The notes: generated from the letters alone by a model not told the origin. DNA of 64,000 nt from Alphaproteobacteria bacterium (GCA_020446675.1 JAGREE010000009.1:1-64000), one strand, 5' to 3'; numbered from the stretch's first letter, positions 1 to 64,000 are shown. Made by a program: numbers and translations.

Positions 1-719
1 AACCACCAGCCACCCCAGCCAAGTTCGTAGTATGCCCACCATGATCCCAATGTTATTCCTGAGGTCAGAAAACACCAGGCTAGCAATGTCCACGGCCTTA
101 CCCAGCGCGCCCATGCTGCATCTACACGCCCTTCTATCAATGCCCCGACAGCAAAGGAAAAAGTCACCGATAAGCCCACATAGCCCATATATAAAAGGGG
201 TGGATGAAAGGCGAGTCCCGGATCCTGCAATAGCGGATTAAGGCCGTTTCCTTCCATAGGTAAAGGGAAAAGTCGTTCGAAAGGATTGGATGTTAACAGC
301 AAAAATAAATAAAATCCGACACCAACCAGAGCCTGTATACCCAAAACCCGTACATAAAATGTTCTCGGCAGCTTGCGCCCAAAGTAAGCAACTGCTGCAC
401 CGTAAAAGGAAAGAATGAATGCCCAGAATAAAATTGACCCTTCATGATTTCCCCATGCGGCGGCAATTTTATAAAGCATTGGTTTTAAAGTATGGGAATT
501 CCGCGCAACATTGGCCACGGAAAAATCAGAGACTATGAATGCATAAATCAGAGCACCGAATGATATAGAAACAAAAAAGAACTGACCATATGCAGCAGGC
601 GCACTGAGCGCCATCAGTCTGCCTCGGTTCCTCATAGCACCGTAAAGTGGTAGCGTTCCCTGAATAATCGCTAAAAAACATGCAAGAATTAGCGCAAAAT
701 GCCCGGCTTCAACAATCAT
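1..719 (-). CDS. ccmF: CcmF, cytochrome c heme lyase subunit (N-terminal part, cut by window edge)
   Basis: Membrane subunit of the heme lyase that joins heme from holo-CcmE to apocytochrome c in the periplasm. Translating the minus strand from the ATG at 719 gives an open frame to the edge without a stop. It begins [13 protein letters not shown] and carries the family landmarks WGNHEGS (about residue 95), [17 protein letters not shown] (about 165) and the start of the tryptophan-rich WWD region ([13 protein letters not shown]) at the edge. The start overlaps the ccmE stop in an ATGA, so the two are translationally coupled. The C-terminal two thirds lie outside the window. Confidence 0.95.
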
Positions 720-1192
720 ATACTGCCTTCTTCCCCGGGCTTCTGATAAAGTCCTCTTTTCTTCAGACTGTCCAACACTTCTTTGGGCATATAATTTTCA
801 TCATGCTTGGCTAGCACTTCCGTTGCGACAAAAGGGCCGTTTTTATGAACTTCTCCTTCAACAACTACGCCCTGCCCTTCACGGAAAAGATCCGGTAATG
901 AGCCCTTATAGACAACACTGACTGTCTCTGCACCATCGGTAATATCAAAATGATACGTCAGTCCATCATCAGCTTTTTCAAAACTGTCAATCGCCACCAA
1001 TCCGCCAAGCCGGATATGTTCCCCGTCCGGCAGATTACGTTCGGTCAGTTCGGTCGGATCAAGAAAAAGGCTGATATTATCCTGAAGAGCGGATAGGACA
1101 AGCCCGATAGCAAGCGCCAGAACCGCCATTGATGTCAGTACAAGATAAAGTCTTTTTTGTTTTCTGTTTGCCGCCCTGCTCTTAGCCATCAT
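716..1192 (-). CDS. ccmE: CcmE, periplasmic heme chaperone
   Basis: Heme chaperone that receives heme from CcmC and passes it to CcmF. The protein is 158 residues: a single N-terminal anchor (about 15-36) followed by an OB-fold domain. The heme-binding motif reads [10 protein letters not shown]; His130 is the covalent heme ligand position and Tyr134 the usual axial ligand. Its ATG shares one base with the ccmD stop (TAATG) and its stop overlaps the ccmF start, so ccmC-D-E-F form one tightly packed transcription unit. Confidence 0.96.
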
Positions 1193-1350
1193 TATTCATC
1201 CTGATCGCTTAAATTTTCAAGTTCCTGACGAAGCTCGTTCAGTGTTTTCTCATCATCTATTTTTCTTTTCCAGCTGGTAAATCCCAAAACACTTAGAAGC
1301 ACTATAACCGCGCCGAAGCTTGGCCAGACAAACATACCATAATTACCCAT
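1192..1350 (-). CDS. ccmD: CcmD, small heme-exporter subunit
   Basis: A 52-residue protein read directly from the minus strand (ATG at 1350, TAA at 1194-1192). It starts MGNYGMFVWPSFG, has one membrane helix (about 8-28), then a basic patch SWKRK and a charged amphipathic tail. Size, topology and position between ccmC and ccmE are those of CcmD, which is needed for release of holo-CcmE from the CcmABC complex. It overlaps the end of ccmC by 8 bases and touches ccmE at TAATG. Primary sequence is poorly conserved in this family, so the call rests partly on position. Confidence 0.88.
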   Translation of the reverse strand: MGNYGMFVWPSFGAVIVLLSVLGFTSWKRKIDDEKTLNELRQELENLSDQDE

Positions 1351-2074
1351 TGTCCTTCTCCTCCGCGATCCTGATCCTGAGACCGCGGATCTGACGGCGT
1401 ATTATCAGCGATTGTATACGCCAGAGCACCACCGTTATAAAGTAAAGATTAAATGCAAGAATAGAAATTAAAAGTGGCCATAACATGTCAGGGTGTATGC
1501 TTGCACCGCCCGATTTCATAAGGCTTGCCGGCTGATGAAGAGTATTCCACCAGTCAACCGAAAATTTGATAATGGGAATATTCACCGCGCCGACAAGCGC
1601 AACAATGGCCGCCACGCGGGCCGCTTTAACACTATCCTCTATGGCTTCCCAAACCGCCATATAGCCAAAATATAAAAACAGCAACACCAGTTCTGATGTC
1701 AGCCGCGCATCCCAAATCCAATATGTACCCCACATCGGTTTTCCCCAGAGACTTCCTGTAAAAAGGGCCAGTGCCGTAAATACAGCACCAATGGGCGCCG
1801 CCGCCCTGGCTGACTGATCGGCAAGCGGATGTTTCCAGATTATTCCGACAGCACTGGCGACCGCCATAAAGCCATAGCAAAACATTGACATATAGGAGGC
1901 TGGCACGTGCACAAAGATGATGCGGTAAGCATCTCCCATCTGATAATCAGCAGGGGCAATAAAGAGCCCCCAATAAAGACCGATAACAAGAGTCACTGCG
2001 GTTAAGACGAAACACCACGGTGTGATTAATTTACTAATCCGTAAGAAACGGGCTGGGTTGGCAAATTTATGCAT
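1343..2074 (-). CDS. ccmC: CcmC, heme handling membrane protein
   Basis: Six-helix membrane protein that presents heme to CcmE. It is 243 residues, normal for the family. The tryptophan-rich WWD motif is WGTYWIWDARLTSEL (about 115-129). The two heme-ligand histidines fall at His56 (in VHVPAS) and His180 (in WWNTLHQ), matching the pair known in E. coli CcmC. It is the first gene of the ccmCDEF block. ccmA and ccmB lie further upstream on the same strand, separated by two opposite-strand genes. Confidence 0.96.
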   Translation of the reverse strand: MHKFANPARFLRISKLITPWCFVLTAVTLVIGLYWGLFIAPADYQMGDAYRIIFVHVPASYMSMFCYGFMAVASAVGIIWKHPLADQSARAAAPIGAVFTALALFTGSLWGKPMWGTYWIWDARLTSELVLLFLYFGYMAVWEAIEDSVKAARVAAIVALVGAVNIPIIKFSVDWWNTLHQPASLMKSGGASIHPDMLWPLLISILAFNLYFITVVLWRIQSLIIRRQIRGLRIRIAEEKDNG

Positions 2075-2192
2075 AGCTTTGATCTATCCCTTTCACGCTG
2101 CATAATCAAGAATTAGTAAAAAAAAACGACATCATGCCTAAATTAGGCCTTCTTATTTCTTTAACTTTTATTATATATAATCATCGAACAAA

Positions 2193-2501
2193 ATGGATTG
2201 GGCATTTACGAATATTATGGACCTTAAAGCACTAAAAAGACCCTTAAAACTTTTCATTGGTTGGATGATGTTTATTGTCGGCATCATAACGGCCCCAATT
2301 CCATTGCCAATTGGTCAAATCGTGGCACTGATTGGCTTGAGTATTCTTGTATCCGAGAGCCACTGGGTTAAAATTAAAGTGCAGAAGCTAAGGCGCCGCA
2401 TGCCAATTATTGGCCGTCACCTACAGCTTATTCACCCGCATATGCCAAATTTTCTGAAAAAAGTGATTGAAGACACTGATCCGATCCATCTGGGTGAATA
2501 G
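2193..2501 (+). CDS. Small two-helix membrane protein, PGPGW-like
   Basis: A 102-residue protein with a helical hairpin (about 18-35 and 40-55) joined by APIPLPIGQ, then a basic amphipathic tail (KIKVQKLRRRMP) likely on the cytosolic side. The layout resembles the PGPGW transmembrane family, although the PGPGW motif itself is replaced by PLPIGQ, so this is a fold-level guess. No clear ribosome site precedes either possible ATG (2193 or 2217). It runs opposite to ccm and, together with the kinase downstream, separates ccmB from ccmC. Function unknown. Confidence 0.6.
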   Translation: MDWAFTNIMDLKALKRPLKLFIGWMMFIVGIITAPIPLPIGQIVALIGLSILVSESHWVKIKVQKLRRRMPIIGRHLQLIHPHMPNFLKKVIEDTDPIHLGE

Positions 2502-2530
2502 ATTTTCTTATCTCTAATTTTGGTAGTTTT

Positions 2531-2567
2531 AATAAAGACTTATTCATGATTTTTTCGAGTCTTTATT
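2531..2567 (+). terminator. AT-rich hairpin after the small membrane protein gene
   Basis: Perfect 10-base inverted repeat AATAAAGACT / AGTCTTTATT with a 17-base T-rich loop, 30 bases after the stop at 2501. It could end transcription of the preceding gene. There is no long T-run after the stem, so it may be weak. Confidence 0.4.
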
Positions 2568-2664
2568 TGCCTCATTTTGCTTTGCTTTAATACTTACTTT
2601 ATTTTTATCGTGTATAAGACATTAGGTGCAAATTTTAGACAGGCTCTAATCATGAGGTATATTA

Positions 2665-3996
2665 TTGCTTAACGAAGACGGATTTAAGCAAAATTTTCAG
2701 GCATTTGTGCACGCACAGAATGTCGATAATGCGCGGGCTTTTTCCCTGGTAACCTGTGTAGCATGCATCATTTTTATTTTCGGCAATACAGGCCCAATTG
2801 ACGCGATAAAATATAATCACATTTATAATTATACGAATGTTTCCATTCTCTTTTTTATTATTTTTCTTTCCATCCGGTTTGCTCTAAAAATTGGTTTAGA
2901 TAATTTGCTCATAGAAAAGATTTGCGTATGGGTTACAATTGTTAGCTCGTTTTTGTTTGCCTCATTATTAAGCTTTATGGATGTCGTTCAAGGAAGCGGG
3001 CCGATCGCACTGGCTGTAGGGTATTTATTGGTATCCATATTTTTTTCTTCCCGCTTTTATATAGTCATTTCAATGCTTATCCTGAGCGGTACAAGTTTTT
3101 TGTTTTTTATTTCAATGATCGACGGCATTGAAATTATGCAGTATGCATCGGGGCTGCTGGCAATAATAATCTTTAGTACGTTAGCATTTATTAAAACAGA
3201 ACGTCAGAGAAGAACTGTTTTTGAAACCAATAGAAAATTAGCCAACAAAATTTCAGAACTAAACAGTGCGCTGGATGTAAAGTCATCATTCTTTGGACAT
3301 ATGAGTCATGAGCTTCGCACGCCCCTAAATGCTATAATCGGTTTCTCGGAAATGCTCAAAAATGAAGAATATTTTCCAAAAGATAAGCATAAAGTTATAG
3401 AATATGCAGAATTTATAAATTCAGGCGGAAATCATCTTCTTGCTCTTGTTAATGATTTGCTTGACCATAATAAAATTGCAACAGGCGAAGTTACACTTTC
3501 ACTTGAACCCATAGACGTTCTTAAGCTTTCACAAGATTATATTGATGAATTAAAACCAATTTCCCGTGAAAAAAACCAGACCATTAAATTTTATACTCAA
3601 ACAAATCGCGCTGAAATTACGACGGATAAGCGCCTGTTTAAGCAAATATTATATAATGTCCTCTCAAATGCCCAGAAATACTCGCCTGAGAATTCAACCA
3701 TTGAACTGAAAATCAAAGAAGCTGGTAACGATAATTTTGAAATAGTCGTCAAGGATCAGGGGAAAGGAATGTCGGCAGAATTAATTGAACAGATTAAAAT
3801 TTCCACATCCTCTTCTGAAGCACATTTTATTTCAAATGCTGAGGGAACCGGATTGGGTTTAATTATTGTCTGTCAATTACTTAAGCTTTTAAACGGTACT
3901 ATAGAATTCCAGTCGGAAGTGAATTCGGGAACAGCGGTTAAACTTACTTTTCCAAGACAGTTTGAAGACCCGACAGGCAAACTCGTTTTAACTTAA
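2665..3996 (+). CDS. Membrane sensor histidine kinase (orphan)
   Basis: A 443-residue kinase: six predicted membrane helices in residues 25-178 with almost no periplasmic loop, a short coiled-coil linker (180-208), a HisKA domain with the H-box SHELRTPLNAIIGFSEM (phospho-acceptor His about 216), then an HATPase domain with N-box NVLSNAQKYS, G1 DQGKGM and G2 GTGLGL. Start is TTG at 2665, supported by GAGG at 2654-2657. No response regulator lies nearby. The membrane-embedded input domain suggests it senses something in or at the membrane; the signal is unknown. It converges on ccmB with an 17-base gap. Confidence 0.88.
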   Translation: MLNEDGFKQNFQAFVHAQNVDNARAFSLVTCVACIIFIFGNTGPIDAIKYNHIYNYTNVSILFFIIFLSIRFALKIGLDNLLIEKICVWVTIVSSFLFASLLSFMDVVQGSGPIALAVGYLLVSIFFSSRFYIVISMLILSGTSFLFFISMIDGIEIMQYASGLLAIIIFSTLAFIKTERQRRTVFETNRKLANKISELNSALDVKSSFFGHMSHELRTPLNAIIGFSEMLKNEEYFPKDKHKVIEYAEFINSGGNHLLALVNDLLDHNKIATGEVTLSLEPIDVLKLSQDYIDELKPISREKNQTIKFYTQTNRAEITTDKRLFKQILYNVLSNAQKYSPENSTIELKIKEAGNDNFEIVVKDQGKGMSAELIEQIKISTSSSEAHFISNAEGTGLGLIIVCQLLKLLNGTIEFQSEVNSGTAVKLTFPRQFEDPTGKLVLT

Positions 3997-4013
3997 ATTT
4001 ATGTTTGATGTTT

Positions 4014-4688
4014 TTAATCCAACGCCAGCCGGACGGCCGCTGCAGAAGCCCAAGGAGTAATTGCAAGGCTGAACAGGGTAAAAGCACCTAAGAATAAAAA
4101 AGCTGCGCTTCCGCCAGTCCCCATGACCATGGAATCAACCGCCATGACGCCAAAAATCAGCACCGGAACATAAAGAGGCAAAATCAACAATGAGAGCAAC
4201 ACCCCACCACGGCGCAATGATACGGTCAGGGAAGCACCGATAGTGCCAATCAATGACAATGCCGGAGTCCCGATGGTCATTGCATATATTATTGGCAAAA
4301 AAGCCCTGTCATCCATATTCATAAGAACGCCCAGAAACGGCGTAATTATGATAAGCGGTACACTTGTGGTTACCCAATGGGCCAGAGCTTTTGAAATGAC
4401 AATGAGTTCCAGCGATAATGGGCTTATGGTATACTGATCAAGAGTGCCGTCTTCATAATCAGCCTGAAAAATTCTGTCCAAAGACAACAGGCAGGATAAT
4501 AATGCCGCGACCCAAATTATGCCAACAGCAATACGGGCGAGCATATTTTGCTCGGGCCCGACACCAAGCGGAAATAAAGTTACAACAATGATAAAGAAAG
4601 CAACCACCATGGCACTGGTGCTGCCGCCCTGCCAGCTTATTTTTATATCACGTAGTGCTATGGACCAGAATTGAGCCGACATTACCAC
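4014..4688 (-). CDS. ccmB: CcmB, heme exporter permease subunit
   Basis: Six-helix membrane subunit of the CcmAB(C) ABC complex that drives release of holo-CcmE from CcmC. The protein is 224 residues. The N-terminal half contains the family-typical RIFQADYEDGTLDQY stretch (about 72-86), and the rest is a series of hydrophobic helices with LLPLYVPVLIFG near the C terminus. Its start overlaps the end of ccmA by 7 bases, indicating translational coupling. The downstream genes ccmC-F are on the same strand but 1.9 kb away. Confidence 0.93.
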   Translation of the reverse strand: MVMSAQFWSIALRDIKISWQGGSTSAMVVAFFIIVVTLFPLGVGPEQNMLARIAVGIIWVAALLSCLLSLDRIFQADYEDGTLDQYTISPLSLELIVISKALAHWVTTSVPLIIITPFLGVLMNMDDRAFLPIIYAMTIGTPALSLIGTIGASLTVSLRRGGVLLSLLILPLYVPVLIFGVMAVDSMVMGTGGSAAFLFLGAFTLFSLAITPWASAAAVRLALD

Positions 4689-5341
4689 TTTTCCATATAT
4701 TGTGATGCCGATACCGAATAGTCAGCAAGGTTAAGTATATTCATATCCTCAGAATGAATACCAAGATCTACATGGGTTGCACATATAATCATACCCCCGC
4801 CATCAAGATGATGCTGCATCGCTATAGATAACAGCTTTAGTCCCTGATCATCAAGACCCACCGTTGGTTCATCAAACAACCATATGTTAGCGGCATGACA
4901 CATGGAACGGGCCAAAGCTGTCCGACGGGCCTGACCAGAGGAAAGATAACGTACAGGTGTATCACTTAAGTGACTGATACCCATTTTTTCCATTACAGAC
5001 GCTATCCTGTCGGGATTATTCCAAAGTCGGGCCCAGAATTCTATATTTTCAAAAACCGTGAATTCGCGCTTAAGTGCGTTCTTATGTCCAAGATAACAAA
5101 TATGTCCGGAAATCCATTCATGATCACCCAGAACAGAGCTCTCATCCGAAGTTATATCACCGGACGTTGCTTCTATAAGTCCTGAAAGTGTTTTCAGTAG
5201 TGTTGATTTGCCTGATCCATTTGGGCCTATGAGCTTTAGAAGTGTGCCAGGCTTAATTTTAAATTCAAGATCGCGGAATACAAGCCTGTCACCACGATTC
5301 ACGGTCAGATTAACAACTGAAAATGTCTGTGTTTTTTTCAC
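4682..5341 (-). CDS. ccmA: CcmA, heme exporter ATPase subunit
   Basis: Cytosolic ATPase of the CcmAB complex. It is 219 residues with Walker A GPNGSGKSTLL (about 39-49), signature LSSGQARRTALAR (about 135-147) and Walker B IWLFDEPTVGLDDQG (about 153-167). The start is a GTG at 5341 without a strong ribosome site. Short size and the LSSGQARR signature separate it from generic ABC ATPases. It overlaps ccmB by 7 bases. Confidence 0.95.
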   Translation of the reverse strand: MKKTQTFSVVNLTVNRGDRLVFRDLEFKIKPGTLLKLIGPNGSGKSTLLKTLSGLIEATSGDITSDESSVLGDHEWISGHICYLGHKNALKREFTVFENIEFWARLWNNPDRIASVMEKMGISHLSDTPVRYLSSGQARRTALARSMCHAANIWLFDEPTVGLDDQGLKLLSIAMQHHLDGGGMIICATHVDLGIHSEDMNILNLADYSVSASQYMEKW

Positions 5342-5413
5342 TTAAATTTACTGCCTGCATTTTTTCTTTAAAAAAGCTATAGCAGTATATTGGATAAGTG
5401 AGAAGAGCCGAGT

Positions 5414-5680
5414 TTACCGATAAAGGTTTTTTGAAATATCCTTTGCCCAGATCAACATGGCTGCGGCGAATGTAAAAAGGCCCGCACCAATCAATATTGA
5501 AAGAATTTTTTCGCTGTCACCAATTATACCTGAGCCGGAAGCAAACATAAAAAAAGTAGCCCCCATCAGACTGATCAGAAAGTTTTTTCCATTTAATAAA
5601 CTTGAGATCCATTCAGTTTTAGATTTTCTTTGTATAATCATAATCCATCTCATCATCGCAAAATTATTCCCCTTATGCAT
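5414..5680 (-). CDS. Hypothetical two-helix membrane protein
   Basis: An 88-residue frame between ccmA and the aconitase gene, on the ccm strand. After a basic start (IQRKSKTEW) there are two hydrophobic segments, about 33-52 and 60-78, ending WAKDISKNLYR. An AAGGGG stretch at 5674-5669 lies upstream of alternative ATGs at 5656 and 5653, so the true protein may be 79-80 residues. I do not recognise a family. The hydrophobic pattern is more protein-like than that of the competing frame on the other strand, but reality as a gene is uncertain. Confidence 0.45.
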   Translation of the reverse strand: MHKGNNFAMMRWIMIIQRKSKTEWISSLLNGKNFLISLMGATFFMFASGSGIIGDSEKILSILIGAGLFTFAAAMLIWAKDISKNLYR

Positions 5681-5871
5681 ATTATGCTGATCGGTTTTGG
5701 TGATTTTTTGACATGAATAAGGTAATTTTCAGACGAATAAAGGCGGTCGGGTCACAATTTATCAATTAAATGGCCCTTACAATGAAAATATGAAGGATTT
5801 TCCTTGAATTATCCTTTGTTTTCAGTCAAAACACCCATGAGAAATTTCAAAAAATAACAAGGAGTTTAACC

Positions 5872-8556
5872 GTGGCAACAGTTGGTCAAGATACCCTGAA
5901 AACACGCCGTACACTTACCGTGGGCGACAAAGAATATGATTATTATTCCCTTCCTGAAGCAGCAAAGGAACTTGGTGACATTTCCAGACTTCCTTATTCA
6001 ATGAAAGTACTCCTTGAGAATCTGTTACGCTTTGAGGATGGTGTTACTGTATCCACGGAAGATGTTCAGGCGATTGTCGACTGGCAAAAAGAAAAAAGAA
6101 TGAACCGTGAAATTCAATATCGTCCGGCCCGTGTTCTTATGCAGGATTTTACAGGCGTCCCTGCCGTTGTAGACCTTGCGGCCATGCGTAATGCCGTTGT
6201 CGAACTTGGCGGAAAACCGGAACAGATAAATCCGCTAAGCCCGGTTGATCTTGTAATTGACCATAGCGTGATGGTTGATAATTTCGGCACCAATAAAGCA
6301 TTCCAACAGAATGTTGACCTTGAAATGTCCCGAAACAATGAACGGTACCAGTTTCTTCGCTGGGGCCAGAATAGTTTTGATAACTTTAGTGCCGTTCCAC
6401 CCGGAACAGGTATCTGCCACCAGGTAAACCTTGAATATATTGCCAAAACCGTCTGGACGGCTGATGTCGACGGCAAAACTGTTGCTTTTCCTGACACCTG
6501 CGTTGGTACAGACAGCCATACAACAATGATCAATGGTCTTGCTGTTCTTGGTTGGGGTGTTGGTGGTATTGAGGCCGAAGCCGCAATGCTTGGCCAGCCG
6601 GTTTCTATGCTGATCCCTGAAGTTGTCGGTTTTAAACTGACCGGCAAAGCCCGTGAAGGGGTAACAGCAACAGATATCGTTCTGACTGTCGTACAAATGC
6701 TTCGTCAACATGGCGTGGTAGGAAAATTTGTGGAATTTTATGGTAATGGTCTTGACCAAATGACTTTGGCGGATCAGGCAACTATTGCCAATATGGCTCC
6801 TGAATATGGCGCCACATGCGGGTTCTTCCCGATTTCAAAAGCAACTCTTGATTATCTGGAATTTACAGGACGCGATGCTGATACAATAGCCCTCGTTGAG
6901 GCTTATGCAAAAGCTCAGGGAATGTGGCGTGATTCATCTTCGCCTGATCCTGAATATACATCTGGCCTAGAACTTGACCTTACAACTGTTGAGCCGAGCC
7001 TTGCAGGACCAAGCCGTCCGCAGGACCGGGTCGTTCTCAGCAATGCAACAAAAGCCTTTAACGAAGTTCTTGAAACCCGCGGCAAAAGTTCTGAGAAAGA
7101 CAAAGGCTTTACTGTTGAAGGTAAAGATTTTGAACTTCATCACGGCGATGTACTGATTGCGGCAATCACATCCTGTACGAACACATCAAACCCTAGTGTT
7201 ATGATGGCTGCCGGTCTTGTAGCCAAAAAGGCAAATGAACTTGGCCTAAAATCAAAACCATGGGTAAAAACATCCCTAGCTCCCGGATCACAGGTTGTGA
7301 CCGATTATCTGGATAAAGCAGGTCTTAGCCCACATCTAGACGCACTTGGATTTGACCTTGTCGGTTATGGCTGTACCACTTGTATTGGTAACTCCGGACC
7401 GCTTGCCGAGGATTTGAGAACCACAATAAATAATAATGAACTGATTTGTGCATCCGTTCTTAGTGGCAACAGAAACTTCGAAGGCCGTGTTAGTCAGGAT
7501 CTGAAGGCCTCCTATCTGGCGTCTCCCCCGCTTGTGGTGGCCTATGCTATTGCCGGAACTCTACAGATTGATATTACAAAAGATCCAATTGGCAAAGATA
7601 AGCTCGGTAACGATGTATATTTGAAAGATATCTGGCCATCAAATGCGGAAATCGAAGCAACAATCCGTATGTCCCTGACCCGTGAGATGTTTGTTGAACG
7701 CTATAAGGATGTGTTCGCGGGCACCGAACAGTGGCAAAAAATCAAATTCCCGGAAGGCGAAACATATGCCTGGGATGACAGTAGCACTTATATTCAGCAC
7801 CCACCATACTTCCAGGGCATGACTATGGAAATAGGAGGAATGTCTGATATCAGAAATGCAAATCTTCTGGCGCTGCTTGGAGATAGCATTACAACCGATC
7901 ATATTTCCCCCGCCGGTGCTATTAAAGCCGACAGCCCGGCTGGAAAGTATTTGTCCGAGCATGGTGTTGAACGTATTGATTTTAACTCATATGGCTCACG
8001 TCGTGGTAATCACGAGGTCATGATGCGCGGTACATTTGCCAATGTGCGCCTTAGAAACCTGATGGCCCCGGGTACAGAGGGCGGCATTACCACCTATATC
8101 CCAACCGGAGAGCAGATGAGCATTTATGATGCGTCTATGAAATATCAGCAAAGCGGTACGCCACTCGTTGTTGTTGGCGGCAAGGAATATGGAACTGGAT
8201 CTTCCCGTGACTGGGCTGCCAAAGGAACAAGCCTGCTTGGTGTTAAAGCAGTGATTGTGGAAAGCTTTGAACGAATTCACCGTTCTAACCTGGTCGGCAT
8301 GGGCGTTCTCCCGCTTCAGTTTAAAGGAAATGACAATCGTGCCAGCCTTGGTCTGGTGGGAACCGAGACATTTGATATCACTGGTATTGCGGATGGTATT
8401 AAACCGCAACAGGATGTGAATGTTAAAATTACTTATGCCGATGGTTCAACAAAAGATATTGTCGTTTTAAGCCGGATTGATACAGCAAATGAGGTCGAAT
8501 ATTATAAAAATGGTGGTATTCTGCATTACGTTCTACGTAATTTAGCATCTGCTTAA
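5872..8556 (+). CDS. acnA: Aconitate hydratase A
   Basis: TCA-cycle enzyme that isomerises citrate to isocitrate with a [4Fe-4S] cluster. It is 894 residues, the normal length for the AcnA/IRP1 type. The cluster ligands are Cys435 (in TSCTNTSNP), Cys501 and Cys504 (in [10 protein letters not shown]). The C-terminal swivel domain holds [13 protein letters not shown]. The start is GTG at 5872 with a strong AAGGAG at 5859-5864. It stands alone, with a terminator right after it, and is divergent from the small membrane gene upstream. Confidence 0.98.
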
Positions 8557-8576
8557 AAATCTGAAATTATTAAAGT

Positions 8577-8607
8577 AAGCCGGCTCAGCAATGAACCGGC
8601 TTTTTTT
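8577..8607 (+). terminator. Terminator after acnA
   Basis: Seven-base stem AAGCCGG / CCGGCTT with a 12-base loop followed by seven T residues, 20 bases after the acnA stop. The opposite-strand gene that ends at 8612 faces it, so it may be used from both sides. Confidence 0.85.
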
Positions 8608-8611
8608 ATTT

Positions 8612-9493
8612 CTAGATTCGTTCTTTTTCTCTAATACCGACAAGAATGCGGAAGGCTTCTCCATTCACCGCCACAACGATCGACAGCATCATAAATGTCA
8701 AGAAAGCCGTAGGAACGTTAATAATAATACTTGACCACAGATAGTTAATATCCAAACTCCGTGCAATTTTTTCAAATGCCCATGTAATAAAATATGTATA
8801 AAGAGTGATTGGCAGAAAAGCTCTGAAGATTAGAAGCCATAGCCCCCAGGTTCTTCCTGTTGTTTTATGCCAAACTTCACGCAGGCTCATTGACCGCCGG
8901 CCAAGGGCCACACCAACAGTATAAAGCGACAGCCTGACTAAAATTGGTGAAAATAAAAGTATGACTATTGACGTACTTTTTATGGCAACGTTCTGTATTG
9001 CCAGCTGATCCATAACCACGCCTTGCGAAAACTGATAAACCATAAAACTTAATGAAAGCATCAATGTGGGCACGAATAAGATTGCAGTCGTAATAATAAT
9101 GCGTGCAACAGACCTTAGCAAACTATCAATATTGAAAACACCAGGTGATACAACATGATCAAAAAGCTGACTATAGGTGGCATATTTCTCACCCATTAAA
9201 AATTGTCTATACCAAACGAGTGCAAATGCGGCACATATGATCGCTCTGCTCACCGTCGGGTCTAAAATCATTTTATATTCGTGCAAAGCATAATCGCAGC
9301 CCAATTCGATCAATACCCAAAATATAATCGGTATAATTGCCAGGCGAAGAAAATGTTTAAAATGGCCCATAAAAAACAGGTAACTTTGAGAAATTGTTGC
9401 ATTAATCGATATTTCGTCAGCAACCTTAGCTTTGTTTATTTTTTCAGATTGCAACAAACTCATCTCCAAATACTGTGCCCATCGCGTTGACAC
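8612..9493 (-). CDS. Unknown polytopic membrane protein
   Basis: A 293-residue protein with about six hydrophobic segments: around 48-68, 80-96, 128-152, 170-195, 215-240 and 250-278. It begins with a polar 40-residue tail. No catalytic motif or transporter signature is apparent and I do not recognise the family. The start is a GTG at 9493; an ATG ten codons later (9463) is the alternative. A terminator separates it from htpG upstream, so it must have its own promoter within 9494-9576. Confidence 0.7.
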   Translation of the reverse strand: MSTRWAQYLEMSLLQSEKINKAKVADEISINATISQSYLFFMGHFKHFLRLAIIPIIFWVLIELGCDYALHEYKMILDPTVSRAIICAAFALVWYRQFLMGEKYATYSQLFDHVVSPGVFNIDSLLRSVARIIITTAILFVPTLMLSLSFMVYQFSQGVVMDQLAIQNVAIKSTSIVILLFSPILVRLSLYTVGVALGRRSMSLREVWHKTTGRTWGLWLLIFRAFLPITLYTYFITWAFEKIARSLDINYLWSSIIINVPTAFLTFMMLSIVVAVNGEAFRILVGIREKERI

Positions 9494-9576
9494 GCCAATA
9501 CCATCTTTTCGTTTGTGAGAAATAGCATATATTTCTGAACAAGATGTTACCCTTATTAATAATTTTAAATAGAATA

Positions 9577-9613
9577 AAAAAAGCCGCTGACTTATCGTTC
9601 AGCGGCTTTTTTT
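9577..9613 (-). terminator. Terminator after htpG
   Basis: Ten-base stem AAGCCGCTGA / TCAGCGGCTT (9581-9590 and 9599-9608) with an 8-base loop. It is flanked by A residues on one side and T residues on the other, so it can act in both directions. It sits just after the htpG stop. Confidence 0.9.
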
Positions 9614-9618
9614 ACGGT

Positions 9619-11493
9619 TTATTTAAAGCTATTTGCCATCATTAATGACAACCTTGAAGCGAACGCCACCGGATCATCCGGTAGGTCACCTTCCATTATT
9701 CGGGCCTGATCCAACAGAATTTGAGAGACATCTTTAAGTTTATCAACAGACCCGTCCTTTTTCGCCTCTTTAGCCAACGTTACAATCAATGGATTAGAAG
9801 GGTTAATTTCAAGTACCCGGGCACTTAATGCGCCGTCAAGTTTATTATGCATTTTAAGGATACGTTCCATATGTATGTCCATATCATTGTCATCTGCAAC
9901 AAGACATACAGCACTATCGGTAAGGCGATTTGACGGGCGAACATCCTTAACCGCTTCACCAAGGTTGGCTTTAAGAACAGCAATCAACGCATCAATCTCA
10001 GGGGTATTTTCTTTTTCCTTGTCATCCTTTTTATCTTTAAGATCTGCTGACCCCCTGGTCACAGACACAAATTTTTTCCCTTCAAATTCCGGAACCATCT
10101 GAAGCCAGAATTCATCTACAGGATCACAGAAATAAAGAACTTCTATACCTTTGGCTTTGAAACCCTCAAGTTGTGGTGAACGTTTTGCCGCTGCCAGGTT
10201 ATCTGCTGTGATATAATAAATCTTATCCTGATCATCCTTTGCTCTGGATAAATAATCTTCAATGGTTGTTAGTCCTTTATCAGCTGTTGAGTTGAAGCGG
10301 GACATTTTAAGTATCTGATCACGTAGGGAAAAGTCTTCATAAATTCCCTCTTTAAGCACGGCTCCGAAAGAATTCCAGAAATCGTTAAATCCGTCAGTGT
10401 CTTTTTTGGCTTTTTTCTCAAGCTCCCCTAGTACACGTTTGGTTACCGCATTTCTGATATTTGTCATTACTGGGTTATTTTGCAGCATTTCCCGGCTGAT
10501 ATTCAATGGCAAATCTTCGCTGTCAACAACGCCGCGCATAAAACGGAGATAGCCGGGCAAAAGGTCTTCACAGTCATCAGTAATGAAGACCCGTTTTACA
10601 TATAGCTTTACTTTTGTCTTACGGGCCGGATCAAAAATATCCATCGGCTGCTGACTTGGAACAAACATAAGAACCGTATATTCTATCTTGCCCTCGGCCC
10701 GATAATGAATGGTCATGGCCGGATCATCAAAAGCATGTGCCACATGATGATAGAACTCCTTATACTGTTCTTCCGTAATTTCTGATTTTGGACGCGCCCA
10801 AATAGCGGTGCCGTCATTAACCTTTTCAGTTTTTTCTTTCTCTTCTGCGTCTTTCTCTTCATTTTTGCTGATCAGATTAATTGGTAACGTGATATGATCG
10901 CTATAAGTCTTGATTATATTCTTTAACCGATGAACGTCGAGAAATTCCTTGGCATCCTTTTTTATATAAAGTGTGATTTGCGTGCCCGCACTGTCTTTCT
11001 TTGCGTCAGAAATGGTATATTCGCCGATGCCATCTGATTCCCAGTTATAAGCTTTATCTTCACCCGCTTTTCTGCTTAAGACCTCGACTTTATCCGCAAC
11101 CATGAATACAGAATAGAACCCAACCCCAAACTGGCCAATCAAGTTAACGTCTTTTTTCTTATCTCCTGTCATTTTTTCAACAAAAGATGACGTGCCGCTT
11201 CTTGCTATTGTACCAAGGTGGGAAATAAGGTCTTCCTTATTCATACCAATACCGTTATCAGATACAACAAGCTGTTTTTTGTCAGGGTCGACGCGAATTG
11301 TAATGGCAAATTCACCAGCATCTTTCAGAAGCTCATTATTGGTCAAACCTTCATAACGAAGTTTATCGCAGGCATCTGATGCATTTGAAATCAGCTCTCT
11401 AAGAAAAATCTCCCGGTCACTATAAACCGAGTGAACCATCATATGTAACAGACGGGATACTTCCGCCTCAAAACCGTGTTTTTCTTTCGTCAT
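9619..11493 (-). CDS. htpG: HtpG, Hsp90-family chaperone
   Basis: Cytosolic ATP-dependent chaperone of the Hsp90 family, about 624 residues. The N-terminal GHKL ATPase domain shows ELISNASDACDKLRY, DNGIGM and GQFGVGFYS; the middle domain contains GVVDSEDLPLNISRE; the C-terminal dimerisation domain ends the protein. An ATG at 11502 is also in frame, but the ribosome-site AGGA is directly against it. The ATG at 11493 has ten bases of spacing and matches the usual family start (MTKEKHGFEAEV). An RpoH-type promoter lies just upstream. Confidence 0.97.
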   Translation of the reverse strand: MTKEKHGFEAEVSRLLHMMVHSVYSDREIFLRELISNASDACDKLRYEGLTNNELLKDAGEFAITIRVDPDKKQLVVSDNGIGMNKEDLISHLGTIARSGTSSFVEKMTGDKKKDVNLIGQFGVGFYSVFMVADKVEVLSRKAGEDKAYNWESDGIGEYTISDAKKDSAGTQITLYIKKDAKEFLDVHRLKNIIKTYSDHITLPINLISKNEEKDAEEKEKTEKVNDGTAIWARPKSEITEEQYKEFYHHVAHAFDDPAMTIHYRAEGKIEYTVLMFVPSQQPMDIFDPARKTKVKLYVKRVFITDDCEDLLPGYLRFMRGVVDSEDLPLNISREMLQNNPVMTNIRNAVTKRVLGELEKKAKKDTDGFNDFWNSFGAVLKEGIYEDFSLRDQILKMSRFNSTADKGLTTIEDYLSRAKDDQDKIYYITADNLAAAKRSPQLEGFKAKGIEVLYFCDPVDEFWLQMVPEFEGKKFVSVTRGSADLKDKKDDKEKENTPEIDALIAVLKANLGEAVKDVRPSNRLTDSAVCLVADDNDMDIHMERILKMHNKLDGALSARVLEINPSNPLIVTLAKEAKKDGSVDKLKDVSQILLDQARIMEGDLPDDPVAFASRLSLMMANSFK

Positions 11494-11531
11494 ATTCAAC
11501 ATGTCCTAAATTATTCTAATTACTAGTTGAA

Positions 11532-11559
11532 ATATGGCGGGAGCTTTTATGATTTCAAG
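11532..11559 (-). promoter_or_regulatory. RpoH (sigma-32) promoter of htpG
   Basis: On the minus strand the sequence reads CTTGAAA, 13 bases, CGCCATAT. This is a full match to the -35 and 7 of 8 matches to the -10 (CCCCATnT) of the heat-shock sigma consensus. Transcription would start near 11525, about 30 bases before the htpG start. Heat-shock control is expected for this gene. Confidence 0.8.
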
Positions 11560-11580
11560 GGTTATAAGGGAAAAAAGATT

Positions 11581-12261
11581 TTATCCGATATATTTCATGC
11601 GACCACCAAGACCGCCAAACAGCCGATCCATCCGTTCAATCCATGAAAGAAGTGGGTCCCCATCATCAAGCAGTCTTTTTGGGCTGGTCATCCGCGCCCA
11701 TAAAAACATGCCATAAAGGACATAGTCCTGATAAACCGGTGTCGCGCCACCAATGAAATCAGCGGATTTAAAATACTGGCTATAGGGCCAGAGATTATCT
11801 TTGAATATTTTAAAGGGTTGCTCAAAATTATCCCGCGCTTCTTCAATGGTACAGCCGATTCGAGGTTCACGTGTTTGTCTGAAATATTGCTGATTCTCTT
11901 CATCAAGAATATCATAAATATCACTGACAATTGTTCTGAATAGAGGGGCAAGTAAAGGCATGGCAACCTGAAGATCAAAAAGTTTTGCCGAAGAACGATC
12001 TGTAAATAAGGGTGGTCTGTCAGGGTAAGTATCTTCAAGATAGCAAGCAATTTCCCAACTGTCTGAGACCGCTTTAGCTTTATCTTCAAGAACGGGTACA
12101 GTTTTGCTGTTCGCAAAAGACAGTTTTTCTTTTATTTCCGTAAATCGAAGCGACACAAGTTCATAATCAAGACCCTTGTGTTCAAGTGCCAATCTGCTTC
12201 GCCAGACAAATGGGCTATAGCCATTTATTCTGTCACGACCAACTAGTTCATAAAGTTTCAT
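11581..12261 (-). CDS. Glutathione S-transferase family protein, beta-etherase-like
   Basis: A 226-residue cytosolic protein with the two GST domains. The N-terminal thioredoxin-like part begins MKLYELVGRD, has SPFVWRSRLALEHKGLDYE (about 16-34), the cis-proline region SKTVPVLED (about 52-60) and the glutathione-contact SDSWEIACYLEDTYP (about 66-79). The rest is the all-helical C-terminal domain. The start and SPFxWRxRxAL pattern resemble the LigE/LigF beta-etherase-like group. The substrate cannot be told from sequence. It appears monocistronic. Confidence 0.82.
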   Translation of the reverse strand: MKLYELVGRDRINGYSPFVWRSRLALEHKGLDYELVSLRFTEIKEKLSFANSKTVPVLEDKAKAVSDSWEIACYLEDTYPDRPPLFTDRSSAKLFDLQVAMPLLAPLFRTIVSDIYDILDEENQQYFRQTREPRIGCTIEEARDNFEQPFKIFKDNLWPYSQYFKSADFIGGATPVYQDYVLYGMFLWARMTSPKRLLDDGDPLLSWIERMDRLFGGLGGRMKYIG

Positions 12262-12310
12262 GAGAAAATCCCCTTTTTATTTCTTAACTATATCATGCTC
12301 TAAATAAAAT

Positions 12311-12384
12311 TGCAGCCAGTGAAATAAATATTGCTGGGTGAAGGGGAGGGAAAAGGGTTTCGCAATATTTAATCACTGACTGCA
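12311..12384. repeat. Long hairpin with a G-quadruplex motif as its loop
   Basis: Left arm 12311-12334 and right arm 12362-12384 are inverted copies: TGCAG, one mismatch, CAGTGA, a small bulge, then nine bases AAATATTGC pair with their complements. The 27-base loop 12335-12361 contains four G-tracts on the plus strand: GGG 12336-12338, GGGG 12343-12346, GGG 12348-12350 and GGG 12355-12357, with spacers TGAA, A and AAAA. This fits the canonical G-quadruplex pattern. It lies between divergently transcribed GST and DUF2794 genes and lacks a terminator-like T-tail. Role unknown. Confidence 0.8.
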
Positions 12385-12498
12385 GGGACTAACAATTATA
12401 GGTATATTGGACAATTAAGGCGGAGTTAAGAGTGAAATAAGGTCATTTTGTGGCATTTTGGGTTGCAATCATTTTTTGTTAGGCTCAATATTCGCTTA

Positions 12499-12858
12499 AT
12501 GACGGATCACTCAACCATAATCCCTTTTAATTCAGCCTTTCAAAATAAGGGGGCACCATCATCAATTTTTTTTGAACGTCGTGAATTTGAAGCAATTCTG
12601 AATGTTTACGGCAAAATGGTTGCTTCCGGGCATTGGAAGGATTATGCCATTTCCGCCAGCAAAGATGTCGCAACTTTTGCCGTATTCCAAAAAGCCAGCG
12701 AACGCCCAATTTTTAGAATTACGAAAACCCCTGCCCTTAAACATAAACAGGGTGCTTTTGCTATTCTCAACAGTCAGGGCCTGATATTAAAGCGTGGTCA
12801 GGAACTCGGCATGGTCTTAAAATATTTTGATAAGAAATTAATCAAACTTGTTCAATAA
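12499..12858 (+). CDS. DUF2794 family protein
   Basis: A 119-residue soluble protein from the ATG at 12499. It carries the pattern of DUF2794, a family restricted as far as I know to Alphaproteobacteria: FERREFEAILNVYGKMVASG, HWKDYAISASKDVATFAVF, and RITKTPALKHKQGAF followed by GLILKRGQELGMVL. Function unknown. An upstream in-frame ATG at 12448 would add a tail not seen in the family. The stop abuts the end of nadB, which is convergent. Confidence 0.85.
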   Translation: MTDHSTIIPFNSAFQNKGAPSSIFFERREFEAILNVYGKMVASGHWKDYAISASKDVATFAVFQKASERPIFRITKTPALKHKQGAFAILNSQGLILKRGQELGMVLKYFDKKLIKLVQ

Positions 12859-14490
12859 TCATCGGCTGTTTGGTCGCCGTGGCGGTTTCAAAACTGTGTT
12901 TCGTCCGTCCATTTCACTGTCTGTTTCAGGGAAATCAAGTGTATAGTGAAGACCGCGGCTTTCTGTTCTGCTCAGGGCCGAGTGGACAATAAGATCTGCG
13001 ACGGTTACCAGATTACGAAGTTCAAGAAGATCCGGCTTAATTCTAAAAGTGCTGTAATATTCGCGAATTTCCCCGGCCAGCATATCTATGCGCCGTGCCG
13101 CCCGTTGCAGGCGGCGTGTTGATCGGACAATGCCGACATAATCCCACATAAAATGACGAAGCTCATTCCAGTTGTGGGAAACTACGACTTCTTCATCGGA
13201 ATCGGTCACAAGACTCTCATCCCAAGGTTTAATCTCGTCTGTCAGCTTCTCTTTATTGATAATTTTTAAAATGTCATTGGCTGCGGCTTTGGCAAACACC
13301 AGACATTCTAGCAGTGAATTACTGGCCATGCGGTTGGCCCCGTGTAGCCCGGTATGGGCCACTTCACCTATGGCATAAAGATTTTTAACATCCGTGCGGG
13401 CATTCAAATCAGCCATAACGCCACCACAGGTATAATGGGCCGCGGGAACGATCGGGATTTGATCCTTGGTCAGGTCATAACCCAGCTTGAGACATCTTTT
13501 ATAGATAGTGGGAAAATGGTCTTTGATAAACTGGTCGTCTTTATGGGTTATATCAAGATAGAGACAATCAACACCAAGGCGTTTCATTTCATGGTCAATA
13601 GCATGGGCAACAATATCCCGCGGGGCGAGTTCAGCCCTTTCATCAAAGCGGTCCATAAACCGCTTGCCATTGGGAAGACGCAAAACAGCCCCTTCGCCGC
13701 GAAGCGCTTCGGTAAGGAGGAAAGTTCTCGCCTCCGGATGATATAGACATGTTGGGTGGAACTGATTAAATTCCATATTGGCCACCCGGCATCCCATACG
13801 CCAAGCCATAGCAATCCCGTCCCCGGTCGACCCGTCAGGGTTGGATGTATAAAGATAAGCGCGGCTTGCACCGCCTGTTGCCAAAACCGTTGTCTTTGCC
13901 CGAAAGACATCAACATTGCCGCGTTTTGTGTCCAGAATATATGCCCCAATGCATTTTTGTGTCTTAATATTTTTTTTGCTGTTACTAACCAGATCAACGG
14001 CCATATGATGTTCAAACAGGGTAATGTTCGGGTGTTTTCTAACCTGCTTCTCCAGCGAGATCTGCACCTCTTTCCCGGTGGCATCAGCACTGTGGATGAC
14101 ACGGCGGAAAGAATGCCCCCCTTCCCTGGTCAGGTGATAATCCCCTTCAACAACCTTTTCATTATCAACTTCATCATCTTTGGTAAAATCGGCACCGTTC
14201 GCGATAAGCCAGTTGATCGCTTCTTTTCCATGTTCAACAACAAATTTAACCGCCTCATAATCACAAAGGCCCGCACCGGCTTTTAACGTATCTTCAATAT
14301 GGGCCTGCGTGCTGTCCCGGTCATCAAGCACTGCTGCAATACCACCCTGTGCCCACGAAGTGCTGCCGCTTGAAATTTTATTCTTTGATAAAACTGCCAC
14401 TTTTGCGTTATCCGCCACGAGGAGCGCAAGACTGAGGCCCGCAGCACCGCTCCCAATCACCAGGACATCAAAATCATAACCTTGCGCCAT
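12859..14490 (-). CDS. nadB: L-aspartate oxidase
   Basis: FAD enzyme that oxidises L-aspartate to iminoaspartate, the first step of de novo NAD synthesis. It is 543 residues. The FAD-binding motif [13 protein letters not shown] is at about 11-23, followed by [15 protein letters not shown], then [11 protein letters not shown] and [13 protein letters not shown] in the catalytic core and a helical C-terminal domain. Absence of an N-terminal membrane-anchor sequence and the [11 protein letters not shown] stretch favour NadB over succinate dehydrogenase or fumarate reductase. nadA and nadC are not adjacent. It follows the ABC ATPase gene by two bases, so the two are probably cotranscribed. Confidence 0.95.
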
Positions 14491-14492
14491 TG

Positions 14493-15437
14493 TTATACTT
14501 CCTTTGATCTGGTGAGCTGCAGAAAGATATCTTCAAGGTCGCTTTCTTCGGTTTTAAGATCAGCAATCTCAATAGTCGTCGCAGCAATTTTCTTAAGTAT
14601 ATCCCCGATGGAGATTGAACTGGGGCTAAAATGTATGACGATTTCACCGTTATCATTAATTTTCCCCCCAATTTCCGCCAATTCAACCGGTAACTTTTGA
14701 ATTGGTGTTATCGGCGTAATAATCACCATCTTTTCATCCAGCTGCTTAAGTAGCACCGGTGTTTTTTCACAAATTACCAATTCACCATGGTTGATAATGG
14801 CAATTTCATCACAAAGCTCTTCTGCTTCCTCAAGATAATGAGTGGTCAGAACTATCGTTACCCCTTTTTTATTCAGATCCCTGACATATTGCCAGATGTG
14901 GGCCCTGAGTTCGACATCAACACCCGCCGTTGGCTCATCAAGGACCAGAATAGGCGGGTTATGTACCATTGCCTTGCCGACCAGTAGTCTTCGCTTCATT
15001 CCACCCGATAAAAACCTGGTATAAGCATCACGCTGCTCTTCAAGGCGCATGGCTTTTAAAATTTCCATAGACCGGCGTTCGGCCTTAGGAATACCATAAA
15101 AGCCCGCATATAGTTCCAGAATTTCAAATGGTGTAAAGTAGGCATCAATATGGACTTCCTGCGGCACAATCCCAATATTGGCTTTGGCATTTCTGATATC
15201 CTTATCCGTATCAAAACCCCACACTTCAACAGACCCGGCCGTTTTATCAACAACACCAGCAATAATATTAATTGTTGTTGATTTTCCAGCTCCGTTCGGG
15301 CCAAGCAGGCCAAATATGGAGCCTTTGGGAATTGAAAGGTCAATACCTTTAAGGGCAATTTTTTCTGCTGATGCACCTTCTGCTGCGTATGTTTTCCTCA
15401 GGCCACGAATTTTTATGGCCAGTTCTTGATCTGTCAT
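14493..15437 (-). CDS. ABC transporter ATP-binding protein (ABC-2/YadG type), no adjacent permease
   Basis: A 314-residue ATPase from the ATG at 15437 (a longer frame starts at 15476). It has Walker [17 protein letters not shown]-loop [15 protein letters not shown], signature [14 protein letters not shown], Walker [17 protein letters not shown] and H-loop [13 protein letters not shown], then a C-terminal extension of about 90 residues. This resembles YadG-type exporters. The usual permease gene does not follow; instead nadB begins after two bases. The exported substrate is unknown. Confidence 0.88.
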
Positions 15438-15529
15438 CTTTAATGATCCAATATAAACTTGTTTATTCGGTATCATCCGCTAGTCTATGGGTCAATGAAT
15501 AATCTGGTATAAATCAAAAATTATGGAAC

Positions 15530-18322
15530 ATGAAAAACATGTCTAACGGAAAACATCTTTATCTGATCGACGGGTCCAGCTTTATTTTCAGAGCCTATCA
15601 CGCCATAAGACCTCTTACCCGGCCGGACGGAACACAGGTCAATGCCGTTTCCGGTTTTTGCAATATGCTTTTTAAATTGCTGCGTGATCTTGACGACACT
15701 GAAAGACCCAGTCACCTTGCTGTAATTTTTGATGCCGGACTAAAAACATTTCGTAATGATATTTATCCGGAATATAAGGCTCATCGACCACCTGCCCCAG
15801 AAGATCTGATCCCGCAGTTTAAAATTATTCATGACGCCGTGGAGGCCTTCAACCTGCCCTCTATCCAGCTTAAAGGATATGAAGCCGACGATATCATAGC
15901 AACTTACGCAAAAAGGGCAGAAGCTGATGGACACAAAGTGACCATTGTTTCCTCAGATAAGGACCTGATGCAGTTGATTGACGATAATATCAATATGTTT
16001 GACAGCATGAAGAACCGGTTTATTGGAGCCGCTGAAGTGGTTGAGAAATTTGGCCTTGGTCCCGAAAAAGTCATTGATATTCAGGCCCTTGCCGGTGACA
16101 GCGCCGATAATGTCCCAGGGGTTCCTGGCATTGGGGTTAAAACGGCAGCAGCCCTTCTTGAAGAATATGGCGATCTTGATACCCTGCTTGAACGCGCTTC
16201 TGAAATAAAACAGAACAAACGACGGGAAAGCCTGATTGAATTTGCTGATCAGGCGAGGTTAAGCCGGGAACTGGTTACGCTTTCACTGGATGTCCCGGGC
16301 CTGCCTGAGATTGACAGTTTTAAATTAAAGGATATTGACCCGGAAAGGGTAATGCCTTTTTTGGAAGAACAGAATTTCAAAAGCCTGCAAAAAAGAATTT
16401 TTACCCACCTTGGTCCTGAGGTTACAGCGGGATTTGAGCCAATTGAACAGGACGTGCCAAAGGATGTTGTTTATGAAACTGTGACCGCCATTGATACTTT
16501 GAAAGAATGGATCAAAAAATGTGAAAATTCGCGACAGGTCACAATTGATACGGAAACCACATCGGTAAATGCCATGGCGGCAAAACTGGTTGGTATATCA
16601 TTATCAGTTAAAAGCGGCGAAGCATGCTATATCCCGCTTCAACATGTCAGTCATAGTGATGAACCTGTTGATCTTCTTTCTGAAAAGAATGATGAACCAA
16701 TACCAGATCAAATCCCGATTGATGACGCGCTTTCGCTGTTAAAACCGCTCCTGATTAATCCGGCTATCTTAAAAATTGGGCAGAATATTAAATATGATGC
16801 ACTGATCCTTAAAAAATATGGACTTACCATTACCCCGATCGATGACACGATGCTGATATCCTATGTGCTTGATGCCGGGATTAACAAACATGGGATGGAT
16901 GAACTTTCACGGGTTCATCTGGGTATTGAGCCAATCCCGTTTAAACAGATTGCAGGAACGGGTCAAAAGCAGATTACATTTGATAAAGTGGCAATTGACA
17001 AGGCCACCGAATATGCAGCGGAAGATGCAGATATTACCGGCCGACTTCATCGGCTTTTAAAACCACGACTGGTCCAGGAAAAAATGCTTACCGTTTATGA
17101 AACTCTCGAGAGGCCACTGGTTCCCGTCCTTGTTGATATGGAATATAACGGTATAAAGGTTGACCGCGATATCCTGAACCGCCTTTCAAATGAATTTGCG
17201 GTTCGGCTTTCTGAGCTGGAAGGCGAAATTCATAAGCTTGCGGGTCATCCCTTTAATATTGCATCACCGAAACAATTGGGCGAAGTTCTTTTTGATGAAA
17301 TGGGCATAGCCGGAGGGAAAAAAAGTAAAACCGGCGCCTATTCCACTGGCGCAGATATTCTTGAAAATCTGGCTGCTGACGGACATTTATTGCCCGAAAA
17401 GGTTCTTGAATGGCGGGCACTTGCCAAACTTAAAAGCACTTATACAGATGCACTTCAGAATGAAATTAATAAGGACACTGGCCGCATTCATACCTCTTAT
17501 TCTCTTGCCGCGACAACGACGGGGCGGCTTTCATCCAATGAACCGAACTTACAGAATATTCCTATCCGAAGCGAGGAAGGAAGAAAAATCAGAAATGCGT
17601 TTGTAGCTGAGAAAGGGTATAAATTAATTGCCGCTGATTACAGTCAGATCGAACTTCGCTTGCTTGCCCATATCGCCAATCTGGACAGCTTAAAGAAAGC
17701 CTTTAAGGACGGTGTTGATATTCATGCTATGACAGCATCTGAGGTTTTTGGAGTTCCCATTGAAGGGATGGCCCCGGCTATCAGGCGACAGGCCAAAGCG
17801 ATCAATTTCGGCATAATTTATGGCATCAGTTCCTTCGGGCTTGCCCGTCAGCTCGGCATGAGCAGAACAGAGGCAAAAACATTTATCGACCGTTATTTTG
17901 AAAGATTTCCGGGCATCCGTCATTATATGGAGGATACGAAGGAATATTGCAGGAACAGTGGGTATGTCCAGACCATTTTCGGTCGCAAAATCCACATAGC
18001 CAGTATCAATGATAAAAATGGAATGCATCGGTCCTTTGGTGAACGCGCCGCCATTAACGCCCCCATTCAGGGATCAGCAGCCGATGTTATCAGGCGGGCC
18101 ATGATCAAAATGCCCGGCGCATTAAAAGACGCAAAACTTAATGCAAAAATGCTGCTTCAGGTGCATGACGAGCTGGTTTTTGAAGTGCCGGAAGATGAAG
18201 TCGAAAAAACCGTTCCAATCATCAGAAAAGTAATGGAGAATGCTGCTTTGCCCGCACTTGAAATCAGCGTTCCCCTAACCGTTGATTGTGGTATTGGAGA
18301 TAACTGGAACGAGGCGCACTAG
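15530..18322 (+). CDS. polA: DNA polymerase I
   Basis: Repair and Okazaki-fragment polymerase, 930 residues, with all three domains. The 5'-3' exonuclease occupies about 1-300 (YEADDIIAT, GDSADNVPGVPGIGVKTA). The 3'-5' exonuclease is intact with the DxE pair Asp340/Glu342, NIKYDA and YAAEDAD. The polymerase domain has ADYSQIELR (Asp703), RQAKAINFGIIYG and VHDELVFE (Asp880). The ATG at 15539 is an equally plausible start. It is divergent from the ABC ATPase gene and converges on the FliL-like gene. Confidence 0.98.
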   Translation: MKNMSNGKHLYLIDGSSFIFRAYHAIRPLTRPDGTQVNAVSGFCNMLFKLLRDLDDTERPSHLAVIFDAGLKTFRNDIYPEYKAHRPPAPEDLIPQFKIIHDAVEAFNLPSIQLKGYEADDIIATYAKRAEADGHKVTIVSSDKDLMQLIDDNINMFDSMKNRFIGAAEVVEKFGLGPEKVIDIQALAGDSADNVPGVPGIGVKTAAALLEEYGDLDTLLERASEIKQNKRRESLIEFADQARLSRELVTLSLDVPGLPEIDSFKLKDIDPERVMPFLEEQNFKSLQKRIFTHLGPEVTAGFEPIEQDVPKDVVYETVTAIDTLKEWIKKCENSRQVTIDTETTSVNAMAAKLVGISLSVKSGEACYIPLQHVSHSDEPVDLLSEKNDEPIPDQIPIDDALSLLKPLLINPAILKIGQNIKYDALILKKYGLTITPIDDTMLISYVLDAGINKHGMDELSRVHLGIEPIPFKQIAGTGQKQITFDKVAIDKATEYAAEDADITGRLHRLLKPRLVQEKMLTVYETLERPLVPVLVDMEYNGIKVDRDILNRLSNEFAVRLSELEGEIHKLAGHPFNIASPKQLGEVLFDEMGIAGGKKSKTGAYSTGADILENLAADGHLLPEKVLEWRALAKLKSTYTDALQNEINKDTGRIHTSYSLAATTTGRLSSNEPNLQNIPIRSEEGRKIRNAFVAEKGYKLIAADYSQIELRLLAHIANLDSLKKAFKDGVDIHAMTASEVFGVPIEGMAPAIRRQAKAINFGIIYGISSFGLARQLGMSRTEAKTFIDRYFERFPGIRHYMEDTKEYCRNSGYVQTIFGRKIHIASINDKNGMHRSFGERAAINAPIQGSAADVIRRAMIKMPGALKDAKLNAKMLLQVHDELVFEVPEDEVEKTVPIIRKVMENAALPALEISVPLTVDCGIGDNWNEAH

Positions 18323-18329
18323 TTAGAAT

Positions 18330-18749
18330 TCAGCGTTTTTGGACAGCTACGTCGCTAATGAGCACGCGTGCTTTGTCATGCTTAAGAACTATATTTGTTG
18401 CGTTCTGAAGCGAGCGGCTTAACAGATTGGCATTGACTGGTCGGTCAATATCAAAAAAATTGAGGGCAAGTTTAAGTGTTTCCTGCATATAGGCATTTTT
18501 AAGCCGGGGCAAAATCTTAACAGCTTCGGCGCGTTTTTCGCTATCGTCAATTTTTAACTGAAGCAGAACTGTCATTGTACCCGCCGGGCGTTTACGTCTG
18601 TTATACATAGCCACACTGATTGGCGGAATTTCAACAAATTCACTAAGCTCTCCAGAGCTTTCTTTTTTCTCCGCCGATGGATTGGCAGAAGCGGTCATTG
18701 TGCCCATGAATAGGCTTATCATCAATATGACAAATATTCTGATTATCAT
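18330..18749 (-). CDS. Secreted FliL-like protein
   Basis: A 139-residue protein with a signal peptide (about 1-22, cleavage after TASANP or nearby). The mature part begins with an acidic linker, then VEIPPISVAMYNRRKRPAGTMTVLLQLKID and ILPRLKNAYMQETLKLALNFF. That pattern resembles the periplasmic domain of FliL-type flagellar basal-body proteins and of similar alphaproteobacterial proteins. The gene follows the SBBP/flagellin-like gene by 11 bases and is probably cotranscribed with it. A role at the flagellum or cell surface is inference. Confidence 0.55.
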   Translation of the reverse strand: MIIRIFVILMISLFMGTMTASANPSAEKKESSGELSEFVEIPPISVAMYNRRKRPAGTMTVLLQLKIDDSEKRAEAVKILPRLKNAYMQETLKLALNFFDIDRPVNANLLSRSLQNATNIVLKHDKARVLISDVAVQKR

Positions 18750-18760
18750 AAGAAGTTCCG

Positions 18761-21535
18761 TTAAATTATTGTGCCGCCGGTGATGGCCAACACGCGTTGA
18801 AGGCCATCCTGATAACGGGCCAGTCTATCCTGAAGGAAGGCGGGGGCCGGTCCAAAATTGTTTTTTGCAGCTTCAAGAACCTGAGCTTTAATCGGGTCAT
18901 ATGTAAGAGACCGATGGGCGCTTTGGATCACTTTAATCGCATTATCCAACTGATTAAAAATATACTCGGCCTCTTTTCTGGTGCTGAATGAAAAGGCTTT
19001 GTTAAGGCCTAGTGCAAAAATACCGCCAAGATTATCCGGACCATATTCTTCATTATCCAGATTAAATAAAACTTCCGATGAAATGATACTGCGTTCTTCA
19101 AGACCAAGTTTTGAAAGCGCATCACGGCCATCAGCCTCGGAGATAAAATCTATGGTCGCGCCGTTTCTCGCTTCAAGTTTAAGGGCGGGACCATTTTCAC
19201 CATATGTTATGCTTGCTTTCAGATTTCTTGTCGAAAGTGCGTTTATTCTAGTGACAAGCCTGTCAAAGGTATCCCCTTCGCGAATATCAACTTTTATCTT
19301 CCTGCCGCCATTAACGGTGAAATAAAAATTATCCCCAGCCCTTAACGATGTTTGTGTCGCAAGATCCCTGGTTTGCGTATGATCAATTGTCCCGCTGGGC
19401 AGCCCAAGCTTATCAAGAACGGATGTTCCGCTTTGTACAACAGCTATGCCTGTTACCTGGTTATATCCGGTTGTTCCCGCCAGTTGTTGTTGCCAGTCAA
19501 CGGCACCTGTTGATGCGTTTAATTTAACGGCAAAACCATCGGTGAGTCCTGACCGTGTCCCACCCGCTAAAGTCCCACCTGTTGTTCCGGCAACATAAAC
19601 AGCCCCATTATAAACATCAATTCCGGCCAGTTCATCGGATGACCCAGTTCCCAGATAAGATGTCCAGTCAGCAGAAAGTGATGCACCATTATCGGTCAGC
19701 TTGGTTACAAATCCGTCTTTTCCGCCGTTATATGCACTTGTCACGGTTCCGCCGTTAAGGCCGCCGCTTAATGTGGAGCCGGAGATATAAATTTCAGAAC
19801 CAACCACCGAAATTCCTGTGACTTTTCCGCCCGATAGATTGCCAACGTCATAGCTGGCCAGCGTACTATCCAGATTATTTTTATCCAGTTTTCGGATAAC
19901 GGCATTTCCATTTTCTTCAGAAAGAACAAGCAGATTTCCGTCTTCTGCAATGGCAATTTTCCTGCCATAATCGTTTGCCGAAGTCCCGAACTGCGTGGTT
20001 TCAAGTACAATACCGCTGGCTCCACCTAGTTTGACAAGAACAGCATCACTACCGCCCTGATTGGTAGTTGTGGTATCAAATCGCCCATTGACCTGACCTG
20101 TGAAATAAATGTCGCCATTGGCGTCGGTAATCAGGCTATTGGCCTGATCTGTTGAGATCGTGTCCAGTTGCCGCGTCCAGAGTTCCTCACCCTTACCCGA
20201 ATATTTGGTAATAAAGCTGTCAGTACCGCTAAAGACATCGGACGTGATCAGCTCTTCATTGGTTTTTCCAGCGATAATAACATTATCATCACTGTCAATG
20301 GCCAGATCGAAACCTTCGGCTTCATCACTTGCGCCAAGCAGTCGCGACCAGAGCAGGTTGCCGACGGAATCAAATTTTGATAGAAACACGTCGCTTGTCT
20401 GCGCGCCATTAATCTGGCCTCCAAAATCACCCTGTGTCGTCCCGACCACATAGCTGTTACCCTGGCTGTCAACTTTTACGGCCGTTGGTGTGGTTTCATA
20501 TTTTACTGTTGTTGATTTTGTAGCCTCTGAATTTTTTTCACTGAGGTCGGCCGGAATTACAAAACCGTTTTCATCAATCCCGGCAATTTCATGACTGTAG
20601 GATTTTGTCAGTCCCGAGCCGTCAAGATTTGAATATTCCGTAAGTGTTCCCGTTTTTACAGCCCCATAATCACTGGACACATTGCTAGACGTGATAATAA
20701 GTGACGGCGAAGACGAAGCGGCATTCAGGGAAATTTTTTCAATACCATCAACATTAAATTTAAAGCCATATTTCCCGTCACCTATTTCCTCAATCGCAAT
20801 GCGGCTTTTATATTTGCTAACTGTTTCGCCGTTGCCGTTTAGTTCGGTTAGGGACAGAATTTTACTGTTAATAAGATCCTTAATACTGGACAGTGTTATA
20901 TCACCGTTAATTTCAGCAAGATTAATTTCAAGGTTATCCGCAACACCAAATCCGTCTGAAAGACTTAACGTGAATGTTTCATCGCCGTTAAGTCCGCTGA
21001 GGGCCGATGTATTACTTATCGAAATTGCCTGCCCTGTAATATTACGGTTATCCCTGCCCAATGCAGCAGTAGACGTAACATAAGATTTTTTCTCCCCGGC
21101 AAGAAGAACCAGCTTATCAAGTTGGGCGCTACGGATATACTGATCAACCTGCGACAGGCCATTTTGAAACTGGATACTTAACCCGGCGATCAGTGAGGAT
21201 GATGTTTTATTATCCTTGGCATATTCCGCAATGGTCTTCAAATCGTTTAAGGCCGCATAAAGGGTGAATAGGGCTTTGTCATCCTTATCAAAGCCCGCTT
21301 CCTTAACCGCCGAGGTGTTTTCATTAATGAAAGAGGATTTATTTCTGATTTTGTTATATCGACTGACCAGAGATGTATCATCGGTTTCGGCCCACGGCGT
21401 TACCACTGCCGGTCCGCGGCTGGAGGTCGCCAAAGCTGACGATGTGTTATATATGCTCGTCCCGATGCCATTTTTGGCATTAAATTGGGTGCCAAGAATA
21501 GACACATCAAAACTGATAAGGTTAAATTCTACCAC
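18761..21535 (-). CDS. Flagellin/hook-like protein with an internal SBBP beta-propeller (possibly FlaEY-related)
   Basis: A 924-residue protein without a classical signal peptide. Residues 1-290 form a flagellin-like segment (DVSILGTQFNAKNG, helical 60-150, then a beta-rich part). Residues about 345-705 hold six or seven SBBP-type blades: repeated units such as DSxGNSYVVGTT, SDVFLSKFDSxGNLLWSRLLGA and DGFVTKL. Residues about 727-810 look like a flagellin-hook IN module (GDNFYFTVNGGRKIKVDI, INALSTRNLKASI, GPALKLEARNG). The C terminus is helical. The start is GTG at 21535. I recall Caulobacter FlaEY, a flagellin-expression regulator, as having a similar length, but cannot confirm homology. No other flagellar genes are nearby except the FliL-like partner. 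Confidence 0.6.
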   Translation of the reverse strand: MVEFNLISFDVSILGTQFNAKNGIGTSIYNTSSALATSSRGPAVVTPWAETDDTSLVSRYNKIRNKSSFINENTSAVKEAGFDKDDKALFTLYAALNDLKTIAEYAKDNKTSSSLIAGLSIQFQNGLSQVDQYIRSAQLDKLVLLAGEKKSYVTSTAALGRDNRNITGQAISISNTSALSGLNGDETFTLSLSDGFGVADNLEINLAEINGDITLSSIKDLINSKILSLTELNGNGETVSKYKSRIAIEEIGDGKYGFKFNVDGIEKISLNAASSSPSLIITSSNVSSDYGAVKTGTLTEYSNLDGSGLTKSYSHEIAGIDENGFVIPADLSEKNSEATKSTTVKYETTPTAVKVDSQGNSYVVGTTQGDFGGQINGAQTSDVFLSKFDSVGNLLWSRLLGASDEAEGFDLAIDSDDNVIIAGKTNEELITSDVFSGTDSFITKYSGKGEELWTRQLDTISTDQANSLITDANGDIYFTGQVNGRFDTTTTNQGGSDAVLVKLGGASGIVLETTQFGTSANDYGRKIAIAEDGNLLVLSEENGNAVIRKLDKNNLDSTLASYDVGNLSGGKVTGISVVGSEIYISGSTLSGGLNGGTVTSAYNGGKDGFVTKLTDNGASLSADWTSYLGTGSSDELAGIDVYNGAVYVAGTTGGTLAGGTRSGLTDGFAVKLNASTGAVDWQQQLAGTTGYNQVTGIAVVQSGTSVLDKLGLPSGTIDHTQTRDLATQTSLRAGDNFYFTVNGGRKIKVDIREGDTFDRLVTRINALSTRNLKASITYGENGPALKLEARNGATIDFISEADGRDALSKLGLEERSIISSEVLFNLDNEEYGPDNLGGIFALGLNKAFSFSTRKEAEYIFNQLDNAIKVIQSAHRSLTYDPIKAQVLEAAKNNFGPAPAFLQDRLARYQDGLQRVLAITGGTII

Positions 21536-21732
21536 TCTTTTCTTTCTGATTTCTTCAGATACGATTATTCATATACTAGATTAAAGACAATAAGTTAACA
21601 AAAACTATATTTTTTAGTTCAATTTGAGCTAATTCAGACAGTTTTTACCAAGTAACTATTGAAAGATTTTCAAGAGCCAACTACATCTATCAAAGGAATT
21701 TTTTTTAAACGATTTAAAAACGGGCACTAAAA

Positions 21733-22032
21733 ATGGGTGATTACGCATATTTACTGGCAAACATGGTAGCAGGCTTAGCCAATCTGATTTCATTTTTACT
21801 ATTTATTTATATTATTTTCAGCTTGCTGATTTCTTTTAATGTTATCAATACTTACAATCAGTTTGTATCAATCATTTATGGTTCCCTATACAAACTGTTT
21901 GAGCCAATGCTTAGACCTATTAGAAATATAATGCCAGATCTTGGCGGTCTTGATCTTTCACCTATTGTGATCTGGTTTCTACTTCAGTATGGTACACCGT
22001 TTATTACCACCGCCATAAGAGGGCTGGCATAA
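21733..22032 (+). CDS. YggT family membrane protein
   Basis: A 99-residue inner-membrane protein with two hydrophobic regions (about 12-36 and 75-95) and the YggT hallmark LYKLFEPMLRPIRNIMPDLGGLDLSPIVIWFLL. Members of the family are linked to cell division, osmotic tolerance or membrane-protein assembly in various bacteria. Here the exact job is unknown. It precedes folD by 24 bases and is likely in the same transcript. Confidence 0.88.
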   Translation: MGDYAYLLANMVAGLANLISFLLFIYIIFSLLISFNVINTYNQFVSIIYGSLYKLFEPMLRPIRNIMPDLGGLDLSPIVIWFLLQYGTPFITTAIRGLA

Positions 22033-22056
22033 ACCCATCTAAAAACAGGAAATGCT

Positions 22057-22938
22057 ATGACTGCAACAATCATTGATGGTAAGGCTTTTGCCGCCCACCT
22101 TAAAGAAGACGTCGCAAGAAAAGTTGCAATATTAAAAAAGGATCATAACCTTACCCCCGGCCTTGCCGTGGTGCTGGTGGGGGAGGATCCGGCAAGTCAG
22201 GTTTATGTAAGAAACAAAAATAAATCAACTGTTGCAGCGGGAATGAAAAGCTTCGAATTCCTGATGGAAGATACCGTCAGTGAAGCAGAGCTGATCGAGA
22301 AGGTCAAGGAACTTAACAATGACCCGTCCGTCCATGGAATTCTGGTCCAACTTCCGCTTCCAAAGCATATTAACGAAGCGGCCGTCATTGAAACCATTTC
22401 TCCGGAAAAAGATGTTGATGGTTTTCATGTGATAAATTCAGGTCTTCTGGCAACCGGGGGAAAAGGCATGGTTCCCTGTACCCCGCTTGGTTGTCTGATG
22501 ATGCTCAAAGACGTTCTTGGAAATTTAAGCGGGCTTGATGCTGTTGTTGTTGGCAGGTCTAATATTGTGGGTAAACCAATGGCGCAGCTTTTGCTGAATG
22601 AAAGTTGCACTGTGACGATTGCCCACAGCCGGACGAAAAATTTACCCGAGGTGGTTGGCCGTGCCGATATTGTCGTCGCTGCCGTCGGTGTTCCAGAGCT
22701 TGTCAAAGGAGACTGGATTAAAAAAGGCGCAACCGTCATTGATGTTGGTATAAACCGAATTGAAAAAGATGACGGTAAAACAAAGCTGGTCGGTGATGTT
22801 GAATTTGCATCTGCCGTCAATCGTGCCGGGGCCATTACCCCGGTTCCAGGAGGGGTTGGCCCGATGACCATTGCCGTTTTGCTTCAAAATACGGTAACCG
22901 CCGCATGTCGCCAAAATGGTATAGACGAACCAGCGTAA
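22057..22938 (+). CDS. folD: FolD, methylene-tetrahydrofolate dehydrogenase / cyclohydrolase
   Basis: Bifunctional cytosolic enzyme of one-carbon metabolism that interconverts 5,10-methylene-, methenyl- and 10-formyl-tetrahydrofolate with NADP. It is 293 residues. Substrate-site motifs include [14 protein letters not shown] (the catalytic Lys lies in this segment), VQLPLPKH and PEKDVDGFH. The NADP site is [17 protein letters not shown], and the C-terminal signature [18 protein letters not shown] is intact. It follows yggT closely. Confidence 0.97.
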
Positions 22939-23015
22939 TATTATCACAACAAAATAATCATTGCCAAAATTTTAATTTTATGTACCTCTCTTGAATAAAA
23001 TTTGATGGGGATGCC

Positions 23016-24410
23016 ATGAGCATACTTGATACACATTATGACAAATGGAGCTGGGATCGGGTAAAACGCCAGTTTTCTCAACTTGTTACCCTGTCAATTC
23101 CTATCATTCTACAGCGTCTTGGTATCATGACCCTTGGTATTGTTGATACGGCGATGGTCGGTCATTACTCAACCGTGGAGGTAGGGTATCAGGGAATTGC
23201 AAACAGTGCTCTTGCCTCAACTTTAATAATTGCTTTTATTGGTCTTTTAATGGGAACAATGGTTCTTACCTCCAATGCCTACGGAGCAAAAGACTATAAA
23301 AAATGCGGTCAGATCTGGCGTCGTTCCATACCCTATAGTCTAGTATTCGGATTTTTAGGATTTGGTATATGCTTTTTCGGCGAGCCTATCCTGCTTTTTC
23401 TGGGCCAAACAGAAGATATTGCCCGCGGTGGTGGCGAAGTGATTCGAGTGCTTTCCATTGGTATCCCGATGACAGCCCTTATGCTCTGTTCTCAGTTTTT
23501 CCTGGAAGGAATAAACCGTCCCCTTCCCGGGATGATCTTTATGTTCATCGCCAATCTTCTTAACATTTTTTTAAACTGGATTTTGGTATATGGACATTTC
23601 GGGTTTGAACCCATGGGGGTTATTGGTTCTGCGTGGTCGACGAATATTGTCAGAATTTTTCTGGCCGGTTCACTGCTTTTTTATATTGTTTTTTTCGTTG
23701 ACCGTGAAAAATACGGCCTTTTTGATAAAGTGGACATGTCCTGGAATATATGGCGTAAACAGCGCCATATCGGCTATGCGGCCGGCTTTACCAATATAGT
23801 TGAACATCTCGGCTTTGCAGCACTTTATGTCTTCGCCGGGCTATTGGGGGTAATAAGTCTGGGTGCAGCCACTATCGCATTTACCGTATTTGGGGTCCCT
23901 TTTATGATCTGCTATGGTGTTGCAGGGGCAACCTCGGTCCGGGTCGGCATTGCGCTGGGTCGCGGGGATCGACATGATATGGCTCTTGCCGGCCTCTGTG
24001 GTCTTGCCTTTAACGGGATGATATGCCTGCCGCTTATGTCAATTCTCCATTTCGCTCCTGATACAATTGCCGGTATTTTTAGTGAAGATACCGCACTTGT
24101 CGCTGCGACAATTCCACTTATTGCGCTTTCTGCCTGGATGCTGTTCCTTGATACCGCACAAACGGTGATGGGAAATGCGCTCCGTGGATTACAGGATATA
24201 TGGGTACCTGCTATTTTTTATGTTTTCTGTTATAGTCTCATCATGATACCGCTGGCCTATTTTCTGACTTTTACACTGGAACATGGTGCCATTGGTCTTA
24301 TAGAATGTATAATCGTTGCGAGCTTTTTATCTCTGACGTTATTAAGTTCGCGTTTCTTTTATTTAACGTTGATAAAAAAACAACCTGAAGATGACAGAAG
24401 ATACGCCTAA
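23016..24410 (+). CDS. MATE family efflux transporter
   Basis: A 464-residue exporter with about twelve membrane helices in two homologous bundles. The opening segment LVTLSIPIILQRLGIMTLGIVDTAMVGHYS is the family's typical first-helix pattern. Two-fold features such as FMFIANLLNIFLNWILVYG and later GNALRGLQDIWVPAIFY are present. It would export cationic drugs or metabolites in exchange for Na+ or H+. Substrate unknown. The last 20 bases overlap the acyltransferase gene, suggesting coupled translation. Confidence 0.9.
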   Translation: MSILDTHYDKWSWDRVKRQFSQLVTLSIPIILQRLGIMTLGIVDTAMVGHYSTVEVGYQGIANSALASTLIIAFIGLLMGTMVLTSNAYGAKDYKKCGQIWRRSIPYSLVFGFLGFGICFFGEPILLFLGQTEDIARGGGEVIRVLSIGIPMTALMLCSQFFLEGINRPLPGMIFMFIANLLNIFLNWILVYGHFGFEPMGVIGSAWSTNIVRIFLAGSLLFYIVFFVDREKYGLFDKVDMSWNIWRKQRHIGYAAGFTNIVEHLGFAALYVFAGLLGVISLGAATIAFTVFGVPFMICYGVAGATSVRVGIALGRGDRHDMALAGLCGLAFNGMICLPLMSILHFAPDTIAGIFSEDTALVAATIPLIALSAWMLFLDTAQTVMGNALRGLQDIWVPAIFYVFCYSLIMIPLAYFLTFTLEHGAIGLIECIIVASFLSLTLLSSRFFYLTLIKKQPEDDRRYA

Positions 24411-25146
24411 AAAACTGACCCTTTCCATCGCGCTGCGTTCAATTCTGTTTAATTGTTATTTTTATTTAGCTGTCACATTTGCCATTATATTTTTATTGGC
24501 GCCCCTTTCATTTTTAAAATCCGCAAGGCCCATGCGGCGCGCTATTTTAATGGTGATCAATTCTATTATTTATATGTTTGAAAAAATAGCGGGTGTTAAA
24601 ATTATCGAGGTCGGCACTGAATATATTCCTAAAAGTAAAGGCTTTATCTATTGCAGCAAACATATGAGTAATATGGATGCCCTGATCCTTTACAGACGAT
24701 CGCCGAATTTAACCGCCCTTGCCAAAAAAGAGCTTTTTAGAGTTCCGCTTCTCAGTCTTGTGTTTCATAAAATGGGCGTGATGGCCATTAATCGCGGCGC
24801 CGGACAGGCACAGAAACAAACCCCGATGATTGCTAAGGAGCTGATTAAAAGAAAAATTCCCATGATTATTTTTGCGGAAGGCACCCGTGCGGTTGTTGGA
24901 GAAAGACGGTCCTTAAAATCCGGAGTCTATTACTATCAGAAACAAAATCCTGAGTTGGATGTCATTGTTGTTTCCCATAATTCAGGCGTTTCCTGGCCAA
25001 AAAAATCCTGGATTAAGTGGCCCGGAATTTTGACTATTGAATATCACCCGCCTATGCCTAAAAACCTTGAAAAAGAAGAGTTTATGAATGAAATATCAAA
25101 ACGGCTACTGGACAGAAGCGAAGAATTAATGTTGTTAAAATTTTGA
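24391..25146 (+). CDS. 1-acyl-sn-glycerol-3-phosphate acyltransferase (PlsC-like)
   Basis: A 251-residue membrane-associated acyltransferase. One N-terminal membrane segment (about 20-42) precedes the catalytic motif HMSNMD (His91-Asp96, the Hx4D signature). Further motifs are GVMAINRG (block II) and FAEGTRA (block III), then VSHNSGVSW. It most likely adds the second acyl chain to lysophosphatidic acid. It overlaps the MATE gene by 20 bases, so it may be a secondary paralogue serving a specific lipid. Confidence 0.88.
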   Translation: MTEDTPKKLTLSIALRSILFNCYFYLAVTFAIIFLLAPLSFLKSARPMRRAILMVINSIIYMFEKIAGVKIIEVGTEYIPKSKGFIYCSKHMSNMDALILYRRSPNLTALAKKELFRVPLLSLVFHKMGVMAINRGAGQAQKQTPMIAKELIKRKIPMIIFAEGTRAVVGERRSLKSGVYYYQKQNPELDVIVVSHNSGVSWPKKSWIKWPGILTIEYHPPMPKNLEKEEFMNEISKRLLDRSEELMLLKF

Positions 25147-25184
25147 AATTCCATTATATTGAACAAAAAGACAGGAATTCACAG

Positions 25185-25760
25185 ATGTCTCAATCCTCGC
25201 CACCAGACATTGGCCTAAAAATCAAGCAGCTTCGATCTGCAAGAAATCTTACGCTTGATCAATTGGCAAACCAGAGCGGGGTTTCAAAGTCAATGCTTTC
25301 TCAAATTGAACGTAATAAAACAAATCCAACAGTTGCCACACTCTGGAGCATGACCCAGGCACTAGGCGTTGATATAAGTGAACTTCTGGGCAGTAAACCG
25401 TCATCTCAGGATAAAAAAAAGCACATATCTGTAACCAAGTCTCATCAAACCCCTGAAATTCAAAGTGCGGATGGCAAATGTACTCTGAAAATTCTGGGAC
25501 CATTGGATCTTGTCTCAAAGGTGGAGTGGTATGATGTTTTTATAGAACAGGGCGGTATTCTTGAATCCGACCCCCATGTTAAGGGTACAAAAGAACACCT
25601 TACAGTTCTTGACGGTGATATTTCCGTAACCTCAGATGAACAAGAAATGATACTATCCACAGGGGATACAGCGCGTTATGATGCTGACGTTGATCATTCC
25701 ATCAGAAATATCAGTAAAAAAACGGCTCACGTCATACTGCTGGTTCATAGCCCAAAATAA
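25185..25760 (+). CDS. XRE-family regulator with C-terminal cupin domain
   Basis: A 191-residue DNA-binding regulator from the ATG at 25185, chosen because AGGA at 25173-25176 gives an 8-base spacing and family members begin near here. Residues about 9-64 form an XRE helix-turn-helix (LKIKQLRSARNLTLDQLANQSGVSKSMLSQIERNKTNPTVATLW). A linker follows, then a cupin fold (about 105-188) ending in the beta strands STGDTARYDADVDHSIRN. Such proteins usually bind a small ligand in the cupin barrel. It lies just upstream of kbl-tdh on the same strand, so control of threonine or glycine breakdown is a reasonable inference. Confidence 0.88.
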   Translation: MSQSSPPDIGLKIKQLRSARNLTLDQLANQSGVSKSMLSQIERNKTNPTVATLWSMTQALGVDISELLGSKPSSQDKKKHISVTKSHQTPEIQSADGKCTLKILGPLDLVSKVEWYDVFIEQGGILESDPHVKGTKEHLTVLDGDISVTSDEQEMILSTGDTARYDADVDHSIRNISKKTAHVILLVHSPK

Positions 25761-25868
25761 TTTCCTTTATATTGAATAATATTTGGGCTTGTCTGTTATA
25801 TTAAATATGCTATCCTATATATTGTACAAACGAGTCGAAATAAAGATTATTAAAATCCGGAGCCAATT

Positions 25869-27065
25869 ATGAGTAACCGTTATCAAGACTTTTTATCGGA
25901 AAAGCTGGACGAGCTAAAAGCAGAAGGTCTCTATAAATCAGAGCGGGTGATTACCACCCCACAAAGTGCTGCCGTTAAAGTAAAGGAGAGCGGGGATAAT
26001 GAGTTTATTAATTTCTGCGCCAATAATTATTTGGGATTGTCCAACGATCCGATTCTGGTGAGTACGGCTAAAGAGGCTCTCGATAAATATGGTTACGGCA
26101 TGTCGTCTGTCCGTTTTATTTGCGGAACCCAGGATATTCATAAAGAACTAGAAGCAAAATTGGCCAAATTCCTTAAAATGGAAGATGTCATTCTTTATCC
26201 GAGCTGCTTTGATGCCAATGCAGGATTGTTTGAAACTTTGCTCGATCAGGAAGATGCCATCATATCAGACGCATTAAACCATGCCAGCATTATAGACGGT
26301 GTCCGGTTGTGTAAAGCCAAACGCTACAGGTATGAGAATAATAATATGGCCGCGCTTGAAGACTGTCTTAAAGAATCACAATCATCCCGGTTCAGGCTCA
26401 TTGCGACTGATGGAGTATTTTCCATGGATGGCATTCTTGCCAATCTGCCTGCTATTTGTGATCTTGCAGAAAAATATGATGCTATGGTTATGGTTGATGA
26501 CAGTCATGCCGTTGGTTTTACAGGGAAAACGGGAGCGGGAACCCCTGAGTTTTTTGATGTCCAGGACCGCGTAGATATTATTACCGGAACATTGGGAAAA
26601 GCAATGGGCGGTGCTTCCGGAGGCTATACTGCTGCCTCAAAAGAGGTTGTTGACTGGCTAAGACAGCGGTCAAGACCTTATCTATTTTCCAATACTCTTG
26701 CGCCCGTCATTGCCGCAACTTCATGTAAAGTGATTGATTTAATATCTGAACGTCACGAGCTTCTCGAAAAGCTGAAAAGAAATAGTCAATATTTCAGGGA
26801 AAAAATGACCGCTCTCGGATTTACACTTGCCGGCGCCGATCATGCAATCATCCCGGTTATGCTAGGTGATGCCCGTGTGGCTGGCGAAATGGCAGACAGA
26901 TTATTGAAGCAGGGTATTTTTGTTATCGGTTTTTCTTTCCCTGTTGTGCCAAAGGGAGCAGCAAGGATCAGAACCCAGATGTCAGCCGCCCACAGCCAGG
27001 AACAGCTGGATAGAGCCATTGAAGCATTCGCAAAAATTGGCCGTGAACTTAATATAATTGAATAG
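25869..27065 (+). CDS. kbl: Glycine C-acetyltransferase (2-amino-3-ketobutyrate CoA ligase)
   Basis: PLP enzyme that cleaves 2-amino-3-ketobutyrate with CoA to glycine and acetyl-CoA, the second step of threonine breakdown by threonine dehydrogenase. It is 398 residues. The PLP lysine is Lys244 in [15 protein letters not shown], the same residue number as in the E. coli enzyme; [11 protein letters not shown]-type [12 protein letters not shown] and [15 protein letters not shown] are also present. A GGAG ribosome site precedes the ATG. tdh follows after 8 bases. Confidence 0.97.
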
Positions 27066-27073
27066 GTGTGATG

Positions 27074-28099
27074 ATGAAAAGCCTTGTAAAAGCAAAAGCA
27101 GAAATTGGGATTTGGCTTGAAGATGTCAAAAAACCAACCATTGGGCATAACGACGTCCTAGTCCAGGTCAATAAAACGGCTATTTGCGGTACCGATATTC
27201 ATATTTTCAACTGGGATGACTGGGCCCAAAATACAATACCGGTTCCAATGACTGTCGGACACGAATTTTCCGGCGTGATCGTTGAACTTGGATCAGAGGT
27301 AAATGGGCTTAAAATTGGTGACCGCGTTTCCGCTGAAGGGCATGTGACCTGTGGGCATTGCCGTAAATGCCGGGCGGGCGAACGTCACTTGTGCAGAAAC
27401 ACCGTAGGAATTGGTGTTAACCGACCAGGTGCTTTTGCCGAATTTATAAGTGTTCCGGCAACCAATATCTGCCCGCTTCCGAGAACTATAAATGATGATC
27501 TTGGCGCCATACTTGATCCGCTTGGCAATGCCGCCCATACGGCACTTGAATTTGACCTGGTGGGTGAAGATGTGCTGATCACGGGTGCCGGACCAATTGG
27601 TATAATGGCTGTTGCGATCGCAAAGCATGTCGGCGCACGCCACATTGTCATTACAGATATAAATGATTACCGCCTTGGTATAGCAAAACAAATGGGGGCG
27701 ACAAGAGCCGTCAATGTCAGCCGGAAATCCTTAAAAGACGTTATGGAAGACCTTAACATGACAGAAGGGTTTGATGTCGGGCTTGAAATGAGCGGTAATG
27801 CGCGGGCATTTTCAGATATGCTGGATGTTATGAATCATGGTGGCAAAATTGCGATGCTTGGTATTATGCCTGGCGATACAGCTATTAACTGGAACCATGT
27901 AATATTTAAAGGCCTCGAGATTAAAGGGATTTATGGCCGCAGAATGTTTGAAACCTGGTATAAAACGATAGCAATGCTGGAAAGTGGCCTTGATCTTAGC
28001 CCTGTTCTTACTCATCATTTTAAAATTGATGATTATGAAGAAGGTTTTGAGATTATGCGATCCGGCAATTCAGGGAAAGTAATACTGGACTGGCAATAG
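27074..28099 (+). CDS. tdh: L-threonine 3-dehydrogenase
   Basis: Zinc-dependent medium-chain dehydrogenase that oxidises threonine to 2-amino-3-ketobutyrate with NAD. The catalytic zinc motif is [10 protein letters not shown] with downstream GHEFSG; the structural zinc site is [15 protein letters not shown]. The NAD site is GAGPIGIMA, and [12 protein letters not shown] is typical of Tdh. In-frame GTG (27068) and ATG (27071) also exist; 27074 gives the best match to the usual N terminus. It forms an operon with kbl. Confidence 0.96.
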
Positions 28100-28133
28100 C
28101 GAATAACGATAAAGACTCAATTGAAAAAAACAC

Positions 28134-28262
28134 TTATTTGTTTTTTTCTTTGAACATTTGTCCCTGGTTTTTTTCTTTCCGTTCCTTGTCTTCTGCAAGA
28201 ACGGATTCATAAATCACATAAAAGACCAGTGTAATCATACCAAACATAAAGGCCGCAACCAT
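28134..28262 (-). CDS. 42-residue single-pass membrane protein
   Basis: A short frame read from the minus strand: ATG at 28262, TAA at 28136-28134. The peptide starts MVAAFMFGMITLVFYVIYES, a single hydrophobic helix, and ends in a very basic, charged tail rich in Lys and Glu. A strong GAGGAAAA ribosome site precedes the ATG with good spacing. The form is that of a small inner-membrane protein with a cytosolic tail. No family recognised. It is convergent with tdh and divergent from the O-glycosylation ligase. Confidence 0.6.
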   Translation of the reverse strand: MVAAFMFGMITLVFYVIYESVLAEDKERKEKNQGQMFKEKNK

Positions 28263-28454
28263 TATTTTTCCTCTTGTTAGTAATGGCGTTTAAGCCATCT
28301 CGCTACTTTATAATTGCCGAATTAAATCCATCAACAGTTTTTTAGTAATTTAACTATATAACTGATACCATAAAAATTAGTTAAAGTAGAATTCAATAAA
28401 TTACATCATGTTCAAAAGAATAAAATCCAGAATGTGATATAAGGATATATAATA

Positions 28455-29738
28455 GTGAGAGATATCTTATTAGCCCTTTTCCTCCTGTCCGCTCTTCCTT
28501 TGGTATTATACAGATACCAGATCGGAGGTTTGGTCATTGCGTTTATTTCATTTATGTATCCTCAAAGTAACACATACGGCTTTGCACTTTCCGTTCAATG
28601 GATTGATATGTTTTTTGTGCTGACTGTAGGGGGCTATATCGTTCAGCAAGGATATAAGAATTATCAGCATCATCCTCTTGTTACCGCATTGATTATATTA
28701 TTTTTATGGACCTGCGTCACAACAATTTTCTCATTCAACTTGTATTATTCGTATGAGCCATGGGTTAAATTCTCTAAGATTCTACTCATTGCCTATGTTG
28801 TTTACGCGATGCTCAACACTGAGCAAAGATTGACTGCATTAATGAAAGTTATGGTTCTGTCATTTGGGTTTTACGGAATAAAGGGTGGTCTCTTTACAAT
28901 TATTAGCGGAGGAACAGCCCACGTTCTAGGCCCTGTTAACAGTTTCTTTGGCGATAATAATGGCATGGCACTGGTGCTTGTAATGTCCGTTCCCTTTATG
29001 ATTTATTTTGTCTCAAATGCTGAAAATATATATCAAAAATATTTTTCTTTGATTTGTGCCATTTTCACATCAATTGGGGTATTGGGCACCCAGTCCAGAA
29101 CCGGCTTTGCTGCATTGGTTGTAACCGTTCTTTATTTTACCTGGCTACAGAAAAAACTGTTTCGTGCAATCTTGATTATTGCACCCATTGCTTTTGTTGC
29201 TATTTATTTTATGCCGCAAAGCTGGACAGAACGTATGGGAACATCTACAAATCTGGAACAGGATTCTTCCTTTCAGGGTCGAGTGGATATGTGGCGCGCC
29301 TCTGTTAAAATTGCCAACGATCATCCTATAACTGGCGGAGGTTTTGATGTCATATATGTACCAGAAGTTATAGTACAATATATTCCGTTAGGGGTCACAG
29401 CAAGAGCAATACACTCCGGCTATTTCCAGATGATTGCTGAACACGGGTATGCCGGATTTATGATCTGGATGAGTATATTGGCCTACACATATTTAGTTGC
29501 CCGACGATTAGGTCGCCAATCAAAGGATGTCCCAAATATGCCTTGGTTTAATGATCTTTCAATTGCGATTCGAAGTTCTCTGGTTGGATATATGATATTG
29601 GCATTCACTGCGAATATTGCGTTTTTCGACCTGCTCTATTTTCTAATTGTAATAACGACAATTGCCGATAATGTGATGCAGAAAAATAGGGGTTCGGACA
29701 AGTTTGATCTATACAAACCTGTCGCCATGGCCGCATGA
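28455..29738 (+). CDS. O-antigen-ligase-like membrane protein, exosortase-associated type
   Basis: A 427-residue polytopic protein with about ten to twelve helices and a large loop after residue 250, the layout of the Wzy/WaaL O-antigen ligase-polymerase group. The start MRDILLALFLLSALPLVLYR, the segment FGDNNGMALVLVMSVPF and the loop QGRVDMWRASVKIANDHPITGGGF resemble the 'probable O-glycosylation ligase, exosortase A-associated' family. The start is GTG at 28455 with AAGGA at 28441-28445. It is alone here; no exosortase or sugar-transferase genes are in the window. It would transfer a polysaccharide unit onto a protein or lipid. Confidence 0.75.
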   Translation: MRDILLALFLLSALPLVLYRYQIGGLVIAFISFMYPQSNTYGFALSVQWIDMFFVLTVGGYIVQQGYKNYQHHPLVTALIILFLWTCVTTIFSFNLYYSYEPWVKFSKILLIAYVVYAMLNTEQRLTALMKVMVLSFGFYGIKGGLFTIISGGTAHVLGPVNSFFGDNNGMALVLVMSVPFMIYFVSNAENIYQKYFSLICAIFTSIGVLGTQSRTGFAALVVTVLYFTWLQKKLFRAILIIAPIAFVAIYFMPQSWTERMGTSTNLEQDSSFQGRVDMWRASVKIANDHPITGGGFDVIYVPEVIVQYIPLGVTARAIHSGYFQMIAEHGYAGFMIWMSILAYTYLVARRLGRQSKDVPNMPWFNDLSIAIRSSLVGYMILAFTANIAFFDLLYFLIVITTIADNVMQKNRGSDKFDLYKPVAMAA

Positions 29739-29746
29739 CATTTCAA

Positions 29747-30217
29747 TCAGTGGCAGGCAATATCAATGCCTTTTTTCGCCAGATATTTCTGATGATATTC
29801 TTCAGCAGGCCAGAATTTTGACGCAGGTGATATCTCTGTAACCACAGGGTTTTTATATTTATTTGACTGCTCAAGCTTTTCTTTTGATGCTTCTGCTTTT
29901 ATTCTCTGATCTTCATTCAGATAAAAAATGGCAGATCTATATTGAGTCCCAACATCCGGTCCCTGCCTATTGAGAGTAGTCGGATCATGGAATTCCCACA
30001 ATTTCTCAAGCAATTCATCATACGTCACTAATTCAGGATTAAAGGTAATTTCAATAGCCTCTGCATGACCGGTTGTTTTGCCACACACTTCTTGATATGA
30101 CGGGTCCTTCGTATCACCCCCGGTATATCCAACTAGAGTTTCAACGACACCATTTACTTTCGAGAAGTTAAGTTCAACCCCCCAAAAACATCCTGCAGCA
30201 AAAATAGCTTTTTCCAT
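29747..30217 (-). CDS. msrA: Peptide-methionine (S)-S-oxide reductase MsrA
   Basis: Repairs the S form of methionine sulfoxide in proteins and free methionine. It is 156 residues. The catalytic Cys10 lies in AAGCFWGVE, the family signature, and a C-terminal Cys155 is placed to act as the resolving cysteine. Conserved stretches GYTGG, GHAEAI and [11 protein letters not shown] are present. A TAGGAG ribosome site precedes the ATG. It is divergent from msrB with an 87-base shared gap. Confidence 0.97.
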
Positions 30218-30304
30218 TATTAGCTCCTATGTAATTTCTTGTCGCCCTGATTGGTATATATGTTAATATCTATATCTATTCAATAAATATGAAAAGTCAA
30301 AATC

Positions 30305-30700
30305 ATGCAAAAGAGTCAGACTGACTGGAAGTCAGAGCTTAGTGAAGAAGAATATAAAGTCAGCCGATGCGGGGGAACGGAACATCCTTTCAGTGGAAAA
30401 TATTATAACCATAAGGAAGAAGGCACTTATATTTGCAACTGCTGTAAGAAACCGCTTTTTAGCTCATCAACAAAATATGACAGCGGCAGTGGATGGCCTA
30501 GTTTTTATGCGCCTTTTGGTGAAGACTCAATCATTGGCCTGCGTGATACCAGCCATGGGATGATCCGCGAAGAAGTAAAATGTCGCCATTGTGATGCGCA
30601 TCTTGGTCATGTCTTTCCCGATGGACCGCCGCCAACTGGCCTGCGTTACTGCATTAACAGTTTATCGCTGGATTTTAAGCCTGCTAAAAATACTGAATAA
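30305..30700 (+). CDS. msrB: Peptide-methionine (R)-S-oxide reductase MsrB
   Basis: Reduces the R form of methionine sulfoxide, the complement of MsrA. It is 131 residues. The catalytic Cys116 is in [16 protein letters not shown] is intact; the structural zinc is held by Cys44/Cys47 and Cys93/Cys96. The divergent arrangement with msrA allows shared control through the intergenic region. It has no signal peptide, so it is cytosolic. Confidence 0.97.
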
Positions 30701-30716
30701 GATTTAAGTGAAAGAC

Positions 30717-31676
30717 TTAATCAAATGCCTCTTCCCATTTGCCTTGGGTCGATGCTCTTGAATATTCAGTGGAGCGGTTTTCGAAGAAATTGGTATGCTC
30801 AACACCATTCAGAATCTCGTCCATCCAGGGCAGCGGATTATTTCCAACGAAATAAATTGGATTTAATGAAAGCTGGGTTAGACGACGATCTGCGATATAA
30901 CGGATATAATCTTTTACTTCCCTAGCGGTAAGCCCTTCGATGTCACCCATTTCAAAAGCCAGATCAATAAACGCATCTTCATGTTCAACGACTGTTTTAC
31001 AGGCTTCTATCAAATCATTCTGAAGTTCATCCGTCCAGACCTCCGGATATTCACGCACAAATGTATGAAACAGTTTGATAATGGACGTCATATGGAGTGT
31101 TTCATCACGCACGGACCAGGTTACAATCTGCCCCATGCCTTTCATTTTATTAAAGCGTGGGAAGTTCATCAAAATTGCAAATGAGGCAAAAAGCTGAAGT
31201 CCCTCAGTAAAAGCACCAAAAACAGCCAGGGTTTTGGCAATATCTTCCTTAGTATCAACACCCCACATTTGCATATAATCATATTTTGCTTTCATCTGTT
31301 CATATTTGAGGAAAGCTTCATATTCCGCTTCGGGAATGCCCAATGTATCAAGAAGATGACTATAAGCTGCCACATGAACTGTTTCCATATTGGAAAATGC
31401 GGCCAGCATCATTTGTACCTCGGTCGGTTTAAAAACCCGACCATATTTCTGCATATAACAGTTATTCACTTCCACATCGGCCTGCGTAAAAAAGCGGAAT
31501 ATCTGCATTAGAAGATTTTTCTCGGAAGCCGAGATTTTCATATTCCAGTCTTTGATATCATCAGCCATAGGCACTTCTTCTGGAAGCCAGTGAACGCGCT
31601 GTTGTGTCAGCCAGGCGTCATAAGCCCAAGGATATTGAAATGGTTTATAATAGATTCGTTCCTGTAGTAGCGGCAT
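30717..31676 (-). CDS. nrdB: Ribonucleotide reductase class Ia, beta subunit
   Basis: Provides the diiron-tyrosyl radical for NrdA. It is 319 residues. Metal ligands are visible as FTQADVEV, NMETVHVAAYSH (Glu and His, with the radical Tyr), TEGLQLF and RDETLHMTSI. The extreme C terminus, which docks on NrdA, ends STQGKWEEAFD. It follows nrdA with a 30-base gap on the same strand, so nrdA-nrdB form an operon. Confidence 0.96.
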   Translation of the reverse strand: MPLLQERIYYKPFQYPWAYDAWLTQQRVHWLPEEVPMADDIKDWNMKISASEKNLLMQIFRFFTQADVEVNNCYMQKYGRVFKPTEVQMMLAAFSNMETVHVAAYSHLLDTLGIPEAEYEAFLKYEQMKAKYDYMQMWGVDTKEDIAKTLAVFGAFTEGLQLFASFAILMNFPRFNKMKGMGQIVTWSVRDETLHMTSIIKLFHTFVREYPEVWTDELQNDLIEACKTVVEHEDAFIDLAFEMGDIEGLTAREVKDYIRYIADRRLTQLSLNPIYFVGNNPLPWMDEILNGVEHTNFFENRSTEYSRASTQGKWEEAFD

Positions 31677-31706
31677 TATGTTACCCGGTTTGTTTGTGGT
31701 TTATTA

Positions 31707-33557
31707 TTATTGACAAGACAGACACTCTTCATAATCCGCTGACTCGTTCGCTTTGGCCATTTCCTTAAGCATCGCTTCTTTTGCCTGATTACTTGATACT
31801 TCGGAACTTTCCGCGCGCTGTATTGAAAGTGATCGACAGTAATAAAGACTTTTGAGGCCTTTTTTCCATGCCTGGAAATGAATCTGATGAAGATCTCTTT
31901 TATGGACATCTGCCGGCAGGAAGATGTTAACAGACTGGGCCTGATCAATGAGCGGAGCACGGTCAGCAGAATGTTCAACAACCCAGCGCTGGTCCAGCTC
32001 AAATGCGGTTTTAAATACATCCTTCTCATGATCACTCAAGAAATCCAGATGCTGTACAGACCCACCATTGACGGTAATATTGGACCAGATTTCCTCTGTA
32101 TTCTTGCCTTTTTCCTCTAGAAGTCTAGTCAACGCGCGGTTTCTTACATTAAAGGAACCGGAGAGTGTCTTCTGGGTAAAACTGTTTGCTGCAATTGGCT
32201 CAATTCCTGGGCTTGCGCCACCACAGATTATTGAAATAGAAGCCGTCGGGGCGATCGCGGTCTTATTGGAAAAGCGCTCCATAACACCATAATCCGCGGC
32301 ATCCGGACAAGCTCCTTTTTCAAGGGCCAGCTTCTTTGAAGCTTTATCAACACCTTCCTTAATATGGTTGAACAATTTTTTGTTCCAGACCTGTGCCATA
32401 ACGCTTTCAAATGGAATCATGCGGTCCTGAAGGAAAGAATGGAACCCCATTGCGCCAAGTCCGACACTGCGCTCACGCATTGCGGCATATTTAGCCCGTG
32501 ACATGGAATCCGGTGCACGGTCAATAAAATCCTGCAATACATTATCCAGAAAACGCATCAGATCTTCAATGAAATGTTCGTGATCTTTCCACTCGTCATA
32601 TTTTTCGAGGTTAATGGAGGAAAGACAGCATACCGCTGTTCTCTGATTGCCCAGATGATCCAATCCTGTTGGCAATGTAATCTCACAACACAGGTTGGAT
32701 GTTTTAACATTAAGTCCAGCGAGCTTGTGATGCTCAGGTGTGGCATCATTTACATGGTCAATATTAAGAATATAAGGCTCACCGGTTTCAATACGGGCTG
32801 TCAGAATTCTGATCCATAAATCCCGTGCTTTAACCCTTTTCTGGACAGTGCCATCATGCGGGCTGGTAAGCCCCCATTCCTCATCCGCTTCCACCGCGCG
32901 CATAAAGGCGTTCGAAACGGCAACACCATGATGAAGATTTAAGGCTTTTCTGTTTGGGTCCCCACCGGTCGGGCGGCGGATTTCAATAAATTCTTCAATT
33001 TCCGGATGGCTGATGGGCAGATAAACTGCAGCACTGCCCCTACGCAGGGAGCCCTGGGAAATAGCAAGGGTCTGACTGTCCATCACACGAATGAATGGAA
33101 TAATACCGGAAGTTTTACCGTTTGTGCTGACATTTTCTCCAATTGAACGGAGATTGCCCCAGAAGCTGCCAATGCCACCCCCTTTGGAGGCCAGCCAGAC
33201 ATTCTCATTCCAGAGTTCCACAATTCCGGCAAGACTGTCATTGGCTTCATTCAAAAAGCATGAAATTGGCAGCCCCCGTTTTGTGCCACCATTGCTTAAG
33301 ACCGGGGTTGCCGGCATAAACCAAAGTTGACTGATATAATCATAAAGACGCTGGGAATGCGCTTCATTATCACCATAATAACTGGCAACGCGGGCAAACA
33401 TATCCTGATATGTTTCATCCGGCATTAAATATCGATCGGTAAGAGTAGCCTTACCAAAAGAGGTTAACAAGTCGTCCCTGCGATCGTCGGTTTTTACCCG
33501 CGCATGATCTTTAACCTGAATAGCTTCATTAAGAACTGATGCAGACAATATTTCCAC
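31707..33557 (-). CDS. nrdA: Ribonucleotide reductase class Ia, alpha subunit
   Basis: Reduces ribonucleoside diphosphates to deoxyribonucleotides. It is 616 residues, shorter than E. coli NrdA, and has no recognisable N-terminal ATP-cone, so activity control by dATP through that domain is probably absent. Catalytic motifs: SNLCCEI (the Asn-Cys-Glu triad), PISCFLN and VCCLSSINL for the redox pair, and a C-terminal CxxC (ECLSCQ) for reduction by thioredoxin or glutaredoxin. The YYCRS-type tyrosine pair appears as LYYCRSLS. The promoter is described separately. Confidence 0.96.
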   Translation of the reverse strand: MEILSASVLNEAIQVKDHARVKTDDRRDDLLTSFGKATLTDRYLMPDETYQDMFARVASYYGDNEAHSQRLYDYISQLWFMPATPVLSNGGTKRGLPISCFLNEANDSLAGIVELWNENVWLASKGGGIGSFWGNLRSIGENVSTNGKTSGIIPFIRVMDSQTLAISQGSLRRGSAAVYLPISHPEIEEFIEIRRPTGGDPNRKALNLHHGVAVSNAFMRAVEADEEWGLTSPHDGTVQKRVKARDLWIRILTARIETGEPYILNIDHVNDATPEHHKLAGLNVKTSNLCCEITLPTGLDHLGNQRTAVCCLSSINLEKYDEWKDHEHFIEDLMRFLDNVLQDFIDRAPDSMSRAKYAAMRERSVGLGAMGFHSFLQDRMIPFESVMAQVWNKKLFNHIKEGVDKASKKLALEKGACPDAADYGVMERFSNKTAIAPTASISIICGGASPGIEPIAANSFTQKTLSGSFNVRNRALTRLLEEKGKNTEEIWSNITVNGGSVQHLDFLSDHEKDVFKTAFELDQRWVVEHSADRAPLIDQAQSVNIFLPADVHKRDLHQIHFQAWKKGLKSLYYCRSLSIQRAESSEVSSNQAKEAMLKEMAKANESADYEECLSCQ

Positions 33558-33927
33558 TCCCTTTAATCTAACCCGAACATTCTTTCAGGTTAAAAGTATT
33601 TTTTATAAAACGACTCCGAAAAAGCCAATATTATACATTAGATTCCAAAAAACATGAACCTGACGGCTTATTTTTCGATGTGTTTCCTGTATTTTTTTAA
33701 GCAACTACAATATGTTCACGAACAAACAAATCACACTGAAATTTATTCTGATTTTTGCTAGTGTATTGTAGTATAATCATTTTCTTGATCGCCACCCTTC
33801 AAAAATTCAAATAACACAAGATATGGTATTTGCGACATTAAAAAATGTCAACAACTAGTATGCCGCATTTATTTAAATTTTTGTTAACTATAATATTTCT
33901 GCGGTCTCCAGCCGATAAAAAAATAAT
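33558..33927 (-). promoter_or_regulatory. nrdA upstream region with promoter and candidate NrdR boxes
   Basis: This 370-base gap holds, on the minus strand, TTGACA (33851-33846), a 17-base spacer and TACCAT (33828-33823), a good -35 with a weak -10. Over the -10 sits ATACCATATCTTGTGT (33829-33814), which matches 13 of 16 positions of the NrdR-box consensus by my count. A second, weaker box-like sequence at 33861-33846 overlaps the -35; the two centres are 32 bases apart, the usual helical phasing. The leader to nrdA would be about 260 bases. hrpB ends at the far side. Confidence 0.5.
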
Positions 33928-36438
33928 TTATTTTTTCGGTTTAATTTTTCCTGTCGGAAGTGCATTTAACGGATTATCCGGCCACGGATGTTTTGGGTAA
34001 CGCCCCTTCATTTCTTTTTTGATTTCGGGATAGGAATTTTTCCAAAATCCAGACAAGTCAGATGTGATCTGTAATGGTCTTCTTGCGGGCGACAATAGAT
34101 GAACTGAAAGTGCACATTTACCGTCAAGGATTGATGGTGATGTTAAGGCCCCAAACATTTCCTGTAATTTAACGGAGAGAACAGGTGGATTTACTGAATA
34201 ATCAATGGCAATCTCCGAACCACTGGGCACTTTAAAATGAGTAGGTGCCAGCTGATCCAATAATTTGATTTGCTGCCAACTCAGGCTGTTTCTCAGAATT
34301 TCGTATAGATCAATTTTTTTAAAAGCGGCCCGACTGGTAATATTTTCAAGATATGGACCGAGCCAGTGTTCAAGAGTTGAAAATAAATGCTCATCACTAA
34401 GGTTGGGAAAATCAGCGTCAAATTCATTTCTGATCAATTCCACTCTTTTTTTGAGCAAAACGCTTTTTTTATCCCAGGGAAGAGTTTCAAGGCCCAGTTT
34501 CCTTATTCCAACCACCATGGACGCTATTATTTTTTCTGCATTAGGGTTTTCAAGATTGGTGATTTTTAATGGGATTTTCCCCAGCATAATTTTATTTTGT
34601 GCATTCACTTTTTCTTGTTGATCATCCCATTCAATAATCTGTTCCTGGGAAATAAGATATTCAAAATGCTCCTCAATTTCTTCCAACAAGATTGGAGCGG
34701 CAATATAAATCCTGGCATCCCTTTCCCCTTTATCAAGGTTGGCAACCGACAAAAATTTTTCTGAGCGAAGCGGATCCTCATTGTGAAGAAGGGCTGCTCT
34801 GCCTCCAGATAGAATATAACTTTCTGACATGTTCTGACGCCGGGCAGCAATTCTATCAGGAAAAGCTGTCGCCAGACAAAGGCCGGTCTTTTCAATATTC
34901 AGTGTTTCACCGGTTAATCTGAATTCCTTTTGCCAGATGTTTATTTGTTTTAAAATTTTTTTAGCCGTACTGATATGACACCCAAGGTTTCTTGCCCCCT
35001 TTACGTCACCCGAGCGCACCATTTCAAGGGCCTCCATACGAAGGCGAAAATCCACCGTTTTGAAATCCGGTTTTAGCTGCAGAATATCCCTTTCCTGTAA
35101 AAGTGCTGCAATGGTTATAGCAAGCTTTCCATATCCCAAATCCGCTGATTTAATAATCATATGGGACAATCTCGGATGCATGGGAAATTTAGCCATCCGT
35201 CTGCCATGATCGGTTATGAGGTAATTTTTATCCAAGGCACCAAGGGAGTAAAGCAGCGCCCTTGCCTGCTCGACCGATACCGAATCCGGTATATCCAGCC
35301 ATTTTAATTTTGCCGGATCACCCACTCCCCAAAGAGCAAGATTTAACACCAACGGAACAAGATCGGTTTTGGTTATTTCGGGATCATTATAAGGCTTCAG
35401 TGCCCTATTCGCTGCCTCCGTCCAAAGTCGATAACAGACGCCCTCCTCAAGTCGTCCGGCCCGACCAGCCCTTTGATCTGCAGAAGCCTTTGAGACGATT
35501 GATGTTTCAAGACCCGTCATGCCACTTTTAATATCAAAAACAGCGCTGCGGCTCTGACCAGCATCAATGACAATTCTTATTCCTTCAATCGTCAGACTGG
35601 TTTCTGCAATGTCTGTTGACAAAACGATTTTTCGCTTGCCTTCGGGCACCGGATTAATGGCACGGTCCTGATCTTCATAAGGGAGCATCCCATAGAGTGG
35701 GCAGATCATAATATTCTGATCCAGTTGTTTCTCTTCCAGCAGTTTTCTGGTGCGCTCAATTTCTCCTGCACCAGGAAGAAAGACAAGAATGCTGCCTTTT
35801 TCTTCCTTTAAGGCTTTTATGATCACATTGGTCGTTTCTTCTTCAATCCGTCCCGAGATTTTATTTTCCAGATAGCGATAAGAAACACCAAAACTGCGGC
35901 CAACGCTGGTCAGAACAGGTGAATCAGCCATCATTTTTGCAATTCGGTCCCCGTCAATAGTTGCAGACATGACCAGAATTTTCAGGTCTTCCCTAAGCCC
36001 TTCCTGAATATCAAGACTAAGAGCGAGACCCAAATCCGCTTCAAGGGACCTTTCATGGAATTCATCAAAAATAATAATACCCGTATCGGAGAGCTCCGGA
36101 TCACTCTGAATTTTACGGATAAGGACACCTTCTGTCACAACCTCAATTCTTGTGCTGGCACCGACCCTGCTTTCCATCCGAACGCGGTAACCAACTGTTT
36201 CACCCACCGTCTCTCCGAGTAGTTCTGCCATTCGTCTTGCCGCAGCCCTGGCGGCCAGGCGTCTTGGTTCCAACATAATTATTTTTTTATTGCCCAACCA
36301 ACTTTCATCAAGCAGTTCGAGCGGTACCACCGTGGTTTTACCGGCGCCGGGTGGTGCCTGAAGCACAAGCCGGTTATTTGCCAAACACGTTTTTTTAAGT
36401 GACGGAATAATTTCATAAATTGGAAGGTTAATTGTCAT
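33928..36438 (-). CDS. hrpB: ATP-dependent helicase HrpB
   Basis: A DEAH-family helicase of 836 residues. Motif I is APPGAGKTT (about 29-37), motif II DEFH, motif III SAT, motif V STDIAETSLTI and motif VI QRAGRAGR. The C-terminal HrpB-specific region follows, ending in FWKNSYPEIKKEMKGRYPKHPWPDNP. HrpB proteins are common in proteobacteria; their RNA or DNA substrate is not firmly known. An AT-rich inverted repeat (33912-33939) at the stop codon may end transcription. Confidence 0.95.
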   Translation of the reverse strand: MTINLPIYEIIPSLKKTCLANNRLVLQAPPGAGKTTVVPLELLDESWLGNKKIIMLEPRRLAARAAARRMAELLGETVGETVGYRVRMESRVGASTRIEVVTEGVLIRKIQSDPELSDTGIIIFDEFHERSLEADLGLALSLDIQEGLREDLKILVMSATIDGDRIAKMMADSPVLTSVGRSFGVSYRYLENKISGRIEEETTNVIIKALKEEKGSILVFLPGAGEIERTRKLLEEKQLDQNIMICPLYGMLPYEDQDRAINPVPEGKRKIVLSTDIAETSLTIEGIRIVIDAGQSRSAVFDIKSGMTGLETSIVSKASADQRAGRAGRLEEGVCYRLWTEAANRALKPYNDPEITKTDLVPLVLNLALWGVGDPAKLKWLDIPDSVSVEQARALLYSLGALDKNYLITDHGRRMAKFPMHPRLSHMIIKSADLGYGKLAITIAALLQERDILQLKPDFKTVDFRLRMEALEMVRSGDVKGARNLGCHISTAKKILKQINIWQKEFRLTGETLNIEKTGLCLATAFPDRIAARRQNMSESYILSGGRAALLHNEDPLRSEKFLSVANLDKGERDARIYIAAPILLEEIEEHFEYLISQEQIIEWDDQQEKVNAQNKIMLGKIPLKITNLENPNAEKIIASMVVGIRKLGLETLPWDKKSVLLKKRVELIRNEFDADFPNLSDEHLFSTLEHWLGPYLENITSRAAFKKIDLYEILRNSLSWQQIKLLDQLAPTHFKVPSGSEIAIDYSVNPPVLSVKLQEMFGALTSPSILDGKCALSVHLLSPARRPLQITSDLSGFWKNSYPEIKKEMKGRYPKHPWPDNPLNALPTGKIKPKK

Positions 36439-36812
36439 GATTTTATGTTTAAATGGGCCTGGACAGAATGTAAATATTCTAATTTAACGTTCAAATTTAC
36501 GCCTTTATTCTAAAATATTCTTTTATTTTTACTGAGATAAAACGAATTTTCTTCGTGAGCCTTAATTTTTCATCTTGCAATTTTTCAAATGACGATGTAG
36601 TTATATCGCCTGGATACAGTTTTAGTCGGCAGTAACTATGGGTTAAACCCTGTTTAACATAACCATAAACTGCGGCTGTCTACAAAAATGCTGAGCACTG
36701 ATCAAAAACAATTTTCCCTCTCGGAAACGTTGATCATAATGCTCGGCCTGACGCATGCTTGTGAATTATTTCATGGGTGTCAAAGTAAGATATATTTATG
36801 AGGAATTATTGA
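36439..36812. other. Divergent hrpB-gltB intergenic region with two inverted repeats
   Basis: A 374-base AT-rich gap between divergent genes. It has GTTAAA (36642-36647), 5 bases, TTTAAC (36653-36658), extended outward by imperfect TATGG/CCATA pairing. A second pair is GAGCA-n-TGATCA (36693-36704) against TGATCA-n3-TGCTC (36731-36744), separated by 26 bases. Both could be operator sites or an RNA fold in the gltB leader. No clear sigma-70 core promoter was picked out. A GAGGAAT ribosome site precedes gltB. Confidence 0.45.
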
Positions 36813-39800
36813 ATGACCCATCAGGTGCCATTAAATAGTCGTGGACTGCCAAAATCCCAAGGGCTGTACAATCCTGAAAACGAACATGATGCCTGCGGTA
36901 TTGGTTTTCTTGCCAATATTAAAGGCAGAAAAAGTCATGCAATTATTAAACAGGGCCTACAAATCCTTGAGAATCTTACTCACCGTGGTGCTGTTGGTGC
37001 TGATCCTCTGGCCGGTGACGGGGCCGGAATATTGCTTCAAATTCCTGATAAGTTTATGCGGGCTGAGGCTAAAAAGCTTGATATCACACTGCCTAAAGCA
37101 GGTGAATATGGCGTATTAATGATCTTTTTGCCGCATGAGAAAAAAACCAGAGAAAAAATTAAAAAAACTTTTGAAGATCTGGTGGCTCAGGAAGGTCAGA
37201 AATTCCTGGGCTGGCGCGATGTGCCAACAGATAATTCCAAATTCAGCGAAAATGTAAAATCTACCGAACCTTTTATTGCTCAGGGTTTTGTCGGACAGGC
37301 CGACAATATTAAAAGAAATGGCGATTTCGAACTTAAGCTTTATATTATTCGTAAACAGCTTTCCAATATCGTTATCGAAATGGAAGAAGATACCAGTGCC
37401 TATTATGGTTGCAGCTGTTCAAGCAGGACAATTCTTTATAAAGGCATGCTGCTTGCGGGACAGGTCGGCGAATATTATAAAGACCTGCTTGATGAACGGG
37501 TCACTTCGGCTCTAGCTCTCGTACATCAGCGATTTTCCACCAATACATTCCCTACATGGAGTTTGGCGCAACCGTTCCGTATGGTTTGTCATAACGGTGA
37601 AATTAACACTGTTCGAGGCAACGTAAACTGGATGGCATCACGCCGGTTCAATATGAAATCCGATGTTATTGGTGAAGATCTGGCCAAACTCTGGCCGCTT
37701 ATTCCTGAAGGCCTCTCAGATACGGCTTGCTTTGATAATGCGCTGGAGCTTCTGGTGGCTGGCGGATACAGCATCACACAGGCTATGATGATGATGATCC
37801 CGGAAGCATGGGCAGGAAACCCGCTTATGAGCGCGGAAAGAAGAGCCTTTTATGAATATCATGCTGCCCTGATGGAACCCTGGGACGGCCCGGCGGCCGT
37901 TGCCTTTACAGACGGCTTCCAAATTGGTGCTACTCTTGATCGGAACGGACTTCGTCCGGCTCGCTATATTGTAACTGATGATGATATGGTTATTCTGGCC
38001 TCTGAAGCAGGCGTGCTGCCAATCCCGGAAGAAAAAATTGTTCAGAAATGGCGTCTTCAGCCAGGAAAAATGCTGCTGATTGATACAGTGCAGGGGCGAA
38101 TTATTTCAGATGATGAAATAAAGCAGGACCTGGCAGGTGCCTTTGATTATCAGGATATCCTGAACCGTACCCAGATCAAGCTGGAAGAGCTGCCTTCTGA
38201 AATTGCACCACACCCTTCTAGCGGCGTAGACTTGCTTAAGAAACAACAGGCCTTCGGCTATACTCAGGAAGATTTAAAGCTGTTATTCCCACCAATGGTT
38301 ACCAGTGGTCAGGAAGCCCTCGGATCGATGGGGACCGATACACCAATATCTGCGCTTTCTGATAAATCAAAATCGCTTTATACCTATTTCAAACAGAATT
38401 TTGCCCAGGTGACAAATCCGCCGATCGACCCGATCCGTGAAGAAGCGGTTATGTCACTGGTTTCCTTTATTGGACCAAGACCAAATCTTCTTGATCTGCA
38501 GGGTATCGGTACTCATAAGCGCCTTGAAGTCGGTCAGCCAATACTCCGCAATCAGGACCTGGAAAAAATCAGAACAATTGGCGATATTCCAGACAATGAT
38601 TTTAGAACCATCACCATAGACATCACTTACGACGCCAAAACCGGCGCAGGCGGCATGGATAATGCTATTGAAAGCATCTGCCTTCTGTCCGAAGTTGCTG
38701 TGATTGAAGGTGATAATATTATTATTCTTTCCGACCGTAATGTTTCTGAAGACAGAATTGCCATTCCGTCACTACTGGCGACTTCTGCGGTTCATCATCA
38801 TTTGATCAGAAGAGGTCTCCGAACATCCGTCGGGCTCGTCATTGAGACAGGAGAAGCAAGAGAAGTTCATCATTTCTGTGCTCTGGCCGGTTATGGTGCT
38901 GAAGCAATTAACCCATATCTTGCTTTTGAAACCATTGAAAATATGTTGCCGCAACTTCCGGAAGAAGTCAGCGTTGAAACCGCGAAGCAGCGGTATCTTA
39001 AAGCCATAAATAAAGGCATTCTAAAAGTAATGTCAAAAATGGGCATTTCGACATATCAGTCATATTGCGGCGCCCAGATTTTTGATGCTGTTGGCCTGAA
39101 CAGTGCTTTTATTGAAAAATATTTTACCAATACCAAATCAGCGATTGAGGGGGTTGGCCTTAATGAAATAGCCCGTGAAACGGTGATGCGTCATGCCCAG
39201 GCCTTTGGTGACAGTCTGATTTATAAAAAATCCCTAGATGTTGGCGGTGATTATGCAGTTCGTGTCCGCGGTGAGGCCCACCAATGGAATTCGGACACCA
39301 TTAGTTCGCTCCAGCATGCTGTTCGCAGCAAGTCAGCTGAAACATATGAGCAATTCTCAAAACTCGTCAATGAACAGTCAGAGAAGCTAATGACCCCACG
39401 TGGTCTGTTCAAAATCAAACCGCTTAACAAAGCCATTTCCATCGATGAAGTGGAGCCAGCGGCCGAGATTGTAAAACGGTTCGCCACAGGAGCTATGTCA
39501 TTTGGGTCCATAAGCCGGGAAGCGCATACTACACTTGCTATTGCCATGAACAAAATAGGTGGCAAATCAAACACTGGTGAAGGCGGAGAAGAACCCGACC
39601 GATTTACCCCGGATCGAAACGGGGACCTGCGTCGCAGTGCTATCAAACAGGTCGCGTCAGGCCGGTTTGGTGTCACCACCGAATATCTGGTCAATGCCGA
39701 TGATATACAGATTAAAATGGCACAGGGTGCAAAGCCCGGTGAAGGCGGGCAGCTTCCCGGTCATAAAGTAGATCCGGTCATTGCCAAGGTCCGTCATTCT

Positions 39801-41468
39801 ACACCGGGTGTTGGATTGATTTCACCACCACCCCATCATGATATTTATTCGATTGAAGATCTGGCACAGCTGATTTACGACCTGAAAAACGTAAACCCCG
39901 TTGCGCGCATAAGCGTAAAGCTGGTTTCTGAAATTGGTGTAGGTACTGTCGCTGCCGGCGTTTCAAAAGCCAAGGCAGATCATTTAACAATTTCTGGTTA
40001 TGATGGCGGTACCGGTGCAAGCCCACTTACATCATTGAAGCATGCCGGTTCCCCTTGGGAAATCGGTCTTGCTGAAACCCAGCAGACACTCGTTCTTAAT
40101 CGTCTTCGTGACCGAATTTCGGTGCAGGTGGATGGCGGTCTAAAAACCGGCAGGGATGTTATTATCGGCGCTCTGCTTGGTGCGGATGAATTCGGATTTG
40201 CCACCGCGCCACTTATTGCTTCCGGCTGTATCATGATGCGCAAATGCCACCTGAATACCTGCCCTGTAGGGGTGGCAACGCAGGATCCTGTCCTGCGTCG
40301 GAAATTTACCGGAAAACCGGAACATGTCATAAATTATTTCTTCTTTGTCGCTGAAGAGGCAAGAAAAATCATGGCTGAGATGGGTGTTCGCAACCTTAAT
40401 GAGATAATTGGTCGCTCTGACTTACTGAATAAGAATGAAGCGATTTCCCATTGGAAAAGTGACGGACTAGATTTTTCAAAAATATTCCACATGGTACCAG
40501 CCGCTAAAGGTGATGATATTTATAACACCAAAAAGCAAACCCATGATATTGCCGATATTCTTGACAGAAAACTGATCAAAGAAGCCAAGAAGGCTCTGGA
40601 AGATAAAACACCGGTTCAGATCAAAACTGAAATTCATAATTATGACCGATCTACCGGGGCAATGCTGTCAGGTGAACTGGCAAAACGTTATGGCCATAAA
40701 GGCTTGCCGGATGATACCATTCATATTAAAGCCAATGGCACTGCTGGACAAAGTTTTGGTGCTTTCGTTTCACAAGGCATTACTTTTGAACTTGAAGGCG
40801 AAGCAAACGATTATGTCGGTAAAGGTTTAAGCGGCGGCAAACTGATTATTTATCCGCCAAAAGTAAGCCATATAGTTCCGGAAAAAAGCATTATTGTCGG
40901 CAATACAGTCTTATTTGGCGCTATCAATGGTGAATGTTATTTCCGTGGTGTTGCCGGTGAACGTTTTGCCGTCAGAAACAGCGGTGCCATTGCGGTTGTC
41001 GAAGGGGTCGGTGATCATGGTTGTGAATATATGACTGGTGGTTGCGTGGTGGTCATCGGGCCAACAGGCCGTAATTTTGCGGCTGGCATGAGCGGCGGTA
41101 TAGCCTACGTCCTTGATGAAGAAGGTCAATTTGAAAACCGTTGTAACCTTTCAATGGTTGCGCTTGAGCCACTTCCCGAAGAAGATGCTATGGCAAAACT
41201 GATCCATGCGTCAGGGGAACTAGAAGGTCATGGTCGTGTTGATGTGCTTCGGGGTAATATGTCAGGATATGATAAAGAACGGCTAACCCAGCTACTTGAA
41301 AACCACATGCGATATACCAACAGCGAGCGTGCGAAAAAGATTCTCGCCAATATAGACTGGTATCTGCCAAAATTCGTAAAAGTCATGCCCGTTGAATATA
41401 AACGCGCACTGGAAGAAATGGCTGCTGCGGCAACATCACTTTCCGCCTATACCGGACAAGGAGAATAA
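36813..41468 (+). CDS. gltB: Glutamate synthase (NADPH) large subunit
   Basis: Transfers the amide of glutamine to 2-oxoglutarate, the core of ammonia assimilation. It is 1551 residues. The nucleophile is Cys28 (HDACGIGF), so a 27-residue propeptide should be removed. Domains in order: class II glutaminase (28-430), central domain, FMN-binding synthase domain (about 800-1200) with the 3Fe-4S ligands in [13 protein letters not shown], and the C-terminal GXGXG beta-helix ([12 protein letters not shown]). gltD follows after two bases. Confidence 0.98.
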
Positions 41469-41470
41469 TA

Positions 41471-42892
41471 ATGGGTAAACCAACTGGATTTCTGGAACTG
41501 CCCCGTCAGGACCGTACATATGCACCGGCCGGTGACCGGGTTCGCCATTATAAGGAGTTTGTAAATCCTCTTTCTGATGGCGCTATTGCAAAACAGGGTG
41601 GTCGTTGCATGGATTGCGGCATACCATTTTGTCATACGGCCTGCCCGGTTAACAATATGATACCGGATTGGAACGATCTGGTCTGGAACCGTGACTGGAA
41701 AGAAGCCTGCGACAATCTGCATTCAACCAATAATTTCCCGGAATTTACTGGAAGGGTTTGTCCGGCTCCTTGTGAGGCTGCCTGTACATTAAATATTGAA
41801 GATCAGCCGGTAACCATTAAAACAATTGAATGTGCCATTGTTGACAAGGGATGGGAGAACCACTGGATTAAGCCACAGATTGCCCGTGTTAAAACGGACA
41901 AAAAAATTGCTGTGATTGGGTCTGGCCCTGCCGGAATGGCCTGCGCTCAACAGCTTGCACGGGCTGGTCATAAAGTATCCCTTTATGAAAAGAACCGTCG
42001 CATTGGCGGGCTGCTGCGTTATGGTATTCCTGATTTTAAAATGGAAAAATCATTGATTGATCGCCGTGTGCGGCAAATGGAACAGGAAGGCGTTACTTTC
42101 TGGACCAGTATGGAAGTTGGGAAAGATATTCAGGCCCATAAAATTGTTGAACATTATGATGCCGTAGTCCTTGCCGGTGGAGCAGAAAAGCCCCGCGATT
42201 TGCCGATACCAGGGCGTAATCTGAAAGGAATTCATTTTGCAATGGATTACCTGACTCAGCAAAATCGCCGCAATGCCGGTGAACCCCTGCCCAACATTAA
42301 AGATATCGTTGCGTCGGGTAAAAAAGTTGTAGTGATTGGTGGTGGCGACACCGGTTCCGATTGTATAGGAACTGCCTTTCGCCAGCGCGCTGTCTCCGTA
42401 ACACAGCTGGAAATTATGCCCAAACCACCTGTTAAGGTAAATAAAGGGACAACCTGGCCAAACTGGCCTCATATTTTCCGGACCTCAACATCACAGGAAG
42501 AAGGCGCAGACCGTGAATTCAGCGTTGCAACAACAGAATTTATAGGTGACGAAGACGGAAATGTTGAGGCAATCCGTATGCATCAGGTTGATGCCAATTT
42601 TAACAAAATAGAAGGCAGCGAGTATGAAATGGATGCTGATCTGGTTCTGCTTGCTATGGGGTTCACCAATCCGGTAAAAGAAGGTCTTCTTGAGCAGCTA
42701 TCAGTCGCCTTGGATGATCGTGGCAATGTCAAAGCGCCAACGACAAATTACAAAACCAATCTGCCTAAAGTCTTTGTTGCCGGGGATATGCGCCGTGGTC
42801 AATCGCTTGTCGTCTGGGCGATAAGAGAAGGGCGGCAGGCCGCACAGGCGGTTGATGAATATTTGATGGGAAAGTCAGATTTACCCAGATAG
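41471..42892 (+). CDS. gltD: Glutamate synthase (NADPH) small subunit
   Basis: Electron-input subunit of glutamate synthase; moves electrons from NADPH through FAD and two iron-sulfur clusters to GltB. It is 473 residues. The N terminus has [17 protein letters not shown] and [10 protein letters not shown] for the clusters, FAD-binding [23 protein letters not shown]-binding GGGDTGSDC, and a C-terminal [17 protein letters not shown]. It is in an operon with gltB, closed by a strong terminator. Confidence 0.98.
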
Positions 42893-42907
42893 TTAAACCA
42901 GAATTAC

Positions 42908-42939
42908 AAAAAGGCATCCTGAAATCAGGATGCCTTTTT
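42908..42939 (+). terminator. Terminator of gltBD
   Basis: Near-perfect 15-base stem, AAAAAGGCATCCTGA paired with TCAGGATGCCTTTTT around a minimal loop, 16 bases after the gltD stop. Strong intrinsic terminator. Confidence 0.93.
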
Positions 42940-42998
42940 CATTTCTATAGATATAAAACATCCTCCGTGATATATGATTTCTTTTAAGGAATTAAGTT

Positions 42999-43217
42999 AT
43001 GAAAGATTTGGAAAACAGGCTTGACGCCCTGGAAATCAAGATTGCTCATCACGAGAGACATATTAATGACCTCAGCGACATGGTTTCCGAACAGTGGAAG
43101 ATGATTGAAAAACTTGGGGGACAGCTTTCCAAGGCCGATGCAAGGTTAGAAAGCCTTGAAAACAACAGTGCTGGTGATACTCCCAGTTTACTTGATGAGA
43201 AACCCCCACATTACTAA
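42999..43217 (+). CDS. slyX: SlyX family protein
   Basis: A 72-residue protein almost entirely coiled coil (about 3-55) and ending in the family-typical PPHY. Its role in the cell is not established. A TAAGGA sequence precedes the ATG. It leads a plus-strand run with the dehydrogenase (10-base gap) and the DUF983 gene, so the three may be cotranscribed. Confidence 0.85.
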   Translation: MKDLENRLDALEIKIAHHERHINDLSDMVSEQWKMIEKLGGQLSKADARLESLENNSAGDTPSLLDEKPPHY

Positions 43218-43227
43218 AGGATAAATT

Positions 43228-44094
43228 ATGAAACTCAGTTTTATAGGACTTGGTGTCATGGGCTTCCCAATGGCTGGACATCTTCAAAAAGCCGGTCATG
43301 ATGTTTGCGTTTATAACAGGACAACAAAAAAAGCCGAAAACTGGGCAAGAATATATGATGGTAAGTTTGCCCCTACCCCGCGTGAAGCTACGCAAGACGC
43401 TGAAATTATTTTCGTCTGTGTTGGCAATGATGATGATGTCCGCTCCGTAATTTACGGTAAGGATGGTGCGCTTGCCGGTATGGTTTCAAACAGTATACTA
43501 GTTGATCATACAACAACATCAGCTGAACTGGCCAGAGAGCTTGGAAAAGCATGCCGTGATAAAGATATCGCATTCCTTGATGCACCGGTATCCGGTGGGC
43601 AGGCCGGTGCTGAAAATGGCGCCCTCACCGTTATGATTGGTGGTGAGGAAGAGGCCTTTCGGAAAGTTGATCCGATTATTAAATGCTATGCCAAGAAAAG
43701 CCGGTTACTGGGACCAACCGGAAGCGGACAGCTGGCAAAAATGGTCAACCAGATATGTATAGCAGGAGTAGTACAAGGGCTATCAGAAGCCCTTAACTTT
43801 GCCATGAAAACGGGCTTGAATGCTGATGAAGTGGTCGATGTCATTTCAAAGGGGGCCGCGCAGTCCTGGCAAATGGATAACCGTGCCTCAACGATGATCA
43901 GGGGCGAATTTGATTTTGGGTTTGCGCTGGACTGGATGAGAAAAGATCTTGGCTTTGCTCTTGCAGAAGCGGAAAAAAATGATATATCCTTACCTATAAC
44001 CAGACTTGTAGATGGCTATTATAAAGAAATACAGGAAAATGGTGGCGGACGCTGGGACACATCAGCCCTCATTACACTGCTTACTAAACACTAA
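43228..44094 (+). CDS. NAD(P)-dependent beta-hydroxyacid dehydrogenase (3-hydroxyisobutyrate dehydrogenase family)
   Basis: A 288-residue cytosolic oxidoreductase. The Rossmann motif FIGLGVMGFPMAGHL opens the protein; the substrate-site motif DAPVSGGQAGAENGALTVMIGG is at about 115-136; the catalytic lysine is in GSGQLAKMVNQI (about 172). The C-terminal helical domain follows. The family includes 3-hydroxyisobutyrate, tartronate semialdehyde and related succinic semialdehyde reductases; I cannot assign the substrate. A TAAAGGATAAATT ribosome site precedes the ATG. Confidence 0.88.
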   Translation: MKLSFIGLGVMGFPMAGHLQKAGHDVCVYNRTTKKAENWARIYDGKFAPTPREATQDAEIIFVCVGNDDDVRSVIYGKDGALAGMVSNSILVDHTTTSAELARELGKACRDKDIAFLDAPVSGGQAGAENGALTVMIGGEEEAFRKVDPIIKCYAKKSRLLGPTGSGQLAKMVNQICIAGVVQGLSEALNFAMKTGLNADEVVDVISKGAAQSWQMDNRASTMIRGEFDFGFALDWMRKDLGFALAEAEKNDISLPITRLVDGYYKEIQENGGGRWDTSALITLLTKH

Positions 44095-44108
44095 CCGGGT
44101 ATATTATT

Positions 44109-44498
44109 ATGACCAGTACTTCAGCCACTTTTTCACGCGACAGCTATTCTTTATTTACAGCAATTGGGCGTGGTTTAAAACGTACCTGTCCGCATTGCGG
44201 CAAAGGACATGTTTTCAAAGGATACCTAAAACCGCATGATTGCACAAACTGCTCAGCGCCAATTGGCGAGATCAAGGCAGACGATCTACCGCCCTATCTG
44301 ACAATTTTTCTGGTCGGCCATATTGTCGTACCACTGCTTTTATTTGTTGAAGCAATTTATCATCCTTCTTTATTTTTTCAGATGGCTATCTGGCCAACGC
44401 TTGCGCTTCTTTTAACTCTCTTATTCTTACCTTTCATTAAAGGAGGCGCTTTGGGCCTTATGTGGTATTTAAGAATTAAGGGTGACGAACAGCATTAA
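44109..44498 (+). CDS. DUF983 family membrane protein
   Basis: A 129-residue protein. A zinc-ribbon-like N terminus has Cys27/Cys30 (CPHCGKG) and Cys45/Cys48 (CTNC), followed by DDLPPYLTIFLVGHI and two membrane helices (about 63-84 and 90-108). This is the DUF983 layout, common in Alphaproteobacteria, sometimes near cytochrome oxidase genes. Function unknown. Its end overlaps the next, convergent gene by four bases. Confidence 0.9.
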   Translation: MTSTSATFSRDSYSLFTAIGRGLKRTCPHCGKGHVFKGYLKPHDCTNCSAPIGEIKADDLPPYLTIFLVGHIVVPLLLFVEAIYHPSLFFQMAIWPTLALLLTLLFLPFIKGGALGLMWYLRIKGDEQH

Positions 44499-44830
44499 TG
44501 GTCTGAGACTTCAAATTCATCATGATAACCGGTTTTGAAGGAAAGCCCTGCTTCCGTCAAAATAATCCGATATGGGAATTCTGATTTAGCCAGCCCCTTT
44601 CTTTCAAGGACTTTCCATACTATTTCATTTGCAAGCCCGCTGGCATCCTTGGCGGAAACCACAAACTTACCAATATGGACATGGTTTCCGTGTGGTCGCG
44701 GAATAAACATAATTGAAATATCCTTTGATCCTTCAATTCTGGCCGAAGTTTCCTCACTTTTGGCAAGTTCTTGAAAAAGAGCCAGCGTCTTAGTCTGAAG
44801 TGCATTTAATTTTATTTTTTTTCCGACCAT
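44495..44830 (-). CDS. Conserved hypothetical protein
   Basis: A 111-residue soluble protein from the ATG at 44830. A TTG at 44842 is in frame upstream, but the GGAG ribosome site overlaps that codon, which fixes the start at 44830 with 6-base spacing. It has a helical first third (LNALQTKTLALFQELAKS), then a beta-rich part with PRPHGNHVHIGKFVVSAKDASGLANEIVWKVL and a C-terminal strand pair. I have the impression of similar proteins in other Alphaproteobacteria but know no function. Confidence 0.7.
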   Translation of the reverse strand: MVGKKIKLNALQTKTLALFQELAKSEETSARIEGSKDISIMFIPRPHGNHVHIGKFVVSAKDASGLANEIVWKVLERKGLAKSEFPYRIILTEAGLSFKTGYHDEFEVSDH

Positions 44831-44933
44831 TATAATCTCCAATAAATTTATAATTTTTAATTCATAGAGTTTTTATGGATTAAATGCATTTATTTTTATC
44901 AATAAACTTGATTTTTTAGAAAATTAGAAGTAC

Positions 44934-44947
44934 TTGACTTAGGTCAA
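44934..44947 (+). promoter_or_regulatory. FNR/CRP-family operator-like palindrome
   Basis: Perfect palindrome TTGAC-TTAG-GTCAA, spaced like the FNR box TTGAT-N4-ATCAA with one changed base per half-site. Its centre is about 58 bases upstream of the small membrane protein start at 44999, a position compatible with activation. Confidence 0.5.
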
Positions 44948-44998
44948 TGCTTTTATTGAAAAAAGATTTAAAAATACTCAGGAAAGAAAAGGAAGAAG

Positions 44999-45208
44999 AT
45001 GGCTAATACAATTACTTTTATTGTGTGCGTTATTGTAACCGCGTTTTTATTACTCTCAATCGCACTGGCAGGTCCGCATTTATTGCTTCCTGCAACGGCA
45101 ATGATTGTAACTGTGTGGATTGGTGGTCTTTGTATTTATGTCGCTCACGGAATGCTAAATTCCCGCGATAAAATTGAAAAAGACTGGGAAGCCAAACATC
45201 CTGATTAA
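44999..45208 (+). CDS. Small two-helix membrane protein
   Basis: A 69-residue protein: helix about 4-24 (TFIVCVIVTAFLLLSIALAG), a proline-containing turn, helix about 28-50 and a short charged tail KIEKDWEAKHPD. A strong AGGAAG ribosome site precedes the ATG. It sits behind an FNR-type palindrome, hinting at control by oxygen or redox state. The family is not recognised. Its stop codon lies inside an 18-base palindrome. Confidence 0.7.
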   Translation: MANTITFIVCVIVTAFLLLSIALAGPHLLLPATAMIVTVWIGGLCIYVAHGMLNSRDKIEKDWEAKHPD

Positions 45209-45260
45209 TCAGGATCCTTTTAATCTGAATACCCTGAGTACTTAATACCTGATAAGTACT
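45198..45260. repeat. Two consecutive palindromes downstream of the small membrane protein gene
   Basis: First, ATCCTGATT/AATCAGGAT (45198-45215), a perfect 18-base palindrome that includes the stop codon and is followed by CCTTTT; it shares ATCCTGA/TCAGGAT arms with the gltBD terminator. Second, AGTACTT (45237-45243), 10 bases, AAGTACT (45254-45260). Both lie just before a strong terminator and may be RNA folds at the transcript end. Confidence 0.5.
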
Positions 45261-45267
45261 GTTACTA

Positions 45268-45300
45268 GGCACCTTGTTTCTAACAAGGTGCCTTTTTTTT
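45268..45300 (+). terminator. Strong intrinsic terminator between convergent genes
   Basis: Eleven-base stem GGCACCTTGTT / AACAAGGTGCC with a 3-base loop followed by eight T residues. It ends the transcript of the small membrane protein gene. The facing sensor gene stops at 45311. Confidence 0.93.
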
Positions 45301-45310
45301 ACAAATTTAG

Positions 45311-47440
45311 TTACCCAACATCTGCCGGTGGCTCGCTAAAATCTGCCCATAATTTATAGCCATCTTTATTTTCCAAATAATTCATAAGGGCAATGACAGG
45401 GCGACGATCATAAATCCTGTCCGCATCATTCATAAGAATCTGTACAGCTTTTTTCATGTCCATTCCCTGACGATGGGCACGGGCGCTGATCATGCCAACA
45501 AAGGCGTTGGCAACCGATACAATTCTTGCTGAAAGCAGTATATCTTCTCCCGAAAGGCCTAACGGCTGACCACTGCCATCCCAATGTGCCTGAATTTGCC
45601 TGAGCGTTTCAGCAACCGGACCTTCAAATTCAATATCCTGAACCAAATCAGCGCTCTTTAACATACTTGAACGGATTGTGATCAGCTCTTCCCTAGTTAA
45701 ATTTGTTGGCTTGGTCAGGATTTCTCTTGGCACAAGGATTTTACCCAAATTCATCATAGCCCCTGCGAGCTCTGCCGTCGCAGATATTGTCTCATCAACC
45801 TTCAATTCCTTTGATAATACTTTAGTGACGGCAACAACACGTTGCGAATGAGCGGCACTATAAGGGTCACGGCTGGCAATAATCATTGTAAGAGTAGAAA
45901 CCAGGCTTTTTAAGCCTAGCTCCCTTTTCAATCTGTTTTGTTCAATTTCTGTAATATCATCCTTAATGATCAGGACACCTTTTTCCTGATGCACTTTTCC
46001 ATCGCTTATCAGCATAGGAATGTAACTCGCCTTAACAGTCTTAGGATGATCTTTGGTGCCAACATTCCTAATTTCCGTAACAATTTTATTGTCGGCCAGA
46101 ACTTTTTCACAATGAACTTCATCAATACGGACTTTAGCCCGCCCCAAAACAGCGGATGGCTGTTTTCCAACCATATCTTCCGGTCGTGATTTAGCCCCCA
46201 TCGCTGCTTTTAAATTTACAAAAGTGTAAGTACCATTTTCGCCAACAGCTGTAATTTCGCTGGGCTGGCTGTTGGTAACAATGCTCATAAATTCGCTTAG
46301 ATTTTCGTATTTTCTTAATAATGCTTTCTGTTTTCTGAGTGCCTTCTCCAAACGCACCGATATGCTATGACGCCATACAAGAACAAGGATGGCTGCAAAG
46401 CTGATAATGACCAGAAAGGAAATAATCAGAATATTTCTTTTTCTTACAACTGTATCTGATAGTGCTTCTGACCGATCTATTGTCCTGACCAGCATCCAGT
46501 TTGTTCCATCAATCATTTTGCCTGAAACAAGAACCCTTTCTCCTGAAGAATTCATCATTACACCCATTCTCCCAGGATTCTCATAAGCATATTCCGCTGC
46601 AAGTGAAGGGGTACCAACTGATAGAGGGGGCTGAAAATCTGAATCCGTTTCCCTGATATTCTGAATATAGTGAATCATGCCGTCTTTTTTTACGATCAGA
46701 TAATTTTTTGCTGTCAGAGCACTTTCCCCTGGCTGTTTTAACAGTTCAAAAAACTCGTTACCCAATAATCTCATAGCGATCACAAAACCAAGTGCGCGGC
46801 TATTCTTATCTCTATCTATTGCAAAAATTGGGGCGATAATTGCCACTGTCGGCAATCCGTTTTCACCCATAAAAGGGCCAATAAAATGCGTATCCTGAAT
46901 TGCGTCTTCAGAAATATATGCCTTAACTGCATCTGGAAACTCTGGCATCAATAAAGTTGAAGCCAAGATCTGGCCTTGCGTATCCGCAAGGGCAATGCCA
47001 GCATCATGGCGTGTTTCAATATTTGCCTTAATTTGGAAACCTGCATCATTCTGATTTGAAATATATCCATATTCCAAAGCCCGGTCCGATAATAAAGGAA
47101 GTAGATATTCTTTCATAGCTTCCGTCGCTGAACCATCAAGCCCCATATCAATATTCAAATTTGTGAAATATAATTGTACCGAGCTATTTTGAGAAATCTG
47201 GCCAATTACTGCTTTTTGTTTATTAATCCATTTGGATAAAACGTCACTACGACCATTGAGAACAAGTGAAAGTCGGCTCTGCCATACGAGGTTCTCCCGC
47301 TCTTCTTCTGATTTGGAAAATTGCCAGGCTGATATCATAGACACGATTGCCGCAATCATCAGTATGATGACAATGATGAGAGTTCTATTTTTTAATTCTT
47401 TCCCCATCCTATTATTCATTGGTAACGCCTTATCCATCAA
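45311..47440 (-). CDS. Membrane sensor with Cache-like, PAS and degenerate HD-GYP domains
   Basis: A 709-residue protein: membrane helix 19-39, extracytoplasmic Cache-like sensor (about 40-335), second helix (about 337-356), coiled coil, PAS-like domain (about 382-500), then an HD-GYP fold (about 510-690). In active HD-GYP phosphodiesterases the motifs are HDxGK and HHExxDGxGYP. Here they are Met563-Asn564-LGK and IQAHWDGSGQP (616-626), so the HD pair, the HHE metal ligands and the GYP tyrosine are lost, although HSQRV (His531) remains. It is probably a cyclic-di-GMP binder or signalling scaffold rather than an enzyme. It is divergent from the LapG-like protease gene, with an 87-base gap. Confidence 0.82.
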   Translation of the reverse strand: MMDKALPMNNRMGKELKNRTLIIVIILMIAAIVSMISAWQFSKSEEERENLVWQSRLSLVLNGRSDVLSKWINKQKAVIGQISQNSSVQLYFTNLNIDMGLDGSATEAMKEYLLPLLSDRALEYGYISNQNDAGFQIKANIETRHDAGIALADTQGQILASTLLMPEFPDAVKAYISEDAIQDTHFIGPFMGENGLPTVAIIAPIFAIDRDKNSRALGFVIAMRLLGNEFFELLKQPGESALTAKNYLIVKKDGMIHYIQNIRETDSDFQPPLSVGTPSLAAEYAYENPGRMGVMMNSSGERVLVSGKMIDGTNWMLVRTIDRSEALSDTVVRKRNILIISFLVIISFAAILVLVWRHSISVRLEKALRKQKALLRKYENLSEFMSIVTNSQPSEITAVGENGTYTFVNLKAAMGAKSRPEDMVGKQPSAVLGRAKVRIDEVHCEKVLADNKIVTEIRNVGTKDHPKTVKASYIPMLISDGKVHQEKGVLIIKDDITEIEQNRLKRELGLKSLVSTLTMIIASRDPYSAAHSQRVVAVTKVLSKELKVDETISATAELAGAMMNLGKILVPREILTKPTNLTREELITIRSSMLKSADLVQDIEFEGPVAETLRQIQAHWDGSGQPLGLSGEDILLSARIVSVANAFVGMISARAHRQGMDMKKAVQILMNDADRIYDRRPVIALMNYLENKDGYKLWADFSEPPADVG

Positions 47441-47527
47441 ATCTTTCTCATTATTAACCGATAGGTAACCATAACTTATGTATATTTCTTTAATATTTTA
47501 CTGATTAAGGCCAATTGAAGAAAATAA

Positions 47528-48193
47528 ATGCATAAATTAATAAAAAAATCTCTGATATTTCTTATTCTGCTCTGCTTAGGCCATTCAAATACATATGCAG
47601 AAGCCAGGAACGGGCTTTTTGGGTCTACCGAATTTAAATCCACCGAACTGAGTGCTTTTAAAAAATGGGCCGACCAAAGAATTCGTTATAATAATGAGTT
47701 ACGCCATTCTTCAAGAGCGCCTTCTAAAATGGGTCAAAACTGCCGCAGAACGAAAGCCTTTAAATGTGTAGATCAGGCATGGCAGGACATGATAAATTCG
47801 CTTAAAGGCCAACCAGAAAAAGTTACGCTGGAAACAGTCAATAAATATATGAACGAGTCTTCTTATATAACTGACATGGTCAACTGGCATCAGGAAGACT
47901 ATTGGGCAACAATCAATCAGTTTCTGGGTAAAGATGGTGATTGTGAGGATTATGCTATTGCCAAATATTATTCCTTAAAAGAGCTGGGGTTCAAAGTGGA
48001 TCAAATGCGCATCGTTATTGTACACGACAATAACCTAAATATTGCGCACGCTATTTTAGCCGTCTATCTTAAAGATAAAATTTGGATTCTAGATAATCAG
48101 GTTTCACATATCATCAGCTCTGATCAGGTCGTCCATTACCGGCCACTTTATTCTATTAATGAAAATGCCTGGTGGCTTCATAAAATTACTTAA
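47528..48193 (+). CDS. LapG-like periplasmic cysteine protease (bacterial transglutaminase-like family)
   Basis: A 221-residue protein with an N-terminal signal peptide (about 1-24, ending NTYAEA). The transglutaminase-like core has Cys139 in GDCEDYAIAKY, His174 in NIAHAIL and Asp189 in WILDNQ, the triad of LapG proteases; the neighbouring Asp138 and Glu140 match the DCE calcium site. LapG cleaves giant surface adhesins and is held in check by a cyclic-di-GMP receptor. The two flanking genes encode degenerate cyclic-di-GMP domains. No adhesin of LapA type or canonical LapD is in the window. Confidence 0.85.
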   Translation: MHKLIKKSLIFLILLCLGHSNTYAEARNGLFGSTEFKSTELSAFKKWADQRIRYNNELRHSSRAPSKMGQNCRRTKAFKCVDQAWQDMINSLKGQPEKVTLETVNKYMNESSYITDMVNWHQEDYWATINQFLGKDGDCEDYAIAKYYSLKELGFKVDQMRIVIVHDNNLNIAHAILAVYLKDKIWILDNQVSHIISSDQVVHYRPLYSINENAWWLHKIT

Positions 48194-48272
48194 GCAAACA
48201 ATAAAATTTTAACCAATTGGTATTATATTGATTAGCGGGTGAATAACAAATTGAACGAGTTTAAATTATAAG

Positions 48273-49625
48273 ATGCAAGCAACTAAAAAAGATCCGTATT
48301 CAGAAAGTTCTGCGCCACCCTCACAGATAGAAGAACTTTATCAGCATATTAGAACTTTTCGACGGTTCCCTAACGGATATCGCGCTATTCATATGCATTT
48401 TTCTATTCTTGACAGACTGCATCAACAGCCACATCACCGTCGAGCCATTGCTACTGCATTTAATAAGCTGGTAAATTCATATGAAGGAAAATTATTCTGG
48501 ACACAAAATTTCGATTTTTTCTTTGTTTGCAAAGGCTGTCCAACATCACGAATTGAAGCAGCAAAATTTGATGCAATCCGGGCCGTCAATGATTCGCCGG
48601 TTTTGAAGCAAATTATTGACAACAGCAAGGATGACGAACTTTGCGACTGGTATGACCTATCAACAGAGTACGAGAAGTTTTATGATTTTGTTGAAAAACT
48701 TCGCAGAGGAATTAATGAGGGCAATGCGGAAAATGAAAGCCAGGCTCCTAATTTACGCACCCTTATTGCATCGCTTGATCAGGATAATACGCCGGTAAAA
48801 AATAAAAATCCTCAGACTAAAGTGGAAAAAAAGGAACAAAAGACAGTTCCTAGTTATGAGCACTTATTTCAAAAATCTATTACCCCGCCTATTGGACCAA
48901 TCCAGCTTGATAAACTGGAACGTAACGTTTTGAATATGGATATGTACTCTTTAATTGATGAGCAGAATATCTGTGTTGTGGTCGATAAAATGGCCCCTCA
49001 GATTGTTTTTACAAAGAAGTATATTTCTCTTGATGAAGTAAACGACTCTATACTGCCTGGATATAATATTTCAGGTGACAAATGGCTTTTTCAACGTCTG
49101 ACAGAAACATTTGATCTAAAACTGATGCAGGCCCTTATTGATTATAAAAGCTTTCCTGAGACTGTGCTCTCAATCAATATGAATGTATCTACTATTTCAA
49201 CAAAAGAATTTGATAAATTTATTGCTAAGCAAAAATCCTTGTCGGATCATCCCCTGGTTCTGGAGATAACTTTATTTGATATCATGTCGGACTTGACCGC
49301 TTATTATAAAGCTCAGGAAAAAATAAATCGGTTAGGCTGTAAAATATGCATTTGCAAAATGGATGTTCAGTCACTTTATGTTCTTAACCGCGAACTTATT
49401 AATGTCGATTTTCTGAAAATTCGCTGGAAAAAGAATTATCTAAACGCCCTTAGTCATACGGATATAGACAGAATAAAAGAAGCTGTTAAAACTCAGGGTA
49501 AGATGCGTGTTGTGCTTTCCGATTGCGATTCAGAAGAGGCTATTAAATTCGGAAATGAACTGGGTATTGTTATGTATCAGGGATTTGAAATTGATAGGCT
49601 ACAGAAACTGGCGAAACCGTCGTAA
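48273..49625 (+). CDS. Cytosolic protein with degenerate EAL domain
   Basis: A 450-residue protein without membrane helices. An N-terminal alpha/beta domain (about 15-145) is unfamiliar (AIHMHFSILDRL, FWTQNFDFFFVCKG). A charged linker (150-205) leads to an EAL-like fold (about 210-445). Recognisable but altered motifs: LSINMNVS for the conserved Asn strand, LEITLF for EITE, CKMD (361-364) for DDFG, KIRWKK for KID, LSDCDS (415-420) for AEGVE, and YQGF retained. The key metal and catalytic acids are gone, so phosphodiesterase activity is unlikely. It is next to the LapG-like protease gene on the same strand (79-base gap). Confidence 0.78.
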   Translation: MQATKKDPYSESSAPPSQIEELYQHIRTFRRFPNGYRAIHMHFSILDRLHQQPHHRRAIATAFNKLVNSYEGKLFWTQNFDFFFVCKGCPTSRIEAAKFDAIRAVNDSPVLKQIIDNSKDDELCDWYDLSTEYEKFYDFVEKLRRGINEGNAENESQAPNLRTLIASLDQDNTPVKNKNPQTKVEKKEQKTVPSYEHLFQKSITPPIGPIQLDKLERNVLNMDMYSLIDEQNICVVVDKMAPQIVFTKKYISLDEVNDSILPGYNISGDKWLFQRLTETFDLKLMQALIDYKSFPETVLSINMNVSTISTKEFDKFIAKQKSLSDHPLVLEITLFDIMSDLTAYYKAQEKINRLGCKICICKMDVQSLYVLNRELINVDFLKIRWKKNYLNALSHTDIDRIKEAVKTQGKMRVVLSDCDSEEAIKFGNELGIVMYQGFEIDRLQKLAKPS

Positions 49626-49633
49626 AATTTCAC

Positions 49634-50221
49634 TTAATATTCGGCACCTGCTTCTTCAAGCATCCCTTGAATTGATCTTAATCTTCTATTTTCCAAAGTA
49701 AGATCATAAGGTGTTCGGCCAGTGTTATCGGCGAGTGCCCAGTCTGCCTTTGCATCAAGCAGCTCTTTTACAGATGTGCGGTCATTTAATTGTACTGCTT
49801 TATAAAGTGCTGTTTCACCGTTCTTGTCTTTAATATTAAGATCCGCATTTTGTGAAATCAGCATTTTTAAAATTTCATGCGCCCGAAGTCTCACGGCCAC
49901 CATAAGAGGGGTTTCCCCTGTTGATTTTACTGACAAGTCAGTATTGGCATTGCTCGCAAGCAAAAATGTGACCATAACCTTGTCTTTCTCAAGGGTTGCT
50001 AGGTATAATGGTGTCTCACCGTCATTATAGTCTCTGGTATTAACATTTGTGCCTTTTTGCAGATAATTTCTAAGCTCAGAATAGTTTTTGTCTTTAACTG
50101 ATTTTAACAGCTTATAACTATCTGACATACCTCCTTGCTGTGCCAATACAGAACTCGCAACAGGGATGGTGGTAATAATAAACATCAGTAAAATTGAACT
50201 GATTTGCTTTTTAAGGCTCAT
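49634..50221 (-). CDS. Secreted ankyrin-repeat protein
   Basis: A 195-residue protein with a signal peptide (about 1-27, ending VLAQQ). The mature part is four to five ankyrin repeats: DYNDGETPLYLATLEKDKVMVTFLLASNANTD-type units at about 68-95, 101-130, 134-162 and 167-195. Ankyrin proteins bind other proteins; in the periplasm the partner is unknown. It converges on the degenerate-EAL gene with an 8-base gap. Confidence 0.87.
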   Translation of the reverse strand: MSLKKQISSILLMFIITTIPVASSVLAQQGGMSDSYKLLKSVKDKNYSELRNYLQKGTNVNTRDYNDGETPLYLATLEKDKVMVTFLLASNANTDLSVKSTGETPLMVAVRLRAHEILKMLISQNADLNIKDKNGETALYKAVQLNDRTSVKELLDAKADWALADNTGRTPYDLTLENRRLRSIQGMLEEAGAEY

Positions 50222-50314
50222 ACTTAAACTCCGGACTTTAATTTTTTATCGCTCCATACTATAACATTACATATTACTAGTCCATTCTTAACCTAAAATG
50301 AAGTGTAACGCCCA

Positions 50315-50932
50315 ATGAGTCAACATGTAGCCCGCTACAAAGTCTTTATCAGGTTATTTATAATAGTTGCCCTTACCCTGATAGCGATATTGGCCTGGTT
50401 TAGTTTTATGAACGCTGACAGAACGCCAACTGCTACTGAGAATAGCAGGGCGCTGATTGGTGGGCATTTTGAACTTGTAAATCAATTGGGCAAGCCAGTT
50501 ACGGAAAAGGATTTTCTGGGAAAATATATGCTTGTATATTTTGGCTATACTTATTGTCCTGATGTTTGCCCTATGGATCTTCAGATCATGGCAGACGCTT
50601 TTAATGATTTAACGCCAGAACAACAGGATAAGATTAATCTTGTTTTTGTTACAGTGGATCCCGAACGCGATACAGTTGAAACCATGGCCGAATATGTAAG
50701 TTTCTTTAGCGAAAAACTTATTGGACTTACCGGAACAGTTGAACAGATAAATAATATTAAAAAGGCATACCGCGTTTATGCTGCAAAAGCGGATGATTCA
50801 CCAGATTATCTGGTTGATCATACGGCGTATACTTATTTAATGGATAAAGACGGCACATTTTTACAGCATTTTAATCATGGTGAGAATGCTGAGGAAATGG
50901 CCGTCAAAATTGCCTCTTTCATGAACAAATGA
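50315..50932 (+). CDS. SCO1/SenC family copper chaperone
   Basis: A 205-residue membrane-anchored thioredoxin-fold protein. One N-terminal anchor (about 10-30) is followed by the redox/copper motif TYCPDVCPMDL and the distal histidine in VDHTAYTYLMD. These are the CxxxC and His ligands of Sco proteins, which deliver copper to the CuA site of cytochrome oxidase. It overlaps the next gene at ATGA, beginning a three-gene run. Confidence 0.94.
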   Translation: MSQHVARYKVFIRLFIIVALTLIAILAWFSFMNADRTPTATENSRALIGGHFELVNQLGKPVTEKDFLGKYMLVYFGYTYCPDVCPMDLQIMADAFNDLTPEQQDKINLVFVTVDPERDTVETMAEYVSFFSEKLIGLTGTVEQINNIKKAYRVYAAKADDSPDYLVDHTAYTYLMDKDGTFLQHFNHGENAEEMAVKIASFMNK

Positions 50933-51384
50933 CAAAACTGCAAAATCCTTTCTGGAAGCGTAAATCCCTCTCCGAGATGTCCCCCGAAGAATGGGAAGCA
51001 TTGTGCGATGGCTGTGGACTTTGCTGTCTTCATAAGCTGGAAGATGCAGATACTGGTGATATTTCATATACCGATGTTGCCTGCCGCCTTCTCAATATTC
51101 AGACCTGCCGCTGCAAAAACTATGAAAAGAGAAAGAAGCTGGTTCCGGACTGTGTGATTTTAAAGCCTGAATATGTTGATCAGTTTAAGTGGTTGCCTGA
51201 AACCTGTGCTTACCGGCTCATTTCAGAAAATAAGGAATTATATTCTTGGCACCATTTAATCAGTGGGGATCGCGAAACAATTCATAAAATTGGCGTATCT
51301 GTCATTAACAAAGCTATCTCTGAAAGAGATGCGGGTGACCTGGAAGATCATATCATTAGTTTAAAAGAGTTTTCCCATGGATGA
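50929..51384 (+). CDS. YcgN family cysteine-cluster protein (UPF0260)
   Basis: A 151-residue cytosolic protein with the UPF0260 pattern: PFWKRKSLSEMSPEEWEALCDGCGLCCLHKLED, then TDVACRLLN, CRCKNYEKRKKLVPDC and LPETCAYRL. The CxxCxxCC cluster suggests metal or iron-sulfur binding. Function is not established. It starts inside the stop of the SCO gene and overlaps the next gene by 8 bases. Confidence 0.93.
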   Translation: MTKLQNPFWKRKSLSEMSPEEWEALCDGCGLCCLHKLEDADTGDISYTDVACRLLNIQTCRCKNYEKRKKLVPDCVILKPEYVDQFKWLPETCAYRLISENKELYSWHHLISGDRETIHKIGVSVINKAISERDAGDLEDHIISLKEFSHG

Positions 51385-52072
51385 TGTGATCAATATTCCA
51401 CTTGTCTTTAAGAAACATAAACGAGCCCGAAATTTCAAACTCCGCTATGACGCTTTAAATGACAAGGCTCTTGTAACCCTTCCCCACAGAAGCAGTGAAC
51501 AAGATGCCTTGAAATTTGCGCGTAAACATGTTTCATGGCTTCAAAAGCAACGAAATATTTCTCCGGAATGTCGCTTTCTTTATCCCGGTTATAAAATTCC
51601 TTTTGAAGGCATTGATTATCTAATTACACATAATCCGGACTGTCATGGCAATGTTATCCTTTCTGAAGGACAGATAATTGTCGGTGGCCCAATTCATGGA
51701 TTCTCAAAACGACTAGAAAATTATTTAAAAAAATATGCTCGTAAAACAATAGAATCTTTGGCAAATGAAATGGCCACTGAAATTGGGAAAAAATTTAACC
51801 GAATACAAATTAAAGATACAAAAAGCCGATGGGGCAGTTGCTCATCCTCGGGAACACTCTCTTTCTCATGGCGCCTAATTATGACACCACCGCATATATT
51901 GCATTATGTGGTTGCTCATGAAGTAGCCCATCTGAAGGAAATGAACCACAGCCCGGCTTTCTGGAAGGTTGTTGACCGATTGGTTGACAATGCCCTTTCA
52001 TCACGAAAATGGTTAAAAAGTGAAGGCCAGAAGTTAATGTTCATTTTAAGTGAGGCGCCAAGAAACTATTGA
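51377..52072 (+). CDS. YgjP-like metallopeptidase (DUF45)
   Basis: A 231-residue protein with the zinc site HEVAHLKEMNHSPAFW (HExxH plus a downstream His) and the family stretch RIQIKDTKSRWGSCSSSGTLSFSWRLIMTP-type region before it. YgjP/DUF45 proteins resemble SprT-like metalloproteases; substrates are mostly unknown. It overlaps the YcgN gene by 8 bases and its end overlaps the convergent penicillin-binding gene by 7 bases. Confidence 0.9.
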   Translation: MDDVINIPLVFKKHKRARNFKLRYDALNDKALVTLPHRSSEQDALKFARKHVSWLQKQRNISPECRFLYPGYKIPFEGIDYLITHNPDCHGNVILSEGQIIVGGPIHGFSKRLENYLKKYARKTIESLANEMATEIGKKFNRIQIKDTKSRWGSCSSSGTLSFSWRLIMTPPHILHYVVAHEVAHLKEMNHSPAFWKVVDRLVDNALSSRKWLKSEGQKLMFILSEAPRNY

Positions 52073-53949
52073 ACAGGTTTTGACCTTGGTGTTACGTTTG
52101 GTGTTTCCAAGGTTACATCATTCCTGCCGGTGGAAACACGATACATGAAATTCTTCCAAATATTTGCCGGGGCTCCACCACCTGTAACCCCTTTCATCGC
52201 AGTGCTGTCATCCTTACCAACCCATACACCATTTATCATATCTTTACCGTATCCGACAAATAGGGCATCCTTATAATTTTGGGTTGTTCCTGTTTTGCCC
52301 GCCACTGGGAAATCCATTAGGGCGGCGCGTGCTGTTCCGGTAGCAACCGTATTCTGGAGCATGGAATTCATGGTAAAGGCAACTTCCTGATCCAGAAGGC
52401 GAACTTCCGGGCCAGGCATATGACGATATAAAATCTGCCCAGCACTATTTTGAATTTCAATAATTCCATAAGGTTTTGTTTCAATACCGCCACGGGCAAC
52501 AACACTATAAGCGGCCGTAAGTTCCAACAGGTTAAGTTCAGAAGTCCCCAAGGCCAGGCTTGGCTCTGCTGTAATCGGGGACGTAATGCCCAGTCGCTTT
52601 GCCATATCAACCACAGATCGTCTGTCAATTCGCTCTGATAATTTCACGGCGACTGTATTGATGGATTTGGCAAACGCGTCTTCAAGCGTTACATCACCAA
52701 GATATGTTTCACTATAATTTTTAGGCGCCCACCCATCAAGAATGATGGGGCTGTCCCTCATAACGGTCAGCGGACCATATCCGGCTTCTAGTGCCGCAAG
52801 ATAAACAAATAATTTAAAAGCACTGCCCGGCTGTCTTTGGGCATGAACAGCTCTGTTAAACTGGCTTTCATTATAATCCTTACCGCCGATGAGTGCTCTG
52901 ACGGCACCATCATAATCCAACGAAATAAGCGCGGCCTGGGCATCTTTGAATCTTTCCTGACGGTTTAATACCTGCCTCACCGCATTGGCCGCCATTTGCT
53001 GCATTTCCGGGACCAGTGTGGTGTATACAACGATCGGCTCATTTACATTTCCAATAAGGTCTGGAATTTGTTCAACGATCCAGTCGGAAAAATACCTAAC
53101 ATCTCCGCCTGCTTCAGTATTTTTAATATTAACGCTTTCTTTTCTGGCAATCTTTGCTGTAGCGCTTTCTATAAAACCCACTTCGACCATATTATCGAGC
53201 ACTACTGATGTGCGGCTATAGGATCTTTGAACATCCCTTAATGGTGAATAAAGAGCAGGCCCCTTTAACATACCCGCAAGCATTGCTGCTTCTGTTAGCG
53301 TTAAAGTACGAGCACTATGATCAAATATCGTTCTTGCTGCCGCGTCAATACCATATGCGCCGGACCCAAAATAGACACGGTTCAGATAAATTGTCATAAT
53401 ATCCTGCTTGTCGAGCTTCATTTCAAGCATAAAACTGAGAAGCAGTTCCTGTACTTTACGTTTAAATGTCCGGTTTGAATTTAGGTAAAGGTTTTTGGCC
53501 AACTGCTGTGAAATGGTGCTGCCGCCCTCCACCATACTTCCGGCCATAAGATTGTTCATTACAGCACGGCCAAGACCGCGGACATCAATTCCTTTATGGT
53601 CGAAAAATCGTCTGTCTTCAGTGGCAATAACGGCCTCAATTAGCGCAGGGGGTATTTCCTCGTAATCCAGCCATTCACCAAAAACATCTCCGTAAGTTGA
53701 TACGACCTCGCCGTTTCTGTCCATGACCATAATGGTTGACTGTGAATTTGTTTTGTCAATATTGGCTATATCCGGAAGATCATACGCATAATAAACCACC
53801 AGCGGTATAAGCAGAATTATACCCCAGACGATGACAACGAAAAGCCCATAGAAAAACTTTGCAAAGCCCGTCCTTGGTGCTTTGGTTCTATCTATTTTGG
53901 CAATTGCCTCTTTTCTGGATTTTGTTTTTTTCCGTTCTGGCCAATCCAT
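52066..53949 (-). CDS. Class A penicillin-binding protein (PBP1A-type transglycosylase/transpeptidase)
   Basis: A 627-residue bifunctional cell-wall enzyme. A basic cytosolic tail and one anchor (about 30-52) lead to the glycosyltransferase domain, with ATEDRRFFDHKGID and GGSTISQQLAKNLYL. The transpeptidase domain has the nucleophile motif SAFK (in QPGSAFKLF), SIN (AKSINTVAVKL) and KTG (AGKTGTTQNYKDALFVG). It lacks the long C-terminal extension of some PBP1A proteins. The N-terminal tail is unusually rich in Lys and Arg. Confidence 0.94.
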   Translation of the reverse strand: MDWPERKKTKSRKEAIAKIDRTKAPRTGFAKFFYGLFVVIVWGIILLIPLVVYYAYDLPDIANIDKTNSQSTIMVMDRNGEVVSTYGDVFGEWLDYEEIPPALIEAVIATEDRRFFDHKGIDVRGLGRAVMNNLMAGSMVEGGSTISQQLAKNLYLNSNRTFKRKVQELLLSFMLEMKLDKQDIMTIYLNRVYFGSGAYGIDAAARTIFDHSARTLTLTEAAMLAGMLKGPALYSPLRDVQRSYSRTSVVLDNMVEVGFIESATAKIARKESVNIKNTEAGGDVRYFSDWIVEQIPDLIGNVNEPIVVYTTLVPEMQQMAANAVRQVLNRQERFKDAQAALISLDYDGAVRALIGGKDYNESQFNRAVHAQRQPGSAFKLFVYLAALEAGYGPLTVMRDSPIILDGWAPKNYSETYLGDVTLEDAFAKSINTVAVKLSERIDRRSVVDMAKRLGITSPITAEPSLALGTSELNLLELTAAYSVVARGGIETKPYGIIEIQNSAGQILYRHMPGPEVRLLDQEVAFTMNSMLQNTVATGTARAALMDFPVAGKTGTTQNYKDALFVGYGKDMINGVWVGKDDSTAMKGVTGGGAPANIWKNFMYRVSTGRNDVTLETPNVTPRSKPVQ

Positions 53950-54084
53950 ACTTCACCTAAACTTTCGCATAAAAGACAATAAGAGAAGGGCCAAATTATG
54001 ACAAGCTTGTTATTCTGAAAATTAACTTGACATTAGTTACATATGAAACTATTATGTCATCATGTTTTCTTGAGGAATTTTAGG

Positions 54085-54618
54085 ATGCTGGAAAAAATTC
54101 ACCATGTCGCATACCGCTGTATGGATGCCAACCGGACTGTCGAATTTTACAATAAATATTTGGATATGAATCTGGTTCTTGCCATTTCTGAGGATAAAGT
54201 CCCCTCAACCGGTGAGCCAGACCCTTATATTCATATTTTTCTGGATGCCGGGAATGGTAACGTTCTTGCTTTTTTTGAAGTGCCCAATTCCCCTAAAATG
54301 GGCTGGGACAAGAATACCCCTGATTGGGTACAACATATTGCCTTTAAAGTTGCTGATGAAGAAATCCTGATGAAGGCCAAATCCCGGCTGGAAAAGGATG
54401 GAATTGAGGTCATTGGTCCTACCAATCATCATATTTTCCAATCAATCTATTTTCGTGATCCTGACGGTCATCGGCTCGAGCTTGCCTATGATACAGCGAG
54501 CGAAGATGAAATGAAGAAATTGCATGACATAGCCCCTGAAATGATGATCGAATGGGCTAAAAGCAAAAAAACGCTAAAACATACAGCATGGCTTCATGAG
54601 GAGCAGTTTAAACAATAA
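54085..54618 (+). CDS. VOC (glyoxalase/dioxygenase superfamily) protein
   Basis: A 177-residue protein from the ATG at 54085, supported by GAGGA at 54072-54076; an upstream ATG at 54043 is less likely. It has two beta-alpha-beta-beta-beta modules: MLEKIHHVAYRCMDANRTVEFYNKYLDM at the start and DWVQHIAFKVADEEIL later, with metal-ligand-like His and Glu in HHVAY, HIAF and RDPDGHRLELAY. The substrate cannot be inferred. A helical tail closes the protein. Confidence 0.85.
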   Translation: MLEKIHHVAYRCMDANRTVEFYNKYLDMNLVLAISEDKVPSTGEPDPYIHIFLDAGNGNVLAFFEVPNSPKMGWDKNTPDWVQHIAFKVADEEILMKAKSRLEKDGIEVIGPTNHHIFQSIYFRDPDGHRLELAYDTASEDEMKKLHDIAPEMMIEWAKSKKTLKHTAWLHEEQFKQ

Positions 54619-54620
54619 AA

Positions 54621-54643
54621 AAGCGGGAAATTCCCGCTTTTCT
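54621..54643. terminator. Bidirectional terminator between the VOC gene and gyrB
   Basis: Nine-base stem AAGCGGGAA / TTCCCGCTT with T-runs on both sides (A-rich to the left, T-rich to the right), placed between convergent stops at 54618 and 54663. Confidence 0.85.
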
Positions 54644-54662
54644 TTTCTTTATTTATCCCGAA

Positions 54663-57140
<2,478 letters not shown>

Positions 57141-57164
57141 TTAATTCACTATAGCATAGTTCTT

Positions 57165-58367
57165 CTAGTCTTCGGCGATTAATCCGCCTTCAAAGTGAAA
57201 AAATTTTGCTTTATTTTTCATTTGCTTGAATAATGACTGATCTGTACCTGTAAGCCAAACCTGCGATCCCAGATCACGGAGTTCCTCGAACAAAAACCCG
57301 CGTCTTTCCTCATCAAGATGTGCTGCCACTTCATCAAGAAGTAAAAGAGGCGGTGCGCCAAACTGAACGGCACTTAATCTGGCACTGGCAAGAATAATTC
57401 CAATCAGCAATGCTTTCTGCTCCCCCGTTGAGCAAAGTTCTGCGGGCATATCCTTTGCTGCATGACGAACCAGAAGATCTGTTTTATGAGGACCAACTGA
57501 AGTACGCCCTGATCTGGCATCATGGCTTCTCGTCCGTTTCAACTTTTCCAGAAACCCTGTTTCAACCTCAACCGCAGGACGAGATAACAGTTCCGCTTCC
57601 AAATCCCCCCCGATGGTCAGTATCGCACATGGAAAGGCCGACTGACTTTCCATTATCGCCTGTGAAAGTTTCTGTATGGCATCAATCCGCGCCGCTGCAA
57701 CCGCAACACCGTGCTCCGCCATTCTCTGCTCAAGGCTCGTCAACCAAACCGGGTCAGCATTTCCTTCAGAAAGCAATCTTGCCCTATCTCTCATTACTTT
57801 CTCATAAGCATTGACTTCACGAGCATGCGTTGGATGATAGGCCGCGACCAGTCGATCAAGGAACCTTCTGCGACCTGACGCGCCTTCAATAAACAGTCTG
57901 TCCATTTGTGGGGTCAGCCAGGCAATTTGTAAAATTTCCCCAAAAGAAGCAGGGGATGATACATTTTCACCGTCAACTCTTCCGATACGTCTGTCTGCCG
58001 AATTTTCAGAAATGCGGTCCTCTCGCTGCAATAGGCCACTGCCAAGCTGACGCATCCCATCCGGTGTCATTACGCGCCCTGCAACCGCCCATGGTGATAC
58101 CGCTCCAATTCTGGTTACTTCTGAAAGCTTGGCTCTTCTGAGCCCCCGTCCCGGCGATAAAAAGGATAATGCCTCCAGTAAGTTGGTTTTACCCGATCCA
58201 TTGGTCCCTGTAAGAACTACAGAATTTGCACCGATATTAAGGTCCATATTATCATAAGAGCGAAAATTATTAAGCTTAAGCCGATCCACATAAAGCACGA
58301 GTGCCTTACCCAAGGATAAAGCACTCGAAATATTGTTGTCTATATTGGTATGCGCCAGATCGCTCAC
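57165..58367 (-). CDS. recF: RecF, DNA repair/recombination protein
   Basis: SMC-like ATPase that loads RecA at gaps with RecO and RecR. It is 400 residues. Walker A is LTGTNGSGKTNLLEALSFLSPGRGLR (about 53-78); signature and Walker B are SVGPHKTDLLV, STGEQKALLIGIILA and PLLLLDEVAAHLDEERR. The start is GTG at 58367, preceded by GGGAAG in the 12-base gap after dnaN, so it is in one operon with dnaN. An N-terminal extension of about 25 residues precedes the conserved LKLNNFRSY. Confidence 0.96.
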   Translation of the reverse strand: MSDLAHTNIDNNISSALSLGKALVLYVDRLKLNNFRSYDNMDLNIGANSVVLTGTNGSGKTNLLEALSFLSPGRGLRRAKLSEVTRIGAVSPWAVAGRVMTPDGMRQLGSGLLQREDRISENSADRRIGRVDGENVSSPASFGEILQIAWLTPQMDRLFIEGASGRRRFLDRLVAAYHPTHAREVNAYEKVMRDRARLLSEGNADPVWLTSLEQRMAEHGVAVAAARIDAIQKLSQAIMESQSAFPCAILTIGGDLEAELLSRPAVEVETGFLEKLKRTRSHDARSGRTSVGPHKTDLLVRHAAKDMPAELCSTGEQKALLIGIILASARLSAVQFGAPPLLLLDEVAAHLDEERRGFLFEELRDLGSQVWLTGTDQSLFKQMKNKAKFFHFEGGLIAED

Positions 58368-58379
58368 CCGCGCTTCCCG

Positions 58380-59501
58380 TTACACTCTCATCGGCATCAG
58401 AACATAAAGCGCGCCTTCATCAGTAAGATCCTTAAGAATGGTGGGCGCCGCTGAATCAGCAAAAGACACCTGCACAACGTCCCCTTCAATCTGTGCTAGA
58501 ATATCAAGCAGGTATCTTGAATTAAATCCAATTTCCATAGCTTCTGAATTGTAGCTGACTGAAAGTTCCTCAGTAGCCGTTCCATGCTCCGGACTATTTA
58601 CTGAAAGTTTGAGCTGCCCTGAATCCATCGCCAGCTTAACTGATCTGGTTTTATCCGATGAAATGGTTGAAACCCTGTCGACAGCTTCTGCCAGAACCTT
58701 GCTGTCCACTTCCATATTTTTATCATTCCCTTCAGGAATTACCCGCGAATAATCTGGGAATGTACCGTCAATCAGTTTGGACGTTAGAACAATGTCAGCA
58801 AATGTGAAGCGAATTTTCGTTTCAGAAAGACTAACCTCTACATCCCCTTCATATTCGTCTATGAGTTTACGAAGTTCTCCCACAGCTTTACGTGGAACAA
58901 TAATTCCCGGCATGTCCGCGGCTCCGTCTGGCTGATCAACATCAAATCGTGCCAATCTGTGACCGTCAGTCGCGACACCACGAAGAACTGCTTCTCCGTT
59001 GTCGTCCGTCGTTGTATGAAGATAAATCCCGTTTAAATAATAGCGCGTTTCTTCTGTGGAAACCGCAAAACGTGTTTTATCAATAAGCCGCTTCAGATTA
59101 ACCCCTGTCACTTTAAAGCTTACCGGAAGGTCTCCTTCAGACATAACCGGGAAATCTTCCCTTGGAAGACAGGATAGAGTAAAGCGTGACCGTCCGGCAC
59201 TGATGGAAAGGCGTCCGCTGTCAACATCATAATAAAGCTCAACCTGAGACCCTTCAGGAAGCTTTCTGACAATATCATAAAGCGTATGTGCCGGGGCTGT
59301 AATGCCGCCCTCTTCCTCTATCTCAACTGCAACCGTTTCGCCAATGGCAATATCAAGATCTGTTGCCGCTAAACTCAGGTTACCGTCTTCACCTTCAAGT
59401 AATACATTTGACAGAATGGGAATAGTATTCCGACGCTCGACAACGCTTTGGATGTGCCCCAGAGATTTAAGTAAGGCGCCTCGTTCTATATTCAATTTCA
59501 T
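58380..59501 (-). CDS. dnaN: DNA polymerase III beta subunit (sliding clamp)
   Basis: Processivity clamp, 373 residues in three similar domains. Family stretches: MKLNIERGALLKSLGHIQSVVERRNTIPILSNVLLE-type start, RGVATDGHRLAR in domain two, and the C-terminal YVLMPMRV. It acts as a ring dimer with the replicative polymerase. It follows dnaA with a 193-base gap in which no other gene was found. Confidence 0.98.
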   Translation of the reverse strand: MKLNIERGALLKSLGHIQSVVERRNTIPILSNVLLEGEDGNLSLAATDLDIAIGETVAVEIEEEGGITAPAHTLYDIVRKLPEGSQVELYYDVDSGRLSISAGRSRFTLSCLPREDFPVMSEGDLPVSFKVTGVNLKRLIDKTRFAVSTEETRYYLNGIYLHTTTDDNGEAVLRGVATDGHRLARFDVDQPDGAADMPGIIVPRKAVGELRKLIDEYEGDVEVSLSETKIRFTFADIVLTSKLIDGTFPDYSRVIPEGNDKNMEVDSKVLAEAVDRVSTISSDKTRSVKLAMDSGQLKLSVNSPEHGTATEELSVSYNSEAMEIGFNSRYLLDILAQIEGDVVQVSFADSAAPTILKDLTDEGALYVLMPMRV

Positions 59502-59694
59502 TTGATACTTTCACGCTTCATATTAACTAGATTATCTGACCCAGGACCGAAAAAGCCCCTCTCATAATTTTAAATTATTTTGATGAACAGACTACCATAA
59601 CCAGCAGGCAGGTCAATTGCTTTTTCACTGCATTTCTGCCGAGTCGCAATATATTTTTACAGAAGCTTAGTCCAGCAGGAAAGGACCCTATGAT

Positions 59695-61128
59695 TTAGGT
59701 GCTGAACATACGTTCAAGATGCAGAATATCTTCTTCCAACACACTGTCAGTCTGACGAAGTTCATCTATTCTTTTAACTGCATGCATCACGGTCGTATGA
59801 TCCCGTCCGCCAAATTTACGGCCTATAGATGGTAAGGATTTTGACGTAAGATGCTTGCATAGATACATGGCGACCTGCCTTGGGCGGGCGACCTGCCGTG
59901 CCCGGCGGGCCGACAGGAGATCAGCCAGTTTAATATTAAAATAGTCTGCCACCTGTCTTTGAATCTCGTCAACAGTAACCCGGCGGTCATTCGCTCTCAG
60001 CAAATCCTGTAAAACCTCCTGTGTCATTTCAAGGGTAATTGGGCGTCCAATGAGTGTTGAATGGGCAACCATGCGGTTAAAAGCCCCTTCCAATTCACGG
60101 ACGTTGGAACTTATCCTTCGGGCTAGAAACTCCAATACCTCTCTCTGGATTTCAACTTCGGGCACACCGTTTGCCTTTTGCTGTAATATACCCAGTCTGA
60201 GTTCATAATCGGTCGGGTGAATATCTGCGACCAGTCCCCAACCAAGTCGCGAGCGAATTCTTTCTTCAACCCCATCCAGGTTAGAGGGCGAGCGATCAGC
60301 AGAAAGAACAACCTGACGATGATGGTCAATCAATGCATTAAATGTATGGAAAAATTCTTCCTGGGTTGAGTTTTTGTTGGCTATAAACTGAAGATCATCA
60401 ATCATCAGCAAGTCCACATTGCGGAATTTCCTTTTAAAAGACATCGTATCTTTATAACGGATTGAAGACACGAACTGATACATAAACTGTTCTGCAGACA
60501 GATAGACAACCTTACGCTCAGGAAAACGTTCCCGATTGGCCCAGGCAATTGCGTGCATCAAATGGGTTTTACCGAGCCCGACGCCACCATGAAGAAAAAG
60601 TGGATTAAAATTAACATCCTTATTCTCTGCTACCCTGCGTGCCGCGGCATAAGCGAGCTCATTGGATTTACCAACCACAAAGCTGTCAAATGTAAAACGC
60701 GGATCAAGAAGGGCCCCAAAATCATTTTCACCAATCACCGAAATAGTATCAGCGGTTTTTTGATTATCTTTTATTTTATTTTCCGCTTTAGACTCAGGGG
60801 CTTGTTCACTCGTTTCTTCATCAATATTCTTAAAACCCGAAAGGACAATGATATCAATATCCCGAACCTCAGGATTAATCTGACACCATGCGGATTTGAT
60901 CCGGCCTGAGAAATTTGACATCAGCCAATTACGCATAAAACGGGTCGGGGCCGCCATTACCGCCCTGTTTTCATCAATATTGACGAGAGCAAGTGGTTTT
61001 ATCCAGCTTTTAAAGGTATTTTCATCAAAATCTGAGCGCAAATATTCCAAAACTCTGGTCCATTGTGTATCAATGGTCATGTCCACCTGAATTTCTGTCG
61101 CTTCCTGTTGACCCAATTTACTAGCCAT
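59695..61128 (-). CDS. dnaA: DnaA, chromosomal replication initiator
   Basis: AAA+ initiator protein, 477 residues. Domain I starts WTRVLEYLRSDFDENTFKSWIKPL, domain II is a variable acidic linker (about 105-145), domain III has Walker A HGGVGLGKTHLMHAI (about 175) and Walker B LLMIDDLQFI, and domain IV has the DNA-binding signature GGRDHTTVMHAVKRI. ATG at 61128 lacks a clear ribosome site; an ATG at 61080 is possible but would still include domain I. The rhodanese gene ends 53 bases upstream on the same strand. Confidence 0.98.
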   Translation of the reverse strand: MASKLGQQEATEIQVDMTIDTQWTRVLEYLRSDFDENTFKSWIKPLALVNIDENRAVMAAPTRFMRNWLMSNFSGRIKSAWCQINPEVRDIDIIVLSGFKNIDEETSEQAPESKAENKIKDNQKTADTISVIGENDFGALLDPRFTFDSFVVGKSNELAYAAARRVAENKDVNFNPLFLHGGVGLGKTHLMHAIAWANRERFPERKVVYLSAEQFMYQFVSSIRYKDTMSFKRKFRNVDLLMIDDLQFIANKNSTQEEFFHTFNALIDHHRQVVLSADRSPSNLDGVEERIRSRLGWGLVADIHPTDYELRLGILQQKANGVPEVEIQREVLEFLARRISSNVRELEGAFNRMVAHSTLIGRPITLEMTQEVLQDLLRANDRRVTVDEIQRQVADYFNIKLADLLSARRARQVARPRQVAMYLCKHLTSKSLPSIGRKFGGRDHTTVMHAVKRIDELRQTDSVLEEDILHLERMFST

Positions 61129-61181
61129 TCATATTTTGCTTCATTTTATATTGTTAACTGGCGGGATTGCCTTGCCAAAAA

Positions 61182-61601
61182 TTAGTGTTTCCATGGCAAG
61201 TTAACGCCTTGCCATCCTGATATTCTGCCGCGATGTCCCTGGTCATCCGGATCCCCTTCAAAGCCTTCCAGAATATTATAGCTATTTTCGTAGCCAGCTT
61301 CTGTTGCTGCAATAGCCGCGCCGATAGAACGTACACCCGTACGACATAAAAAGCAGATCGGGGTATTCTTATCCGGCACAGCCTGTGCAAGCTGGTCCAG
61401 AAAATGCGCATTGGGAATGCGATCGGGAAAATTTACCCACTCTATGTAAATATTATCTTTGGAAAGTGCCGAAAGGTCGGTTACCCCTACACATTTCCAC
61501 TCTGCAAGTGTACGCACATCAACAAGGACCGCATCATCCTTTTCCTTTAGCATGCTCCATGCTTCGTTAGGCGTAACATCGCCCTTATACTGTCCACTCA
61601 T
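61182..61601 (-). CDS. Rhodanese-like domain protein
   Basis: A 139-residue single-domain rhodanese with the active-site loop CFLCRTGVRSIGAA; the catalytic Cys begins CRTGVRS. Preceding landmarks are DAVLVDVRTLAEWKCVG and a C-terminal GDPDDQGHRG--GWQGVNLPW tail. It would carry sulfur as a persulfide, or be a cysteine phosphatase-like fold. It precedes dnaA on the same strand; a GAGGG ribosome site is present. Confidence 0.93.
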   Translation of the reverse strand: MSGQYKGDVTPNEAWSMLKEKDDAVLVDVRTLAEWKCVGVTDLSALSKDNIYIEWVNFPDRIPNAHFLDQLAQAVPDKNTPICFLCRTGVRSIGAAIAATEAGYENSYNILEGFEGDPDDQGHRGRISGWQGVNLPWKH

Positions 61602-62035
61602 TAACAGCTATCCCTCACACAATTATATTTTTCCCGACTATCAAAACGGGCATTTTTCCAAAACAGAGCCCTCAGTCTGCAAATCGTATTTTGCAGGGTG
61701 TATCATCCATTGATGTCGATAAATTATTCTTTAATTACCCTACCTATCTACGGGGCATCATGCAATATGTCAGATGATGAAAAAATAAAATAAAATACCA
61801 TCCTATGTCTTGACCTGACCCCTACCTACTAGATGTAGTAGGTTAAGATTTTTGAAAAAAAATTCAAATTTTAGCTAAAAAGAACATTACGTGAATCTTG
61901 TTCTTAATGTAGAAATAAAAAAAGCCAATCACAGTTTGGATTGGCTTTTATTCAGATTTTTGGCGTTTTTTACTGCCTGATTAACGCGAATCGTGATGAA
62001 TGCTATCGCGACTCGAAATTTCCTTTCAGGAAAAA
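61602..62035. other. rpsT-rhodanese intergenic region with several hairpins
   Basis: A 434-base AT-rich gap. It contains CTGCAAA / TTTGCAG (61677-61683, 61690-61696), ACCTACTA / TAGTAGGT around a GATG loop (61824-61831, 61836-61843), and the rpsT terminator (61920-61949). A TATAAT on the minus strand (61627-61622) could serve the rhodanese-dnaA transcript, but its -35 is weak. No consensus DnaA box (TTATnCACA) was seen on either strand, so this is not called an origin. Confidence 0.5.
61920..61949 (-). terminator. Terminator after rpsT
   Basis: Eleven-base stem AAAAGCCAATC / GATTGGCTTTT with an 8-base loop, flanked by A- and T-runs so that it can work in both directions. It lies 87 bases after the rpsT stop. 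Confidence 0.9.
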
Positions 62036-62299
62036 TCAGCCAAGGGCTTTTACGCGTTTTGCCAGACGGGAAACTTTACGGGAAGCTGTCTTTTTATGAA
62101 GAACGCCTTTGGTCACGCCCCGCATTAATTCTGGTTGTGCCGCTTTTAATGCTACTTTTGCTTCATCCGCATTTCCTGCTTCTAAAGCAAGTTCAACTTT
62201 TTTTACAAAAGTCCGAATACGACTACGGCGAGCCTTGTTAATTTGTTCGTGCTTGTTGTTACGGCGCACTCTTTTCTTAGCTTGTAATGTATTAGCCAT
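62036..62299 (-). CDS. rpsT: 30S ribosomal protein S20
   Basis: An 87-residue basic, helical ribosomal protein that binds 16S rRNA. The sequence opens [36 protein letters not shown]-like and ends [23 protein letters not shown], the S20 pattern. An AAGGAAT ribosome site precedes the ATG with 8-base spacing. Its own promoter and terminator are visible, so it is monocistronic. Confidence 0.98.
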
Positions 62300-62625
62300 T
62301 TTTTTATTCCTTTAAAGAGGCCTGTCTCAATACTGCATCCGTATAATGAAGGCAGGAGAATCATGATCCTCATATTTTTTCAATATCGTAATTTGACTGT
62401 GGCTTATAAACATGAGACCCGCGTTGGTCAACCTGCTTTTCACTAATTTGCCCTAAAAGAGCCTAATAAATTCCCTTTTTATGGGTATTTATCGTGATTA
62501 TTGGCTATGCCATTGAATTGCTTGTGACTTAATGCAATCAAGTTACTTTTTAATTAGGCCCTACCCAGCAAGAAAAAAGTCATTAAATTCGAATCATTGG
62601 TTATAATAATTCCCTTGTAGGCATC
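62300..62625 (-). promoter_or_regulatory. rpsT promoter and leader
   Basis: On the minus strand TTGACC (62431-62426), a 17-base spacer and TATAAG (62408-62403) form a strong sigma-70-type promoter. The leader to the rpsT ATG is about 95 bases and contains an imperfect palindrome GAGGATCATGATTCTC near 62375-62360. The remainder of this 326-base gap, toward the secreted-protein gene, shows no gene that I can support. Confidence 0.65.
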
Positions 62626-63027
62626 CTATTTCGGAGAAAGAGAATAGGTAACAGTTGATGTCCCACTTTTAACATCAATTAGTAGTGACAGGCTTTCTTT
62701 ATCCCTGATTGCAGACAGGCACAATTCAGCATTTTCATCACATTTTTTTCTCATCTCCACAATCCAGCCAAGCGACGGCAACACCGCAGTATAATATTCA
62801 TATATTTTTTTACCTTCAATGGCACCGCTTGCCACGGCATTGATAATACGTCCCTGCGGGCTGTCAAAAAGAAGTGCCTCTTCCTTATTTTCGACAAGTC
62901 CTTCCATCAGTGGAATGGCAAGGTCACTGAGCATCGCCTCATCTGTATTCTGCTGGGCTATTGACTGAAAGGTAATGCTACAAAGCATCATAATTGTAAT
63001 AACAGATAATCTGATGATAATTTTCAT
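62626..63027 (-). CDS. Small secreted hypothetical protein
   Basis: A 133-residue protein with a signal peptide (about 1-24, cleaved near SIAQQ). The mature domain has FDSPQGRIINAVASGAIEGKKIYEYYTAVLPSLGWIVE, a pattern I associate with small periplasmic proteins of other Alphaproteobacteria, and two cysteines (KKCDENAELC) that may form a disulfide. Function unknown. It follows mutM by 13 bases on the same strand, so it is likely in the same operon. Confidence 0.7.
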   Translation of the reverse strand: MKIIIRLSVITIMMLCSITFQSIAQQNTDEAMLSDLAIPLMEGLVENKEEALLFDSPQGRIINAVASGAIEGKKIYEYYTAVLPSLGWIVEMRKKCDENAELCLSAIRDKESLSLLIDVKSGTSTVTYSLSPK

Positions 63028-63040
63028 GTCCTAATCATAC

Positions 63041-63871
63041 TTACTTCTGGCAGTCGGGGCAATAGAATGTAGAGCGGCCAGACTGATTAATTCTTTCAAT
63101 TTGTCCGTTGCAGCCTTCATTATGACATCTCTCACCTTCCTTGCCATATGCAACAAATTGGTGTTGAAAATAACCTAGATTTCCATCTGCACCAGCAAAG
63201 TCTTTTAAACTTGAACCCCCAGCATCTATCGCCTGTAATAGAACATCTCTGATAATCCGAACAAGTTTTTCAATCTCAGGGTCTAATAAATCCGATGCTT
63301 TTCTTAAAGGGGATATTTTTGCCAAATTGAGCGCTTCGCATACATAAATATTCCCAAGCCCGACAACCACATGCTGGTCAAGCAGCGCCGTTTTAATCGG
63401 TGTCTTGCGGTTGGCCAGTTTGGAGGCCAGATAGTTTCCGTTAAATTCATTTCCCAGCGGCTCCGCCGCCATATCCTTAAATAAAACATGGTCCTCAAGC
63501 AATATTTCCGAGCATATTGTCATAAGGCCAAACCGTCTTGGGTCATTATAAATTATTGCTTTGCCATGATCAGTTTCAAATATTACATGATCATGTTTCT
63601 CAAACGGCTCGCTGTCCCGGTCTTTAATAATAAATTTTCCCGACATCCCAAGATGGCAGATTATTACATCACCACTATCCAGAAAAATCTGCAGATATTT
63701 TGCCCGCCGGGCAATCCTGTTCACGCTTGCGCCTTTTACTCTTTGCTCAAAATCCTCCGGAATCATTATGCGTATTTTATCACGCCGTTTTATAACATTC
63801 GTGATCATTCTTCCCTCCAAAGCGGGCAACAATCCTCTTCTTGTGGTTTCCACTTCCGGTAATTCTGGCAT
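63041..63871 (-). CDS. mutM: Formamidopyrimidine-DNA glycosylase
   Basis: Base-excision repair enzyme that removes 8-oxoguanine and formamidopyrimidines. It is 276 residues. The catalytic Pro2 and Glu3 are in MPELPEVETTRRGL; the helix-two-turn-helix region has LDQHVVVGLGNIYVCEAL; the C-terminal zinc finger is CHNEGCNG--FYCPDCQK. It is divergent from ubiE across a 73-base gap. Confidence 0.98.
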   Translation of the reverse strand: MPELPEVETTRRGLLPALEGRMITNVIKRRDKIRIMIPEDFEQRVKGASVNRIARRAKYLQIFLDSGDVIICHLGMSGKFIIKDRDSEPFEKHDHVIFETDHGKAIIYNDPRRFGLMTICSEILLEDHVLFKDMAAEPLGNEFNGNYLASKLANRKTPIKTALLDQHVVVGLGNIYVCEALNLAKISPLRKASDLLDPEIEKLVRIIRDVLLQAIDAGGSSLKDFAGADGNLGYFQHQFVAYGKEGERCHNEGCNGQIERINQSGRSTFYCPDCQK

Positions 63872-63944
63872 TTATTTTAAACTCTTGTTCTTCAATGAGG
63901 TTTTCTTCTGGAACAGAATGCAACAACGCGCTATGTTCCGCAAT

Positions 63945-64000
63945 ATGACAAATGAAGAAAAAATAAAAACCGAAGGAACCACCCATTTTGGTTTCAGGGA
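63945..64000 (+). CDS. ubiE: Demethylmenaquinone/ubiquinone C-methyltransferase UbiE (first 18 codons)
   Basis: Only the start is in the window: MTNEEKIKTEGTTHFGFR, where THFGF is the conserved N-terminal motif of UbiE. In-frame ATGs at 63918 and 63933 could add up to nine residues. Divergent mutM-ubiE order is common in Alphaproteobacteria, which supports the call. The enzyme methylates a ubiquinone precursor with S-adenosylmethionine. Confidence 0.75.
   Translation, partial: MTNEEKIKTEGTTHFGFR

Follow-up and report, generated by a model that had tools for sequence, protein, structure and literature searches.

Related receptor and protease systems

In Desulfovibrio vulgaris, as reported in PMC13090378, DvhD is a c-di-GMP receptor that replaces LapD and governs the LapG-type protease DvhG. 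According to that report DvhD binds c-di-GMP with a Kd of about 99 nM and has no phosphodiesterase activity; its degenerate HD-GYP domain binds the nucleotide and signals to a periplasmic dCache domain. Two further systems bear comparison, LapD-LapG-LapA of Pseudomonas fluorescens and Caulobacter HvyA, an alphaproteobacterial periplasmic BTLCP protein that requires its catalytic triad (PMC4241560).

The locus described here lies in a 64,000-nucleotide stretch of DNA (the window) that is part of contig C15 in the draft genome (3.16 Mb) of a marine-type alphaproteobacterium. Its nearest relatives are Emcibacteraceae, one of which, a metagenome-assembled genome (L146), has the identical gene order; we infer the genus-level placement and took G008 as a relative of the same genus. 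As in DvhD-DvhG (PMC13090378), a dCache-PAS-degenerate HD-GYP receptor stands beside a LapG-type protease that has both the triad and the calcium site. The window differs from that system in its cluster, which carries neither an adhesin nor a type I secretion gene, in the divergent orientation of its genes and in an extra pseudo-GGDEF-EAL gene. With the P. fluorescens system it shares a LapG-type protease and, presumably, inside-out control by c-di-GMP, whereas no LapD_MoxY_N domain, HAMP-GGDEF-EAL membrane receptor or LapA retention module was found in the window's genome. DvhD-DvhG is reported to have been reconstituted in a P. fluorescens strain lacking lapD and lapG. The HvyA gene, in contrast, belongs to a capsule export locus; HvyA is restricted to G1 cells, and the available part of PMC4241560 describes no paired sensor. 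We read the sensor and protease of the window as a DvhDG-type pair of receptor and protease, a kind already known that is met here in a new lineage. The main text of PMC13090378 does not mention Alphaproteobacteria; the class-level distribution of DvhDG may already cover them.

Three conserved neighbouring genes

An earlier note on this DNA had reported a sensor, a protease and a cytosolic EAL-type protein as neighbours. All three genes are real: the ORFs are full-length, open and conserved. The sensor ORF starts with TTG, with ATG codons in frame downstream. Housekeeping genes flank the sensor and protease pair.

45311..47440, minus strand: probable DvhD-type membrane receptor, 709 aa, TM1-dCache-TM2-PAS-degenerate HD-GYP (Pfam, PDB profile match, AlphaFold2/Foldseek, co-occurrence with LapG)
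47327..47383, minus strand: predicted transmembrane segment 1, sensor residues 20-38 (hydropathy)
46436..47323, minus strand: periplasmic dCache domain, residues about 40-335 (dCache_1, E=0.0023; fold match to 9rc2)
46376..46432, minus strand: predicted transmembrane segment 2, sensor residues 337-355 (hydropathy)
45947..46270, minus strand: PAS domain, sensor residues 391-498 (PAS_4; alignment to the DvhD PAS domain in 9rc0)
45404..45892, minus strand: degenerate HD-GYP domain, residues 517-679 (HD_5; metal site gone, most nucleotide-contact positions retained)
47528..48193, plus strand: LapG-like BTLCP (C93) protease, 221 aa, with signal peptide (Peptidase_C93, triad, calcium residues)
47939..47947, plus strand: D138-C139-E140, calcium site with the catalytic cysteine (unchanged in all 41 aligned homologues)
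48273..49625, plus strand: degenerate cytosolic GGDEF-EAL protein of 450 aa with an uncertain role in the circuit (Pfam EAL, AlphaFold2, Foldseek, VIA, residue loss)
48324..48722, plus strand: GGDEF-like fold lacking the GGDEF motif, residues about 18-150 (AlphaFold2 model, Foldseek, VIA)
48882..49610, plus strand: EAL-like domain, residues about 204-446 (Pfam EAL, VIA, residue check)

The sensor resembles DvhD in all three domains

Pfam searches matched HD_5 (E=1.4e-33) and, more weakly, PAS_4 and dCache_1 on the sensor, in agreement with its earlier description as a Cache/PAS sensor with a degenerate HD-GYP domain. The HD position is occupied by M563-N564 (MN, compared with SQ in DvhD), the HH pair is replaced by I616-Q617, and GYP reads GQP. 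Replacement of the metal ligands is family-wide: of the 55 sensors taken from named loci, not one retains HDxGK intact.

A profile built from 30 sensor orthologues matched the PAS/HD-GYP structure of DvhD (9rc0) with E=1.4e-65, the next HD-GYP protein scoring 3.5e-38; the single sensor protein matched 9rc0 with E=2.3e-31 over 303 residues. The AlphaFold2 model of the sensor (mean pLDDT 82.7) gave DvhD (9rc0, 9rbz) as the best Foldseek match of its PAS/HD-GYP region, and the c-di-GMP-bound HD-GYP domain of DvhD was also among the structures matched. For the periplasmic domain, the DvhD dCache structure 9rc2 ranked best among the matches listed (TM-score 0.72 on the target); it was found by fold only, as the dCache sequence alone gave no match in the PDB. 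A domain tree separated DvhD and 68 sensors from six canonical HD-GYP domains with support of 100/98, which we take as a supporting result only, because the branches are long and the canonical rows few. By sequence, and by predicted fold in all three domains, the closest solved relative of the sensor among the matches listed is DvhD.

Nine of the 12 positions that contact c-di-GMP in DvhD are identical or similar in the sensor, several of these residues being common to canonical HD-GYP domains as well. The kept contacts (DvhD to sensor) are K520 to R524, Y523 to Y527, P567 to P571, L577 to L581, M646 to M650, R650 to R654, Y652 to H656, R653 to R657 and E668 to D672, and the three changed ones R569 to E573, K582 to L586 and Y621 to Q625. 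R524, L581, R654 and R657 are near-invariant contact positions of the sensor. By analogy with DvhD, the sensor is probably a membrane receptor for c-di-GMP. The residual HD-GYP similarity, which extends to a response-regulator phosphodiesterase model, would also fit a sensor that hydrolyses c-di-GMP or is some unrelated signalling enzyme, in either case uncoupled from the adjacent protease gene. We regard this as scarcely credible, given the loss of metal ligands throughout the sensor family and its tight co-occurrence and adjacency with LapG.

A version of the sensor lacking the PAS domain and retaining the Cache-like region, the transmembrane segment and the degenerate HD-GYP domain is found beside LapG at L192:2249-3826 and L205:5298-6881.

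The only C93 protease of the genome is LapG-like

The protease matched Peptidase_C93 with E=2e-17. The LapG equivalog model NF045674 matched it with E=1.4e-30, but at 106 bits against a cut-off of 320, and LapG-like is therefore the right name. It also aligns with both LapG-type PDB entries, 4fgo and 4u65, which we take to be Legionella and Pseudomonas LapG. The triad C139-H174-D189 and the calcium residues D138 and E140 are intact, as had been claimed for this protein, and all are invariant or near-invariant among 41 homologues. A hydrophobic N-terminal segment forms a plain signal peptide, whereas D. vulgaris DvhG is described as having a transmembrane anchor (PMC13090378).

No other C93 protein is encoded in the genome. 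The absence of LapD, previously stated for the window, holds genome-wide: the best match to LapD_MoxY_N had E=0.24 and none exceeded the cut-off.

Sensor and protease occur together and are predicted to form an inside-out switch

The earlier note had asked for the conservation of the gene neighbourhood in relatives. Among 100 relatives, the arrangement of the trio is kept across several families. Genomes of at least 90% completeness carried both sensor and LapG in 44 cases, the sensor only in one, LapG only in five and neither in 32 (Fisher p=2e-16; p=5e-7 after removal of a family lacking both; shared ancestry inflates these values). A LapG profile fetched 80 named loci; in 51 of them the sensor gene is next to LapG, divergently in 47 and on the same strand in four. 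Most pair-bearing loci are alphaproteobacterial, with Emcibacteraceae, Kordiimonas, Dongia, Roseospirillum and Oceanibacterium among the lineages represented; the few beta- and gammaproteobacterial cases include Sulfuricella, Thiobaca and Thiorhodococcus.

We consider it likely that the sensor and the LapG-like protease form an inside-out switch of the DvhD-DvhG type. At high c-di-GMP, the sensor's inactive HD-GYP dimer would bind the nucleotide, the helices leading towards the PAS domain and the membrane would shift, and the periplasmic dCache domain would then keep the protease inactive. A drop in c-di-GMP would free the protease to cleave its target, a protein secreted or displayed at the surface, close to the periplasmic end, so that both this protein and the cell would come away from the surface. 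The present analysis shows how the genes are ordered and which domains they encode, that the three sensor domains match DvhD in fold, that the metal site is lost and most contact residues kept, that the protease residues are intact and that the two genes co-occur tightly; nucleotide binding, control of the protease and its direction are presumed to follow the Desulfovibrio work. The LapG-like protease probably cuts a surface protein loose. The earlier suggestion of an alternative inside-out control thus stands in that a membrane sensor other than LapD probably confers c-di-GMP control, but such control had already been described for DvhD.

HD-GYP-based LapD-like receptors have been characterised in Desulfovibrio, and the same pair is now seen in many alphaproteobacterial lineages, which offers a testable reason for the possible absence of LapD from alphaproteobacteria that have a LapG-type protease. 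The relatives with the pair include cultivable hosts (Emcibacter, Kordiimonas gwangyangensis, Oceanibacterium hippocampi), and about 68 aligned sensor domains can be used to map the dCache-LapG interface, a point left open in the Desulfovibrio study.

Some relatives (G003, G012, G045) keep LapG without the sensor. G012, whose genome is complete and belongs to the same genus, has lost the sensor but retains both LapG and the EAL-like gene (L050); control of the protease there must therefore differ or be absent. Sulfuricella sp. T08 (L209) has two LapG-sensor pairs flanking two other genes. Micavibrio-like loci (L187, L204, L211, L212, L214, L216, L217, L220, L221) encode a longer LapG-like protein of 309-388 aa, usually preceded by a minus-strand gene of roughly 490-580 aa, and no sensor was detected at them.

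The third protein has a tandem GGDEF-EAL fold and an uncertain place in the circuit

The third protein had been called a cytosolic protein with a degenerate EAL domain. Its EAL domain is indeed degenerate, but it is not an EAL domain alone. Pfam EAL barely exceeded its cut-off (31.4 against 31.3 bits, profile positions 68-233), and the AlphaFold2 model (pLDDT 81.6) shows a tandem GGDEF-EAL fold from which both motifs are gone. Foldseek matched both domains to 5xgb, 5m3c and 6pwk with E about 1e-11, and VIA gave Z about 17 to GGDEF-EAL modules, LapD entries 3pjt and 6pwk (Z 17.9 each) being tied with others. The EAL domains of LapD and FimX are among its best structural matches, and all EAL domains score alike. 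Its fold is like that of the LapD and FimX GGDEF-EAL modules, but the third protein has no membrane part or S-helix and has lost most catalytic and several binding residues. The glutamate and arginine of the EAL motif, the DD pair and the EGVE glutamate are missing; of the residues usual in EAL domains, only N302, E331, K382 and Q436 are kept.

The earlier note had proposed that the role of LapD is split between the sensor, as its periplasmic and membrane part, and this protein, as a docking c-di-GMP receptor that controls LapG. The tandem fold, with LapD among the closest solved relatives (tied with others), would suit such a receptor, and so would the gene's position directly after LapG in Dongia and in the majority of Emcibacteraceae and Kordiimonadaceae loci, including loci with other flanks (L055, L068, L075, L076). 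However, the sensor alone has the DvhD architecture and no separate EAL receptor is therefore needed; a split in the role of LapD is not supported, because one DvhD-type protein already combines the periplasmic domain with a predicted nucleotide-binding domain. The loss of the EAL glutamate, DD and EGVE residues also argues against a divided LapD, as does the distribution of the gene. It is absent from 32 of the 51 LapG-sensor pair loci (it is present in 24 of the 80 named loci) and persists without LapG and sensor in at least seven relatives (L226-L232): at L226, L228-L230 and L232 it lies near ankyrin-SCO1-YkgJ genes with neither LapG nor sensor beside it, and L227 and L231 lack both too. 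In the genomes at least 90% complete, the EAL-like gene and LapG were both found in 45, the EAL-like gene only in eight and LapG only in four, an association that is weak (p=0.07) once a family lacking both is taken out. With a DvhD-type receptor domain already present within the sensor, we judge the divided LapD to be quite unlikely.

In the favoured arrangement, a DvhD-type switch made of sensor and protease, the pseudo-GGDEF-EAL protein could still be a true third component that feeds in a second signal. We hold this to be possible, if doubtful, because the gene persists in relatives without LapG or sensor. If true, the alphaproteobacterial switch would have two degenerate c-di-GMP-type modules, one in the membrane receptor and the other free in the cytosol.

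Secretion genes and the possible substrate

The earlier note had found no LapA-type adhesin in the window; genome-wide, the LapA retention module NF033682 had no match here or in the other pair-carrying genomes. A weak partial match was found in G012, which lacks the sensor. Within the cluster of the pair there is no adhesin with retention domain and [TAP]AAG site, and there are no type I secretion genes; RTX proteins and type I secretion systems are encoded elsewhere in the genome, away from the pair. The search for TAAG/PAAG-type substrates proposed earlier was carried out for two RTX proteins of this genome, neither of which has a [TAP]AAG site.

At some related loci, secretion genes border LapG. 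In Oceanibacterium hippocampi (L189), TolC, ABC and HlyD genes come after the sensor-LapG pair, as does a second C93 gene; ABC and HlyD genes adjoin the pair at L213, likewise an alphaproteobacterial locus; and at L181, where the sensor was not detected, LapG adjoins a tandem-ABC transporter and HlyD. These neighbours favour a target that is secreted or on the surface, in line with Desulfovibrio. At L205, the gene next to the PAS-less sensor and LapG encodes an autotransporter with PATR repeats, a possible non-type-I substrate.

Another reading of the output, which leaves the pairing of sensor and protease untouched, is that the protease acts on a non-adhesin target, for example in capsule or envelope control, and that the sensor regulates that process. 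HvyA provides the precedent, since it blocks capsulation and needs its catalytic residues, as described in PMC4241560; the lack of a retention module in the window's genome and the behaviour of its tandem-ABC adhesin system, which does not track LapG (below), point the same way. Against this, the type of partner and the fold correspond to those of the adhesin system in Desulfovibrio, and secretion genes border the pair at L189 and L213, with the autotransporter at L205. We rate a non-adhesin target as rather unlikely and favour a surface or secreted protein.

The window's genome has a tandem-ABC type I secretion system on contig C127 and a cadherin/RTX adhesin on contig C38. We rejected these as the substrate system of the protease: the N-terminus of the adhesin has neither a retention module nor a conserved AAG site, and the transporter does not track LapG (both in 23 genomes, the secretion system only in eight and LapG only in 25, in genomes outside family f6).

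In L189 the two C93 genes flank the type I secretion set. The cadherin/RTX giants (L129-L141, C38:2751-3359) are divergent from the tandem-ABC and HlyD transporter and share the N-terminal signature DTxTRxNIHxGG, with no LapA retention module; the signature may be a signal for secretion or retention that has not been described before. The RTX proteins L127:9145-15702 (C84) and L128:8737-11076 (C133) carry an N-terminal lipobox-like stretch, LAACGGDG. The latter lies next to a type I secretion ATPase of the LssB type and could be a type I substrate with a lipid anchor.
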